This document shows positions 1-44,912 of a stretch of DNA of 44,912 nt, in pieces (position 1 is the first letter of the stretch; the number at the start of each line of letters is the position of its first letter). The stretch lies in the NCBI GenBank assembly GCA_001791045.1, contig MGDT01000006.1, positions 1 through 44,912 on the forward strand. The letters are read 5' to 3'. The notes under the pieces are model-generated. The model saw only the letters and a program-made list of their open reading frames with translations. It was not told where the DNA came from and did not search any database. A program made the translations under genes and the position numbers. Origin of the DNA: Candidatus Uhrbacteria bacterium RIFCSPHIGHO2_01_FULL_63_20 (GTDB taxonomy: Bacteria > Patescibacteriota > Patescibacteriia > UBA9934 > GWF2-40-263).

Positions 1-2
1 GC

Positions 3-71
3 GAAGGGATCAAGATTGACGACATCCGCATCCTCTATAAGAACGACCTGCGGTTCGCCCGCCAATTCTGA
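3..71 (+). CDS. C-terminal end of an unknown protein (cut by window start)
   Basis: The frame is open from the window edge to a TGA at 69-71 and reads as a charged tail ending in DLRFARQF. The stop lies one base before the ATG of the next gene, so the two are probably co-transcribed. About 22 residues are visible, too few to assign a family. Confidence 0.5.
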   Translation, partial: EGIKIDDIRILYKNDLRFARQF

Positions 72-72
72 T

Positions 73-414
73 ATGTCCGTCCCGGTGTTGCTCGCGGTCG
101 TCGCCCAACTGTTCTTCAGCGTCGGGGACCTGCTCAAGCGACTCTCCTCCGGCGGGAAGGAATTCGGCCCCGCGCTCTTCAAGGACCCGGCGTACCTTGC
201 CGGCGTGGTGCTGCTCCCGGCCGTCGGCTACCTGGTGCTCCTGTACGTGTTCACGCGCCTGGAGCTCTCGCGCACCATCCCCATCCTCGGCATGAGCGCG
301 GTGATCCTGTCCGTGGCGCTTGGCGCGCTCGTCCTCAAGGAGCAGGTGTCCGGATGGAACCTGGCCGGGGTCGCGCTCGCCGTCGTTGCCATCTACCTGG
401 TGCAGCTGCGCTGA
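73..414 (+). CDS. Small 4-TM EamA/SMR-like membrane protein
   Basis: The predicted protein has 113 residues, starting at the ATG at 73 (MSVPVLLAVVAQ), directly after the preceding stop. It has four hydrophobic segments, near residues 2-16, 38-58, 64-84 and 92-111. The layout and the stretch with LSRTIPILGMSAVILSVALG, followed by a KEQ turn and a last helix, resemble half-size EamA/EmrE-like (DMT superfamily) proteins, where a conserved proline sits in helix 3 and an acidic turn precedes helix 4. Such proteins act as dimers in the inner membrane. The substrate cannot be told, and a flippase-like ArnE role is as likely as drug export. pheT starts 13 bases after the stop. Confidence 0.6.
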   Translation: MSVPVLLAVVAQLFFSVGDLLKRLSSGGKEFGPALFKDPAYLAGVVLLPAVGYLVLLYVFTRLELSRTIPILGMSAVILSVALGALVLKEQVSGWNLAGVALAVVAIYLVQLR

Positions 415-427
415 AACCCAAGAAGGT

Positions 428-2818
428 ATGAACATCCTCGCCTCATACGATTGGATAAGAGAGTTTCTCAAGACCGACCTGTCGGCCGAGGAGTTCGCGA
501 AGAAGACCACCGCGGCAGGCAACGGCGTGGAGCGCGTCCATGACATCGGCGCTGGGCTTGAGAACATGGTCGTCGGCGTCATCAAGGCGATCAAGGCGCA
601 TCCGAATGCGAACAAGCTTCGGATTGCGGAGACGGACATTGGTGGCAAAGTCGTCGAAATCGTATGTGGCGGCGTGAACTTGGCCGAAGGACAGAAGGTG
701 GCGGTTGCACTGCCCGGCTCGATGGTGCGCTGGCATGGGCAGGGCGACCTCGTTGAGATCAAGGAGACCGAGCTGCGCGGCGCCAAGTCGTACGGGATGA
801 TTTGTGCGGCGGCGGAGATCGGGTTTGAGAAGCTGCCGGCGGGGGAGCATGACATTTGGGATTTGTCCGCGATTACGGACGCGAAGGCCGGGACGCCTCT
901 CGCGAAGGCTCTGGGTCTTGATGATGTAATCTTCGATATCGAAGTCACCTCGAATCGCCCCGACTGTAAATCCATTGTCGGTCAGGCTGCGGAAGGTGGC
1001 GCGGCGACCGGGTCGAAGTTCGCATGGAATCCACCGAAGGCGATCAAGGAAGGGAAAGAGAAGCTGAAGGTTTCCGTGAAGGATTTTGATTTGTGTAAGA
1101 AGTACGACGCGGTGCTCATCGAGGGCGTGACCGTCGGTCCGTCGCCTTGGTGGCTGCAGAAGAAGCTGTTGCTTGCCGGGCATCGTCCGATCAACAACGT
1201 CGTGGACGTGACGAATTTCGTGTTGCACGAGCTCGGGCAGCCGATGCATGCGTTCGACGCGGACAAGCTGGAAGGGCAGGAGATCGTCGTGCGTCGCGCC
1301 AAGAAGGATGAGGCGATGAAGGCGTTGGACGGCAAGGATTACGATCTCACCGACAAGATGCTGGTCATTGCGGACGCGACGAAGCCGGTGGCGATCGCTG
1401 GCGTGATGGGCGGGATGGAGACCGGAACGACGGCCGCGACCACGCGCGTCATCCTTGAGAGCGCGACGTTCGACCCGGTGTCGATTCGCCGGACGAGTCG
1501 CGCCCTCAACCTCGCCTCGGACTCGTCGTTGTTGTTCGAAAAGGGACTTTCCACCGAAGCGACGGGCCATGCGCTCGCTCGCGCCGTCGAATTCATCCTC
1601 GAAGTCGCCGGCGGCAAGGTCTCGTCGAAAATCTGGAGCGACCGCAGCGCGCCTTACAAGGCGGCCTCGTTCCCGTTCGACCCGGCCAAGGCGTCGGCGT
1701 TAATCGGTGTCGACATCCCGGAAAAGAAGCAGTTGGCGATGCTTGAGAGTCTTGGGTTCCAGATCGCGAAGAAAGGAAAGACGTACCAGGTGACCGTCCC
1801 GTATTGGCGCGATCACGACATCGAGGATAGCCGCGATTTCGTGGAAGAGATCGCGCGCATCTACGGCTATCCGAACGTGCCGAGCCGCCTGCCCGAAGGG
1901 GAGCTGCCGGACACGACGCCGGACCCGGCCATCGTCTGGGAGCGCCGCACGAAGGACATCCTGAAAGGCGCCGGTCTCACCGAGACGTACGCGTATGCAT
2001 TCGCGTCCGCGCAACAGCTGGAGCGATACGGGATTCCGGTCGAACAGGCGGTAAAGATCGCGAACCCGCTGTCCTCGGAGCACGAATACATGCGCCCGAG
2101 CCTGGTCCCGACCATGCTGACCGCGATCGAAGCGAACCAGGGCGCGTTCCCGGAGATGCGTCTGTTCGAACTCGCTCCGGTGTACCTTCCGAACAAGAAA
2201 GACATTCCGACGCATGCGTTGCGTTTGGTGATGGCCGTCACCGGCAAGGACGGAGCCGCGGCGTTCCGTCTGGCCAAAGGCGCGCTTGAGCGGCTCATGC
2301 GCGAAGCGGGCGTGAAGCGCTGGAGAATCGAGCGCGGAGGGGACAAAGCGCTGTGGCACGCCGGCCGCTCGGCCGCGATCTGGGTCGGGGATCACGCGCA
2401 CGTCGGCACCATCGGCGAAGTGTCGCCGGCGGTCGCGAAGGAATCCGGGCTCGACGTGCGCGCCGTGCTCGTGGACCTGGATTTCGAGATGCTGGTGCCC
2501 CATTGCTCGACCGCGAAGAGCTATCGCCCGATCCCGATGTATCCGGAAGTGAAGCGCGACCTGGCGTTCGTGGTGGATGAACGGACGGAGTACGGGACGA
2601 TCGAGGTCGAGCTCAAAAAGACCTCGCCGATGTTGCAAGACATGGAAATGTTCGACGTGTACCGAGGGAAAGGAGTGGAGGAGGGGAAGAAATCGCTCGC
2701 GACGCATTTGAGCTTCCGTGCCGCAGACAAGACGCTCTCCTCCGACGAGGTCGAGGCAGAGGTGAAGAAACTGGTCGGAATGCTTGAGAAGAAGTTCAGT
2801 GCTATAATCAGGGTGTAA
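428..2818 (+). CDS. pheT: Phenylalanyl-tRNA synthetase beta subunit
   Basis: The protein has 796 residues, the usual length for bacterial PheT. The start is the ATG at 428 (MNILASYDWIREFL), preceded by AAGAAGG at 420-426. An EMAP/OB-type tRNA-binding domain lies near residues 40-150 (KLRIAETDIGGKVVEIVCGGVNLAEGQ spans it). The B3/B4 editing and B5 regions follow (for example HELGQPMHAFDADKL and SLLFEKGLS), then the synthetase-like core, and a C-terminal FDX-ACB anticodon-binding domain in the last 90 residues (YPEVKRDLAFVVDE). PheT pairs with PheS to charge tRNA-Phe. pheS is not adjacent here: the upstream gene is a membrane protein. A TATAAT lies inside the last codons and probably serves the next gene. 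Confidence 0.97.
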   Translation: MNILASYDWIREFLKTDLSAEEFAKKTTAAGNGVERVHDIGAGLENMVVGVIKAIKAHPNANKLRIAETDIGGKVVEIVCGGVNLAEGQKVAVALPGSMVRWHGQGDLVEIKETELRGAKSYGMICAAAEIGFEKLPAGEHDIWDLSAITDAKAGTPLAKALGLDDVIFDIEVTSNRPDCKSIVGQAAEGGAATGSKFAWNPPKAIKEGKEKLKVSVKDFDLCKKYDAVLIEGVTVGPSPWWLQKKLLLAGHRPINNVVDVTNFVLHELGQPMHAFDADKLEGQEIVVRRAKKDEAMKALDGKDYDLTDKMLVIADATKPVAIAGVMGGMETGTTAATTRVILESATFDPVSIRRTSRALNLASDSSLLFEKGLSTEATGHALARAVEFILEVAGGKVSSKIWSDRSAPYKAASFPFDPAKASALIGVDIPEKKQLAMLESLGFQIAKKGKTYQVTVPYWRDHDIEDSRDFVEEIARIYGYPNVPSRLPEGELPDTTPDPAIVWERRTKDILKGAGLTETYAYAFASAQQLERYGIPVEQAVKIANPLSSEHEYMRPSLVPTMLTAIEANQGAFPEMRLFELAPVYLPNKKDIPTHALRLVMAVTGKDGAAAFRLAKGALERLMREAGVKRWRIERGGDKALWHAGRSAAIWVGDHAHVGTIGEVSPAVAKESGLDVRAVLVDLDFEMLVPHCSTAKSYRPIPMYPEVKRDLAFVVDERTEYGTIEVELKKTSPMLQDMEMFDVYRGKGVEEGKKSLATHLSFRAADKTLSSDEVEAEVKKLVGMLEKKFSAIIRV

Positions 2819-2833
2819 CGGACAGACAGGAGG
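2803..2833 (+). promoter_or_regulatory. -10 box and Shine-Dalgarno for the 97-residue protein
   Basis: A TATAAT at 2803-2808 lies inside the 3' end of pheT, followed by a strong AGGAGG at 2828-2833, three bases before the ATG at 2836. No good -35 is seen at 16-18 bases, so the promoter call rests on the -10 box alone. Confidence 0.45.
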
Positions 2834-2835
2834 AT

Positions 2836-3129
2836 ATGCCGCCGCTTTCCCCATTGGACATCTTGTACATCGTGCTGGCGTTCAGCGTGCTTTGGATTTC
2901 GGCCGCGATTTTCTGGCTCATCTTCCAGGCCGCGTCGCTCATCAAGAACTTCAACGACGTGCTCGCGGAGGTCAAAGACAAAGTCGACAGCATCGAGAAC
3001 GCCATCAGCGGCATCCGGCACCGCTTCGAAAGCGCGACCGGATCGCTGGGGGTGGTCGTTGGTGGGATCGAGAAGCTCGTCGAGTACGTGGTGGAAAAGA
3101 AGAGAAAGAAGGATATCGTGCGGACGTGA
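2836..3129 (+). CDS. Single-TM protein with coiled-coil tail
   Basis: The protein has 97 residues, with one membrane segment near residues 8-32 (ILYIVLAFSVLWISAAIFWLIF) followed by an amphipathic, probably coiled-coil stretch (residues 38-68, rich in V/I/L heptads with D/E/K) and a basic C-terminus KKRKKD. The layout resembles DUF948-type or other small membrane-anchored coiled-coil proteins, but no family signature is certain. It sits directly after pheT and ends at an intrinsic terminator. Confidence 0.7.
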   Translation: MPPLSPLDILYIVLAFSVLWISAAIFWLIFQAASLIKNFNDVLAEVKDKVDSIENAISGIRHRFESATGSLGVVVGGIEKLVEYVVEKKRKKDIVRT

Positions 3130-3133
3130 GTCG

Positions 3134-3160
3134 CCGGGGCCCAGGGTCCCGGTTTTCATT
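3134..3160 (+). terminator. Intrinsic terminator after the 97-residue gene
   Basis: CCGGG at 3134-3138 pairs with CCCGG at 3148-3152, with GGCCC/GGGTCC complementarity inside. A TTTTCATTTTT tract follows. It closes the pheT-97aa unit. Confidence 0.7.
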
Positions 3161-3162
3161 TT

Positions 3163-3177
3163 TCGTGTATAGTCGAA
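3163..3177 (+). promoter_or_regulatory. Promoter -10 region of the HD-domain gene
   Basis: TCGTGTATAGTCGAA holds a TATAGT -10 box at 3168-3173, ten bases before the ATG at 3183. The transcript would be leaderless or nearly so, since no Shine-Dalgarno fits between. The same 15-mer recurs exactly at 4017-4031. Confidence 0.45.
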
Positions 3178-3182
3178 TCCTT

Positions 3183-3698
3183 ATGGAACAGCTGATGGCC
3201 AAGGCCGAAGAGCTGGTGCGCACGCGCATCCCGGGGAGCCGCAAGGGGAGCGATACCCCCGCGCATCTCCATTCCTTTGACGTGCGCGATCTGCTCAAGG
3301 CCCATGGCTGTTCCGAAGAGGTCCAGCTCGCCGGCCTCCTCCACGACATCGTGGAAGACGGCGACACGGCCCTGCAGGACCTGCGCGACGCCGGATTTTC
3401 CGAGCGCGTCGCAGGGCTCGTCGACCTCTGTTCGCATGATTCCGAGATCGAAGCCGGGATCGTCCGCTGGATCAAGATGATGTCGCGCCTGTGCGACGCC
3501 GCCGACCAGGACGCCTGGCTCGTCAAGATCGCCGACATCACGGATAATCTCCACGACGCCCACACCATGCGCCCCGACCGCGCCCAATTCATGTACGAGA
3601 CCAAGCGCCCGCTGCTGCTCGCCCTGTCCCACCCCGCCGCAGGCGATACGACCCTTTGGAAGGCGCTTCGGGAAATGGAGAGGGTGCAGGGGAGTTAG
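3183..3698 (+). CDS. HD-domain metal-dependent phosphohydrolase
   Basis: The protein has 171 residues. The start is the ATG at 3183, right after a terminator and a TATAGT box. The HD metal-binding set is visible: a histidine in AHLHSFDV (near residue 29), the HD pair in LAGLLHDIVEDGD (near residue 52), and the distal aspartate in VKIADITDN (near residue 120). The spacing and the HDIVEDG signature are closest to the HD domain of RelA/SpoT-type (p)ppGpp hydrolases and related small HD hydrolases. No synthetase or TGS domain is present. The substrate is uncertain: (p)ppGpp or another nucleotide is plausible. It ends at the border of the accessory region. Confidence 0.75.
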   Translation: MEQLMAKAEELVRTRIPGSRKGSDTPAHLHSFDVRDLLKAHGCSEEVQLAGLLHDIVEDGDTALQDLRDAGFSERVAGLVDLCSHDSEIEAGIVRWIKMMSRLCDAADQDAWLVKIADITDNLHDAHTMRPDRAQFMYETKRPLLLALSHPAAGDTTLWKALREMERVQGS

Positions 3699-3731
3699 AA
3701 AACCAGGCTTGAATATTGCCGATTAGGTGCA

Positions 3732-3866
3732 CCCGCCTCGGGCCAGGTGTACGTGGCGTTGAGCCGGTGCCGCACGCTGCAGGGGATCGTGCAGGCCAAG
3801 CCGGTGCTGCGGCATCATTTGATGTTGGATGAGCGGGTGGTGGAGTTCATGGAGGGGTTGGGGTGA
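3732..3866 (+). pseudogene. Remnant of the C-terminus of a PIF1/RecD-like helicase
   Basis: An open frame without a start reads ASGQVYVALSRCRTLQGI and continues to a TGA at 3864-3866. GQVYVALSRCRTL is the motif VI signature at the extreme C-terminus of PIF1-family (UvrD_C_2-type) helicases. The rest of the helicase is absent: upstream is only the end of the HD gene. This is therefore a truncated relic that marks a deletion or insertion breakpoint at about 3700-3730. Confidence 0.75.
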
Positions 3867-3876
3867 ATAGGCTTAT

Positions 3877-3957
3877 TTTTCACGGGATACGAATCATAAC
3901 CGTGAAAAAACGTCTTTTTTAGCACATTTTCACGGTTATGTTGTCATAAGCGTGAAG
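3877..3957 (+). repeat. Cluster of four TTTTCACGG-type inverted half-sites
   Basis: TTTTCACGG occurs at 3877-3885 and 3927-3935, and its inverse at 3900-3908 (CCGTGAAAA) and, degenerate, at 3950-3957 (GCGTGAAG). CATAACCGTGAAAA (3895-3908) and TTTTCACGGTTATG (3927-3940) are a perfect 14-base inverted repeat with an 18-base spacer. The block can also be read as two tandem palindromes of about 32 bases. It looks like a protein-binding array (operators or a recombination site). No gene overlaps it. Confidence 0.7.
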
Positions 3958-4016
3958 CGACCCAAAATTCAGTTATCCGGAATTTCCGGAATACTGCCCG
4001 TCACCATGGCGTGAGT

Positions 4017-4031
4017 TCGTGTATAGTCGAA
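4017..4031 (+). promoter_or_regulatory. Promoter -10 region before the zinc-ribbon membrane gene
   Basis: This is an exact copy of the 15-mer TCGTGTATAGTCGAA found at 3163. TATAGT is at 4022-4027, and the ATG follows at 4052. Just upstream, TCCGGAATTTCCGGA (3976-3990) holds a repeated TCCGGA motif that could be an operator. Confidence 0.45.
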
Positions 4032-4051
4032 GCAAGAATCAATCGACTCCT

Positions 4052-4465
4052 ATGGCCCGAATGCGGATGAGTTTCAATAAGGCGATCGCGTGCAAGAATT
4101 GCAGCAAGCTGCAGATGAAGCGCAGCGAGCCGTTGTTTCGTTTGGCTGTCCTGGTCACGTTCATCTCCGGCCTCCTGGTGTTGCCGGCGGCACGGACGGA
4201 TCAGATGCCGTCCTGGGTGCCGGACTGGATCGTCGCGCCGCTCTTCCTCTCCTTCATCATCGGATTCGTCCTGTGCTTCTATTACGAATATTGGGATCGC
4301 AAGCGCTCGTACGCCTGCCGCGAGTGCGGTCATGCGGAGACGGTCCAGGCGCCTCCGCTCTCGTTCATGGAACGGGTTTTCGTGTTCAGTATTGTTGGGT
4401 TTGTTGCGTTGCTGTTCATTGGGATTGGGGCGTTGGTGGTGTCGTTTAAGGTGAATGGGGGATAG
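4052..4465 (+). CDS. Zinc-ribbon membrane protein
   Basis: The protein has 137 residues from the ATG at 4052 (MARMRMSF); an ATG at 4061 is also possible. Two CxxC knuckles, CKNC near residue 15 and CREC near residue 90, flank two hydrophobic segments (about residues 31-49 and 59-77), and a third segment closes the protein (about 108-130). The two knuckles probably join in the cytosol to form one zinc ribbon. No family name is recognised. It lies in the accessory region between the palindrome cluster and a terminator. Confidence 0.65.
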   Translation: MARMRMSFNKAIACKNCSKLQMKRSEPLFRLAVLVTFISGLLVLPAARTDQMPSWVPDWIVAPLFLSFIIGFVLCFYYEYWDRKRSYACRECGHAETVQAPPLSFMERVFVFSIVGFVALLFIGIGALVVSFKVNGG

Positions 4466-4524
4466 GGTGGGAGAGGTTGGGTGAGAGGATGATAGAGTTT
4501 ATGGAGCAGTTGGCTTAGTCGAGG

Positions 4525-4552
4525 ACCGGACCTGGAAGGGTCCGGTTTTGCT
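4525..4552 (+). terminator. Intrinsic terminator
   Basis: ACCGGACC (4525-4532) pairs with GGTCCGGT (4539-4546) across a 6-base loop, followed by TTTTGCTTGTT. It insulates the zinc-ribbon gene from the methylase block. Confidence 0.8.
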
Positions 4553-4626
4553 TGTTGATAACCGGTCCATTGATCGTGGGGTCTATATAGAGGACAATCC
4601 ATCCGTGGATATGTTGAACCCCAACT

Positions 4627-5817
4627 ATGAGCAAAACTAAGACAACTATAGGGGTGTCATCCCGACAAGGCGGAAACAGCGGGCTTTCTGATGCGAAAAA
4701 GGCCAAACAAGATGAGTTTTACACCCAGCTATCCGATATCGAGAATGAGCTGAAATGGTACAAAGAACAACTGAGAGGCAAGGTGGTTTTTTGCAATTGC
4801 GACGACCCTTTTGAGAGTAATTTTTTCAAATATTTCGCTCTCAATTTCAACGCACTAGGTCTCAAGAAACTTATCGCGACCAGTTATGTGCCATCGGCAA
4901 TCGCTGGCAAGCAGTTGCCGCTAGTAGAAATTGAAGGACTAAAGCCAGACGGCAAAGAGCCATTCAAAATCGAGATCAATGCTGTACCGGATGCGAACGG
5001 TGATGGGGCAACGGATCTCGCTGACGTGGAGTATCTCTTGCGGCATGAGGCGAACATTGCAACTCCGCTCAAGGGTGATGGGGATTTCCGGAGTGCCGAA
5101 TGTGTCGAGCTGTTGAAACAGGTCGACATTGTATGTACGAACCCGCCGTTTTCTCTGTTTCGTGAGTTTGTGGCACAGCTCATCGAGTACGAGAAAAAGT
5201 TTTTAGTCATTGGAAATCAAAACGCGATAACGTACAAGGATGTTTTTAATTTGATTAAGGAAAATAAACTTTGGCTCGGCGTTGATAACGGAGGGACGAA
5301 GTGGTTCCGTGTACCGGATGGCTACGATATTCAAACAGAGTCGCGAAAGAAAATAGTCGACGGTGTGAAATATTTTAGTTTTGGAAGCATCATGTGGTAC
5401 ACAAATCTTGATAACCCCCGTCGTCACGAGAACATTCCTATATACGCGACCTACACCCCTGAGAAGTATCCGAAGTACGATAACTACGACGCAATCGAGG
5501 TGAATAGGGTGTCGGAAATTCCGGCAGACCATGCAGGTGCAATGGGTGTCCCCATTACGTTCCTCGACAAGTATAATCCCGACCAGTTCGAGATTTTGGG
5601 GATAACGAAAACATGGTTCGGTGGAGCAAACAAGGTCTATCCGAATCAAACACAAGTAAGCAAAGACGGAACGAATAGCACCGTTTCAAAGCTCAATGAT
5701 GGCGCCACATTAAAAATAAAAAGTCCGCCGAGCGGTGAGACTTACTATATCGTTGACGGAGAATATTACATACAGCTCTACGCAAGAATTATTGTCAGAC
5801 GAAAAGACAAAATATGA
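4627..5817 (+). CDS. EcoRI-type adenine-specific DNA methyltransferase
   Basis: The protein has 396 residues. Its overall layout matches the EcoRI methylase family (N6-adenine). The N-terminus carries KAKQDEFYTQLSDIENEL, the family's opening motif. FCNCDDPFESNFFKYF lies near residues 58-73, and the catalytic motif IV is NPPF in VDIVCTNPPFSLFREF (near residue 173). FLVIGNQNAITYKDVF and the long C-terminal part also fit. It transfers a methyl group from SAM to adenine in a DNA target. The stop overlaps the start of the DUF262-HNH gene (ATGA at 5814), so the two are translationally coupled, which suggests a restriction-modification pair. There is no good Shine-Dalgarno. Base composition is clearly more AT-rich than flanking core genes, a sign of transfer. 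Target specificity cannot be read from the sequence. Confidence 0.9.
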   Translation: MSKTKTTIGVSSRQGGNSGLSDAKKAKQDEFYTQLSDIENELKWYKEQLRGKVVFCNCDDPFESNFFKYFALNFNALGLKKLIATSYVPSAIAGKQLPLVEIEGLKPDGKEPFKIEINAVPDANGDGATDLADVEYLLRHEANIATPLKGDGDFRSAECVELLKQVDIVCTNPPFSLFREFVAQLIEYEKKFLVIGNQNAITYKDVFNLIKENKLWLGVDNGGTKWFRVPDGYDIQTESRKKIVDGVKYFSFGSIMWYTNLDNPRRHENIPIYATYTPEKYPKYDNYDAIEVNRVSEIPADHAGAMGVPITFLDKYNPDQFEILGITKTWFGGANKVYPNQTQVSKDGTNSTVSKLNDGATLKIKSPPSGETYYIVDGEYYIQLYARIIVRRKDKI

Positions 5818-6923
5818 AAATCGAATTGCGCAACATTAAAGTGCGTGAGGTTGTGGGCGACTACAAGGACGATGGTGAAAATGGTGTGGTCGGCTATGGT
5901 GGCAAGCTGGACATTCGTCCCGCATACCAGCGTGAGTTTATCTACAAGCCAGAACAGCGTGACCTAGTAATCCGGACTGTTCGCAAGGATTTTCCACTGA
6001 ACACGATGTATTGGGCCGTGACGGAGAGTGGGTACGAGCTTATGGACGGCCAGCAGCGCACGATTTCCGTGTGTCAGTACGTCAACGGTGATTTTGCCGT
6101 GGACTGGGATGGCCAACCGCGCGGGTTCAGCAACCTGACGCACGAAGAGCAAGAGCAGATTCTCGAATACGAGCTTTCGATTTATGTGTGCGAAGGGACG
6201 GACAAGGAAAAGTTGGACTGGTTCAAGACTATCAATATCGCTGGAGAGAGACTGACTGACCAGGAACTACGCAATGCGATCTACACTGGACCGTGGCTAA
6301 CGGACGCGAAGCGGTGGTTTTCCAAGACGGGCGCGCCTGCAGCACATACCGGTGAAAATCTAGTAAAGGGAACACCAATCCGACAAGAAATTCTGGAAAA
6401 GGCGTTGGAGTGGATCGGTGGTGGCAATGACCTGATTGCGCAGTACATGGCCGACCACCAGCATGACAAGGACGCGTCTGAACTGTGGCAGTACTATCAA
6501 GAAGTCATCGCTTGGGCGACTCGTATCTTCCCGAATCAGGACGGTGCTCGCGTAAAGCTTATGAAGGGCCTCGATTGGGGCGTCTTCTACAACGAGCATA
6601 AGAGCGACAAATTGAACGCGACAAAACTTGAACAGCAGATTGTGGAACTAATCGATGATGATGATGTCGAAAGCAAGCGCGGGATCTACGAATATCTGCT
6701 GACGGGTGACGAGCGGACCTTGAGCTTGCGTGCCTTCGACGATAAGACTAAGCAAAAGAAATATCAGCAGCAGAAGGGGGTGTGCCCTGTGTGCAAGAAA
6801 AAATTCGAATACAATGAGATGGAAGCCGACCACATCATGCCGTGGAGCAAGGGGGGCAAGACAGTAATTGATAATTGCCAAATGCTGTGCGGGCAGGACA
6901 ATCGGATGAAATCGGGAAAGTAA
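5814..6923 (+). CDS. DUF262 and HNH endonuclease protein (putative restriction partner)
   Basis: The protein has 369 residues. The N-terminal DUF262 (ParB/Srx-like fold) has PAYQREFIYKPEQRD and the characteristic DGQQRT (near residue 77, YELMDGQQRTISV). The C-terminus is a zinc-finger-like HNH: CPVCKKKFEY (near residue 323), then ADHIMPWSKGGKTVIDNCQMLC with the DH, the N, and a closing N-x2-K. DUF262-HNH proteins include GmrSD/BrxU/SspE-type nucleases that cut foreign or modified DNA, sometimes with NTP hydrolysis through the DGQQR motif. The ATGA overlap with the methylase argues that this is its cognate nuclease. Cleavage and site specificity are inference. Confidence 0.85.
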   Translation: MKIELRNIKVREVVGDYKDDGENGVVGYGGKLDIRPAYQREFIYKPEQRDLVIRTVRKDFPLNTMYWAVTESGYELMDGQQRTISVCQYVNGDFAVDWDGQPRGFSNLTHEEQEQILEYELSIYVCEGTDKEKLDWFKTINIAGERLTDQELRNAIYTGPWLTDAKRWFSKTGAPAAHTGENLVKGTPIRQEILEKALEWIGGGNDLIAQYMADHQHDKDASELWQYYQEVIAWATRIFPNQDGARVKLMKGLDWGVFYNEHKSDKLNATKLEQQIVELIDDDDVESKRGIYEYLLTGDERTLSLRAFDDKTKQKKYQQQKGVCPVCKKKFEYNEMEADHIMPWSKGGKTVIDNCQMLCGQDNRMKSGK

Positions 6924-7025
6924 TTCGAGACACTTTTCGGCAGATATTATTTGTTTGGTCTAATCAGGCAGCGCTCATCAGATAGACACCCTGTTGCAAT
7001 TCTGTGGAATTAGGTGGGTGACAGT

Positions 7026-10000
7026 ATGAAGGATTTGAATGAGGATGAGGTCGGTTATTCAGTAAACGTTAGTCCAAATCAATCCAGACGGGACGAGATT
7101 TGTGATTTCATGGATGCGTTTAACGACGTAGAAAAATTTTGTCAAAGAACTAAGCCATCAACACTTCTGAAAGGCGGTTGGGCCGCAATGCAGAAAGGGT
7201 TTCGGATTCAAAATCCAGACTGGATGGCTCAATCCGCACATTCGTTTAGAGAAATTCACTACCAGTACATTGATTCAAAATCCAATTTTTCGTTCCTTAA
7301 GCGGATCACTATCCCGATATTAGTTCGGTTGTTTAAATATGAACCCGGAGACCTTACTAAGGGCAGGGTTGATAGGATTAGTGACTCTTTGAAGACATAT
7401 GTCGCTGACGAAGCCAGACGACAAAACCTCGCAAAACTAATCAATAAAATTCATTTAGCTTTCTCCAACATTTCGCACCATTTTAAAAAAACAAATAGCT
7501 TAAAGCAGACAATAAAGACCCTGACTGAATTAAACATTTCTCAAAAAAGTACAAATTCGGTTGAAGATATAAGTTACGAGCAGATAGTAGATCGATTTGA
7601 AGGATTTTTGTTGGACATAAAACCGCGTTCAATTAAGTCTCACCAAATTATTGATCAATTAATTTCAAGCAAAAACCTGGATGAAAACAAGGTCAAAGCC
7701 ATCTGTTTTTCTGGAGGCAGTTTAGACTCCAGACTGTACTTTTTTTCCAAAATCGATGAATCGTATTTAGCCTGGGTCTGGGAGAAGGGGTTCTTGAGTG
7801 CGATAAATTCGCCAGCGAAGGATTCAACGCGATACTCCTACACTCTTCCAGAGCTTGGTTATCTTGTACGAGTTGCTGAAAAATCACCCGAGCTTGTTGG
7901 AAAAATACTTCTATCCACACGCATCTCAGAAGAGAATTTTAACCCGGAAGTAGTAGATCGATTCGTTTGGATAATAGGTCAACTACCGGCTTCTCAAATC
8001 AAGAAGATTCTTCCAAAAGTATTGGAGGAGAATTGGGTTAAACTAATGTCGGTGTTTTCACGGTCTGCCTACGAATATAAGAAGGCAGTTGAGACCTTGT
8101 TAGCACAAAAAGATTTTGATTCTCTTTTAGTTTTGGCCCAGATTCTTTTGGCCATACGCGAACACGGAAGTTTCAATCCTTCCGGAGCTTTTACGGACAA
8201 CGATCTTTTTTACTTCAAAGATATTTCGGAGTCAGAGATTTTTGAGGCAATTCTTGATAACGATAATAATCGCACTGAAGAATCACTAAGTGTCTTTACA
8301 GATATTCTTAGAAAAATTGTCAGCTTGGAGAATCCTGAAAAGAGTGAAGCCTTCTCTTTCTCAGAACCGTTTCATCTTCGGGACACTGACCTTTTTACGC
8401 TCGAATTAAGTCAGGTTCGAGCAGGACATTCTCGTGAAGATATCAAAAGTCTACTTGCGGTTATTAAAAAATTGATCGAAAAGCTATTAACGCAATCATG
8501 CGGGAACGAACCAGAAGCGAGGCGACTATATCTCCGCTACATCAACCATCTTCCAGATAGCCATACTCTTTGGCGATTGAAGTTATTTGCGCTTACGCGC
8601 TGCCCCGAACACGTCAAGGACGAACTAAAAAAAGCGCTTTTTAGGGTGTTTAATGTCGGAGAGCAATACTTTGAGATTGATGGTGGTGCCGAATATCACC
8701 ACACGATCGTTATATGCTTCGGTGTTCTAGACCCGATCATACAGCGAGAATATGTTTCAAGTCTCTTCACTTACTACGGAGTCACACTGACGGACAAGGA
8801 TATAGAAAAGAGGCGGAAGCGTGACGGGCTCGAGATCCTTGATTATATCTCCAATCACTTAACTGACGACGAAAAATTACGTGCCAAAATTATCTTCGGT
8901 AAAGTTCCTGTTGCCGGACGACATGTGCCTCACGCTTCAATAGAAATGGGCAGAGGAGGAGTGGTTCAACCTAAATCCCATGTTAGCCCCGCCGATTTTT
9001 CGATTGAAGAAATTATCAGTCACCTTAAATCTGATTGGCGGCCAGAGACTTTGAATGCTCAGTTTGAGCATGATGACTTCTTATCTCCACGTGGCGCGGA
9101 AGGCCTGGGGGATGCGTTAAAATTGGACTTCCGAGCTCGCATGGACGCGTATTTCGCGTTTCTTAGTGAGTTTTTTGATCGCGACACGATTCATTCCTGC
9201 TATCTCTATTCTTTACTAAGAGAAATTGACGAGATGCTCAGGAATAGACAGACACTCACCGATGAACAGAACTCAGCCTTATTGACACTTTTTGAACTGG
9301 TTCGCGTGTCGGGAGAGCAAAAGACTTTTGAAAGGGTGGGGGATCGATCTTGGCTTGCTGACTGGATAACCGTTCACAAAATCACGGCCGATATTCTGCT
9401 TGGGATTCTTACCGCCACGGGAGACTCGCTGTGGTTTAAGAACAACAGAGAAGAGATACTAAAGTTGATCGGTTACTTACTCTCAATTGAAAGCAGTCCG
9501 TCACCAGAAGAGGATGATCCAAAATTCGGTGGCCCGTATCACGTTGCTATCAACTCAGTTCGAGGACAGGCTTATATCGCATTCGCGCAATTTGCGTGCA
9601 ATGATGGGAAAGTACTTGCCCCTGATGTAAAAAAACTTTTTGAAAAAATACTGAGCTCGGATTCTTCTAACCCGGTTAGATTTTTGATCGGGCACCATTT
9701 GGGCATTTTTTACTTTAGAGACAAGAGTTACATTCAAAAACTTTTACCTAATATTTTTCCAAATGCAGATATCACAAAAGAAAAACTGTTTTTCGCTTCC
9801 TGGGAGGGCTATCTTGCCAATAAGCTTTATGGCGAGCTTTTCGTGACATTGCGAGATTATTATCAGTATGCAATAGCGCTGAACCCCGATTCGTATCCAG
9901 ACAGGGAATATTTTAAGGGTCTTGATGAGACATTGGCCGCACACCTTGCTCTCGAATACTCCCATTTCGATTTTTCAATTAACGATCTGCTCTTCACTTT

Positions 10001-10583
10001 ATTTTGGAGTACTCCGAATGACACACGTCAATACGAATTCGTGTCGTTTATTGGGCGCAGTTGTCTAACTCGTGATCAGGCTGGCGATAAATGGCTGGAG
10101 GACAATCATGTTAGCAAGGAAAAGCTTATGAAGTTCTGGGACTGGCTTTTATCGACGGATTTGCCAATTACCCCAAAGGCTTTTTCTGGTTTCGGTTTCT
10201 GGATCAATCCAGACAAGGAAATTATCGATGAAAAGTTTCTTGTTAAAAATCTTGCTGCCAGTCTGGAAAAATCTAAGGGCGCACTTGACTGGGATTATGG
10301 TTTGATGCAGAGGATTCGGGTTTTTGCAGAGATTGATCCGGTAAACACCTTGGGCGTGATCCGTAATTTATTGTTGCTAGATGGCGAGCTTAATCCAAAT
10401 CGACGCGCGTATTTCGGGGCAGACAATGAAATTAAGGAGGCTCTGTCTATCATCTATAAGGTTTCACCTCTTAAACCCAAAGTGGAAGAATTGATTAGTA
10501 CGCTGATTGAGAAAGGCAGTAGCATGTTCTGGAGCCTCAAAGATGTTCTTACATTAGGAGGAGGGACCACAGGCAAATATTAA
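7026..10583 (+). CDS. Large (1185 aa) predicted helical protein of unknown function in defence-like context
   Basis: The start is the ATG at 7026, preceded by AGGTGG at 7011-7016; a GTG at 7014 in the same frame is possible. The protein is 1185 residues, soluble, and looks mostly alpha-helical, with long Leu/Lys/Glu-rich segments and no signal peptide or membrane segments. I found no Walker A P-loop, HNH, TIR, SIR2 or PD-(D/E)XK signature. The last third (for example AINSVRGQAYIAFAQFA, RFLIGHHLGIFYFRDKSY, SWEGYLANKLYGEL) reminds me of helical sensor tails of large STAND/SIR2-linked defence proteins, but that is memory of style, not a match. It is the most AT-rich gene in the window and lies 102 bases after the DUF262-HNH gene. 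A TATTAT at about 6945 could give it its own promoter. Confidence 0.8.
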   Translation: MKDLNEDEVGYSVNVSPNQSRRDEICDFMDAFNDVEKFCQRTKPSTLLKGGWAAMQKGFRIQNPDWMAQSAHSFREIHYQYIDSKSNFSFLKRITIPILVRLFKYEPGDLTKGRVDRISDSLKTYVADEARRQNLAKLINKIHLAFSNISHHFKKTNSLKQTIKTLTELNISQKSTNSVEDISYEQIVDRFEGFLLDIKPRSIKSHQIIDQLISSKNLDENKVKAICFSGGSLDSRLYFFSKIDESYLAWVWEKGFLSAINSPAKDSTRYSYTLPELGYLVRVAEKSPELVGKILLSTRISEENFNPEVVDRFVWIIGQLPASQIKKILPKVLEENWVKLMSVFSRSAYEYKKAVETLLAQKDFDSLLVLAQILLAIREHGSFNPSGAFTDNDLFYFKDISESEIFEAILDNDNNRTEESLSVFTDILRKIVSLENPEKSEAFSFSEPFHLRDTDLFTLELSQVRAGHSREDIKSLLAVIKKLIEKLLTQSCGNEPEARRLYLRYINHLPDSHTLWRLKLFALTRCPEHVKDELKKALFRVFNVGEQYFEIDGGAEYHHTIVICFGVLDPIIQREYVSSLFTYYGVTLTDKDIEKRRKRDGLEILDYISNHLTDDEKLRAKIIFGKVPVAGRHVPHASIEMGRGGVVQPKSHVSPADFSIEEIISHLKSDWRPETLNAQFEHDDFLSPRGAEGLGDALKLDFRARMDAYFAFLSEFFDRDTIHSCYLYSLLREIDEMLRNRQTLTDEQNSALLTLFELVRVSGEQKTFERVGDRSWLADWITVHKITADILLGILTATGDSLWFKNNREEILKLIGYLLSIESSPSPEEDDPKFGGPYHVAINSVRGQAYIAFAQFACNDGKVLAPDVKKLFEKILSSDSSNPVRFLIGHHLGIFYFRDKSYIQKLLPNIFPNADITKEKLFFASWEGYLANKLYGELFVTLRDYYQYAIALNPDSYPDREYFKGLDETLAAHLALEYSHFDFSINDLLFTLFWSTPNDTRQYEFVSFIGRSCLTRDQAGDKWLEDNHVSKEKLMKFWDWLLSTDLPITPKAFSGFGFWINPDKEIIDEKFLVKNLAASLEKSKGALDWDYGLMQRIRVFAEIDPVNTLGVIRNLLLLDGELNPNRRAYFGADNEIKEALSIIYKVSPLKPKVEELISTLIEKGSSMFWSLKDVLTLGGGTTGKY

Positions 10584-10743
10584 GAAAAAATTTGCGCGTA
10601 GGTGTAATAGGGTTTGAGAGACGAAAATAGGGGGGTACTCTTACACATCGTTTCTCCTACCACTGCGGTTAAATGTAAATTGATAGGCTTGAGACGTAGG
10701 ATTCGGTTCCGATATCGTTCCATAGCGGAGCCCAAAAAATGGA

Positions 10744-10772
10744 TTGACATTGTTTCTAAAAAATACTAACCT
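10744..10772 (+). promoter_or_regulatory. Promoter of the SAM-riboswitch transcript
   Basis: TTGACA at 10744-10749 and TAACCT at 10767-10772 are spaced by 17 bases, giving a start near 10779. The rest of 10584-10743, between the large gene and this promoter, shows no recognisable feature beyond a weak inverted repeat (GAGACGA / TCGTTTCTC). Confidence 0.55.
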
Positions 10773-10784
10773 CAACCTACAACT

Positions 10785-10938
10785 GAATACGTATCCAGAG
10801 TGCAGCGAGGGAATCGGCCCAATGACCTGCCAGCAACCCTTCTCCGCCGTCGCCCCTATCGGGGCTATGGCGGACCAGCCTACGGCTGGGACAAGAAGAA
10901 GGTGCCAACTCCGACCCGTGATGGGAAAGATAACCTCT
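10785..10938 (+). promoter_or_regulatory. SAM-I (S-box) riboswitch
   Basis: The conserved blocks of the S-box occur in order: TATCCAGAG (10792-10800), GCGAGGGAATCGGCCCAATGA (10805-10825), CAGCAACC (10831-10838), AAGGTGCCAACTCC (10899-10912) and GGGAAAGATAA (10923-10933). These match the P1/P2 junction, the kink-turn region, the GCAACC block and the GGTGC(T/C)AA-TCC block of SAM-I. Between GCAACC and AAGGTGCC the usual short P3 is replaced by two extra hairpins. A terminator-like hairpin follows directly. The regulated gene is an orphan 100-residue protein. SAM-I binding normally switches the gene off by transcription termination. Confidence 0.92.
10842..10888 (+). repeat. Palindromic element inside the riboswitch
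   Basis: TCCGCC (10842-10847) pairs with GGCGGA (10869-10874), enclosing CGCCCC TAT CGGGGC. CCAGCC TAC GGCTGG follows at 10875-10888. The outer TCCGCC...GGCGGA frame resembles the CCCGCC...GGCGGG element in dnaE (21816-21841), so a small mobile palindrome may have landed in the P3 arm. Confidence 0.55.
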
Positions 10939-10943
10939 AGGTA

Positions 10944-10972
10944 CTCTTCCTTATGGGAAGAGTTTGGTGTTT
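10944..10972 (+). terminator. Riboswitch expression-platform terminator
   Basis: CTCTTCC (10944-10950) pairs with GGAAGAG (10956-10962) across TTATG, followed by TTTGGTGTTT. It lies between the aptamer and the ATG at 10975, as expected for SAM-dependent premature termination. Confidence 0.6.
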
Positions 10973-10974
10973 AT

Positions 10975-11277
10975 ATGGAACGTTCATTCGAATTCACGGT
11001 GATCTCGGCCAATGACGGCACGAGCCAGAAGAAGTCCATCAGGCTGCTTCGTGCCGACGAGCTCAAGGACTACAAGTCGCTGGGCTCTGGGACCGGCTCC
11101 CTTATGGAGGCGTTCGCCAGGGGCTCCAGGCACTGCAAGGATTTCAGCTCGCGCGTCGTCGGCTACGCGCTCGCGAGCGAGGAAGTCACCAAGCAGCTGA
11201 ACGACGCGCTCAACGAGGGGGCGTCTTCCGGGATGAAGTACCGGGCCAGCGTCTACGCGTTCTACGAGAAGGCGTAG
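10975..11277 (+). CDS. Orphan 100-residue protein controlled by a SAM-I riboswitch
   Basis: It starts at the ATG at 10975 (MERSFEFTVIS), 13 bases after the terminator stem. An open frame runs further upstream through the riboswitch but is not coding. The protein is small, soluble and mixed alpha/beta in look, with an N-terminal strand-like FEFTVISAND, a basic KKSIRLLRADELKDY and a C-terminal SGMKYRASVYAFYEKA. No membrane segment, signal peptide or catalytic motif is seen. I do not recognise the family, and it is not a known methionine-pathway gene. Its own terminator follows at once, so the riboswitch governs this gene alone. Composition is GC-rich like the core, unlike the AT-rich block just upstream. 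Confidence 0.75.
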   Translation: MERSFEFTVISANDGTSQKKSIRLLRADELKDYKSLGSGTGSLMEAFARGSRHCKDFSSRVVGYALASEEVTKQLNDALNEGASSGMKYRASVYAFYEKA

Positions 11278-11283
11278 CTCTCC

Positions 11284-11309
11284 GACGGCATCCGAAAGTG
11301 CCGTCTTTT
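11284..11309 (+). terminator. Intrinsic terminator of the riboswitch-controlled gene
   Basis: GACGGCA (11284-11290) pairs with TGCCGTC (11299-11305), with TCCGAAAG between and TTTT after, 7 bases past the stop. Confidence 0.85.
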
Positions 11310-11318
11310 GTTCGGGGC

Positions 11319-11343
11319 AACTAGTTCCAAACGAGAACTAGTT
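11319..11343 (+). repeat. Paired AACTAGTT palindromes
   Basis: AACTAGTT occurs at 11319-11326 and again at 11336-11343, separated by CCAAACGAG. Each copy is itself a palindrome, so this looks like a binding site or cruciform. It lies between two terminators, with no gene near enough to assign it to. Confidence 0.5.
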
Positions 11344-11359
11344 CAATTCGAACTGAAAA

Positions 11360-11389
11360 GCAACGTGCAAAAAAAGCACATTGCTTTTT
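11360..11389. terminator. Bidirectional terminator at the 3' end of the doc toxin gene
   Basis: GCAACGTGC (11360-11368) pairs with GCACATTGC (11376-11384), one mismatch, across seven A. TTTTT follows on the + strand and TTTT on the - strand. It ends the leftward toxin transcript. A related GTGC-AAAAAA-TGCAC hairpin lies at about 12780-12805. Confidence 0.65.
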
Positions 11390-11394
11390 GCAGC

Positions 11395-11826
11395 CTACGC
11401 CCTTGGCTGGTCAATCAGCCGCGTTTCGATCCAGATATTCAGCTCATGGAGGACCGCATCCTTAACAGTCGCGGACGACTCGGCAATCGTGACCGCTTTT
11501 TGGACGACTTCGTCCTGCGGGCAGGAGATCCATTTCTTGTTCATCGCTAAAAACACCAGAAGCGAAGTCGTGGAGATTCGCTTGTTCCCGTTGGCGAAGG
11601 CATGCCCCTTGATCATGCTGTAATACAAGATGGCCGCCTTCGAGATGAGCATCGGGTACAATTCCTGCCCGCCGTACGTCTGCTGCGGGTTTCCGAGGAT
11701 GGATTCGAGCTTGCGCGGGTCGTGTTCCTCGAACGGCGGGATCGGTTCCTCGTATTTATCGAAAAGTGCCACGGCGAGCGCGTGGCACATTTCACGCATC
11801 ATTTGTATGTCGAGATAACAAATCAC
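11395..11826 (-). CDS. Doc/Fic-family toxin
   Basis: The protein has 143 residues. The Doc-type catalytic loop HAFANGNKR is clear (near residue 75, in MIKGHAFANGNKRIST). This is the Hx[FI]x[DN]GNKR form of the Fic motif, which in Doc phosphorylates EF-Tu and in other members transfers nucleotides. ILYYSMIKGHAF and TSLLVFLAMNK also fit the 'death on curing' group. It starts with GTG at 11826 overlapping the stop of the upstream small gene (GTGA), as in toxin-antitoxin pairs. The target is not visible in the sequence. Confidence 0.85.
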   Translation of the reverse strand: MICYLDIQMMREMCHALAVALFDKYEEPIPPFEEHDPRKLESILGNPQQTYGGQELYPMLISKAAILYYSMIKGHAFANGNKRISTTSLLVFLAMNKKWISCPQDEVVQKAVTIAESSATVKDAVLHELNIWIETRLIDQPRA

Positions 11827-11987
11827 AGGTCCTTCAATTTGATGAGGGCCTCGCCGTATTGATCCACCACCATCCGCGCCGCTTCCTGGACGGAAATGCC
11901 CTTCGGCGGACAGGTATCCGCAACCGGCCGTGGTGCGGTATTGGCAGGGCGGGGGATGTTCAGTATTTTTCGCAGGAATTTGATCAT
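11823..11987 (-). CDS. Putative antitoxin of the Doc toxin
   Basis: The protein has 54 residues from the ATG at 11987 (MIKFLRKILNIPRP). The C-terminal half SVQEAARMVVDQYGEALIKLKDL is helical and resembles the toxin-binding tail of small Doc-associated antitoxins. No clear DNA-binding N-terminus is seen. The assignment rests on size, the 4-base overlap with the toxin and gene order. An upstream in-frame extension to 12023 is possible but has no better start. Confidence 0.6.
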   Translation of the reverse strand: MIKFLRKILNIPRPANTAPRPVADTCPPKGISVQEAARMVVDQYGEALIKLKDL

Positions 11988-12049
11988 AGATGCTTCAAAG
12001 GAAATGTAGCAGTTTTTGCTCAAAAAAGGAATGTCGAATCTGCGATTCC

Positions 12050-12078
12050 TTGACGAATCTTCAAAATTCAGCTATAGT
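12050..12078 (+). promoter_or_regulatory. Strong promoter of a structured RNA
   Basis: TTGACG at 12050-12055 and TATAGT at 12073-12078 have exactly 17 bases between them, giving a start near 12084-12086. It diverges from the antitoxin-toxin unit. No reading frame begins within 200 bases downstream. Confidence 0.7.
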
Positions 12079-12084
12079 GTAGAA

Positions 12085-12266
12085 GTAAGTTCCTTCCACC
12101 GACACACTGCAGCCCGCAGTTCAACGGGCCGCGCATTCCTTCCCGAAGTGGGATAGGTAACCAGGGAAATCTGCTGGGAGCCACATGGGGTGCGGCGACT
12201 GATCGGAAACGGTTGGGAGATTTCATTCAGCCTTGCGCTGGATCAAATCTCTTAGCCGTTTTTCTT
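12085..12266 (+). ncRNA. Unclassified structured RNA of about 180 nt (6S-like or leader RNA)
   Basis: The segment is bounded by a well-spaced promoter and a strong terminator and contains no convincing reading frame. It is GC-rich, with internal complementarity: TCCC/GGGA and CCT/AGG close an apical hairpin (about 12138-12157), CCCGCAG (12113-12119) can pair with CTGCTGGG (12171-12178), and CCGACAC (12099-12105) with GTGCGG (12190-12195). The length and rod-like pairing with internal loops would suit 6S RNA, but I cannot confirm its signature. It could also be a leader of the gene at 12287, whose ATG is 21 bases past the U-tract. It is not tmRNA, SRP RNA or RNase P RNA by their conserved motifs. 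Confidence 0.55.
12210..12266 (+). terminator. Long intrinsic terminator of the structured RNA
   Basis: CGGTTGGGAGATTT (12210-12223) pairs with AAATCTCTTAGCCG (12245-12258) with a few G-U pairs. A nested CAGC/GCTG stem lies inside, and TTTTTCTT follows at 12259-12266. Confidence 0.8.
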
Positions 12267-12286
12267 ATTCTATAACCATCACACAT

Positions 12287-12700
12287 ATGTTCACGATTCC
12301 TCGTAGTAAGCGTTGCCACCTGTTCGACTCCACAGATCTCCTTCATCTGGATTTCCCGTGTGCCTTCGACGCCGTAGAGACGTATGTGGAGGATTCCCAC
12401 TTCAGCCACCGGCTCGTCCGTTGCACGGATTGCAGCCAACTTTACCTTAAGGAGTTCTATGAAACGATCGATTGGGCCGATGGCGACGATCCGCAGCGCG
12501 TCACGCTCATGCCTGTGGTGAACGCCGAGGCGGGGAAGCGGCTGCATGACGCGTTTCCCAACGGCCTAGGCGCCGTCGTGCCCCGGCTCGTGTTCGATTC
12601 TCCCAAGGGCGGACCGCGGACGGCCGGGTGGGTGGGGATGGAGAGCCGCATTGACGTCACGGCGCGTGAAACCGTCCGGCAGCTCAATGCGGAATCGTGA
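12287..12700 (+). CDS. Conserved small protein with a CxxC motif
   Basis: The protein has 137 residues from the ATG at 12287. There is no Shine-Dalgarno; a TATAAC at 12271-12276 would give a leaderless message. The segment LVRCTDCSQLYLKEFYETIDWADGDDPQ (near residues 43-70) resembles a widespread hypothetical family with the pattern RCxxCGQxYxxxFYExxDWxxGxDPQ, whose role is unknown to me. One CxxC is present, plus a lone cysteine earlier, so metal binding is possible. The start lies 21 bases past the terminator of the structured RNA, so that RNA may regulate it. A UUCG-loop terminator follows the stop. Confidence 0.7.
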   Translation: MFTIPRSKRCHLFDSTDLLHLDFPCAFDAVETYVEDSHFSHRLVRCTDCSQLYLKEFYETIDWADGDDPQRVTLMPVVNAEAGKRLHDAFPNGLGAVVPRLVFDSPKGGPRTAGWVGMESRIDVTARETVRQLNAES

Positions 12701-12706
12701 ATGCCC

Positions 12707-12729
12707 AAGGCGGCTTCGGCCGCTTTTTG
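12707..12729 (+). terminator. Intrinsic terminator with UUCG tetraloop
   Basis: GCGGC (12710-12714) pairs with GCCGC (12719-12723) around TTCG, extended by AAG pairing into the TTTTT tract. It ends the 137-residue gene. The stretch 12730-12864 has no gene; it holds a weak GTGCA/TGCAC hairpin and a GTTGCA/TGCAAC hairpin. Confidence 0.85.
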
Positions 12730-12864
12730 CCATGGGACAACGCGTGTATGATTGGATGGCTGTGAAATTGAAGAAAAGCACTGTGCAAAAAATGCACTTT
12801 GCAAATCCTACGACGCCTGCAGTTGTTGCAAAAGATGCAACAGGTCAAGACCCAGGGCAGGCCA

Positions 12865-12916
12865 GTTGACATTAGTCTTGATAATGTCAACAGAATAGTC
12901 TATAATGTTGACATTA
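12865..12916 (+). promoter_or_regulatory. Promoter with three operator copies before the Fic gene
   Basis: TTGATA (12878-12883) and TATAAT (12901-12906) are 17 bases apart. The 10-mer GTTGACATTA occurs at 12865-12874 and 12907-12916, and inverted (TAATGTCAAC) at 12882-12891. One copy covers the -35 and another the start site, two bases before the ATG, so a bound repressor would block transcription. The short leader leaves no room for a Shine-Dalgarno. Confidence 0.8.
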
Positions 12917-12918
12917 CT

Positions 12919-14100
12919 ATGGGTAACATCAACCAAGCGAAAATCGGCAGATATATCAAGCAAAAAGAAGGGTACAAGACCTTTACCCCCTTTGCGTTTC
13001 CGCCAAAAGGCGGTTTTAAAATCAGTCCGAGACTCTACAAGAAGCACGAAGAAGCGATACGCCTGGTTGGCAAGCTGGATGGCATCACCAGGCTGTTGCC
13101 GGACAAGGATTTTTTCCTGCTGATGTTCATAAAAAAGGACGCTGCCTATTCGAGCCAGATCGAGGGCACAAAGGCGACCCTTCAGGATGCGGTGGCTGCT
13201 CCGGTCACGGAAGAAAAGGCCAGACTTCATCCAGACGTAGATGATATCGTCCATTATGTCGATGCCGTGAATTACGGGATCCAAAGGGCCAAGACATTGC
13301 CGATTTCCCTGCGATTCATCAAGGAGCTCCATGAACGGCTCATAAAAGGCGCACGTTCGACGCATCATGCCTACCCAGGCGAGTTTCGTCGTTCGCAAAA
13401 CTGGATCGGCGGAAGATCCCCAGAGGATGCCTCGTTCGTTCCCCCGGCACCGCATGACATGAACGTAGCTTTGGGCGACTTGGAAAAATTTGTCCATGCC
13501 GACGACGACTTTCCTTCCTTGGTCAAGGCCGGCCTTCTTCATGCGCAGTTCGAGACCATCCACCCGTTCGCCGACGGGAATGGCCGAACGGGCCGCATGC
13601 TTATCGCCATGTATATCCACCATGCGCAGCTGTTGGAATTGCCGGTGTTGTACTTGTCGAGTTACTTCAAAAAATATCAGAAGCTGTATTACCAGAAACT
13701 GCAGGGTTATCATGATGAAGACGCGCATATAGATGGCTGGCTTCAGTTTTTCCTTGAGGGAGTCGCGGAAATCGCCAACGCTTCTATAGAAACGTGCACG
13801 AAGATTACGGCCCTGCGCGACCGTGACTTCGAGAAGATGCAAAAACTCGGGAAGAAATCCGCCGCGTCCACATTGGAAATCATCCGTAAGCTGTACGGAC
13901 AGCCGATCGTCGGCGTCGCCGAAATTGCAAAGTGGACAGGCTTCAGTCCACAAGGTGCCTATAACGTGATTGAACGGCTCGAAAAATTGAAAATCCTTGA
14001 ACCCCTCGGCGATGCCGCATATGGGCAAAAATACATTTATGCTGACTACTATGAAATATTCGATGACACGTTCAGAGCGACAAAGGCGCACAGAAAATGA
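12919..14100 (+). CDS. Fic-family adenylyltransferase with inhibitory motif and winged-helix tail
   Basis: The protein has 393 residues. It opens with a Fic_N-like region. The self-inhibition motif SSQIEGT (near residue 78, class II: S/T-x3-E-G/N before the Fic core) is followed by the catalytic loop HPFADGNGRTGR (near residue 214), complete for ATP-dependent AMPylation, and a flap region SEDASFVPP-like (residues near 173). The C-terminal 80 residues hold a winged helix-turn-helix (VAEIAKWTGFSPQGAYNVIERLEKLKIL). Such Fic-wHTH proteins modify a protein target and can also bind DNA. The three operators in its own promoter point to autoregulation. The wHTH could supply that, or an unlinked repressor. 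A DUF2779 gene follows 16 bases downstream. Confidence 0.92.
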   Translation: MGNINQAKIGRYIKQKEGYKTFTPFAFPPKGGFKISPRLYKKHEEAIRLVGKLDGITRLLPDKDFFLLMFIKKDAAYSSQIEGTKATLQDAVAAPVTEEKARLHPDVDDIVHYVDAVNYGIQRAKTLPISLRFIKELHERLIKGARSTHHAYPGEFRRSQNWIGGRSPEDASFVPPAPHDMNVALGDLEKFVHADDDFPSLVKAGLLHAQFETIHPFADGNGRTGRMLIAMYIHHAQLLELPVLYLSSYFKKYQKLYYQKLQGYHDEDAHIDGWLQFFLEGVAEIANASIETCTKITALRDRDFEKMQKLGKKSAASTLEIIRKLYGQPIVGVAEIAKWTGFSPQGAYNVIERLEKLKILEPLGDAAYGQKYIYADYYEIFDDTFRATKAHRK

Positions 14101-14116
14101 TTCCGAATGAACTTTC

Positions 14117-15589
14117 ATGCTTACCAAATCCAACTTCATCAAGTTCCTCGAGTGTTCCTGCCAGCTGTGGCTCGTGAAGAACATGCCGCACCTGCTGCCG
14201 CCGATCGATGCGGCCTTGCAGCGGCTGTTCGACGAGGGGAACAAGGTGGACCTGTTCGCGAAGAAGCTGTTCCCGCGCGGGGTGGAGATCGCGGGGTTCA
14301 ACGAGGCGGGGGCGCGCAACACGGCGGCTGCCATCGCGAAGGGCGCGACGGTGCTGTTCCAGCCAACCTTTACGGGCAACGGGATCACCTGCCGCTGCGA
14401 CATCCTCGTGAAGCGCGGACGCTCGTGGGACCTGTACGAGGTGAAGTCGTCCACGGGGCAGAAGGGGACGCACGTGATGGACCTGGCGTTCCAGCGGATC
14501 TGCCTGGAGGAATCCGGGATCCGCGTGGGAAAGACCTTCCTCGTGCACGTCAACAACCAGTACGTGCGCCGGGGGAAGGTGGACCCGTTCGGCGTCCTCA
14601 CGACGGTGAACCTCACGCAGGAGGTGAAGGCGGCGCTCCCGGTGGCGCGCACGCAGGTCGCGCGCGCGAAAAAGACCCTCGCGCTTTCCACGAAAGCCGG
14701 GCTCGACCTCCTCAAGGCCTGCTCCGCGCCGGGATCCTGCCCGTACCTGCCGCTGTACGCCGGCACCATCTTGCACGAGGACGCATACGCCATCGCGCCG
14801 GGCCTCCCGCGCGCGCGGCTGCGCGAGCTGCTCGCGCGCGGCGTCATCGCGCCCAAGGACGTGCCGCCCGACCTGCTCGAGTCCCTGGGCGGCGCCGCGG
14901 CGTTCAGGCGCTCGCGCGCGAAGAAGCCCGTGGTCAGCATCGACCGCGAGGGGCTTGCGCGCGAGTTCGCGGAGCTCGAGTACCCGCTCCACTTCCTCGA
15001 TTACGAGACGTTCGCTTCGGCCATTCCGGACTTCGACGGGTACCGGCCCTACCAGCAGGCCGTGTTCCAGTATTCGCTGCACGTGCTGCGCAAGCCCGTA
15101 GGAAGGCTCGAGCACAAGGAGTTCCTGCACGACGCGTCCACGGACCCGGCCAAGCCCGTGGCCGCCGCGCTCGCGCGCGACATCGGTCCCGTTGGAAGCG
15201 TGATCGTGTGGAACGAGCGGTTCGAGGCCAGCCGCAACGAGGAGCTCGCGCGCCTGGTGCCGTCGTTGCGCGCGCCGCTGCGCTCGATCAACGAGCGCAT
15301 GTACGACCTCATGCAGGTGGTGAAGCGCGGGCTCTACCTCGACAGCCGCTTCGAGGGGAGCGCGAGCCTCAAGAAGGTGCTCCCCGTGGTGGTCCCGAGC
15401 CTTTCTTATGGCAGCCTCAACGTCCGCAACGGCGAGATGGCCGCCGCCGGCTGGCCCGAGCTCACGCACCCGCGCACGAGCGCCAAGCGCAAAAAGGCAT
15501 TGCGCCGCGACCTTCTCGCCTACTGCAGGCTCGACACCCTGGCCATGGTGGAGATCTTCAAGAAATTTTCGGAAGCGTCGAAGGCGTGA
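14117..15589 (+). CDS. DUF2779 protein: PD-(D/E)XK-like nuclease with exonuclease-like C-terminus
   Basis: The protein has 490 residues and starts at the ATG at 14117 (MLTKSNFIKFLECSCQLWLVKN), a DUF2779 opening that resembles the Cas4-like SK-x-CxxKxWL motif. The nuclease-like core has RCDILVKRGRSWDLYEVKSST (near residues 93-113), with D and ExK as in PD-(D/E)XK folds. The C-terminal part opens with LHFLDYETFASAIP (near residue 292), a D-x-E of RNase H-like 3'-5' exonucleases, and ends with CRLDTLAMVEIF, the distal aspartate. Function in the cell is unknown, with DNA or RNA processing likely. The last codons nearly meet the convergent M23 peptidase gene (12 bases apart). Confidence 0.85.
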   Translation: MLTKSNFIKFLECSCQLWLVKNMPHLLPPIDAALQRLFDEGNKVDLFAKKLFPRGVEIAGFNEAGARNTAAAIAKGATVLFQPTFTGNGITCRCDILVKRGRSWDLYEVKSSTGQKGTHVMDLAFQRICLEESGIRVGKTFLVHVNNQYVRRGKVDPFGVLTTVNLTQEVKAALPVARTQVARAKKTLALSTKAGLDLLKACSAPGSCPYLPLYAGTILHEDAYAIAPGLPRARLRELLARGVIAPKDVPPDLLESLGGAAAFRRSRAKKPVVSIDREGLAREFAELEYPLHFLDYETFASAIPDFDGYRPYQQAVFQYSLHVLRKPVGRLEHKEFLHDASTDPAKPVAAALARDIGPVGSVIVWNERFEASRNEELARLVPSLRAPLRSINERMYDLMQVVKRGLYLDSRFEGSASLKKVLPVVVPSLSYGSLNVRNGEMAAAGWPELTHPRTSAKRKKALRRDLLAYCRLDTLAMVEIFKKFSEASKA

Positions 15590-15601
15590 GGGCAGGCTGG
15601 T

Positions 15602-16804
15602 TTACGGCTGCAGGAGCTTTTTCAGTTCGTCGCGCTTGGCCTCGAAGGCGGGGCGTTGCTCCTCTGGGATGGGGTCGCCGGCGGGGAGCTCCACCTGCAG
15701 CGGGTTCACCTTGGTGCCGTCCTTCACGATCTCGTAGTGCAGGTGCGCTCCGGTGGAAAAGCCGGTGGAGCCCACGTAGCCGATCACCTGGCCCTGCGTC
15801 ACGGCGGAGCCGCGCTTGAGCCCTTTCGCGAACCGGCTCAAGTGCGCGTAGTTGGTGGAGAAGGTGGAGTTGTGCCGGATGCTCGCGAGGTTGCCGTAGC
15901 CGCCCGAGTTCCAGCCGTAGGAGGAGATGACGCCGTCGGCCGTGGCCATGACCGGGGTGCCCAGCGGGGCGGCGTAGTCGATGGCGCGGTGCGGGGTGCT
16001 GCTCTTGAGCACCGGATGGAAACGGGCGTTGGTGTACCCGGAGGTGATGCGCGAGTAGCTCAAGGGCGCCTTGAGGAACTGGCGCACGAGCGACGCGCCG
16101 GCCTCGTCGTAATAGCCGTCCTTTCCGTCCATCTCGAACAGGTATGCCTCGTGGCGCGTGCCGTCGTTGGTAAAGCCTGCCGTGAGCACGCGGCCGGTGC
16201 CGGCGTCCGCGCCGTCCCTGGAGCGTTTTTCGTACGCGACCTCGAACGTGTCGCCCTCGCGCACCTGGGTGGCGAAGTCCACGCTCCACGCGAAGGTGTC
16301 GGCCAGCGTGATGATGGCGCCCTCGCTCATCCCGGCCTCGAGCCCGGCGGCGTAGAGGGAAGAGCTGATGGTGCCGCGCGCCTTCACGACATCGATGTCA
16401 TATTCGATTTCCTCCTCGCGCGCCACCCAGTCGCCGCTCATGTTCTCCACGACGACGGAGGTGGACGCATTCGGCTCGTACGTGAGCTTTGCGGGAAAGC
16501 CGTCTTCGCCGAGGGTGAGCGCCAGCGTCTTGCCGATCCGGACGTTCGCGAAATCATAGATGCCCTCGGCGGACGCCAGGATGCGCAGCGCTTCGGCGTA
16601 CCCCACGCCCAGCGCCTCCATGGCCTTGGTGAACGTGTCGTCTTCCACGATCTCGTGCCTGCGCTCCACTGGCTTCACCGGCTCGATCGCCGCGGTCTCG
16701 AGTGCGGCCGGGGAAGGGATCGGACCCTCGTGCGGCCAAAGGAAAAATCCCCCGAGAACGAGGGAAATTCCGGCCATGGGAAGGATGAGGTGGGCAGGTC
16801 GCAT
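15602..16804 (-). CDS. M23-family cell-wall metallopeptidase
   Basis: The protein has 400 residues, with an N-terminal membrane anchor or signal segment (residues 4-24, HLILPMAGISLVLGGFFLW), a central OapA/LysM-like region and a C-terminal LytM domain. The zinc motifs are HRAIDYAAPLGTPV (H and D near residues 272-276) and HLHYEI (near residue 357), which gives the HxH; GYVGSTGFSTGAH is the usual lead-in. Members are DD-/LD-endopeptidases that trim peptidoglycan or activate amidases outside the membrane. It follows the ABC-F gene by 18 bases on the same strand and is probably co-transcribed. Confidence 0.93.
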   Translation of the reverse strand: MRPAHLILPMAGISLVLGGFFLWPHEGPIPSPAALETAAIEPVKPVERRHEIVEDDTFTKAMEALGVGYAEALRILASAEGIYDFANVRIGKTLALTLGEDGFPAKLTYEPNASTSVVVENMSGDWVAREEEIEYDIDVVKARGTISSSLYAAGLEAGMSEGAIITLADTFAWSVDFATQVREGDTFEVAYEKRSRDGADAGTGRVLTAGFTNDGTRHEAYLFEMDGKDGYYDEAGASLVRQFLKAPLSYSRITSGYTNARFHPVLKSSTPHRAIDYAAPLGTPVMATADGVISSYGWNSGGYGNLASIRHNSTFSTNYAHLSRFAKGLKRGSAVTQGQVIGYVGSTGFSTGAHLHYEIVKDGTKVNPLQVELPAGDPIPEEQRPAFEAKRDELKKLLQP

Positions 16805-16822
16805 CTGTCCGGCAGGATACCC

Positions 16823-18277
16823 CTACAGCGCCCCCAAATCCAGGGTGTCGGTGAAATGGATCTCCTTCACGAAATCCGGGGCGTGGCTCACCACGATGAG
16901 CGCGCCCTTGAAGAGGTCGAGCGCCTTGGCGATCACGGGGAGATGGCGGAAGTTGATGTGGTTGGTGGGCTCGTCCATGATGAGCAGTCCGGGCTCTTGC
17001 AAGACGAAGCGGGCGAAGCACAAGAGGCCCTTCTGCCCCTCGGAGAGCGCGCCCACCTTGGTGCGCAGCGTCTCGGAGTCGAGCAGGAATCGGGCGGCGG
17101 CGCGCCGCAGCGCCTCGTTGTTGGGGACGTCCATCACGCGCTCGAGCGAGGCGTACGCGGTCTCGTCGAAATCCAATCCGGAGAAGTCCTGCTTGTAGTA
17201 GCCCACCTTCACCCCGTCGGCGATCCTGGCGCCTTCGTCCGCGTTGGCGGCGAGCGTGCGCAACAGCGTGCTCTTGCCGATGCCGTTCGGCCCCGCCACC
17301 AGCAGTTTCTGCCCCTTGCGCAGCTTGAGGCTGACCTCCTTCGCCTGCGCCTCATGGTCCTTGATGACCTTCACGCTCGAGAGCGTCACCATGGGCTCGA
17401 TGAAGTCCTGCGCGGGGATGTCGAACTCGGGGATGGTCTTGTCGTCGCGCTTCACGTCCACCATGTTCTCCTCGGCGTCGGCCACCTGGTCGCGCAGCTT
17501 CGCGGCCAAGGCGCGCATCTTGCCGCCCTTGTGGGAGAAGAAGTTGATCTTGTCCTTGCGGTCCTGGATCTCCTTGAGCATCCGCGCGTTCTGCATGCGG
17601 TCGCGCTCCACGCGCGCGGCGATGTCCTCCACCACGTTGAAGTAGTTGCCCTCGTAGCGCTCCACCTTGCCGGTGAACACGTCGAGGTGCAGCACCCCCT
17701 CGGTGAAGGCGTTCAGGAACTCGGCGTCGTGGGAGATGACCAGCACGGTCTTGGGATACACCATGAGGAACCCGGTGAGGTGCTCGATGCCGGCGGCGTC
17801 GAGGTTGTTCGTGGGCTCGTCGAGCAGCAGGATGTCCGGCTCCTGGATGAGCGCGTAGGCGAGCAGGAGGCGCGCCTGCTGGCCGCCGGAAAACTCCCCG
17901 ACCTTCTTCTCGAGCGTGGCGGACAGGTTCACGATCTCGAGCACCTCCTTGATGCGGCGGTCGAGGTCGTACGTCTTTCCGGCAAAGGCGTGGGCGAAAT
18001 AGTCGTGCACGCTTTCCTCGAGATGCTCGCGCGCCATCACCTGGCGGCCCACCGCGATGGTGGCCCCAGGCTTCACGTGGATGGCGCCGCTCTCGGGCTT
18101 GAGCTCGCCCGTGACGAGCTTGAAGATGGTGCTCTTGCCCGCGCCGTTTTGTCCCATCACCGTGAACTTGGCGTCCTCGCGCAGGGAGAACGAAGCCTCG
18201 TCGAGGATCGGGTTGTCCTCGCCGTAGCCGAAATTGACGTTCTCGAAGCGGATGATGACGTTTTTCTGGTCAGCCAT
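16823..18277 (-). CDS. ABC-F family ATPase
   Basis: The protein has 484 residues, with two ABC domains and no membrane segment. Domain 1 has GQNGAGKST (near residue 39), the signature FSGGQQ and LLLDEPTNNLD. A charged linker region follows (residues about 210-260, RMQNARMLKEIQDRKDK). Domain 2 has GPNGIGKST, LSEGQKG and LIMDEPTNHINF. ABC-F proteins act on the ribosome (EttA/Uup-like translation factors) or in antibiotic target protection. The short linker gives no hint of drug resistance. A TATAAC box lies just upstream of the ATG, with little or no leader. Confidence 0.92.
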   Translation of the reverse strand: MADQKNVIIRFENVNFGYGEDNPILDEASFSLREDAKFTVMGQNGAGKSTIFKLVTGELKPESGAIHVKPGATIAVGRQVMAREHLEESVHDYFAHAFAGKTYDLDRRIKEVLEIVNLSATLEKKVGEFSGGQQARLLLAYALIQEPDILLLDEPTNNLDAAGIEHLTGFLMVYPKTVLVISHDAEFLNAFTEGVLHLDVFTGKVERYEGNYFNVVEDIAARVERDRMQNARMLKEIQDRKDKINFFSHKGGKMRALAAKLRDQVADAEENMVDVKRDDKTIPEFDIPAQDFIEPMVTLSSVKVIKDHEAQAKEVSLKLRKGQKLLVAGPNGIGKSTLLRTLAANADEGARIADGVKVGYYKQDFSGLDFDETAYASLERVMDVPNNEALRRAAARFLLDSETLRTKVGALSEGQKGLLCFARFVLQEPGLLIMDEPTNHINFRHLPVIAKALDLFKGALIVVSHAPDFVKEIHFTDTLDLGAL

Positions 18278-18293
18278 GTGCGCGGGTTATAGC

Positions 18294-18366
18294 AAAAAAA
18301 ACGAGACCCGGCAAGCCCCGTACCACAACCGGTGAAGGTATGGTTGTGGTACGGGGCAAGGGTCTC
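18294..18366 (-). terminator. Large terminator hairpin after the CDP-alcohol phosphatidyltransferase gene
   Basis: A 16-base perfect stem (18315-18330 with 18342-18357) is flanked by GAGACCC/GGGTCTC (18303-18309 with 18360-18366), with an 11-base loop. On the - strand it runs into a stretch of eight T. It lies 5 bases past the stop of the 18372-19193 gene and is unusually long for a terminator. Confidence 0.85.
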
Positions 18367-18371
18367 GGCGT

Positions 18372-19193
18372 TCAGTCGTGGCCGAAGCCGCGGTCGAGGC
18401 GTTTGAGCGCCTCCGCGCTCGGCGAGTCGTGAAACACGCGCAGGCGCGAAATGACGCTCGCGACGGCGAAGGCGATGCACAGGATCAGGAGCCCGTTGAG
18501 GAACTGCGAGCGTTCCTTCAGGCTCCAGGCGTCCGACATCCAGTCCTGGTGGAACGGGACGCAGGCGATGACGGCCACCCACTGCAGGAGCGCCTTCAGC
18601 TTCCCGAAGGAGGTGGCGCCGGTGTCCTTCTGGTGCCTGGCAAGCAGGGAGAACGGCCACCAGCGGTCGAACGGCCAGCGAGCAATCGTACCCAGGATTT
18701 CGGGAATCGCGAGCAGGCCGACCAGCCAAGGTGACATCAGGCCGAAGGAGGCGAACGCGGCCATGATGGCGAAGCACTTCACCTTGTCGCAGAACGGGTC
18801 GAGCGCCTTGCCGAGGTCGGTGCCGCCAGGATGGTTCATCTTTTCCCAGAGCCCGCGCGGAGCCATCTGCTCCCCGCGCGCGCGGTCGAGCACATGCGCC
18901 ATGCGCCCGTCGAGGCGGTCGAAGATGCCGCACCAGCAGGCGAGCCCGATCCCGACCGTCACGAATCCCGCGAGGTATAGGCCGAAGGCCGCAAGCGTCC
19001 CCACAAGGCTCACGAGCGTGAGCATGTTCGGGGAGAACGGCCGCCACCCTCCGGAGAAGGCGAGGATGCCGCCCAAGCGCCGCAGCACCGAGGGCGTCCC
19101 GCATATGAGCGGAATAAGGATACCGAGAAGCCCGGCCCCCATGGCGCGCAGGAACGCGGCGTGGTGTTCGAGGAAAGGAACGAGATCGTCCAT
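18372..19193 (-). CDS. CDP-alcohol phosphatidyltransferase family protein
   Basis: The protein has 273 residues with about five to six hydrophobic segments. The family motif DGxxA...GxxxDxxxD is present as DGRMAH (near residue 95) and GKALDPFCD (near residue 128), but the gap between the halves is about 27 residues instead of 8, with a charged insert RARGEQMAPRGLWEKMNHPGG. All metal-binding aspartates are kept; the arginine after DGxxA is replaced by histidine. Enzymes of this family make phospholipids such as PG-phosphate from CDP-diacylglycerol in the membrane. A GGAGGG Shine-Dalgarno sits 4 bases before the ATG. It is divergent from dnaE. Confidence 0.8.
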   Translation of the reverse strand: MDDLVPFLEHHAAFLRAMGAGLLGILIPLICGTPSVLRRLGGILAFSGGWRPFSPNMLTLVSLVGTLAAFGLYLAGFVTVGIGLACWCGIFDRLDGRMAHVLDRARGEQMAPRGLWEKMNHPGGTDLGKALDPFCDKVKCFAIMAAFASFGLMSPWLVGLLAIPEILGTIARWPFDRWWPFSLLARHQKDTGATSFGKLKALLQWVAVIACVPFHQDWMSDAWSLKERSQFLNGLLILCIAFAVASVISRLRVFHDSPSAEALKRLDRGFGHD

Positions 19194-19273
19194 GGAACCC
19201 TCCGATGAGACTGTGGGATTCTTGCGGAAAAACCGGCCTTGGTCAAGGGGGAGGGGCGTGTTACCCTCGGCCC

Positions 19274-22200
19274 ATGCCAGAAGAAGCGCCGAAGTCGAGA
19301 TTCGTGCACCTGCACGTCCATTCCCATTATTCGCTTCTTGAAGCCCTACCCAAGGTCAAGAAGCTGATTGCGCATGTCCAAAAGTTGGGGCACGACGCGG
19401 TGGCGATCACGGACAACGGCAACCTGTACGGCGCGATCGAGTTCTACCAGAAGGCGGCCGAGGCCGGGGTGAAGCCGATCATCGGGATGGACGCCTACCT
19501 CGCGAAGGAGGGGAGGCATTTGAAGCGCGCCAGGATCGACACGAGACCGAATCGTCTCGTCCTGCTCGCGGAGAACAACGAGGGGTACAAGAATCTCGTG
19601 CTGTTATCATCGATCGGTTTCCTGGAAGGGTTTTATTACAAGCCGCGCATAGATAAGGAGGTGCTGCGGACGCATGCGAAGGGACTCATCGCGCTGTCCG
19701 GTGGGCATCAGGGAGAAATAGAAGAGGCGCTCAAGGAACATAACCAGGAAAAGGCGGTCGCGCTCATCAAGGAGTACGTGGACATCTTCGGGGAGGGCAA
19801 CTTCTTCCTCGAGCTCGTGGACCGCCCGGAGATTCCGGAGCAGGAGGCGACGAACGCGCAGATGATCCAGCTCGGGAAGGAACTGGGGGTTCCTGTCGTT
19901 GCGACGAAGAATACGTACTATCTGAAACCCGGCGATGTCGAGGCCTGGAAGATCCTCAACTGCATCAAGGGGCAAAAGACCCTGGAGGATTTCGAGCGCC
20001 TCCAGCAATATGACTACGATGCCTCCATGGTGACCGGCGAGTACATGGAGGAGCGGTTCGCCGATTGTCCCGAAGCGATCGAGAACACGCGGCGTATCGC
20101 GGACCGCTGCAACGTCACGCTCGAATTGGGGAGCTGGAACTTCGCGGACTACAAGATCCCCGAGGGGAAGACCTTCGACCAGGTGCTGCGCGAACGCGCG
20201 TACGCGGAACTCCCGGGCAAAGGCGTGGCCGTGGACGCGGACGTTTCCACGCGCATCGACTACGAACTCTCCGTCATCGCGCAAAAGAAATTCGCGCCGT
20301 ACTTCCTCATCGTGTCCGATTACATCGAGTGGGCGCGCAAAAACGGAATCGTCACCACCACGCGCGGGTCGGCCGCGGGTTCGCTCGTCAGTTTCGCGAT
20401 CGGCATCTCCACGGTGAACCCGCTCACCTACAAGCTCCCGTTCGAACGCTTCCTGAACCCTGAGCGCCCCAGCGCGCCGGACGTGGACGGGGACTTCGCG
20501 GACAACCGCCGCGACGAGGTGATCGAGTACGTGCGGCAGAAATACGGGGCGGACAAGGTGGCGCAGATCTGCACCTTCGGCACCATGCTCGCGCGCGGGA
20601 GCGTGCGCGACGTCGGTCGCGCGCTCGGGGAAACCTACGCGTTCGTGGACCAGATCGCGAAACTCGTCCCGGAAGGGAGCCAGGGATTCCCGATGACGCT
20701 CGAGCGCGCGCTCGGCGAATCGGCGGATTTGAAGAAGTCGTACGACACGAACGCGGGCGTCCGCCGCGTCGTGGATCTCGCGCGGCAGATCGAGGGCTGC
20801 GCGCGCCACGTGTCCATCCACGCGGCCGGAGCGGTGATCTCGCCAACGGCGCTCACGGATTTCACCCCGCTGCAGATCGATACGCGCGAAGGCAAGGTCA
20901 TCACCCAGTACGAGATGAAGTCCGTGGAATCCGCCGGCCTCCTCAAGATGGACTTCCTGGGAATCAGGAACCTCTCCATCCTCGGGGACGCGATCAAGCT
21001 CGTGAAGAAGACGAAAGACGTCGACATCGTGCTCGAGCAGATCCCGGTTAACGACGCGAAGACCTTCGAGCTGCTCGCGGAAGGGAAGACGATGGGTACG
21101 TTCCAGCTAAACGGCGACGGGGTGACCAAGTACCTGATGGACCTCAAGCCCAAGCGCATCGAGGACATCATGGCCATGGTGGCGCTCTACCGCCCGGGAC
21201 CCATCGAATCCATCCCCGAATACATCCGTCGCAAGCACGATCCGAGCCTCGTGAAGTTCCTGGACCCGCGCATGGAGGAGATCCTGGATCAGTCCTACGG
21301 CGTGATCGTGTACCAGGACGACGTGATGCTGATCGCGATCAAGCTCGCGGGGTACTCGTGGCTCGAGGCCGACAAGCTGCGCAAGGCGATGGGGAAGAAG
21401 ATTCCCGAGGAGATGGCGGCACAGAAGGAAAAGCTCTTGGCGGGATTCGTGAAGAACGGGCTCACGCCCGCCAAGGCGAACGACCTGTGGAAACTGATCG
21501 AGCCGTTCGCGGCGTACGGGTTCAACAAGGCGCACGCGGCCTCCTACGGGATGATCGCGTATGACACGGCGTACATGAAGGCGAACTACCCGGCCGAGTA
21601 CATGACCGCGCTCATGACCGCCGAATGCGCCGACCTCGAGACCATCGCCGAGGCGGTGAAGGAATGCTCGCGCATGGGGATCGAGGTGCTGCCGCCGGAC
21701 CTGAACGAATCGCTGTCGAACTTCACCTACGTGAACGACTCCACTATCCGCTTCGGGCTCGTCGCCATCAAGAACCTGGGCGAGGAGGTGATCGCGTCCA
21801 TCATCGAGGAGCGCACCCGCCTTCGCCAAGGCTTCGGCGGGCAGGAGGGTCCGTTCAAAGACCTTTCGGATTTCGCCAAGCGCGTCACGCATCGCGCGTT
21901 CAACAAGAAGTCGCTCGAGGCGCTCATCAAGTCCGGCGCCATGGACCGGTTCGGGGAGCGCGCGCAGCTGCTCGAGAACGTGGACCGCATCCTCATGCTC
22001 AACAAGACGGCACAGCGCGAGCGCGAGGCCAACCAGGCGACCCTGTTCGCCGCAGCCCCGTCGGTGATGAACGAGTCCATCACGCTCAAGCCGAGCGCGC
22101 CGGCCACCATGCGCATGCGGCTCGCCTGGGAGAAGGAGCTTTTAGGCCTGTACGTGTCCGAGCATCCGTTCGCCGAGGCGGCCAAGTCGCTTGCCGAGCA

Positions 22201-22870
22201 TCTCACGGCGTGCGGGGACGTCGCCGGCCTGAAGGACGGCGCGTTCGTGAAGTGCGGCGGGCTCGTGGCGAGCGTGAAGGAGATCGTGACCAAGAAAGGG
22301 GAGGCCATGGCGTTCGTCTCGCTCGAGGACCTGCACGGCAAGACCGAGGTGATCGTGTTCCCGAGCACGTATGCGCAGTGCAAGGAGCACATCGTGCCGG
22401 ATTCGCTGGTGCTCGTGTCCGCGAAGGTCGGGAAGCGCGACGACGAGGAGGCGAAGCTGCTGGCCAACTCCTTCGTCGTGGTGCGCGAAGGAGAGGCCCA
22501 GGAACTGGCGACCATGCTCGCGTCAGGGATGTGGGTGCCCGAGAACGCGAAGGCGGGACAGGCGACCGAGGCGAACGAGGCCTCAAGGCCTGAACGCCTG
22601 CGTGCCTGCGAGCCTCCCGGTCAAACCAAACCGGCCATGCTGCATCGCGGGTCGCTCTCGATCGCGCTTCGGGGGAAGCCCGACCAGGAAATGATTGCGC
22701 AGCTGCGCGAGATCATCTCCTCGTGTCCCGGGACCGAACGCGTGTGCTTTTTGGTGGAAGCCGGAGGCGGCGTGCGCCGCATCGAGACCGATTATTGCGT
22801 GACCATAAGCGACGGGTTGGTGTCCGAGCTGGCGTCGCTCGTCGGCAGGCAGAATATCGTGTTACAATAG
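19274..22870 (+). CDS. dnaE: DNA polymerase III alpha subunit
   Basis: The protein has 1198 residues; the ATG at 19274 (MPEEAPKSRFVHLHVHSHYSLLEAL) puts the PHP domain at the very N-terminus. The PHP motif HLHVHSHYSLLE, the palm aspartates in PDVDGDF (near residue 411) and MDFLGIRNLS (near residue 560), and the helix-hairpin-helix/tau-binding and OB-fold regions (ASVKEIVTKKGEAMAFVSLED) are present. It is the replicative polymerase. Two foreign-looking inserts interrupt it: TRLRQGFGGQE near residue 849, encoded by a palindromic element, and a stretch near residues 1101-1114 encoded by an AGGC-repeat element. A weak promoter TTGGTC-17-TACCCT lies upstream. Confidence 0.97.
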   Translation: MPEEAPKSRFVHLHVHSHYSLLEALPKVKKLIAHVQKLGHDAVAITDNGNLYGAIEFYQKAAEAGVKPIIGMDAYLAKEGRHLKRARIDTRPNRLVLLAENNEGYKNLVLLSSIGFLEGFYYKPRIDKEVLRTHAKGLIALSGGHQGEIEEALKEHNQEKAVALIKEYVDIFGEGNFFLELVDRPEIPEQEATNAQMIQLGKELGVPVVATKNTYYLKPGDVEAWKILNCIKGQKTLEDFERLQQYDYDASMVTGEYMEERFADCPEAIENTRRIADRCNVTLELGSWNFADYKIPEGKTFDQVLRERAYAELPGKGVAVDADVSTRIDYELSVIAQKKFAPYFLIVSDYIEWARKNGIVTTTRGSAAGSLVSFAIGISTVNPLTYKLPFERFLNPERPSAPDVDGDFADNRRDEVIEYVRQKYGADKVAQICTFGTMLARGSVRDVGRALGETYAFVDQIAKLVPEGSQGFPMTLERALGESADLKKSYDTNAGVRRVVDLARQIEGCARHVSIHAAGAVISPTALTDFTPLQIDTREGKVITQYEMKSVESAGLLKMDFLGIRNLSILGDAIKLVKKTKDVDIVLEQIPVNDAKTFELLAEGKTMGTFQLNGDGVTKYLMDLKPKRIEDIMAMVALYRPGPIESIPEYIRRKHDPSLVKFLDPRMEEILDQSYGVIVYQDDVMLIAIKLAGYSWLEADKLRKAMGKKIPEEMAAQKEKLLAGFVKNGLTPAKANDLWKLIEPFAAYGFNKAHAASYGMIAYDTAYMKANYPAEYMTALMTAECADLETIAEAVKECSRMGIEVLPPDLNESLSNFTYVNDSTIRFGLVAIKNLGEEVIASIIEERTRLRQGFGGQEGPFKDLSDFAKRVTHRAFNKKSLEALIKSGAMDRFGERAQLLENVDRILMLNKTAQREREANQATLFAAAPSVMNESITLKPSAPATMRMRLAWEKELLGLYVSEHPFAEAAKSLAEHLTACGDVAGLKDGAFVKCGGLVASVKEIVTKKGEAMAFVSLEDLHGKTEVIVFPSTYAQCKEHIVPDSLVLVSAKVGKRDDEEAKLLANSFVVVREGEAQELATMLASGMWVPENAKAGQATEANEASRPERLRACEPPGQTKPAMLHRGSLSIALRGKPDQEMIAQLREIISSCPGTERVCFLVEAGGGVRRIETDYCVTISDGLVSELASLVGRQNIVLQ
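21816..21841 (+). repeat. In-frame palindromic element in dnaE
   Basis: CCCGCC (21816-21821) pairs with GGCGGG (21836-21841), and GCCTT/AAGGC nests inside. It encodes the low-similarity peptide RLRQGFGGQ between two conserved polymerase segments. From memory, the same peptide recurs in unrelated CPR proteins. Confidence 0.7.
22578..22615 (+). repeat. AGGC/GCCT octamer-spaced element in dnaE
   Basis: AGGC-type and then GCCT tetramers recur at about 8-base steps and end in GCCTGCGAGCCT. The same GCCTGCGAGCCT recurs in the intergenic element at 43453-43518. Here it encodes RPERLRACEP near the C-terminus. Confidence 0.6.
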
Positions 22871-22876
22871 GGCACG

Positions 22877-24091
22877 ATGCCCCCCAAACAGGCCAAATCA
22901 GGGAAACCCGCGAGCCGTAAGGCCTCCGATACGGACGTTTTCGCGTTGGACCGTCCCGACGTGCCCGCGTCCCACATGCACTCGCTCAAGCTGTACCGGC
23001 GCATCGCGCTTTCCTTCGTGTTGATCATGGCGGCGGTGCTCTGCGTCGTGCTGTACGTGTCCACGGTCGAGGCGCGCATCAAGGTGAAGCCGATCGGCGA
23101 GACCGTGAAGGCCGACCTCTTGCTCGACGTGGTGAAAACCCCCTCCCGCGAGAACGAGATCCGCGGGCGCGTGCTCACCGGGTCCATTTCGCGCACCGAG
23201 AATTTCAAGCCGAGCGGCCAGGGACAAAAGGAAGTGGTGGGGACGAGCCGCGGCACCGTGACGCTCACCAACAAGACCGGGTCGAGCCAGACGCTCGTGA
23301 AGACCACGCGCCTGCTCACCCCCGACGGGAAGTTGTTCCGCATCGACACCCAGGTGATCGTGCCTGCGGGCGGGAGCGTGGACGCGCCGGCGTACGCCGA
23401 CCAGACGGGCGGCACCTTCGACATCGCCTCGGGCGTGAAGTTCACGGTCCCGGGCCTGCCGGTTTCAATGCAATCCGTCATTTACGCGGAATCGAAGTCC
23501 GCGTTCACGGGCGGCAAGAGGCTGGTGTCGGTCATCTCGAAGGAGGACATCGACCGCGCCGTCGAGGAGCTTAAGGGGAAGCTGGAAGCCGAAGAGAAGG
23601 GCGTGCTGCGCGAACAGGCGGGCACGGTGTTCACGGGCGAGTCGTTCTCCGCGGAAGTCACCGACAAGAAGGTTTCCGTCGAGGCCGGCACCGAAGCCGA
23701 CGGGTTCGACGTCACGCTCACGGTGAAGCTCGTGGGGGTGTTCTACGACCGCCAGGGCGCGGCAAGCATGGCCGAGCGCAAGCTGTACGAGCAGCTGAAG
23801 CCGGGCCGCGAGTTCCGCAACGTCAATCTCGAAGCGCTTCAGACGCTCGTCGAAAAGGTGGATGCCGCGGGGGAAAAATCCACCGTGAAGGTGTACCTCG
23901 ACGGGTTCTCGGTGCCGAGCACGAACAGCTCCGCGCTCGCCCCGTCGCGCTTCACCGGGAAGCGGGCCGAGGAGATCAGGAAGATCCTGGTGGACGAAGG
24001 GGTGGCCGAGGACGTGACCGTGGAATTCTTCCCGTTCTTCATTTCCAAGGCCCCGCGCCTGCCTGACCACGTGATCGTGGAGGTGGAATAG
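22877..24091 (+). CDS. Membrane-anchored baseplate-J-like protein
   Basis: The protein has 404 residues. A cytosolic N-terminus of about 45 residues precedes one TM segment (near residues 47-66, IALSFVLIMAAVLCVVLYVS), then a large extracytoplasmic beta-rich domain. GTVTLTNKTGSSQTLVKTTRLLTPDGKLFRI followed by VPAGGSVDAPAYADQTG is the pattern I associate with the 'baseplate J/gp47-like' surface proteins common in Patescibacteria. The family link is from memory. The role is unknown, perhaps part of a cell-surface assembly. The start is 6 bases after dnaE, and a TACAAT box overlaps the dnaE end, so it may have its own promoter. Confidence 0.65.
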   Translation: MPPKQAKSGKPASRKASDTDVFALDRPDVPASHMHSLKLYRRIALSFVLIMAAVLCVVLYVSTVEARIKVKPIGETVKADLLLDVVKTPSRENEIRGRVLTGSISRTENFKPSGQGQKEVVGTSRGTVTLTNKTGSSQTLVKTTRLLTPDGKLFRIDTQVIVPAGGSVDAPAYADQTGGTFDIASGVKFTVPGLPVSMQSVIYAESKSAFTGGKRLVSVISKEDIDRAVEELKGKLEAEEKGVLREQAGTVFTGESFSAEVTDKKVSVEAGTEADGFDVTLTVKLVGVFYDRQGAASMAERKLYEQLKPGREFRNVNLEALQTLVEKVDAAGEKSTVKVYLDGFSVPSTNSSALAPSRFTGKRAEEIRKILVDEGVAEDVTVEFFPFFISKAPRLPDHVIVEVE

Positions 24092-24092
24092 C

Positions 24093-24128
24093 AAGGTTGT
24101 AAGGGTGGTAAAGGTTGTAAAGGTGAAG
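24093..24128 (+). repeat. Four tandem 9-bp units before thrS
   Basis: AAGGTTGTA, AGGGTGGTA, AAGGTTGTA and AAGGTGAAG follow each other without gaps from 24093, directly after the stop of the upstream gene. Similar 9-bp arrays occur at 39084-39119 and 40668-40685. Confidence 0.7.
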
Positions 24129-24164
24129 GAGTTCTTGTACGCTTAGGGGCGGATTTTTGTTGAT

Positions 24165-25961
24165 ATGAACGAACAGGACAAACTCTTCGCCATGCGCCAC
24201 AGCGGCGCTCATATCCTGGCGGCCGCGGTGACGGAGCTTTACCCCGGCGTGAAGCTCGGCGTGGGTCCGGTGATCGATGACGGGTTCTTCTACGACCTTG
24301 CGCTTCAGCATCCGATCACGGAAGAAGACCTCGTGGCGCTCGAGGCGAAGATGCGCGAGATCATCGCGCGCGACGACGCGTTCCGCCGCGAGGAGATGCC
24401 CATCGACCGGGCGATTGCCTTCTTCAAGGACGCGGGCCAGGATTTCAAGGTGGAGCTTCTGAAAGACCTGATGGAGAAGGGAACGACCAAGATCCGTCCG
24501 GAGGAATCCCAGGATGTCGAGGTCGGAGCGACAAGCGCGAGCGTGTACCACACGGGCCAGTTCGTGGACCTGTGCCGCGGCCCGCATGTCAGCACGTCGT
24601 CCGAGGTGGGTGACGCGTTCAAGCTGACGAAAGTTTCCGGAGCCTACTGGCGCGGGGACGAGAAGAACCCGCAGATGCAGCGCGTGTACGGCGTGCTGTT
24701 CGCGTCGAAACGGGAACTCGACGCGTACCTCACCATGATGGAGGAGGCGAAAAAACGCGACCACCGCAAGCTCGGCGCCGTGCTCGGGCTGTTCGCGTAT
24801 TCGCCGCTGGTGGGCCCCGGGCTCCCCCTGTTCACCCCCAAGGGCGCATCCATGCGCCGCGCGCTCGAGGAGTTCGTGTGGAGCCTCAACCGCCGGTACG
24901 GCTACGAACGCGTGTGGATCCCGCACCTCGCCAAGGCCGACCTGTACAAGACCTCGGGACACTGGGACAAGTTCCAGGACGACATCTTCCACGTCACCAG
25001 CAAGAAGACCGACGACCTGTTCGTGTTGAAACCCATGAACTGCCCGCACCACGCGCAGATCTACGCGAGCGCCCCGCGCAGCTATCGCGACCTGCCGGTC
25101 CGTTTCGCCGAGAACACCACGGTGTACCGCGACGAGAACACGGGCCAGCTCGCGGGACTCACGCGCGTGCGCTGCATCACGCAGGACGACGCGCACATCT
25201 TCTGCACGCCCGAACAGGTGAGGGAAGAGGTGATGAACGTCGCGAAGGTCATCGACCGGTTCTACGCCGTCTTCGGGATGCCGCTCACCATCCGGCTTTC
25301 CACGCACGACCCCGAGCGCCCCGAGAATTATCTCGGAAATACTGACCTGTGGAAGCAGGCCGAGGATTCGCTCGCCGGGCTCCTCAAGGAGATGGGGAAG
25401 GACTACGAGGTGGGCGTTGGCGAGGCGGCGTTTTACGGGCCGAAGATCGACTACATGGCGACCGACGCCATCGGCCGCAAGTGGCAGCTCGCCACGGCGC
25501 AGCTCGACTTCAACCAGCCCGAGCGCTTCGAGCTCGAGTACGTGGACGCGGACGGGGCGAAAAAGCGTCCGGTGATGGTGCATCGCGCCATTCTCGGGTC
25601 CATCGAGCGCTTCCTGGGCGTCGCGATCGAACATTACGCGGGCGCGTTCCCCATGTGGCTCGCGCCGGTGCAGGTGCGGCTCTCCAGCGTGGGCAAGGAC
25701 CACGTGACGCACGCAGGACGGCTGGGCGAGGCATTGTCCGCGGCCGGGATCAGGATCGAGATCGACGACTCCGACGAGAAGGTAGGGAAGAAGGTGCGCA
25801 ACGCCGCGCTCATGAAGATCCCATGGACGATCGTGGTCGGGGGCAAGGAGGTGGAAGGCGGCGACCTGCAGGTGAAGGTGTTCGGGAGCGAGGAAGCGCT
25901 CGTGATCCCGCAAAAAGACCTGGTCGCTCGCGTTCTCGACGCCGCCAAGATGCCAGCTTAG
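24165..25961 (+). CDS. thrS: Threonyl-tRNA synthetase lacking the TGS domain
   Basis: The protein has 598 residues. It opens at the editing domain (RHSGAHILAAAVTELYPGVKLGVGPVIDDGFFYD), so the N-terminal TGS domain of about 60 residues is missing. The editing-site HxxxH (HSGAH near residue 12) and the C(R)GPHV motif (DLCRGPHV near residue 140) are present. The class II core has NCPHHAQIY (zinc cysteine and histidine), the motif 2 loop TRVRCITQDDAHIFC, and GSIERFLGVAIEHYAG as motif 3. A C-terminal anticodon-binding domain ends it. It charges and proofreads tRNA-Thr. TGS loss is frequent in reduced CPR genomes. No Shine-Dalgarno is seen. Confidence 0.97.
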   Translation: MNEQDKLFAMRHSGAHILAAAVTELYPGVKLGVGPVIDDGFFYDLALQHPITEEDLVALEAKMREIIARDDAFRREEMPIDRAIAFFKDAGQDFKVELLKDLMEKGTTKIRPEESQDVEVGATSASVYHTGQFVDLCRGPHVSTSSEVGDAFKLTKVSGAYWRGDEKNPQMQRVYGVLFASKRELDAYLTMMEEAKKRDHRKLGAVLGLFAYSPLVGPGLPLFTPKGASMRRALEEFVWSLNRRYGYERVWIPHLAKADLYKTSGHWDKFQDDIFHVTSKKTDDLFVLKPMNCPHHAQIYASAPRSYRDLPVRFAENTTVYRDENTGQLAGLTRVRCITQDDAHIFCTPEQVREEVMNVAKVIDRFYAVFGMPLTIRLSTHDPERPENYLGNTDLWKQAEDSLAGLLKEMGKDYEVGVGEAAFYGPKIDYMATDAIGRKWQLATAQLDFNQPERFELEYVDADGAKKRPVMVHRAILGSIERFLGVAIEHYAGAFPMWLAPVQVRLSSVGKDHVTHAGRLGEALSAAGIRIEIDDSDEKVGKKVRNAALMKIPWTIVVGGKEVEGGDLQVKVFGSEEALVIPQKDLVARVLDAAKMPA

Positions 25962-25970
25962 GACGAATCG

Positions 25971-25996
25971 AAAACCGCCCCGATGGGGCGGTTTCG
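25971..25996. terminator. Bidirectional terminator between thrS and the coiled-coil gene
   Basis: ACCGCCCC (25974-25981) pairs with GGGGCGGT (25985-25992), with AAAA before and TTT after. It serves both convergent genes. Confidence 0.8.
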
Positions 25997-25998
25997 GT

Positions 25999-27009
25999 TC
26001 ACTTTGGCGAGATCCGGTTCCTGATGCGCATGAGCGTGAGTTGCCGGGCGCGCTGCCCCTCCTTGGACAGCCCGGTCCTCGCGGCGAGTTCGTTCCCCAG
26101 TTTCCCGAGTTCCTCATTCTTCGCGTCGTATTCCGAGCGCAGACGTTTAATCTCGCCGCCGAACATCCCGCGCACGTCGGTCATGTACCTGCTCCAGCGG
26201 GACACGGACAGCTTCTCGACGTCCACCCCGAGCTTCTTGAGGCTGCCGCCGAGCCGATCCAATTCCTTCAGGAGCGCCGCGATGCGGTCTTGTGCCTCCA
26301 TCGTCCGGTCCACGCGCGCCCCCATCTCCTCGATGCGCTTCGCGCGATCCGCGTGCGGCGTCTTCGCGACCTTGCCCTCGAAGAACGCCTCGGCCACGGA
26401 GTCCTCCTCCGCCTTCTTGAGTCCCGGGGACAGCGCCTCGGCCATCTCCGGTCTCTCCTTCATCTTGGCGCGGATCTTTTCGGCCTTGGCCGACGCTTTC
26501 TCCTCGGGCGGATGCGCCTTCACGACCCCGTGTTCCTTCCTGAACTTCCATCCCTTGAGCGGGTGGTCGCCCTTGGCCTCCTCCTTCTTGATCTCCTCCT
26601 GCTTGGCCTTCCATTCGTCGGCTTCCTTGGCCAGTTCGCGCGCGGTCTTGTCCTCGAGGTCGTCACCGAACTGCTCCACCAGCTTGAACGCGAGCGACCC
26701 GATGACGCGTTCCTGTTCGGCCATCTGTTCCATGATCACCCGGTGCTTCATGTCCGAGAGCCCGGGCGCCTCCTGCTTCGCTTCGAGCTTCGCCATCTCC
26801 GCGCGCGCCTGGTCGATGCGCTTGAGATACGCCTCCGCGCGCGAGGACTTCGGCCGGGTCTCTTCGAGGATCTTCTCGCCCGCCTCGATCGCCTTTTTCG
26901 GCGCCTTCGGTCCCTCCTCGCGCCTCTTCGGGGCAGGCGCCGCGACTTCGGGCTGGTCCTTAGAACTCCAGCGCTTGATTTCCGGGGTGGCGCGTTCCGC
27001 TCGAGGCAT
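25999..27009 (-). CDS. Charged coiled-coil protein of unknown function
   Basis: The protein has 336 residues from the ATG at 27009 (MPRAERATPEIKRW); an upstream in-frame start at 27042 is less likely because it runs toward the neighbouring terminator. It is very rich in K, E, A and R with long helical heptad stretches (residues about 60-120, 150-210 and 240-310), no membrane segment and no cysteine. A proline/alanine-rich N-terminus (PEVAAPAPKRREEGPKAPKK) looks disordered. It resembles the cytosolic, helical hypothetical proteins of CPR genomes. No family was recognised. Confidence 0.65.
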   Translation of the reverse strand: MPRAERATPEIKRWSSKDQPEVAAPAPKRREEGPKAPKKAIEAGEKILEETRPKSSRAEAYLKRIDQARAEMAKLEAKQEAPGLSDMKHRVIMEQMAEQERVIGSLAFKLVEQFGDDLEDKTARELAKEADEWKAKQEEIKKEEAKGDHPLKGWKFRKEHGVVKAHPPEEKASAKAEKIRAKMKERPEMAEALSPGLKKAEEDSVAEAFFEGKVAKTPHADRAKRIEEMGARVDRTMEAQDRIAALLKELDRLGGSLKKLGVDVEKLSVSRWSRYMTDVRGMFGGEIKRLRSEYDAKNEELGKLGNELAARTGLSKEGQRARQLTLMRIRNRISPK

Positions 27010-27050
27010 ATGTGGGGATGAAATACATCCCAAGTATATCACGCAAAGAA

Positions 27051-27069
27051 AAAACCCCGAAGTTCGGGG
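27051..27069 (-). terminator. Intrinsic terminator of the 158-residue gene
   Basis: CCCCGA/TCGGGG (27055-27060 with 27064-27069) reads on the - strand into TTTTTTC. A TATACTT-like box follows toward the coiled-coil gene. Confidence 0.75.
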
Positions 27070-27096
27070 TCGATGCGGCGTCCTGATCGCGTCGCG

Positions 27097-27573
27097 TCAG
27101 CGGTCGCCCTGGCCTTGGGCGGCGATGCGCAGATCCTCCCAGGGCTTCCTGAACAATCTCTTGCGGTCGGAGTACAGTTCGAGCGCGATCATGGGCCTGG
27201 GCAGCCCCTTGAACCACTTCGTAAGGATCGCCAGGTAGCGCTGCCCGTCCTCGTCGACGTACTGCCTCGATCGCTGACGCGTCCGCAGTTCAGGATTCCC
27301 GCTCGCCCAGTCGGCGGGAAGGCGTTTGTCCTGCGCTCGGCGCCCGTTGGTGAGCACCACGCACAGGGAGTCCTCGAGTCGCGTGTCGAGGAACCCGTGG
27401 TCGATCTCCAGGACGCACTCGAGGCCGTACTGCGCTACGAGGCCCGAGTGCTTTCCGCGCTCGACGAGCAGCTTCGCCGCGACCACGTCGAGGATCCTCG
27501 CCCGCTCCTTGCGGATGACGCTGACGGCTTTCCCGGTAGAAAGTTGGAGCACGTTCCCGAACGGTTTCTGCAC
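27097..27573 (-). CDS. Protein of unknown function with a perfect Shine-Dalgarno
   Basis: The protein has 158 residues, starting with GTG at 27573 (MQKPFGNVLQL). It is basic and soluble, with no cysteine pair motif, signal or membrane segment. Segments such as LECVLEIDHGFLDTRLEDSLCVVLTNGRRAQDKRLP and YVDEDGQRYLAILTKWFKGLPRP look like a folded domain, but I know no family. The start is fixed by an extended Shine-Dalgarno at 27574-27586, the best in the window, which implies strong translation. It is monocistronic: its own terminator follows. Confidence 0.65.
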   Translation of the reverse strand: MQKPFGNVLQLSTGKAVSVIRKERARILDVVAAKLLVERGKHSGLVAQYGLECVLEIDHGFLDTRLEDSLCVVLTNGRRAQDKRLPADWASGNPELRTRQRSRQYVDEDGQRYLAILTKWFKGLPRPMIALELYSDRKRLFRKPWEDLRIAAQGQGDR

Positions 27574-27586
27574 GGATCACCTCCTT
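27574..27586 (-). promoter_or_regulatory. Thirteen-base perfect Shine-Dalgarno
   Basis: On the - strand AAGGAGGTGATCC directly precedes the GTG start. It is the full complement of the canonical 16S 3' end GGATCACCTCCTT, with the AGGAGG core 6 bases from the start codon. It decides the GTG start. Most other genes here have weak sites or none. Confidence 0.85.
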
Positions 27587-27673
27587 GTAGGGAACCGGTC
27601 GAGGATACCCGAAAATGGCCGTTTTGTCAACCGTTCCTTCGACAAACGCCGGGAATATCAGTATCTTCACCGC

Positions 27674-28726
27674 ATGGACAAGAAGCCCAAAATCATCGTC
27701 CTGGTCGGACCCACCGCCTCGGGGAAGAGCGCGCTCGCGCTCGAGCTCGCCCGGCGGTTCGACGGCGAAGTGCTCGCCGCGGATTCGCGCACCGTCTACA
27801 GGGGGATGGACGTTGGGACCGCGAAAGGAGTTGGGAGTTGGGAGTTGGGAGTTGGTATGCCCGGGGATGGCCCGACGGACATCAAGCGATTATTTTCGGG
27901 CGGAAAGGCGTATGTCATCGATGGAATCCGGCATTGGGGATTCGACCTGGCGGAGCCGGATGAGCCGTACTCGGTCGCGGACTTCAAGCGGTACGCGGAC
28001 GCGAAGATCGGCGACATCCTGAAACGGGGGAAACTGCCGATCGTCGTCGGCGGGACGGGATTATGGGTGAAGGCCATCGTGGATAACCCGACGTACGCGG
28101 ACACCCCGCCCGTGTACGCGTTGCGCGCGCAGCTTGATGCGCGGGGGCTCGGCGACCTGTTCGCCGAGTACAAGCGGCTGGATCCCGAGGGAGCCGAAGT
28201 GATCGACCGCGACAACAAGCGCCGCGTGGTGCGCGCGCTCGAAGTGACGCTCGCGACCGGCAAGCCGTTCTCGCGGCAGCAGACGAAAGGGGAGCCCAAA
28301 TACGATGCGCTCCAGATCGGCCTGACCGTCCCGAGGGAAGAGTTGAATCGTCGTATCGACGAACGCGTGGAGCGGATGGTGGCGGAAGGATTGGTGGACG
28401 AAGTACGGAGTCTGAAAAAGAAATACGGCTGCGACACCGAGTCCATGACCGGGATCGGCTACCGTCAGATCTGCGCATTTTTGGACGGGAAGACGTCGCT
28501 GGCCTCCGCTGTCGAAGAGGTGAAAAAAGCCACGCGCGATTACGCCAAGCGGCAGTTGACCTGGTTCAAGCGCGACGCGCGGATTAGGTGGGTGAAGAAC
28601 GGGGAAGAGGCGATTCGACTGGTTGAATCTGTCATTGCGAGGAAGGAGCGAAGCGACCGACGAAGCAATCTCCCGTCGCGCGGGAGATTGCTTCGTCGGT
28701 CTCCGGCCTCCTCGCAAAGACAATGA
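27674..28726 (+). CDS. miaA: tRNA dimethylallyltransferase, carrying two repeat insertions
   Basis: The protein has 350 residues, longer than the usual 300-320. The P-loop GPTASGKS is at residues 12-19, followed by DSRTVYRGMDVGTAK, VVGGTGLWVKAI and the DNKRRVVRALEV segment, all MiaA signatures. TGIGYRQI and KRQLTWFKRD near the end are also typical. It adds dimethylallyl to A37 of tRNAs reading UNN codons. Residues about 52-60 (GVGSWELGVG) come from a tandem GGAGTTG repeat inserted after GTAK. The last 30 residues (ARKERSDRRSNLPSRGRLLRR...) are encoded by a palindromic interspersed repeat that replaced the original stop. Both lie outside the catalytic motifs. Confidence 0.96.
   Translation: MDKKPKIIVLVGPTASGKSALALELARRFDGEVLAADSRTVYRGMDVGTAKGVGSWELGVGMPGDGPTDIKRLFSGGKAYVIDGIRHWGFDLAEPDEPYSVADFKRYADAKIGDILKRGKLPIVVGGTGLWVKAIVDNPTYADTPPVYALRAQLDARGLGDLFAEYKRLDPEGAEVIDRDNKRRVVRALEVTLATGKPFSRQQTKGEPKYDALQIGLTVPREELNRRIDERVERMVAEGLVDEVRSLKKKYGCDTESMTGIGYRQICAFLDGKTSLASAVEEVKKATRDYAKRQLTWFKRDARIRWVKNGEEAIRLVESVIARKERSDRRSNLPSRGRLLRRSPASSQRQ
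27827..27854 (+). repeat. Four tandem GGAGTTG heptamers in miaA
   Basis: GGAGTTG is repeated four times without error at 27827-27854. Heptamers keep frame only in sets of three, so the insert (with flanking bases) must have been selected for frame. It encodes GVGSWELGVG. Confidence 0.9.
28631..28725 (+). repeat. GTCATTGCGAG-type interspersed palindromic element over the miaA 3' end
   Basis: GTCATTGCGAGG at the left end is mirrored by CCTCGCAAAGAC at the right, and GACCGACGAAGCAATCTCCCG mirrors CGGGAGATTGCTTCGTCGGTC around a short centre near 28678. From memory, elements starting GTCATTGCGAGGAGCGAAGCGACGAAGC are scattered in many bacterial genomes. Here it supplies the last 30 codons and the stop of miaA. 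Confidence 0.85.
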
Positions 28727-28741
28727 GGATGCACATCGTGG

Positions 28742-29137
28742 CTACTCCTTCTTGAGGTGCTTATATTTTTCCGACGCGTATTCCTTGTAGGCGCGGAAGT
28801 CTTCTTCAAGCAATGCGACGAGGGTTGCAAAATCCTCCGGTTCCCAGCCCGAAAAGCTCTCCTTTTTTATTCCTTCAAGCGACTCATCCAACTTTCCTCC
28901 CTCAGCCCAACTCCTGAAGTCTCGGATGGCTCCACGATTAAATCCCTCCTCGTCGACGAGGCTTTCGAGCGTATTTGAAGAGTCTTCCGGAAACTTCGCG
29001 ATTGATCGTTCCAACGAATCTCGCAGTTTCTGATTTCCTGAAATATATTGACGTGCTGCTTCATTGATTTGGTCAACCGACGGGCGCCTTTTCATCGCTT
29101 GTGACGCCTCGAATCGTTCTGATCGCATTCCTTCCAT
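28742..29137 (-). CDS. Small acidic protein of unknown function
   Basis: The protein has 131 residues. The ATG at 29137 is taken as the start; an in-frame ATG at 29128 (MRSERFEASQ) is possible. It is helical and charged, with SWAEGGKLDESLEGIKKESFSGWEPEDFATLVALLEEDFRAYKEYASEKY in its C-terminal half. No membrane segment or catalytic motif is seen and no family was recognised. It is less GC-rich than gatB and miaA around it and has no visible Shine-Dalgarno. It is convergent with miaA, and gatB on the same strand ends 25 bases upstream of its start. Confidence 0.55.
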   Translation of the reverse strand: MEGMRSERFEASQAMKRRPSVDQINEAARQYISGNQKLRDSLERSIAKFPEDSSNTLESLVDEEGFNRGAIRDFRSWAEGGKLDESLEGIKKESFSGWEPEDFATLVALLEEDFRAYKEYASEKYKHLKKE

Positions 29138-29162
29138 AAAATTCTTTTTTAGGTTACGTCGA

Positions 29163-30710
29163 TTAACCTTCCAACTTCACGAGCAGCATGTTGCGCGCCT
29201 CCTTGGCGTCCGCGGTCCCTTCGGTCTCCTTCATCACCATGCCGATCAGGAATTGGAGGAGCTGTTTTTCCCCAGCCTTGTAGCGCGCGACCTCGGCGGG
29301 GAAGTTCGCGATCACGCGGTCTACCGCCGTGGCGATCACTCCGGCGTCTTGCATCGCACCCAAGCGCTTGTCCTCCATCACGTGGCTCGGGTCCGCGCCG
29401 CTCTCGAGCATCTCCTCGAGCGCGACCGCGGCGTTCGTCTGGTTGAGCTTGCCGGTGGCCACGAGCACGAGCAGCTCGGCGAAGTTCTCGGCGTCCACCT
29501 TCATCGTGCGCACGTCGCCGCCGCGCGCGGCAAGCGCGCCGAGGAGCTTCGTCGTGAGCCAGGACGACACGAGCTTGCCGATGCGGGAGCGTTCCTTTTC
29601 CCATACCGCTTCCTCGGCGCCGTCGAGTTCGGGAAGTGCCTGCAGCCAGGCGTGCATCTCGGAGAATACCGCCTCGGCGAAATCCGCGAGGGAGGGGTCT
29701 TCCACGATCTGGCGCGCATCCTCGCCCTTGAGCGCGTATTCCGAAACGAACCGCGCGCGCTTGGCGGAGGGGAGCTCGGGCATCTTGGCGCGTTCGACGT
29801 CGGCGAGTTCGGAGAGTTCGAGCGGGGGGAGGTCAGGCTCGGGGAAGTAGCGGTAGTCGCCCTCGGCCTCCTTCACGCGCTGCGGCTCGGTCTTTTGAAG
29901 CGCGTCGTTCCACCCGCGCGTGGTGGATTCCGCGGGCGGGCTGTCGGCCTCCCACAGCTCGCCCTGACGCTTGATTTCGTAGGCGAGGGCTCGCTCCACG
30001 TGCCGGAACGAGTTCAGGTTTTTCACCTCGGTCTTGGGGTGGAACTTGGGGCCCACGACGTTGCCGTCCGCGTCCAACTCGCGCATGGACACGTTCGCGT
30101 CGCATCGAAGCTGGCCTTTCTCCATGTCCGCATCGCTGACTCCAAGCGTCCGCGCGATGAGGCGGAGTTCGGTGAGGAACGCCTTGGCCTCGGCGGGCGA
30201 GCGGAAATCCGGCCCGGTCACGATCTCGACGAGCGGCACGCCGGCGCGGTTGAAATCCACGTAGGTCTGTGCCAGCCCTGAGCCGGTCGAAGGGTGCACG
30301 TTCTTGGCCGCGTCCTCCTCGAGATGCGCGCGTTCGATGCGGATCGTGGCCACCGGACGAGGAGCGTCCTTCGCGTGCACCTCGAACGTCAATTCCCCTT
30401 CCGATGCGATCGGCTGGTCGTATTGCGAGATCTGGTACCCCTTCGGGAGGTCGGGGTAGAAATAATGCTTGCGGTCGAATTTGGAACGCGGCGCGATGGC
30501 ACAGCCCAGCGCAAGCCCCATGCGCACGCCCATCTTCACCGCTTCGGCGTTCACCACCGGCAGCGTCCCAGGTTGCCCAAGACACACCGGACAGGTATTG
30601 GCGTTGGGCGCGGCCCCGGCCTCGTGCGCCGGGCAGCCGCAAAACATCTTGGTCTTCGTCTTGAGCTGGACGTGGATCTCCAACCCGATGACGGGCTCCA
30701 GTCGTTTCAT
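29163..30710 (-). CDS. gatB: Aspartyl/glutamyl-tRNA amidotransferase subunit B
   Basis: The protein has 515 residues. GLEIHVQLKTKTKMFCGCP opens the protein, followed by the zinc-site NTCPVCLGQPGTLPVVN, the FDRKHYFYPDLPKGYQISQYDQPI segment (all GatB hallmarks), and CDANVSMR. The C-terminal YqeY-like tail (MLESGADPSHVMEDKRLG... FLIGMVMKETEGTADAKEARNMLLVKL) is complete. With GatA and GatC it converts mischarged Glu-tRNA-Gln or Asp-tRNA-Asn, so the genome probably lacks a direct GlnRS or AsnRS. Between AKNVH and TYVDFNRAG the protein has an extra PSTGSGLAQ, encoded by a small palindromic repeat; GatB proteins normally have only a short linker there. Confidence 0.96.
   Translation of the reverse strand: MKRLEPVIGLEIHVQLKTKTKMFCGCPAHEAGAAPNANTCPVCLGQPGTLPVVNAEAVKMGVRMGLALGCAIAPRSKFDRKHYFYPDLPKGYQISQYDQPIASEGELTFEVHAKDAPRPVATIRIERAHLEEDAAKNVHPSTGSGLAQTYVDFNRAGVPLVEIVTGPDFRSPAEAKAFLTELRLIARTLGVSDADMEKGQLRCDANVSMRELDADGNVVGPKFHPKTEVKNLNSFRHVERALAYEIKRQGELWEADSPPAESTTRGWNDALQKTEPQRVKEAEGDYRYFPEPDLPPLELSELADVERAKMPELPSAKRARFVSEYALKGEDARQIVEDPSLADFAEAVFSEMHAWLQALPELDGAEEAVWEKERSRIGKLVSSWLTTKLLGALAARGGDVRTMKVDAENFAELLVLVATGKLNQTNAAVALEEMLESGADPSHVMEDKRLGAMQDAGVIATAVDRVIANFPAEVARYKAGEKQLLQFLIGMVMKETEGTADAKEARNMLLVKLEG
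30276..30294 (-). repeat. In-frame CCCTTCGACCGGCTCAGGG element in gatB
   Basis: On the - strand CCCTTCGACCGGCTCAGGG is an imperfect palindrome (CCCT...AGGG). It encodes the PSTGSG insert. From memory, near-identical sequences that read as PFDRLRAG or STGSG in various frames recur widely in CPR and other bacterial genomes. Confidence 0.75.
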
Positions 30711-30732
30711 ACCCTAGGAGCCTAGCGCAAGG

Positions 30733-31605
30733 CTATTGTCCCTTCAAGCTCCGGTACACGATCACGTTCGCGAGCACGATGGCCGGATTCACCAGCACGG
30801 CGGCCACGGCCGGGAAGATGCTGTCCGTGATCGTGACGAGCCGCACCTGCACGTCGGCGTTGAGACCGGCTGCGGCGGACACGGCCATGCCGGCCACTAC
30901 GGCGAGCACGGCGCCGACCACGATCCCGACCACGATGAACACGGCGTTCGGGATGAGGATGCGCACGAGCACCGGCCAGAAGCGGCCGGTCACGAGCGAT
31001 CGGCTTGCCGTTAGCGCCGCCTTGGCGCGCGCGCCGTCGATCGCGAACGCGTACGTCGAGAACGCGTACGCCACGGCCCAGCGCACCGTGAGCACGGCCG
31101 CCACCACGACGCCGGCCACGAGCAGGACGTTTGCAAGCGCCGTGAGGGCGCCCAGTTTCGTGGCGGTCGCGATCACGGTAAGGATCATCCCCGGCACGAT
31201 CCCGATCGCGAGCGCGCCCAGCATCACCAGGAACACGAGCACGCTCACGAGCGCGGCGCCCCAGAAGCTCTTCCACGCGTCACGCAGGGCCGTCTTCACG
31301 TCCAAGCGGCGTCCCGAAAGCTTCGCGTCCGCGAGCCTTGCCATCGCGAGGAAGGTCCACACCCCGAGCACGGGCGCGACCACCGCGTTCGCGATCCAAA
31401 ACAGCGCCGTGCCGGCCCCTTCGAGCGCCGTGAGCGGCGCGCCGGACACCAGCTTGGTGGCGGTGGGGTAGAACGCGAGCGCGATCACGTCGAGGAGCGC
31501 CACCACCAGCATCCATCCGCTCACGCTCATGAAATCGACGAACGAGGACCGGTAGGATTCCCAGCTGCGGTCGATGATCTCGCCGATGGAAACGAGTTTG
31601 GGCAT
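30733..31605 (-). CDS. Multi-pass membrane protein
   Basis: The protein has 290 residues from the ATG at 31605 (MPKLVSIGEIIDRSWESYRSSF). An amphipathic N-terminus precedes about six long hydrophobic segments (residues near 27-47, 66-90, 117-145, 150-180, 210-240 and 255-280). It has the style of the 'glycerophosphoryl diester phosphodiesterase membrane domain'/DUF975-like proteins, with short soluble loops carrying LxDAWKSFWG and SRSLVTGRFWPVLVRI. No substrate is inferred. Its start is 1 base past the stop of tmk, so the two are cotranscribed. Confidence 0.65.
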   Translation of the reverse strand: MPKLVSIGEIIDRSWESYRSSFVDFMSVSGWMLVVALLDVIALAFYPTATKLVSGAPLTALEGAGTALFWIANAVVAPVLGVWTFLAMARLADAKLSGRRLDVKTALRDAWKSFWGAALVSVLVFLVMLGALAIGIVPGMILTVIATATKLGALTALANVLLVAGVVVAAVLTVRWAVAYAFSTYAFAIDGARAKAALTASRSLVTGRFWPVLVRILIPNAVFIVVGIVVGAVLAVVAGMAVSAAAGLNADVQVRLVTITDSIFPAVAAVLVNPAIVLANVIVYRSLKGQ

Positions 31606-31606
31606 A

Positions 31607-32278
31607 TCAGGTGAGGAAGAATTCCGAGACGTTTTTCCAAATGAGTTCATGGACCTCTTCCTTGCTCAGGAGGCGGTCCCCGTCCATGCATTCGATCAGG
31701 CGGAACCTGGGGAACCGGGCGGCCATGTCAAGATAGCACTCCTCGCCGTTGCGCAGGTATTCGATGTCGCTCTCCACGATGTCGAGGCCGGTCTTGCCGT
31801 CTTTCGCTCCCGCCTGCCGTTTCAGCTCGATCGCGATGTCCGCCGGGACGTGCAGGACGAGGTTCAAGTCCGGACGCGGGATGCCCATGATCTCGTGCTC
31901 GAGCTCGTCGTTCCAGGCGAAGTACGCGTCGCGTTCCGCACGGTCCTTGATGTACGACCCTTGGTGGCCCATGTTGCTCGCCACGTAGCGGTCGGTCACG
32001 ACATGCGTTCCGGCCATCATCGCCTGACGGATCTCCGGAGCCGCGTCGAAGCGGTCGAGCGCGTAGAAGATGGAGGCACGCTTCCCGAAACTGTCCGAGG
32101 CCGGGCCGAACCCGCCGCGTAGGAATTTCTCGACGAAATACGCCGAGGGTTTCCCGTATCGAGGGAACGAGATGGAGTGCACGGGCAGGCCCTCGCGTCG
32201 CATGCGGGCGATGAGCAGCTCGGTCTGGGTCTTTTTCCCCGCGCCGTCCGTCCCGTCGATCACGATGAACCTGGGCAT
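31607..32278 (-). CDS. tmk: Thymidylate kinase
   Basis: The protein has 223 residues. The P-loop is GTDGAGKKTQ (residues 9-18), the K-T-Q form common in small dTMP kinases. SFPRYGKPSAYFVEKFL (DR/FPR region), DRYVASNMGHQG (the DRY/DRW substrate motif, near residue 97) and PRPDLNLVLHVPADIAIELK with a lid-like KDGKTGLDIVE follow. It phosphorylates dTMP to dTDP. A TATAAT box lies on the - strand at about 32290-32295, giving it its own promoter despite the dut gene just upstream. Confidence 0.93.
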   Translation of the reverse strand: MPRFIVIDGTDGAGKKTQTELLIARMRREGLPVHSISFPRYGKPSAYFVEKFLRGGFGPASDSFGKRASIFYALDRFDAAPEIRQAMMAGTHVVTDRYVASNMGHQGSYIKDRAERDAYFAWNDELEHEIMGIPRPDLNLVLHVPADIAIELKRQAGAKDGKTGLDIVESDIEYLRNGEECYLDMAARFPRFRLIECMDGDRLLSKEEVHELIWKNVSEFFLT

Positions 32279-32302
32279 ACCCGTCGAGGATTATAGCAGA
32301 AA

Positions 32303-32737
32303 TCACCCGGTGCTGCCCCATCCGCCGCGGCTGGGCGCGTCCAAGGCCGTCACCTCTTCAAAGGCCGCCCGGGAAATGGGAAGGATCATCCCCTGGCAGA
32401 GTCGTTCGCCCTTGCGCACGACGACGTCAGCGTCCGTCGCGTTCTGCAGTCCGAGCAGGATCTCATCGTCCGGCCCGCAGAAATCCATGTCTACGATGCC
32501 GATGGAATGGGGGACGATCAGGCCTTTCTTGCGGAACAGGGATGAGCGCGGGGCGACCACGAGCGCGTGGCCTTCCGGGACGCACACGACCAGCCCGGTG
32601 CGCAGGCGGACCTGTCCGCCAGGAGGGATGACGGCGTCTTCGACCACGGCAAGGTCGAATGCGCACGCGCCGATGGTCTGATACGCGGGAATCTCGGCGT
32701 CCGGATGCCGGCGGAAGATCTTCACGGGGATAGGCAT
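32303..32737 (-). CDS. dut: dUTP diphosphatase
   Basis: The protein has 144 residues, normal for the trimeric enzyme. The five motifs are visible: ACAFDL (motif I; the usual G before A-DL is shifted), PRSSL (II), GIVDMDFCGPDDE (III, catalytic D), GERLCQGMI (IV) and SRGGWGSTG (V). It hydrolyses dUTP to dUMP, keeping uracil out of DNA and feeding thymidylate synthase. It precedes tmk on the same strand by 24 bases and follows a terminator, so it heads a dut-tmk-(membrane protein) unit, though tmk has its own -10 box. Confidence 0.93.
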   Translation of the reverse strand: MPIPVKIFRRHPDAEIPAYQTIGACAFDLAVVEDAVIPPGGQVRLRTGLVVCVPEGHALVVAPRSSLFRKKGLIVPHSIGIVDMDFCGPDDEILLGLQNATDADVVVRKGERLCQGMILPISRAAFEEVTALDAPSRGGWGSTG

Positions 32738-32762
32738 ATCCCGGGCATTGTGAACGGAAAAG

Positions 32763-32786
32763 AAAAATGACGCCAGATGGCGTCAT
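32763..32786 (-). terminator. Intrinsic terminator of the 174-residue gene
   Basis: ATGACGCCA (32767-32775) pairs with TGGCGTCAT (32778-32786), running into TTTTTCTTTT on the - strand. Confidence 0.85.
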
Positions 32787-32801
32787 GCGCGCGCGTCAGG
32801 G

Positions 32802-33326
32802 TCAGGCAGGAGCGTCTTCCGCGAACCCGGCCATGTCCACGCCTTGGCAGCGATCGAGCCCGCCGTCGTCGGGGTCGATCACCCCGTAGACGAACTCCGC
32901 GAGCCGGTCCGCGAGCCACTCGACAAGCTCGTCGTCGGTCGGGACCTTGTAGGCGCGGACGTCGTATTCCGCCTCGCGCAGCGCCGCCTCGATCGCGTCG
33001 TCGCCGATCGCGATGCCGATCCGTCCGCCGTCCCCGCACACCGTCTCGTTCACGGACACGCGGTCGAATCCGTAGGGATGCCCGTCGCGAGTGGTGCGGG
33101 CCGCGAACATCCCCGCGAGCTCGAGCGCGTCGACGAGGATCTCGTCGCAGAACTTGTAGATGTACGCGTCGTCGGGGTCGGTGGGTGAGCGGGTGCTCAC
33201 GGCGAGGACCGGCGCCGCCTGTTTGGGGAACCGGCTCAGCACGTCGGCCACGATGATGGCGGCGTTCATGCCGGGCGGCTCTTTGACCAACACGATCGGA
33301 CAGACCCGCAATTCCTCGGTGAGCAT
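32802..33326 (-). CDS. Acidic protein of unknown function
   Basis: The protein has 174 residues, starting at the ATG at 33326 (MLTEELRVCPIVLVKEPPGMNAAI) with a GGGAGG Shine-Dalgarno upstream. It is soluble and acidic, with an N-terminal alpha/beta look (VLVKEPPGMNAAIIVADVLSRF, VLAVSTRSPTDPDDAYIYKF) and a helical EALELAGMFAARTT-like middle, then RIGIAIGDDAIEAALREAEYDVRAYKVPTDDELVEWLADRLAEFVYGV. There are scattered cysteines but no paired knuckles. I do not recognise a family. It is divergent from thyX and monocistronic. Confidence 0.6.
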   Translation of the reverse strand: MLTEELRVCPIVLVKEPPGMNAAIIVADVLSRFPKQAAPVLAVSTRSPTDPDDAYIYKFCDEILVDALELAGMFAARTTRDGHPYGFDRVSVNETVCGDGGRIGIAIGDDAIEAALREAEYDVRAYKVPTDDELVEWLADRLAEFVYGVIDPDDGGLDRCQGVDMAGFAEDAPA

Positions 33327-33469
33327 GCCTTCCTCCCTTTGTGACAGGCGGCGCGAATCATAGGCCAAAACCGTCCTTCCGTCAAGGTGCCCACACCCCT
33401 GTGCACAACCCTCTTGTGGCGGGGGAATGGGCTGTTACCATGCGCTGGCAACGGAGGAGGTTGCCGCGT

Positions 33470-35311
33470 ATGGAGAACCAGGATGTCCAGTTCGTGCGTA
33501 AGAGCGTCGAAGACCGACGCGCGGTCTTCGAGCGGGTCACCCGCGGGGTCGACGGGACCCAGACGCGCGACGAGGTCGTCGCGTTCGGGGACGGGGAATC
33601 CGTCCCGTACCGTTCCTTCATCGAGAAAGGGGTGTTCGAGCTTGCCCGGCCGTTCCTGCATTCGCCGGATTCCAACGTCACGGCGCTCGACACGAAGAAG
33701 CTCGCGGGGCTGTGCGGGGCCATGCTCGCGCGCCAAAGCCGCATCCCGGGCACGGTCGTCGAGGTGCTCGTGAAGGAATTCTTGGTGACCACGCCCGAGG
33801 AGGCCGCCGAGCTCGGGGTCGCCGTGGGCGAGATCAAGACGAAGAAGCTCGAGGGGATCATCGAGCGCGTGCTCATCCAGTACGGGGACGACTCCGTGCA
33901 GGAGCTCGAGCACGCCACGGTGCTGTTCAACTCGGTGAGCAACCTGGCGACCAAGATCATCGAGGACCGCCGGCTCGCGGGATTCATCGAGCAGTCCAGC
34001 CGCTACGTGCTCTACACCGAGCGCGACCCGGTCACCGGGCAGTGGCTGTACCTGCGCGAGAAGCGGATCATGGGAAGCGCGCATGGGGAAGAGTACGTGC
34101 GCCTCATGGACCGCCTGTTTCAGATGTACGCGCGGCTCGCGGAGGCGCTCACCGGGCACTACAAGACGTTGAAGCCCATCGCCGAGGCGACCTACGACAT
34201 CCGTGGCGACGGGACCAAGCTCCGGCTCGACGAGCTCACGGACGAGAAGGAGATCAAGGAATTCAACCGCGTCTATAAGTTCGACCTCAAGACCCGCGCC
34301 TGCGACACGGCGCGCATCGTCCTTCCGGCCTCCACCATCACCAACCTGGCGATGGTGGGGAACGGCCGCAGCTTCGAGCACCTGCTCAAGCGCCTGTATT
34401 CCTCGGGGAACCCCGAGTACGCGGACCTGGCCGGCCGATTGCATGAGACGCTCAACCGGTTCATCCCCAAATACGTGAAGCGGGCTTCTCCCGAGGGGGA
34501 ACGGCACATGATGGAGCCGGAGCGCGTGGCGCGGCAGCAGATCGAGCGGGAATTCCCGGAGTTCCGGAAATTCGAGCGGTCCTGGAAGGAGGTCGAGTGG
34601 GTGGAGACGCCGGAATTGATTTCCGACTCGTCGGAGCCCATTTGGCATCTGCTCGCCGCGAGCTACTACCCGCACGTGCGAGTGCCGTTTCACCAGATCG
34701 TCCGTCGGTTCATGACCGTGCGCAGGGAGAAACTGGTCGCGCTTTTGAAGGAGATCGTGGGGGAGCGCGAGACCCGTCGCGACCGCGCCGGCCGCGCGTT
34801 CGAGCATGGGTACCCGTGCGCGTTCGAGATCGTTGGCAACTTCGGCATCTTCCGCGACCTGCATCGCCATCGCATCCTCACCCAGCAGCGACAGCTGCTC
34901 AACCCGCACCTGGGCTTCACCGTCCCCAAGGACGTGGAAGACGTCGGGATGAAGGAAGAGGTGCTCGCGCTCGTCGCGAAGGTCGGCGCGCTCTACGACA
35001 AGCTCGAAGCCGCGGTGGGCCCGGAGGCGGCGCAATATTGCGTCACCTTCGGCCACCACATCCGGTTCATGATGGGGTTCAACCTGCGCGAGGCGCAGCA
35101 CCTGTGCGAGATCCGCTCGATCCCGCAGGGCCACCCCGATTACCGCCGCGTGGTGCAGAAGATGCACGCGGAGATTTCCCGTCGCGCCCCATGGATCGAC
35201 GAGATCGGATTGCTCTGCCACGTGGACCACAACGATTACCCGTGGTCCCGCGCCGCGTCCGAGGCCAGGCAGTCGGCCAAGCGGCTGGAAAAGGGGATTA
35301 CGGAGGAGTGA
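33470..35311 (+). CDS. thyX: Double-domain ThyX-like thymidylate synthase
   Basis: The protein has 613 residues, more than twice a single ThyX (about 220-250). The start is the ATG at 33470, after GGAGGAGG. The first half has YGDDSVQELEHATVLFNSVSNLATKIIEDRRLAGFIEQSSRYV (near residues 143-180), where the ThyX motif RHRxxSxNxxSxRY appears as DRRLAGFIEQSSRY. The second half has FGIFRDLHRHRILTQQRQLL (near residue 460), keeping RHR but not SRY, and the C-terminal AQHLCEIRSIPQGHPDYRRVVQKM. The halves look complementary, as if one active site were split over two domains. ThyX makes dTMP from dUMP with FAD and methylene-folate. dut and tmk lie divergently next door. A terminator follows. Confidence 0.85.
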   Translation: MENQDVQFVRKSVEDRRAVFERVTRGVDGTQTRDEVVAFGDGESVPYRSFIEKGVFELARPFLHSPDSNVTALDTKKLAGLCGAMLARQSRIPGTVVEVLVKEFLVTTPEEAAELGVAVGEIKTKKLEGIIERVLIQYGDDSVQELEHATVLFNSVSNLATKIIEDRRLAGFIEQSSRYVLYTERDPVTGQWLYLREKRIMGSAHGEEYVRLMDRLFQMYARLAEALTGHYKTLKPIAEATYDIRGDGTKLRLDELTDEKEIKEFNRVYKFDLKTRACDTARIVLPASTITNLAMVGNGRSFEHLLKRLYSSGNPEYADLAGRLHETLNRFIPKYVKRASPEGERHMMEPERVARQQIEREFPEFRKFERSWKEVEWVETPELISDSSEPIWHLLAASYYPHVRVPFHQIVRRFMTVRREKLVALLKEIVGERETRRDRAGRAFEHGYPCAFEIVGNFGIFRDLHRHRILTQQRQLLNPHLGFTVPKDVEDVGMKEEVLALVAKVGALYDKLEAAVGPEAAQYCVTFGHHIRFMMGFNLREAQHLCEIRSIPQGHPDYRRVVQKMHAEISRRAPWIDEIGLLCHVDHNDYPWSRAASEARQSAKRLEKGITEE

Positions 35312-35316
35312 CGACG

Positions 35317-35345
35317 AGACGGGACCGCGAGGCCCCGTCTTTTTC
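35317..35345 (+). terminator. Intrinsic terminator of thyX
   Basis: AGACGGG (35317-35323) pairs with CCCGTCT (35334-35340), followed by TTTTC. Confidence 0.8.
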
Positions 35346-35354
35346 ATCCGTGAG

Positions 35355-35378
35355 CAAAACGCTCCGGCCGGAGCGTTT
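35355..35378 (-). terminator. Intrinsic terminator of the LCP-family gene
   Basis: AAACGCTCCGG / CCGGAGCGTTT is a perfect palindrome at 35357-35378, read on the - strand into TTTTGC. It abuts the stop codon. Confidence 0.75.
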
Positions 35379-36754
35379 CATTCACCGGTCTCTTGAGCCG
35401 CGCGGTCGCGTTCGCGGATGAGTCCGGCGAGGAGTTCGCGGCCCTGTCGTTCGGAGGCGTCGAGGCCGAGCGTCTCCTTCTCGATCACGAACGCGGTCGC
35501 GAGGTCGAGGGCGCCCTCGGCGTCCCCGCCGTCCGAAAGCGCATGCGCCGCGCGTTCGACGAGCGCGAAGTGCATGTGCTCGCGCTGCACCTCGTCCTCC
35601 ACCTGCAACCAGATCTCCTTCTCCACGAGGTCGTCCACGGGTTGTGCCGAGGCGAGACGTCCGTACAGGTACGCCAACAGCTCGGATCGCACGTCGTCGG
35701 TCGTCGCCCCCGAATAATCCTTTTCCGGCAGGCGCTTCGCGAGCGACGCGTAGAATCCTTCCAGGTCGCTGAGCGGATGCTGGGGATCGAAGTGGCGCTC
35801 GACCGTGGGATACGGCGGCTTCATGGAGAGCGTGATCCGCTCGGGGTGCGTGGAGATGTCCGACGCGATCAACGCCCGGAGCAGGGCATAGGCGGTGTCG
35901 AAATCCACGTCCGTGTCCACGAACGAGTAGAACACGCGCGCGAGCGGCACGGCGACCGGGTCCTTGAAACGGTCGATGTGCGCCACGACGAGGTCTTTCA
36001 TGAACGTGGCCTGGTTGCGGCTGCGCTGCGGTTCGCCGATCGCGTAACTTTGCCGGTGACGCAGCCACTGGAGCCCTTCGGTCGCCGGCAGCCCGAGCAG
36101 GCGCAGCACGCCCATGGTTTGCGAGAATCCCACCGTGACGCGGTAATCGACGTTCGTCCCAAGCACCCCCTCGATCTTCTTCACCCCGTAATCCAACCCC
36201 ATGAACGCGCAGGCGTTCGCGAGATAGGACTCCTGCGAGATGAACGCGCGTTCGACCAGTTCGTCGCGCTGCGCGGGGGTGAGCGGGGCAGGAAGTTTGG
36301 CCGGTTCGGAAACCGGAACAGGCCCCACGCCGTCTTCCGGGGGTTTGATCGGGGGTTCGTCGAGCTTTTTGAGCGCCGCTTCCTTGTCCAGTTTCTCCCA
36401 ATCCAGTTTTTCTTTCGGGATGTACGCGTATGTCCCGCGCGGCACGGAGGTGATGGCCACGGTCCAGCGCGTGGTGTCGATCGCGAACAGGTGGATGGCG
36501 TCGCAGTGGGGCTCCTGGTCCTCCTTGCGCGCGTCGAGACCGAGCAGCAGGACGCGGATGGTCCCGGAATCCGGCAGCTCGCCCGCTCCAACCTGGCGAT
36601 TCTCGTCCGAACGCCTGGCGATCGTCTCTTCCACGACGTCTTCGATCGACTTCTCGTGCACGCCGAACGCCGAAGCGGTCGCGAAAAATCCGGTCATCAT
36701 GAGGAGGATCGGAAACACGAAGATGATGAGGGCTCGTCCCGCTCGGCGACGCAT
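35378..36754 (-). CDS. LytR-CpsA-Psr (LCP) family-like membrane protein
   Basis: The protein has 458 residues. An N-terminal TM segment (residues 8-30, ALIIFVFPILLMMTGFFATAS) anchors an extracellular domain that begins TIRVLLLGLDARKEDQEPHCDAIHLFAIDTTRWTVAITSVPRGTYAYIP (near residues 64-112). This is the LCP opening, with the D-x-R and the SDT-like region as HCDAIHLF. SRNQATFMKDLV (near residue 240) matches the LCP arginine motif. LCP enzymes link polymers to peptidoglycan. The domain is unusually long and carries a proline-rich insert (residues near 134-158) and an acidic C-terminus. The catalytic aspartate and arginines seem kept, but the match is distant, so transferase activity is a guess. 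Confidence 0.75.
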   Translation of the reverse strand: MRRRAGRALIIFVFPILLMMTGFFATASAFGVHEKSIEDVVEETIARRSDENRQVGAGELPDSGTIRVLLLGLDARKEDQEPHCDAIHLFAIDTTRWTVAITSVPRGTYAYIPKEKLDWEKLDKEAALKKLDEPPIKPPEDGVGPVPVSEPAKLPAPLTPAQRDELVERAFISQESYLANACAFMGLDYGVKKIEGVLGTNVDYRVTVGFSQTMGVLRLLGLPATEGLQWLRHRQSYAIGEPQRSRNQATFMKDLVVAHIDRFKDPVAVPLARVFYSFVDTDVDFDTAYALLRALIASDISTHPERITLSMKPPYPTVERHFDPQHPLSDLEGFYASLAKRLPEKDYSGATTDDVRSELLAYLYGRLASAQPVDDLVEKEIWLQVEDEVQREHMHFALVERAAHALSDGGDAEGALDLATAFVIEKETLGLDASERQGRELLAGLIRERDRAAQETGE

Positions 36755-36795
36755 ACACGTATGAAGCTACGCCAAGCGAACGAAAGGAGCAATGA

Positions 36796-37893
36796 TCAGC
36801 CGATCTTGAAGTGCTTGGAAAGGCGCGGTCCGGTCTGGCGGTAGTAGTTGGACACGAGGCTCGCGTCGCCGTAGCAGATCTCGCTCGGGGCCGTGAGGCG
36901 CTCGAACACCATCTGGCACACGGGCTGGCCGTCGCGCAGCACGAAATCGCGGTCATGCGTGAACACTTCGAGCACTGCGGGCGTCCCCATGGTCTCGCCC
37001 TCCCGACCGTATCCCCAGCCCGGATCGAAGAACCCGGCGTAATGCGATCGGAACTCGCCCATCGTGACGTCGTAGGGGAGCATCTCGGCCGCGAACTCGC
37101 GCGGGACGCGGAGGAACTCCTTGGTGGCCAGGATGTAAAATTCCCCGCGGCGCATCACGAACTGGCCGTCCGGCGGCCGCACGATCGGCTCGAAGAACTC
37201 GCGCGGGTCATGGTCGCGCCTCGCGTAGTCGAGCATGCGCCCCATGGTCGGGCCGCAGCGGTAGCCGACCACGTCGTGGCTCGTGAGGTCGAGCGTCATG
37301 CTGATCCCCGGCTGGTTGGCGAGCTTGCGCAGCGGGAGCGCGACCCCGTCCGCGTCGCGCAAAAACCCGTAGCGCGCGTACTCGCGTCGAAGCTCGTCGG
37401 CTTCGAGGTGCGCGTTGCCGGTGAAGAACCGCATCTGGTTCAATCGTTCGCCGTAGCCCAGGCGCACCGGAAAGGATTTGGGCGTCACCTCGAGCCATAG
37501 CTCGCCGCGGTAGCCGCGCGGGACGTAGTCGAACGCCGGGACCCCGTTCGCGATCAGGCGCGTCTGCAGATTGATGCGGCCCGAGGAGGACTTGTTGTTG
37601 GTGGTGCCGAACACGCCCGACGGGAGGTCGAGCAGCTCGTTCAGCCGGATCCAGTAGATCCCGTTCAACTCGAGCGGCTGGGTGAGGGAAGCGGGGAACA
37701 AGATGCCGCGCTTCAGGATGTCGCGGATCTTCTCGCCCGGCTGGGGAAGGAAGCTGCCGCGCATGCGGTACAGCTCGCCCGACACGGACAGGTCCAGGCT
37801 CGAGGGCTGCAACGAGCCTTCGTCGGCCTCGCGCACGGCGCCATGGCGCAGGAGTTCGCGGATATGTTGGATGGCGAGGGCGGCGGAACCCAT
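36796..37893 (-). CDS. dcd: Two-domain 2'-deoxycytidine 5'-triphosphate deaminase (Dcd-type)
   Basis: The protein has 365 residues from the ATG at 37893 (MGSAALAIQHIREL). SLQPSSLDLSVSGELYRM is the DCD/dUTPase-fold opening. TNNKSSSGRINLQTRL and YRGELWLEVTP carry the first domain's phosphate-binding S-S-x-R and its catalytic glutamate. The second domain repeats the fold, with GGYDVTMGEFRSHYAGFFDPGWGYG and TPAVLEVFTHD. Length and layout match the two-domain deaminases known from alphaproteobacteria. It makes dUTP from dCTP, feeding dut. No good Shine-Dalgarno precedes the start; an in-frame extension to 37956 is possible. Confidence 0.85.
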   Translation of the reverse strand: MGSAALAIQHIRELLRHGAVREADEGSLQPSSLDLSVSGELYRMRGSFLPQPGEKIRDILKRGILFPASLTQPLELNGIYWIRLNELLDLPSGVFGTTNNKSSSGRINLQTRLIANGVPAFDYVPRGYRGELWLEVTPKSFPVRLGYGERLNQMRFFTGNAHLEADELRREYARYGFLRDADGVALPLRKLANQPGISMTLDLTSHDVVGYRCGPTMGRMLDYARRDHDPREFFEPIVRPPDGQFVMRRGEFYILATKEFLRVPREFAAEMLPYDVTMGEFRSHYAGFFDPGWGYGREGETMGTPAVLEVFTHDRDFVLRDGQPVCQMVFERLTAPSEICYGDASLVSNYYRQTGPRLSKHFKIG

Positions 37894-37960
37894 ATAAACA
37901 AAAAGGAGGGGGTCCTCCAGGCGGCTAGCGTAGCAGACGCGAAGCGAGAAGGTCAAAAGG

Positions 37961-38008
37961 AAAAAAGGACCGAATTTGGCCCTACCTTCCTTTCGTCCTT
38001 GGTCCTTT
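37961..38008 (-). terminator. Terminator of the secE-rplA operon
   Basis: AAAGGACC (37964-37971) and GGTCCTTT (38001-38008) enclose GGGCC-AAATT-CGGTCC-type pairing, and the - strand runs into TTTTTTCC. It lies 3 bases past the rplA stop and contains tandem AAGGAC units. Confidence 0.7.
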
Positions 38009-38010
38009 CG

Positions 38011-38688
38011 TCACGCCTGGATGTGGATCGCGGGGCCCATCGTGGTCGCGACGGTCGCGGACTTCACGTAGATCCCCTTGGAGCTGGCCGGCTTCATCTT
38101 CTTGATAAGCTCGATGAGCGCGGTCAGGTTCTCCTTGAGCTTCGCCTCGTCGAAGGACACGCGGCCGAAGATCTGGTGCACGTTGCCGGCGCTGTCGTTC
38201 TTGAAGGTCTGCTTGCCGGCCTTCTGCTCGGCCACCATCTTGCCCACGTTGGGACCCACGGTGTCGGTCTTCGGGTTGGGCATGAGCCCCTTGGGACCCA
38301 GCGTCTTCGCGAGCTTGGCGAGCTTGGGCATCATCGCCGGGGTGGCGACGGCCACGTCGAAGTCGATCACCTGCTTGGTGGCGATCTCGGCGATGAGCTC
38401 TTCGCCGCCCACCAGGTCGGCGCCGGCCGCCTTGGCCTCCGCTTCCTTCGCGGCCTCGACGAACGCGGCCACGCGCTTGCTCTTGCCCACGCCGTGCGGG
38501 AACGCGATGGTGCCGCGCACCTGCTGGTCGCCCTTGGTCGGGTCGATGCCCAGGCGCACGTGCAGCTCGACCGACTCGTCGAACTCGCGCTTGGGCAGGG
38601 TCTTCACGAGCGCGATCGCCTCGTCCACGGTGTAGGTCTTTTTCGGATCGACCATCTTCTTCGCCTCCAAGGTTTTCTTACCGGCCAT
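38011..38688 (-). CDS. rplA: 50S ribosomal protein L1
   Basis: The protein has 225 residues. The L1 pattern is clear: KKTYTVDEAIALVKTLPKREFDESVELHVRLGIDPTKGDQQVRGTIAFPHGVGKSKRVAAF, ADLVGGEEL, the FDVAVATPAMMPKLAKLAKTLGPKGLMPNPKTDTV segment and VHQIFGRVSFDEAKLKENLTALI. L1 forms the 50S stalk near the E site and commonly represses its own operon by binding its mRNA. It is the last gene of the secE-nusG-rplK unit; rplJ and rplL do not follow. Confidence 0.98.
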   Translation of the reverse strand: MAGKKTLEAKKMVDPKKTYTVDEAIALVKTLPKREFDESVELHVRLGIDPTKGDQQVRGTIAFPHGVGKSKRVAAFVEAAKEAEAKAAGADLVGGEELIAEIATKQVIDFDVAVATPAMMPKLAKLAKTLGPKGLMPNPKTDTVGPNVGKMVAEQKAGKQTFKNDSAGNVHQIFGRVSFDEAKLKENLTALIELIKKMKPASSKGIYVKSATVATTMGPAIHIQA

Positions 38689-38744
38689 ATGGTTGTGGTG
38701 TTAGCGGCTTAACGCCTCCCACGATTAAATTATTTTTTTCCAAC

Positions 38745-39089
38745 TCACGCCTTGTTCCTCTCCTCCATCCAGTCGCGGTACACGATGCGGAAGTGCATCC
38801 AGAAGAGCGGGGCGGCGATGATGAGCAGCGACAGGTCGCGGGTGGCCGACTGCTGCTTCTGCACGAGCGCCTGCTTGGCTTCGTTGCCGCGCTGGATCTC
38901 GCACTGCTCGGGGGTCTGGTAGGCCGGGTCGCAATACACGGCGTAATTGGGGGCGTCGGCAGCCGGGAAGACGAACGTCTTGAGCGAGATGTTCACCAGG
39001 TCCGCGACCGAGAACACCAGGATCATGAGCGTGACGAACGACACGAGCGAGAAGTAGATGCGCAGGATGACGCTTCCTCCTTTGGTCAT
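38745..39089 (-). CDS. Two-TM protein between rplK and rplA
   Basis: The protein has 114 residues from the ATG at 39089 (MTKGGSVILRIYFSLVSFVTLMILVFSVADLV). It has TM segments near residues 8-30 and 84-100, and an extracytoplasmic stretch with two cysteines (YCDPAYQTPEQCEIQ) that could form a disulfide. No Shine-Dalgarno precedes the ATG; an AGGAGG occurs just inside the gene. It is not a ribosomal protein and breaks the usual rplK-rplA adjacency. No family was recognised. Confidence 0.65.
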   Translation of the reverse strand: MTKGGSVILRIYFSLVSFVTLMILVFSVADLVNISLKTFVFPAADAPNYAVYCDPAYQTPEQCEIQRGNEAKQALVQKQQSATRDLSLLIIAAPLFWMHFRIVYRDWMEERNKA

Positions 39090-39119
39090 ATAGGTCGAAT
39101 AGGTCTTATTGGTCCTATT
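39084..39119. repeat. Four tandem 9-bp GGTCNNATW units over the start of the two-TM gene
   Basis: GGTCATATA, GGTCGAATA, GGTCTTATT and GGTCCTATT follow without gaps from 39084. They fill the gap between the rplK stop and the two-TM gene, whose start codon (39087-39089) lies inside the first unit. Confidence 0.8.
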
Positions 39120-39541
39120 TATACCACGTCCACGCCCATCTGCCTTGCGGTACCTGCGATGATCTTCATCGCGGCGTCCACGTCCTTCGTGTTCAGGTCC
39201 GGCAGTTTCTTCTCGGCGATTTCCTTCAGCTGCGCCTTGGTGATCTTGCCGGCCTTGTCCTGGTTGGGCTTGCCGGAACCCTTCTTGATGTTGGCGGCCT
39301 TCGCGATGAGCTGCGAGGCCGGGGCGATCTTGGTCACGAAGTCGAAGCTGCGGTCCTCGTACACGTTGATGATGATCGGCACCACCTCGCCGCGACGATC
39401 CTGGGTCGCGTCGTTGAACTGCTTCACGAACGCCGCGATGTTCAGCCCGTGCTGACCGAGCGCCGGACCGACCGGCGGGGCCGGGGTGGCCGCGCCTCCC
39501 ATGATCTGGAGCTTGACTTGGGTTACGAGTTTCTTGGCCAT
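39119..39541 (-). CDS. rplK: 50S ribosomal protein L11
   Basis: The protein has 140 residues. [36 protein letters not shown] is the L11 N-terminal domain, and [50 protein letters not shown] the rRNA-binding domain. L11 sits in the GTPase-associated centre and is needed for factor binding and the RelA response. The start is 8 bases after the nusG stop. Confidence 0.98.
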
Positions 39542-39548
39542 ACATCAA

Positions 39549-40094
39549 TCAAATCTTCTTGATCTGGAGGAAGTCGAGCTCGACCGGCGTCTCGCGGCCG
39601 AACATGGACACGAGCACCTTCACCTTGCCGCGCTCGGCGTCGATCTCGGACACCTTGCCCTCGAAGTTCTTGAACGGCCCGTCGACGATGGTGACCGGGC
39701 TGCCGGCCTCCACGTCCACCGTGAACTCCGGCTCGTTGATCCCCATGCGCTTCTGCAGCGCGGCGATCTCCTCGTCGGCGATCGGGGTGGGCGTCGTGCC
39801 CGTGCCGATGAACCCGGTCACGTTGGGCGTGTTGCGCACCACGTACCACGAGTCGTCGGTGACCAGCATGTCCACGAGCACGTAGCCGGGGAAGATCTTT
39901 TCCTCCACCGTCTTGCGCTTGCCGTTCTTGATGCGGATCTTCTTCTCCTTGGGGACCAGGACCGAGAAGATCTTGTCGGTCATGTCCATGGTCTCGATGC
40001 GCTGCATCAGGTTCTCCTGCACGTTCTCCTCGTAGCCGGAGTAGGTGTGGATGGCGTACCAGCGGCGGCCATGCTTGGCGATCTGTTTAGGCAT
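39549..40094 (-). CDS. nusG: Transcription elongation/antitermination factor NusG
   Basis: The protein has 181 residues. The NGN domain has RRWYAIHTYSGYEENVQENL, VPKEKKIRIKNGKRKTVEEKIFPGYVLVDM and NTPNVTGFIG. The KOW motif is VTIVDGPFKNFEGKVSEIDAERGKVKVLV. NusG binds RNA polymerase and couples it with Rho and the ribosome. It lies 6 bases after secE, in the standard order. Confidence 0.98.
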   Translation of the reverse strand: MPKQIAKHGRRWYAIHTYSGYEENVQENLMQRIETMDMTDKIFSVLVPKEKKIRIKNGKRKTVEEKIFPGYVLVDMLVTDDSWYVVRNTPNVTGFIGTGTTPTPIADEEIAALQKRMGINEPEFTVDVEAGSPVTIVDGPFKNFEGKVSEIDAERGKVKVLVSMFGRETPVELDFLQIKKI

Positions 40095-40100
40095 ACCTCC

Positions 40101-40325
40101 TTACTTGGAAAGACGGATGAGCTGCTCGAGCCCGAGCGACAGCGCCCAGTCGAGCGCGGCGAACGCCGCGGCCAGGGCGACCCCGACCACGATCACGAGC
40201 GCGCTGTAGCGCACCACGTCCGCGCGGCTGGGCCAGGCGACCTTCTCGAGTTCCTCTTTGGCTTCACGCAGGTACCGGAGGAACCAGATGACCGGATTGC
40301 GCGTTTTGGCGGCGATTGCCTCCAT
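40101..40325 (-). CDS. secE: Preprotein translocase subunit SecE
   Basis: The protein has 74 residues, with one TM segment near residues 41-60 (SALVIVVGVALAAAFAALDWALS) after the SecE amphipathic region FLRYLREAKEELEKVAWPSRADVVRY. The motif EL-x-KV-W-PSR is diagnostic. It belongs to SecYEG. It heads the operon; the ATG is 11 bases past a hairpin in the leader. Confidence 0.97.
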   Translation of the reverse strand: MEAIAAKTRNPVIWFLRYLREAKEELEKVAWPSRADVVRYSALVIVVGVALAAAFAALDWALSLGLEQLIRLSK

Positions 40326-40336
40326 AATTGCTATCT

Positions 40337-40353
40337 AAAAACCCCTTTCGGGG
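40337..40353 (-). other. Terminator-like hairpin in the secE operon leader
   Basis: On the - strand CCCC GAAA GGGG is followed by TTTTTAG. It lies just downstream of the promoter at 40364-40392 and 11 bases before secE, so either it ends gyrB readthrough or it attenuates the operon. Confidence 0.6.
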
Positions 40354-40363
40354 CGATGTGGGG

Positions 40364-40392
40364 ATAATAAAGGAGGGGGTGGAAAGTGTCAA
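40364..40392 (-). promoter_or_regulatory. Strong promoter of the secE-nusG-rplK operon
   Basis: On the - strand TTGACA (40387-40392) and TATTAT (40364-40369) are 17 bases apart. The start would be near 40357, giving a leader of about 30 bases that contains the hairpin. It lies directly after the gyrB stop. Confidence 0.8.
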
Positions 40393-40398
40393 CCCGGC

Positions 40399-43445
<3,047 letters not shown>

Positions 43446-43452
43446 GCGATGA

Positions 43453-43518
43453 AGGCTCGTAGGCACTCAGGCCCTAAGGATTTCCCGCAAGCCTTGTCGC
43501 CTGCGAGCCTGTTCGCCT
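43453..43518 (+). repeat. AGGC/GCCT octamer-period palindromic element
   Basis: AGGC occurs at 43453, 43461 and 43469, and GCCT at 43491, 43499, 43507 and 43515, all at exact 8-base steps, with a spacer of about 18 bases. The two arms are complementary, so a large hairpin can form. GCCTGCGAGCCT is shared with the dnaE insert at 22578-22615. Confidence 0.75.
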
Positions 43519-43529
43519 AAGCTCTCCCC

Positions 43530-44636
43530 ATGCGCCTGAATCCCGGAAGACTCCGCAGCATGGACTGGCCGCTCGCCTTCGCGGCGTTCACGCTGCTCGC
43601 GTTCGGGTTGTCCGCCATCTATTCGGTGGCGCTTTCCCAGCCGGAGTCCGATTTCCTGAACGTGAAGAAACAGCTGTTCGCGACCGCGATCGCTCTCGCG
43701 TTGTTCCTGTTCGCCGCGCGCGGCAATTACCGGCTGCTGCGCAATTGGAGCACGGTGCTCTACGGCGCCGGGGTGCTCATGCTCGTAGCCGTGCTCGTGC
43801 TCGGGACCGACGTGCGTGGGACCTCGGGGTGGTTCGATCTGGGTCCCCTCCGGTTCCAACCGGTCGAATACATGAAGTTCGCGCTCGCGGTCGCGCTCGC
43901 GGCGTATTTTTCCACGCGCCGCTCGCGGTTCGCCGTCCGCGAGATGCTTGAGAGCGGCGCCTTGGCCGCCGTACCGGCATTCCTCGTGATGCTGCAGCCC
44001 GACCTCGGTTCCGCGCTCCTCTTGCTCGCGCAGTGGGTGGTCCTCTCCCTGTTCGCGGGGATGCGCGTGCGACATCTGGTCCCGCTCGTCGCGGGCACGG
44101 CGATCATGGCGTTCGTCGCCTGGCACGGGCTGCTCGCCGACTATCAGAAGGCGCGCGTGATGTCGTTCATCGATCCCGCGTCCGATCCGCTGGGACAGGG
44201 GTACAACGTGCAGCAGGCGATCATCGCGATCGGCTCGGGCGGGTGGTTCGGGCGCGGGCTCGGCTTCGGGTCGCAAAGCCAGCTCAAGTTCCTTCCCGAG
44301 TCCCAGACGGACTTCATTTTCGCCGTCATCGCCGAGGAGCTCGGCTTCCTCGGCGTATGCGTGATCCTTTCCGCGTTCGCCGTGGTGTCCTATCGCCTGT
44401 TCAAGGTCGCCTCGGGCGCGCGCGACGATTTCACCAGCTACCTCATGGTGGCGTTCGCTTCGGTGCTCGTCACGCAGCTGTCGGTGAACGTCGGGGCGAA
44501 CCTGGGGCTCCTGCCCGTGACCGGCGTCACCCTCCCGCTCGTGAGTTATGGCGGAAGCTCGCTCCTCTTCACCCTGCTCATGCTCGGGGTGGCCCAAAGC
44601 GCCGCGATCCATGCGAGACGCACGGACTTGACCTAG
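43530..44636 (+). CDS. rodA: RodA/FtsW (SEDS)-family cell-wall polymerase
   Basis: The protein has 368 residues with about ten TM segments. RFQPVEYMKFALAVALAAYFS (near residues 107-127), DLGSALLLLAQWVVLSLF (near residue 157), ESQTDFIFAVIAEELGFLG (near residue 254, with the catalytic aspartate region) and the C-terminal LPLVSYGGSSLLFTLLMLG are SEDS signatures. RodA rather than FtsW is chosen for the shorter N-terminus and the PEYM/KFAL pattern, but the two are hard to separate. It polymerises glycan strands from lipid II with a class B PBP. Confidence 0.85.
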   Translation: MRLNPGRLRSMDWPLAFAAFTLLAFGLSAIYSVALSQPESDFLNVKKQLFATAIALALFLFAARGNYRLLRNWSTVLYGAGVLMLVAVLVLGTDVRGTSGWFDLGPLRFQPVEYMKFALAVALAAYFSTRRSRFAVREMLESGALAAVPAFLVMLQPDLGSALLLLAQWVVLSLFAGMRVRHLVPLVAGTAIMAFVAWHGLLADYQKARVMSFIDPASDPLGQGYNVQQAIIAIGSGGWFGRGLGFGSQSQLKFLPESQTDFIFAVIAEELGFLGVCVILSAFAVVSYRLFKVASGARDDFTSYLMVAFASVLVTQLSVNVGANLGLLPVTGVTLPLVSYGGSSLLFTLLMLGVAQSAAIHARRTDLT

Positions 44637-44692
44637 CTCTTTTCATCTTCCGTCAGGGTGGTACTGTGGATACGTAACCCCCACGTTTCCAT

Positions 44693-44912
44693 ATGACGAG
44701 CCCTCCTCATTCTTGGAATGACCGTACAAAGCTCGTTTCCGCCTGCGCCATGTGCGAGAGCAAGACCGGGATGGATGCCAAGGTGCTCGGCGAGGACCAG
44801 GAGGCGAGCCTCGTGCACGCCACCTGCCGCCGGTGCGGGTCCTCCACGCTGTCGCTCGTGATGGCCCTGGGCGAGGCCGCGACGTCGCTCGCGCTCGTCA
44901 CCGACCTGTCCG
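44693..44912 (+). CDS. Zinc-ribbon protein of unknown function (cut by window end)
   Basis: It starts at the ATG at 44693 (MTSPPHSWNDRTKLVSACAMCESKTGM) and runs to the window edge, 73 codons visible. CAMC (near residue 18) and CRRC (near residue 48), about 30 residues apart, make a zinc ribbon. The pattern LVHATCRRCGSSTLSLVMALGEAATSLALVTDL resembles a family of small CPR proteins with a treble-clef or ribbon and a helical tail, known to me only as hypothetical. No regulatory role can be assigned. Confidence 0.7.
   Translation, partial: MTSPPHSWNDRTKLVSACAMCESKTGMDAKVLGEDQEASLVHATCRRCGSSTLSLVMALGEAATSLALVTDLS

Follow-up and report, generated by a model that had tools for sequence, protein, structure and literature searches.

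The stretch of DNA that was analysed, hereafter the window, comprises 44,912 nucleotides of contig MGDT01000006.1 from Candidatus Uhrbacteria bacterium RIFCSPHIGHO2_01_FULL_63_20. It was found to contain a restriction-modification (RM) pair, followed by a large gene and two Fic/DOC-family genes. The features are as follows:

4627..5817, + strand: gene for an EcoRI-type adenine methyltransferase (M); PF13651, 459.8 bits; PADLOC MTase_II, E=4.7e-121.
5814..6923, + strand: gene for a DUF262 (GmrSD_N)-HNH nuclease (R); PF03235 and PF01844; PADLOC REase_II.
7012..7017, + strand: ribosome-binding-like hexamer AGGTGG, read from the sequence, 8 nt 5' of ATG 7026.
7026..10583, + strand: gene for a DSR1-C-type protein of 1185 aa, identified from the open frame, a PADLOC Dsr1 match and a profile-profile link.
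7026..7625, + strand: N-terminal domain of this protein, residues ~1-200, a candidate effector or adaptor; delimited from alignments, separate open reading frames in relatives and the helical model of the L025 domain.
7626..10580, + strand: predicted HEAT-like alpha-solenoid, residues ~201-1185, a candidate sensor or scaffold; from homology to DSR1 model positions ~270-1220 and from AlphaFold2.
11395-11826, - strand: small Fic/DOC-family gene in the same low-GC island.
12799-14100, + strand: SoFic-like Fic/DOC-family gene, with a near-full-length match to PADLOC SoFic.

The methylase and nuclease genes overlap by 4 bp, and the PADLOC REase_II match (456 bits) spans residues 1-369, the full length of the DUF262-HNH nuclease. 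Judged from their sequences, the genes at 4627-6923 are an intact type II RM pair of a methylase and its matching nuclease. The large gene begins 102 bp later on the same strand and reads without interruption from ATG 7026 to the stop at 10583, giving 1185 aa. The alternative in-frame start, GTG 7014, would give 1189 aa; because of the position of the AGGTGG hexamer, ATG 7026 is favoured. We take the open reading frame to be real because one of 1185 codons is not expected by chance and a comparable coding length is kept in about two dozen relatives, whether fused in a single gene or divided between two. The GC content of the large gene was 42% (GC3 0.42) in a source genome of ~64% GC (863 kb in 8 contigs, with a single copy of the family gene), and the core genes flanking the island had a GC of 61-67% and a GC3 of 0.75-0.93. 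A preliminary description of this DNA had reported an AT-rich reading frame of 1185 residues behind a methylase-nuclease pair, and the frame, base composition and position all agree with it. It had also named no motif in the protein. Single-sequence searches of Pfam, NCBIfam and PADLOC likewise gave no significant match, and the same query yielded nothing usable from PHROGs or PDB sequences.

The longest direct repeat in the low-GC island (30 nt, 87% identical, 11355-11384 and 12773-12802) brackets the small Fic gene and may mark where a small mobile unit ends. No target-site duplication was detected at the borders of the island. An operator-like, near-palindromic pair of 34-nt arms (GTTGACATTA...TAATGTCAAC) lies at 12865-12933, either within the SoFic-like gene or just ahead of its start.

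Scans of genome collections, viral contigs and whole genomes from the window's own class and phylum gave about two dozen loci of the family, a sample weighted toward that class and phylum. The family was present in 12 of 380 class genomes, and no relatives were found in the named phages searched. About half of the relatives were split into a gene of ~190 aa followed by a gene of ~1000 aa (L003, L026, L027, L028, L032, L036, L044, and L058), and the fused form was found in the window, L025, L029, L031, L035, L045, and L059. The protein is therefore read as two modules, N (residues ~1-200) and C (residues ~201-1185). One near-identical contig was found as L002, L003, and L004 under Sulfurimonas, Candidatus Azambacteria, and Flavobacteriaceae metagenome-assembled genomes, at least two of which assignments are probably mis-binned.

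By profile comparison, residues ~200-1185 were found to be homologous to the whole region behind the SIR2 domain of the anti-phage protein DSR1, which was represented by the PADLOC Dsr1 model PDLC04166 (1227 positions). The model matched the window gene at E=1e-9 in a search of the source genome. An hmmscan of the full window protein against PADLOC did not report the Dsr1 match, and its link to DSR1 therefore rests on the genome search and the profile-profile steps. Within the family alignment, 5 of the 12 members matched Dsr1. The matches of PDLC04166 to L061 (1e-51), L034 (1.3e-46), L062 (4.8e-43), L035 (7.4e-41), and L033 (3e-37) jointly cover model positions ~268-1219 of 1227, and in the profile-profile comparison the close family profile (A4) was aligned with the strong Dsr1 matchers (A8) over 995 columns at E=3.5e-84. 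Haloarchaeal relatives matched the model at 1.6e-35 (Haloferax gibbonsii, L010) and 7.3e-29; compared as a profile (A7) with the close family, they gave a probability of 100 and E=1e-39 over 772 columns. On the Haloferax gibbonsii plasmid (L010, 5902-18558), the ATPase with the DSR1-type C region adjoins an HmaC/DUF499 and DUF1156 system, a further RM-like neighbour of this superfamily in archaea.

The AlphaFold2 model of the window protein was an all-helical solenoid (mean pLDDT 70.7, pTM 0.44), and the nearest solved folds were CAND1, importins and the PP2A scaffold, with Z of ~11-14. The solenoid is predicted to consist of HEAT-like repeats, a class of protein for which matches in a fold search show the fold class only. 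The structure prediction and fold search proposed in the preliminary description gave an all-helical architecture with matches to generic HEAT proteins. DSR2 was not among the fold-search matches listed for the full model, but the two may still be kin. Searches of PDB sequences with the family profiles gave nothing, or chance matches only, such as coronavirus nsp8.

No SIR2 match was found in the window protein or in any of the relatives scanned. The SIR2 NADase is replaced by a helical domain of ~190 residues, which elsewhere is a separate gene directly upstream. The N module contained a near-invariant arginine (R75) in S-x-R-E-I and a conserved histidine (H151), usually in A-H-H, which in the window is followed by H152. 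It was accompanied by the C module in 7 of the 7 genomes with a match in a search of 362 genomes, and a scan of viral contigs with a narrower N-domain alignment returned only one already known family locus. The model of the homologous domain of L025 was a helical bundle (pLDDT 71, pTM 0.69). Compared by VIA-align, it gave Z 8.1 with HepT 6m6w_B (rmsd 3.6, 112 aligned) and Z 7.8 with RnlA 6y2p (rmsd 6.8, 143 aligned), tied in both cases with unrelated helical bundles; vinculin, Rsd and designed bundles stood level with these HEPN toxins at Z ~7-8.

The canonical HEPN motif Rx4-6H was absent from the N module, as no arginine lies 4-6 residues ahead of H151; R75 is 76 residues upstream, and the histidine motif of the window reads F-S-N-I-S-H-H. 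HEPN families that retain the histidine and lose the arginine exist (PMC3710099), and the domain is possibly HEPN-like. Three members matched PF18165 (pP_pnuc_1, 'predicted pPIWI-associating nuclease') in the same register, over profile positions ~10-44 only, with a best score of 16.7 bits (L028) that is below the curated cut-off of 26.3 bits. The N-domain profile did not match the N-termini of the divergent L061, L062, and Streptomyces proteins (hhalign probability 0.4); these contain a similar spacing of R-E motif and histidine, for which we do not claim homology. In L033 (7008-10505) a LexA-type helix-turn-helix (PF01726, 4e-15) precedes the N module.

The N-terminal partner was found to vary. 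In the place of the small gene, L030 contained a 186-aa protein that the N profile did not match, and L060 an apparently unrelated protein with membrane-helix-like segments. In the haloarchaeal relatives an ATPase occupies the N-terminal position; a P-loop NTPase domain, as a STAND/Avs-type sensor would have, was found only in these relatives and not in the window protein. Such exchange at the N-terminal position is typical of effector or signalling modules mounted on a shared sensor, and the N module is taken to be a candidate of this kind.

RM genes were found immediately upstream of the family gene or gene pair, on the same strand, in 15 of the 20 loci with readable neighbours (the contig-edge loci L034, L047, L050, and L062 being left out of the count). 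In the window these are the EcoRI-type methylase and the DUF262-HNH nuclease. L026 and L028 contained an N6_N4 methylase and a DpnII nuclease (PF04556, 273 bits), the RM type of L028 being assigned from its similarity to L026. L031 contained a RadC-fused C5 methylase with a HaeII nuclease (PF09554, 415 bits), and L029, L044, and L045 a Type III-like pair of N6_N4_Mtase and ResIII. A PLD-SNF2 helicase with a IIG-like methylase was found in L003, L025, L058, L059, and L060, and a Type IIG-like system in L035. L061 contained HsdR, an HsdM fragment and HsdS, called Type I from sequence inspection and a BLAST match of the HsdM fragment. In L037 a decayed methylase fragment lies upstream of a family gene that has decayed too. 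Eco57I was among the families of RM neighbours named by profile match. The family gene often overlaps the RM gene or lies close to it, as in L025 (4901-7963 and 7941-11438), L028, L044, and L045. No RM neighbour was found in the remaining 5 of the 20 loci (L027, L030, L032, L033, and L036). In three of the PLD-SNF2-type loci a homologous small gene of ~230-256 aa, PD-(D/E)XK-like by eye, lies downstream (L003 11220-11915, L058 11782-12540, and L060 2676-3446).

For comparison, of 115 class genomes 69 contained PF01555 methylases and 26 contained Eco57I, generally in a few copies per genome of ~1 Mb. With so few RM methylases per genome, chance adjacency is expected well below 1%, an estimate that is no formal probability because the loci are related and genes cluster in islands. 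On the tree of the C module, the RM type has to change 10-12 times. In this tree, L025 (PLD-SNF2/IIG) is sister to L031 (HaeII) with an SH-aLRT of 99, and the window groups with the Type III locus L029. With six RM architectures and repeated switches between them, a single hitch-hiking event is strongly disfavoured. To judge from tree and neighbourhoods, the gene or gene pair has been exchanged among unrelated RM types and has recurrently been placed directly behind them. No earlier report of an association between RM systems and DSR1-type proteins was found in the literature, of which the coverage was incomplete, so one may exist.

The preliminary description had proposed a defence gene, and the homology to DSR1 and the place of 15 of 20 relatives directly behind RM genes support this. 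Its more specific suggestion, a composite system of methylase, DUF262-HNH nuclease and helical protein, did not hold as a fixed trio: six other RM pairings occur, and the protein is read as an add-on that RM systems exchange and not as a third subunit dedicated to this one. The neighbourhood survey that it called for found homologues to stay RM-linked in 15 of 20 loci, though not always behind DUF262-HNH or EcoRI-type genes, and no match to a housekeeping family was found.

The reading towards which we lean, with modest confidence, is that the window protein is an RM-coupled, DSR1-type protein of second-line defence, with the solenoid as sensor and the N-terminal domain as effector. The RM system upstream would be the first line and the DSR1-type protein its backup. 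The solenoid would recognise a phage product or a sign of failed restriction, for example an anti-restriction protein, by analogy with DSR2. On binding, the protein would rearrange or change its oligomeric state and so free the N-terminal domain to act as an effector, most likely a HEPN-like RNase, and the growth of the infected cell would stop. We infer the sensing, the trigger, the effector chemistry and the backup role by analogy. DSR2 binds the phage tail tube protein through its HEAT repeats and a C-terminal domain, and its N-terminal SIR2 NADase is thereby released (PMC11263360, PMC11290490). HEPN RNases are known to accompany RM systems, and a second-line effector role analogous to that of PrrC has been proposed for them (PMC3710099). 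DSR1 carries an N-terminal SIR2 and is reported to block phage without cell death (PMC10952713), so suicide is not assured for the window protein.

We extend this reading only tentatively to a general RM companion, a sensor-effector family that is swapped among RM systems, detects the failure or inhibition of restriction and shuts the cell down, with a DSR1 sensor and, where SIR2 would stand, an effector not described before. Less likely than the main reading is an independent defence gene that clusters in islands, with the RM genes as mere neighbours and not partners. Islands would be expected to collect RM genes and DSR1-type genes alike, five loci lack RM neighbours and Fic toxin genes lie close by in the window, but in 15 of 20 loci the gene comes directly after the RM genes on their strand, with six RM types represented, which is too regular for general island clustering. 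We consider it improbable that the protein lacks an effector and serves the RM machinery as an accessory subunit or regulator, for example by controlling the nuclease or by protecting the host once restriction has caused damage. The tight adjacency, the HEAT solenoid as a typical scaffold, the weak resemblance of the N-domain to a pPIWI-associated protein domain (PF18165; three members, best 0.006) and the LexA-type helix-turn-helix of one member would suit such a role; however, one subunit for six unrelated RM architectures is unlikely, and the closest characterised relative, DSR1, acts against phage on its own and has an enzyme at its N-terminus. A housekeeping HEAT-repeat protein next to RM genes by chance, suggested by the fold search when taken alone (importin, CAND1, PP2A scaffold), is hardly credible, being already contradicted by the patchy distribution, the low GC, the DSR1 homology and the RM linkage.

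Compared with known systems, the window protein shares with DSR1 (PDLC04166) the helical region of ~950 residues after SIR2, the order of a smaller N-terminal module and a long solenoid, and the defence context, whereas it has no SIR2 NADase but a helical domain of ~190 aa that is often a separate gene, and stands directly behind RM operons. DSR2 is alike by working analogy and not by demonstrated homology, with an N-terminal effector and a HEAT-type solenoid sensor; the window protein differs in having no SIR2 and no sequence match to any solved chain. The haloarchaeal AAA/NACHT-like ATPase proteins share the homologous C-terminal solenoid and a defence neighbourhood, and differ in the N-terminal P-loop ATPase, sometimes with membrane helices, where the small domain stands. 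The RM-linked HEPN effectors of the PrrC/EcoprrI type (PMC3710099) resemble the N-domain as helical, candidate second-line effectors beside an RM system with a conserved histidine, whereas the N-domain lacks the canonical Rx4-6H motif and its HEPN fold is only a candidate.

The DSR1 C-terminal region thus serves as a module that is combined with no fewer than three kinds of N-terminus, namely SIR2, the ATPase and the window-type domain, and annotation pipelines that require SIR2 therefore miss such proteins. PrrC and RloC are known backup effectors, each bound to a single RM type. That one family stands behind Type I, II, IIG, and III systems points to a signal common to all of them that the sensor reads, or to a portable second line. 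The finding also gives the Patescibacteria, a poorly annotated group, a further candidate defence system. In the viral collections, relatives adjoin terminase-like and serine-recombinase-like genes (L025 3-1340; L045 17431-18975 and 1251-2591; L044 13096-14418), and from these neighbours the cassette of RM and DSR1-type genes seems to travel on prophage-like elements.

Follow-up and report, generated by a model that had tools for sequence, protein, structure and literature searches.

The window, a 44,912-nt stretch of Candidatus Uhrbacteria bacterium RIFCSPHIGHO2_01_FULL_63_20 (genome G000), contains a genuine SAM-I riboswitch (S-box) aptamer, located 38 nt upstream of a gene encoding a 100-residue protein. 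Judged by sequence comparison, this protein represents a new domain family (domain A), which together with domains B and Z makes up a set of stand-alone and fused small proteins encoded directly behind S-boxes in Patescibacteria. SAM-responsive control of the 100-residue gene is very probable, and the regulatory reading, that of a SAM-off switch serving a new family, is well supported. The locus resembles known S-box leaders in its aptamer core, its P1 to P4 helices, its pseudoknot, and the presence of a 3' hairpin before the gene. It differs from them in controlling a gene of a new family and not a methionine or SAM gene, in carrying an insertion in P3, and in having a hairpin that has an interrupted U-tract and lies close to the AUG.

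The S-box and its expression platform

The sequence-only reading had described an S-box core at 10785-11277 and proposed Infernal with RF00162 as the check. The cmscan match covers the full length of the model (positions 1 to 108; E = 3.8e-08) and exceeds the gathering score of 44.4 that served as the cutoff for an aptamer call, and every core motif quoted in that reading is present in the aptamer. This is the window's only Rfam match at the gathering threshold and the only SAM aptamer in the whole 863-kb genome. Its score ranks roughly in the bottom third of those in the class, P1 has only four to five pairs, and the P3 loop is lengthened by an insertion of ~50 nt. We considered whether the insertion is a genome repeat and rejected this, as there is no copy elsewhere in the genome.

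In an alignment of the window aptamer, its insertion trimmed, with those of 11 related loci (12 rows), 96% of cells are paired, compared with 90.5% in shuffles, and both-sided changes are seen at seven pairs. The pseudoknot between the P2 loop and J3/4 is paired in all 12 rows, with both-sided changes at three of its four pairs. It takes five forms, UCGG/CCGA being that of the window and UUAG/CUAA, CUAG/CUAG, CUGG/CCAG, and CGAG/CUCG those of other loci, a pattern that provides good evidence of selection on the tertiary fold.

Table 1. Features of the S-box locus (positions in the window)
Feature	Position	Strand	Basis
SAM-I (S-box) aptamer	10789-10936	+	RF00162, 48.3 bits, above gathering score
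P1 5' strand, UAUC; partner 10929-10932 (GAUA); short P1	10792-10795	+	Alignment, pair counts
Pseudoknot arm in P2 loop, UCGG	10814-10817	+	Covaries with J3/4 in 12 aptamers
P3 loop insertion, two hairpins	10843-10891	+	cmscan; genome repeat check
Pseudoknot arm in J3/4, CCGA	10911-10914	+	Covariation
P1 3' strand, GAUA; adjacent GGGAAAGAU able to pair instead with 5' arm of the 10943 hairpin	10929-10932	+	cmscan, folding
Expression-platform hairpin, ACUCUUCC-UUAU-GGGAAGAGU, then UUGGUGUUUAU (weak, interrupted U-tract)	10943-10963	+	Terminator scan, folding; hairpin also kept in G302
Possible Shine-Dalgarno, GGUG, 5 nt 5' of AUG	10966-10969	+	Predicted from sequence
Domain A protein gene, 100 aa	10975-11277	+	Homologs in six other genomes; GC3 0.88; AlphaFold2 model
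Intrinsic-terminator-like hairpin 3' of gene, tail TTTTGTT	11284-11305	+	Terminator scan

The promoter and terminator that had been placed before and after the S-box are both weaker than described. A TTGACA is found at 10744 with no clear -10 element, the scanner giving only a different 9/12 site, and the hairpin between aptamer and gene is followed by TTTGGTGTTTAT and not by a clean U-tract; a good terminator lies 3' of the gene. Under a strict leader terminator test (hairpin plus U-tract), the window fails despite its hairpin, whereas 59 of the 102 S-boxes of the class pass, compared with 3.0 expected in shuffles. Because a translational platform also falls within the SAM-I family, this result leaves SAM-I membership standing. 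Most relatives in the class have a U-tract after the hairpin and are probably controlled by termination. In the window and the sister genome G302, an interrupted tail (UUUGGUGUUUAU, UUUUGGAGUUUU) follows the hairpin and the start codon is ~11 nt away, so translational control may apply there.

The stretch 10905-10966 has a second possible fold that excludes the hairpin: CCAACUC, the P4 arm, and GGGAAAGAU of the aptamer then have the hairpin region as their pairing partner. The folding energies are -22.3 versus -13.0 kcal/mol, a rough comparison only, as the stretches differ in length. The SAM binding and the direction and level of control that we infer for this locus are those of an OFF-type SAM-I riboswitch joined to one gene. 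Bound SAM would stabilize P1 and thereby favor the hairpin, which would form just 5' of the start codon and block expression. When SAM is absent, the hairpin region would instead be paired with the 3' portion of the aptamer (CCAACUC...GGGAAAGAU), and the 100-residue protein would be made.

Domain A, its partners, and their S-boxes

GC content by codon position in the 100-residue open reading frame (0.52/0.45/0.88) is coding-like. The closest values are those of the gene at 14117 (0.64/0.44/0.93), and the upstream defense-type genes differ from it; together with the homologs found elsewhere, this establishes it as a real gene. That its product belongs to no known family, as had been claimed, is borne out by searches of Pfam (E values up to 1), NCBIfam, PHROGs, and plasmids, which gave no match, and by a PDB profile search, which returned only designed knots and ribosomal proteins with marginal E values. 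The AlphaFold2 model, computed from four sequences only, has an alpha/beta fold (pLDDT 84, pTM 0.72), with which Foldseek gave nothing convincing (best E values of 0.64 in PDB and 0.59 in BFVD). None of the Pfam, NCBIfam, PHROG, PDB, and fold comparisons places the protein in a methionine or SAM pathway family. Domains A, B, and Z are all without a Pfam, NCBIfam, or PDB match and lack any transporter or catalytic signature suggestive of uptake; the domain A protein is small and, by prediction, cytosolic and soluble.

The description of the protein as an orphan did not hold, since it has six relatives as well as the modular partners B and Z. A scan of the genome contig collection with the single protein found no relative, and a scan with a three-row alignment succeeded; the six-row domain A alignment is too divergent for pattern scans. 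A search by sequence alone of 381 genomes of the class identified domain A in five others (G030, G219, G102, G225, and G302), and a separate collection yielded a further homolog in Candidatus Azambacteria (L141); two other hits in that collection, L140 and L142, are the G225 and G219 loci and add no new ones. Five of the six relatives are directly behind an intact S-box, which answers in its favor the question that the sequence-only reading had posed as a test of its claim: in G030, G219, G102, and G225 the S-box is upstream of the gene on the same strand, and the L141 gene also follows one. The sixth is an 89-residue ortholog in G302, a member of the same genus, and lies behind a decayed S-box that keeps its 5' half and the hairpin 5' of the gene and has lost the GCAACC and AAGGTGC core. 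In this decayed copy (L039 6720-6830, minus strand), the 3' half of the aptamer is replaced by other, partly palindromic sequence.

Domain A stands alone in the window, G302, G030, and L141, is fused with B in G219 and with a zinc-motif domain (Z) plus B in G225, and in G102 is fused with a domain also present on Bradyrhizobium and Granulicella plasmids. It is rare: 380 genomes spread over the phylum gave only its own match, and within its own family it is found only in genus g1. Domain B, for which the 381 class genomes were also searched, is behind an S-box in all seven genomes with strong matches, a marginal match in G299 (E = 0.005) being left out of the count. The S-box association of domain Z is circular, because this domain was identified solely by inspecting what follows S-boxes. 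No domain B was found on viral contigs, and a phage or plasmid origin of A and B gained no support, the phage and plasmid searches being empty for both.

S-boxes are present in 105 of the 381 class genomes. Among 102 sites examined (about 100 fetched loci plus the window), metK is downstream of 49, at a median distance of 59 nt, an arrangement that suggests sensing of the SAM supply by the switch at those sites. Of the remainder, several lie before genes of recurring small families (A/B/Z, a CPxCG zinc group, and others) and one before a MetF-like gene. We note that the genes behind S-boxes at L056, L057, L091, L124, L137, and other loci encode small zinc-motif proteins and members of additional unknown families, and that tandem S-boxes occur in G008 and G204. 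We found no paper on SAM riboswitches in this radiation in the open-licence literature.

Other features surround the window locus. A defense-like island (4627-10583, plus strand) upstream of the S-box encodes an EcoRI-type DNA methylase, a GmrSD/HNH endonuclease, and a 1189-residue protein without a Pfam match, and two Fic/Doc genes flank the region (11395-11826, minus strand; 12799-14100, plus strand), the second of which has a syntenic counterpart beside the G302 domain A gene. A strongly structured leader (12085-12275, plus strand; z = -3.85), with a long hairpin followed by TTTTTCTTATT and no Rfam match, precedes a 137-residue unknown gene (12287-12700) and is possibly an undescribed attenuator or riboswitch.

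SAM synthetase and SAM supply

S-boxes that precede metK, the usual arrangement in the class, share the aptamer and 3' hairpin layout of the window. The G000 S-box, by contrast, is not before metK; the genome's single MetK homolog (C6:69825-70853; L153 1326-2354) is encoded elsewhere, has no S-box before it, and has lost its catalytic residues. Relative to the catalytic residues H14, K245, K265, and D271 of MetK (E. coli numbering) and its GAGDQG loop, it has H14Q, K245H, and K265R, a gap in place of D271, and GATDTR for GAGDQG, and is not a canonical MetK. The S-box-controlled MetK proteins in which those catalytic columns are covered are all canonical. The G302 homolog has lost H14 and D271, and a tree places it together with that of G000 among MetK-like paralogs that form a clade of their own (100/100). 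Because related genera carry both copies, the MetK-like paralog adjoining the canonical MetK, G000 and G302 seem to retain the MetK-like copy only. The paralog clade (L153, L167, L171, L173, and L174), with its catalytic residues lost, is a possible pseudoenzyme.

A check for PF02773 in the genomes whose S-boxes precede genes other than metK showed it to be absent from seven A/B/Z genomes (G030, G219, G225, G204, G143, G178, and G338; completeness 76 to 99%) and from seven others; none of these 14 has an archaeal-type SAM synthetase. Canonical MetK is present in G102 and G108. Overall, canonical MetK is absent from 8 of the 10 A/B/Z S-box genomes, compared with 7 of 81 others (Fisher P = 2.9e-6 over 91 S-box genomes, ignoring kinship and with drafts that may miss genes). 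Measured against the class baseline, in which 144 of 348 genomes (41%) are without PF02773, the A/B/Z enrichment has a P value of 0.02 only, again ignoring kinship. SAM-dependent enzymes are kept, including the EcoRI-type DNA methylase of the window and TrmD in G030.

With most A/B/Z genomes, G000 included, lacking a canonical SAM synthetase, the switch would read SAM from outside, supplied by a host or by neighbors, and dependence on external SAM is reasonably probable. Obligate symbionts are known to scavenge SAM, as with the SAM transporters of Rickettsia and Chlamydia. The proposed dependence on external SAM and the loss of SAM synthetase are similar; the differences are that the window locus encodes no transporter and that the domain A protein is small and predicted to be soluble.

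What the domain A protein may do

The explanation that we favor, with moderate confidence in it as a whole, builds on the aptamer, the gene and its family, the S-box association, and the absence of canonical metK: a SAM-off switch would turn on a small cytosolic protein as imported SAM runs low. The domain A protein would most likely be a small soluble accessory factor for obtaining or sparing SAM in short supply, a role to which the metK association points tentatively. The earlier interpretation, that such a switch may mark a new SAM- or methionine-related protein, perhaps a scavenging or regulatory factor, is partly supported. Against our explanation, G302 keeps the gene after losing the aptamer core and can thus dispense with the coupling; P1 in the window is short, no clean U-tract follows the hairpin, and G102 and G108 have a canonical MetK.

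Alternatively, the S-box may control the gene and the protein may have no connection with SAM supply, acting as an effector in a general response to starvation or host contact that uses low SAM only as its signal. The A/B/Z proteins are small and without transport or enzyme signatures, further small families, unrelated to these, are likewise found behind S-boxes of the class, and two A/B/Z genomes have a canonical MetK, all of which are in keeping with a general response; however, it gives no particular reason for the strong link between A/B/Z and the missing canonical metK, and we regard it as rather unlikely. That the window S-box is a decaying relic, by chance 5' of the gene and no longer regulating it, is improbable: the pseudoknot and all of the core motifs are preserved, the aptamer has a window-specific set of compensated pairs, and its 3' end has an alternative pairing with the hairpin, even though the short P1, the P3 insertion, the poor U-tract, and the lowish score would suit a relic and S-box decay is clear in G302. 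Very improbable is a protein that tempers restriction or methylation, needed for protection from the cell's own restriction enzymes when SAM is short and DNA methylation fails; the methylase and endonuclease upstream in the window, a C5 DNA methylase adjoining the G302 gene, and N-6 methylase-like, specificity-like, and restriction-like genes upstream in G204 (assigned by motif and sequence only) fit it, but no such neighbors occur in the stretches read at G030, G219, G108, G178, G338, G143, and L141, and with three loci only a restriction-modification neighborhood was rejected as a general rule.

Extending the role in obtaining or sparing SAM beyond this locus, we tentatively suggest a SAM-auxotroph regulon, in which Patescibacteria without SAM synthetase would sense imported SAM by S-boxes and switch on A, B, and Z, a dedicated set of small modular proteins new to science, to secure or ration it. 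SAM riboswitches nearly always control methionine and SAM genes, and here the target is a gene of a new family, whose members are each time found behind SAM switches in bacteria that are mostly apparently unable to make SAM. The A/B/Z proteins provide testable candidates among the many unknown genes of ultrasmall episymbionts, and the domain A family offers a direct handle on how these organisms meet their need for a universal cofactor.
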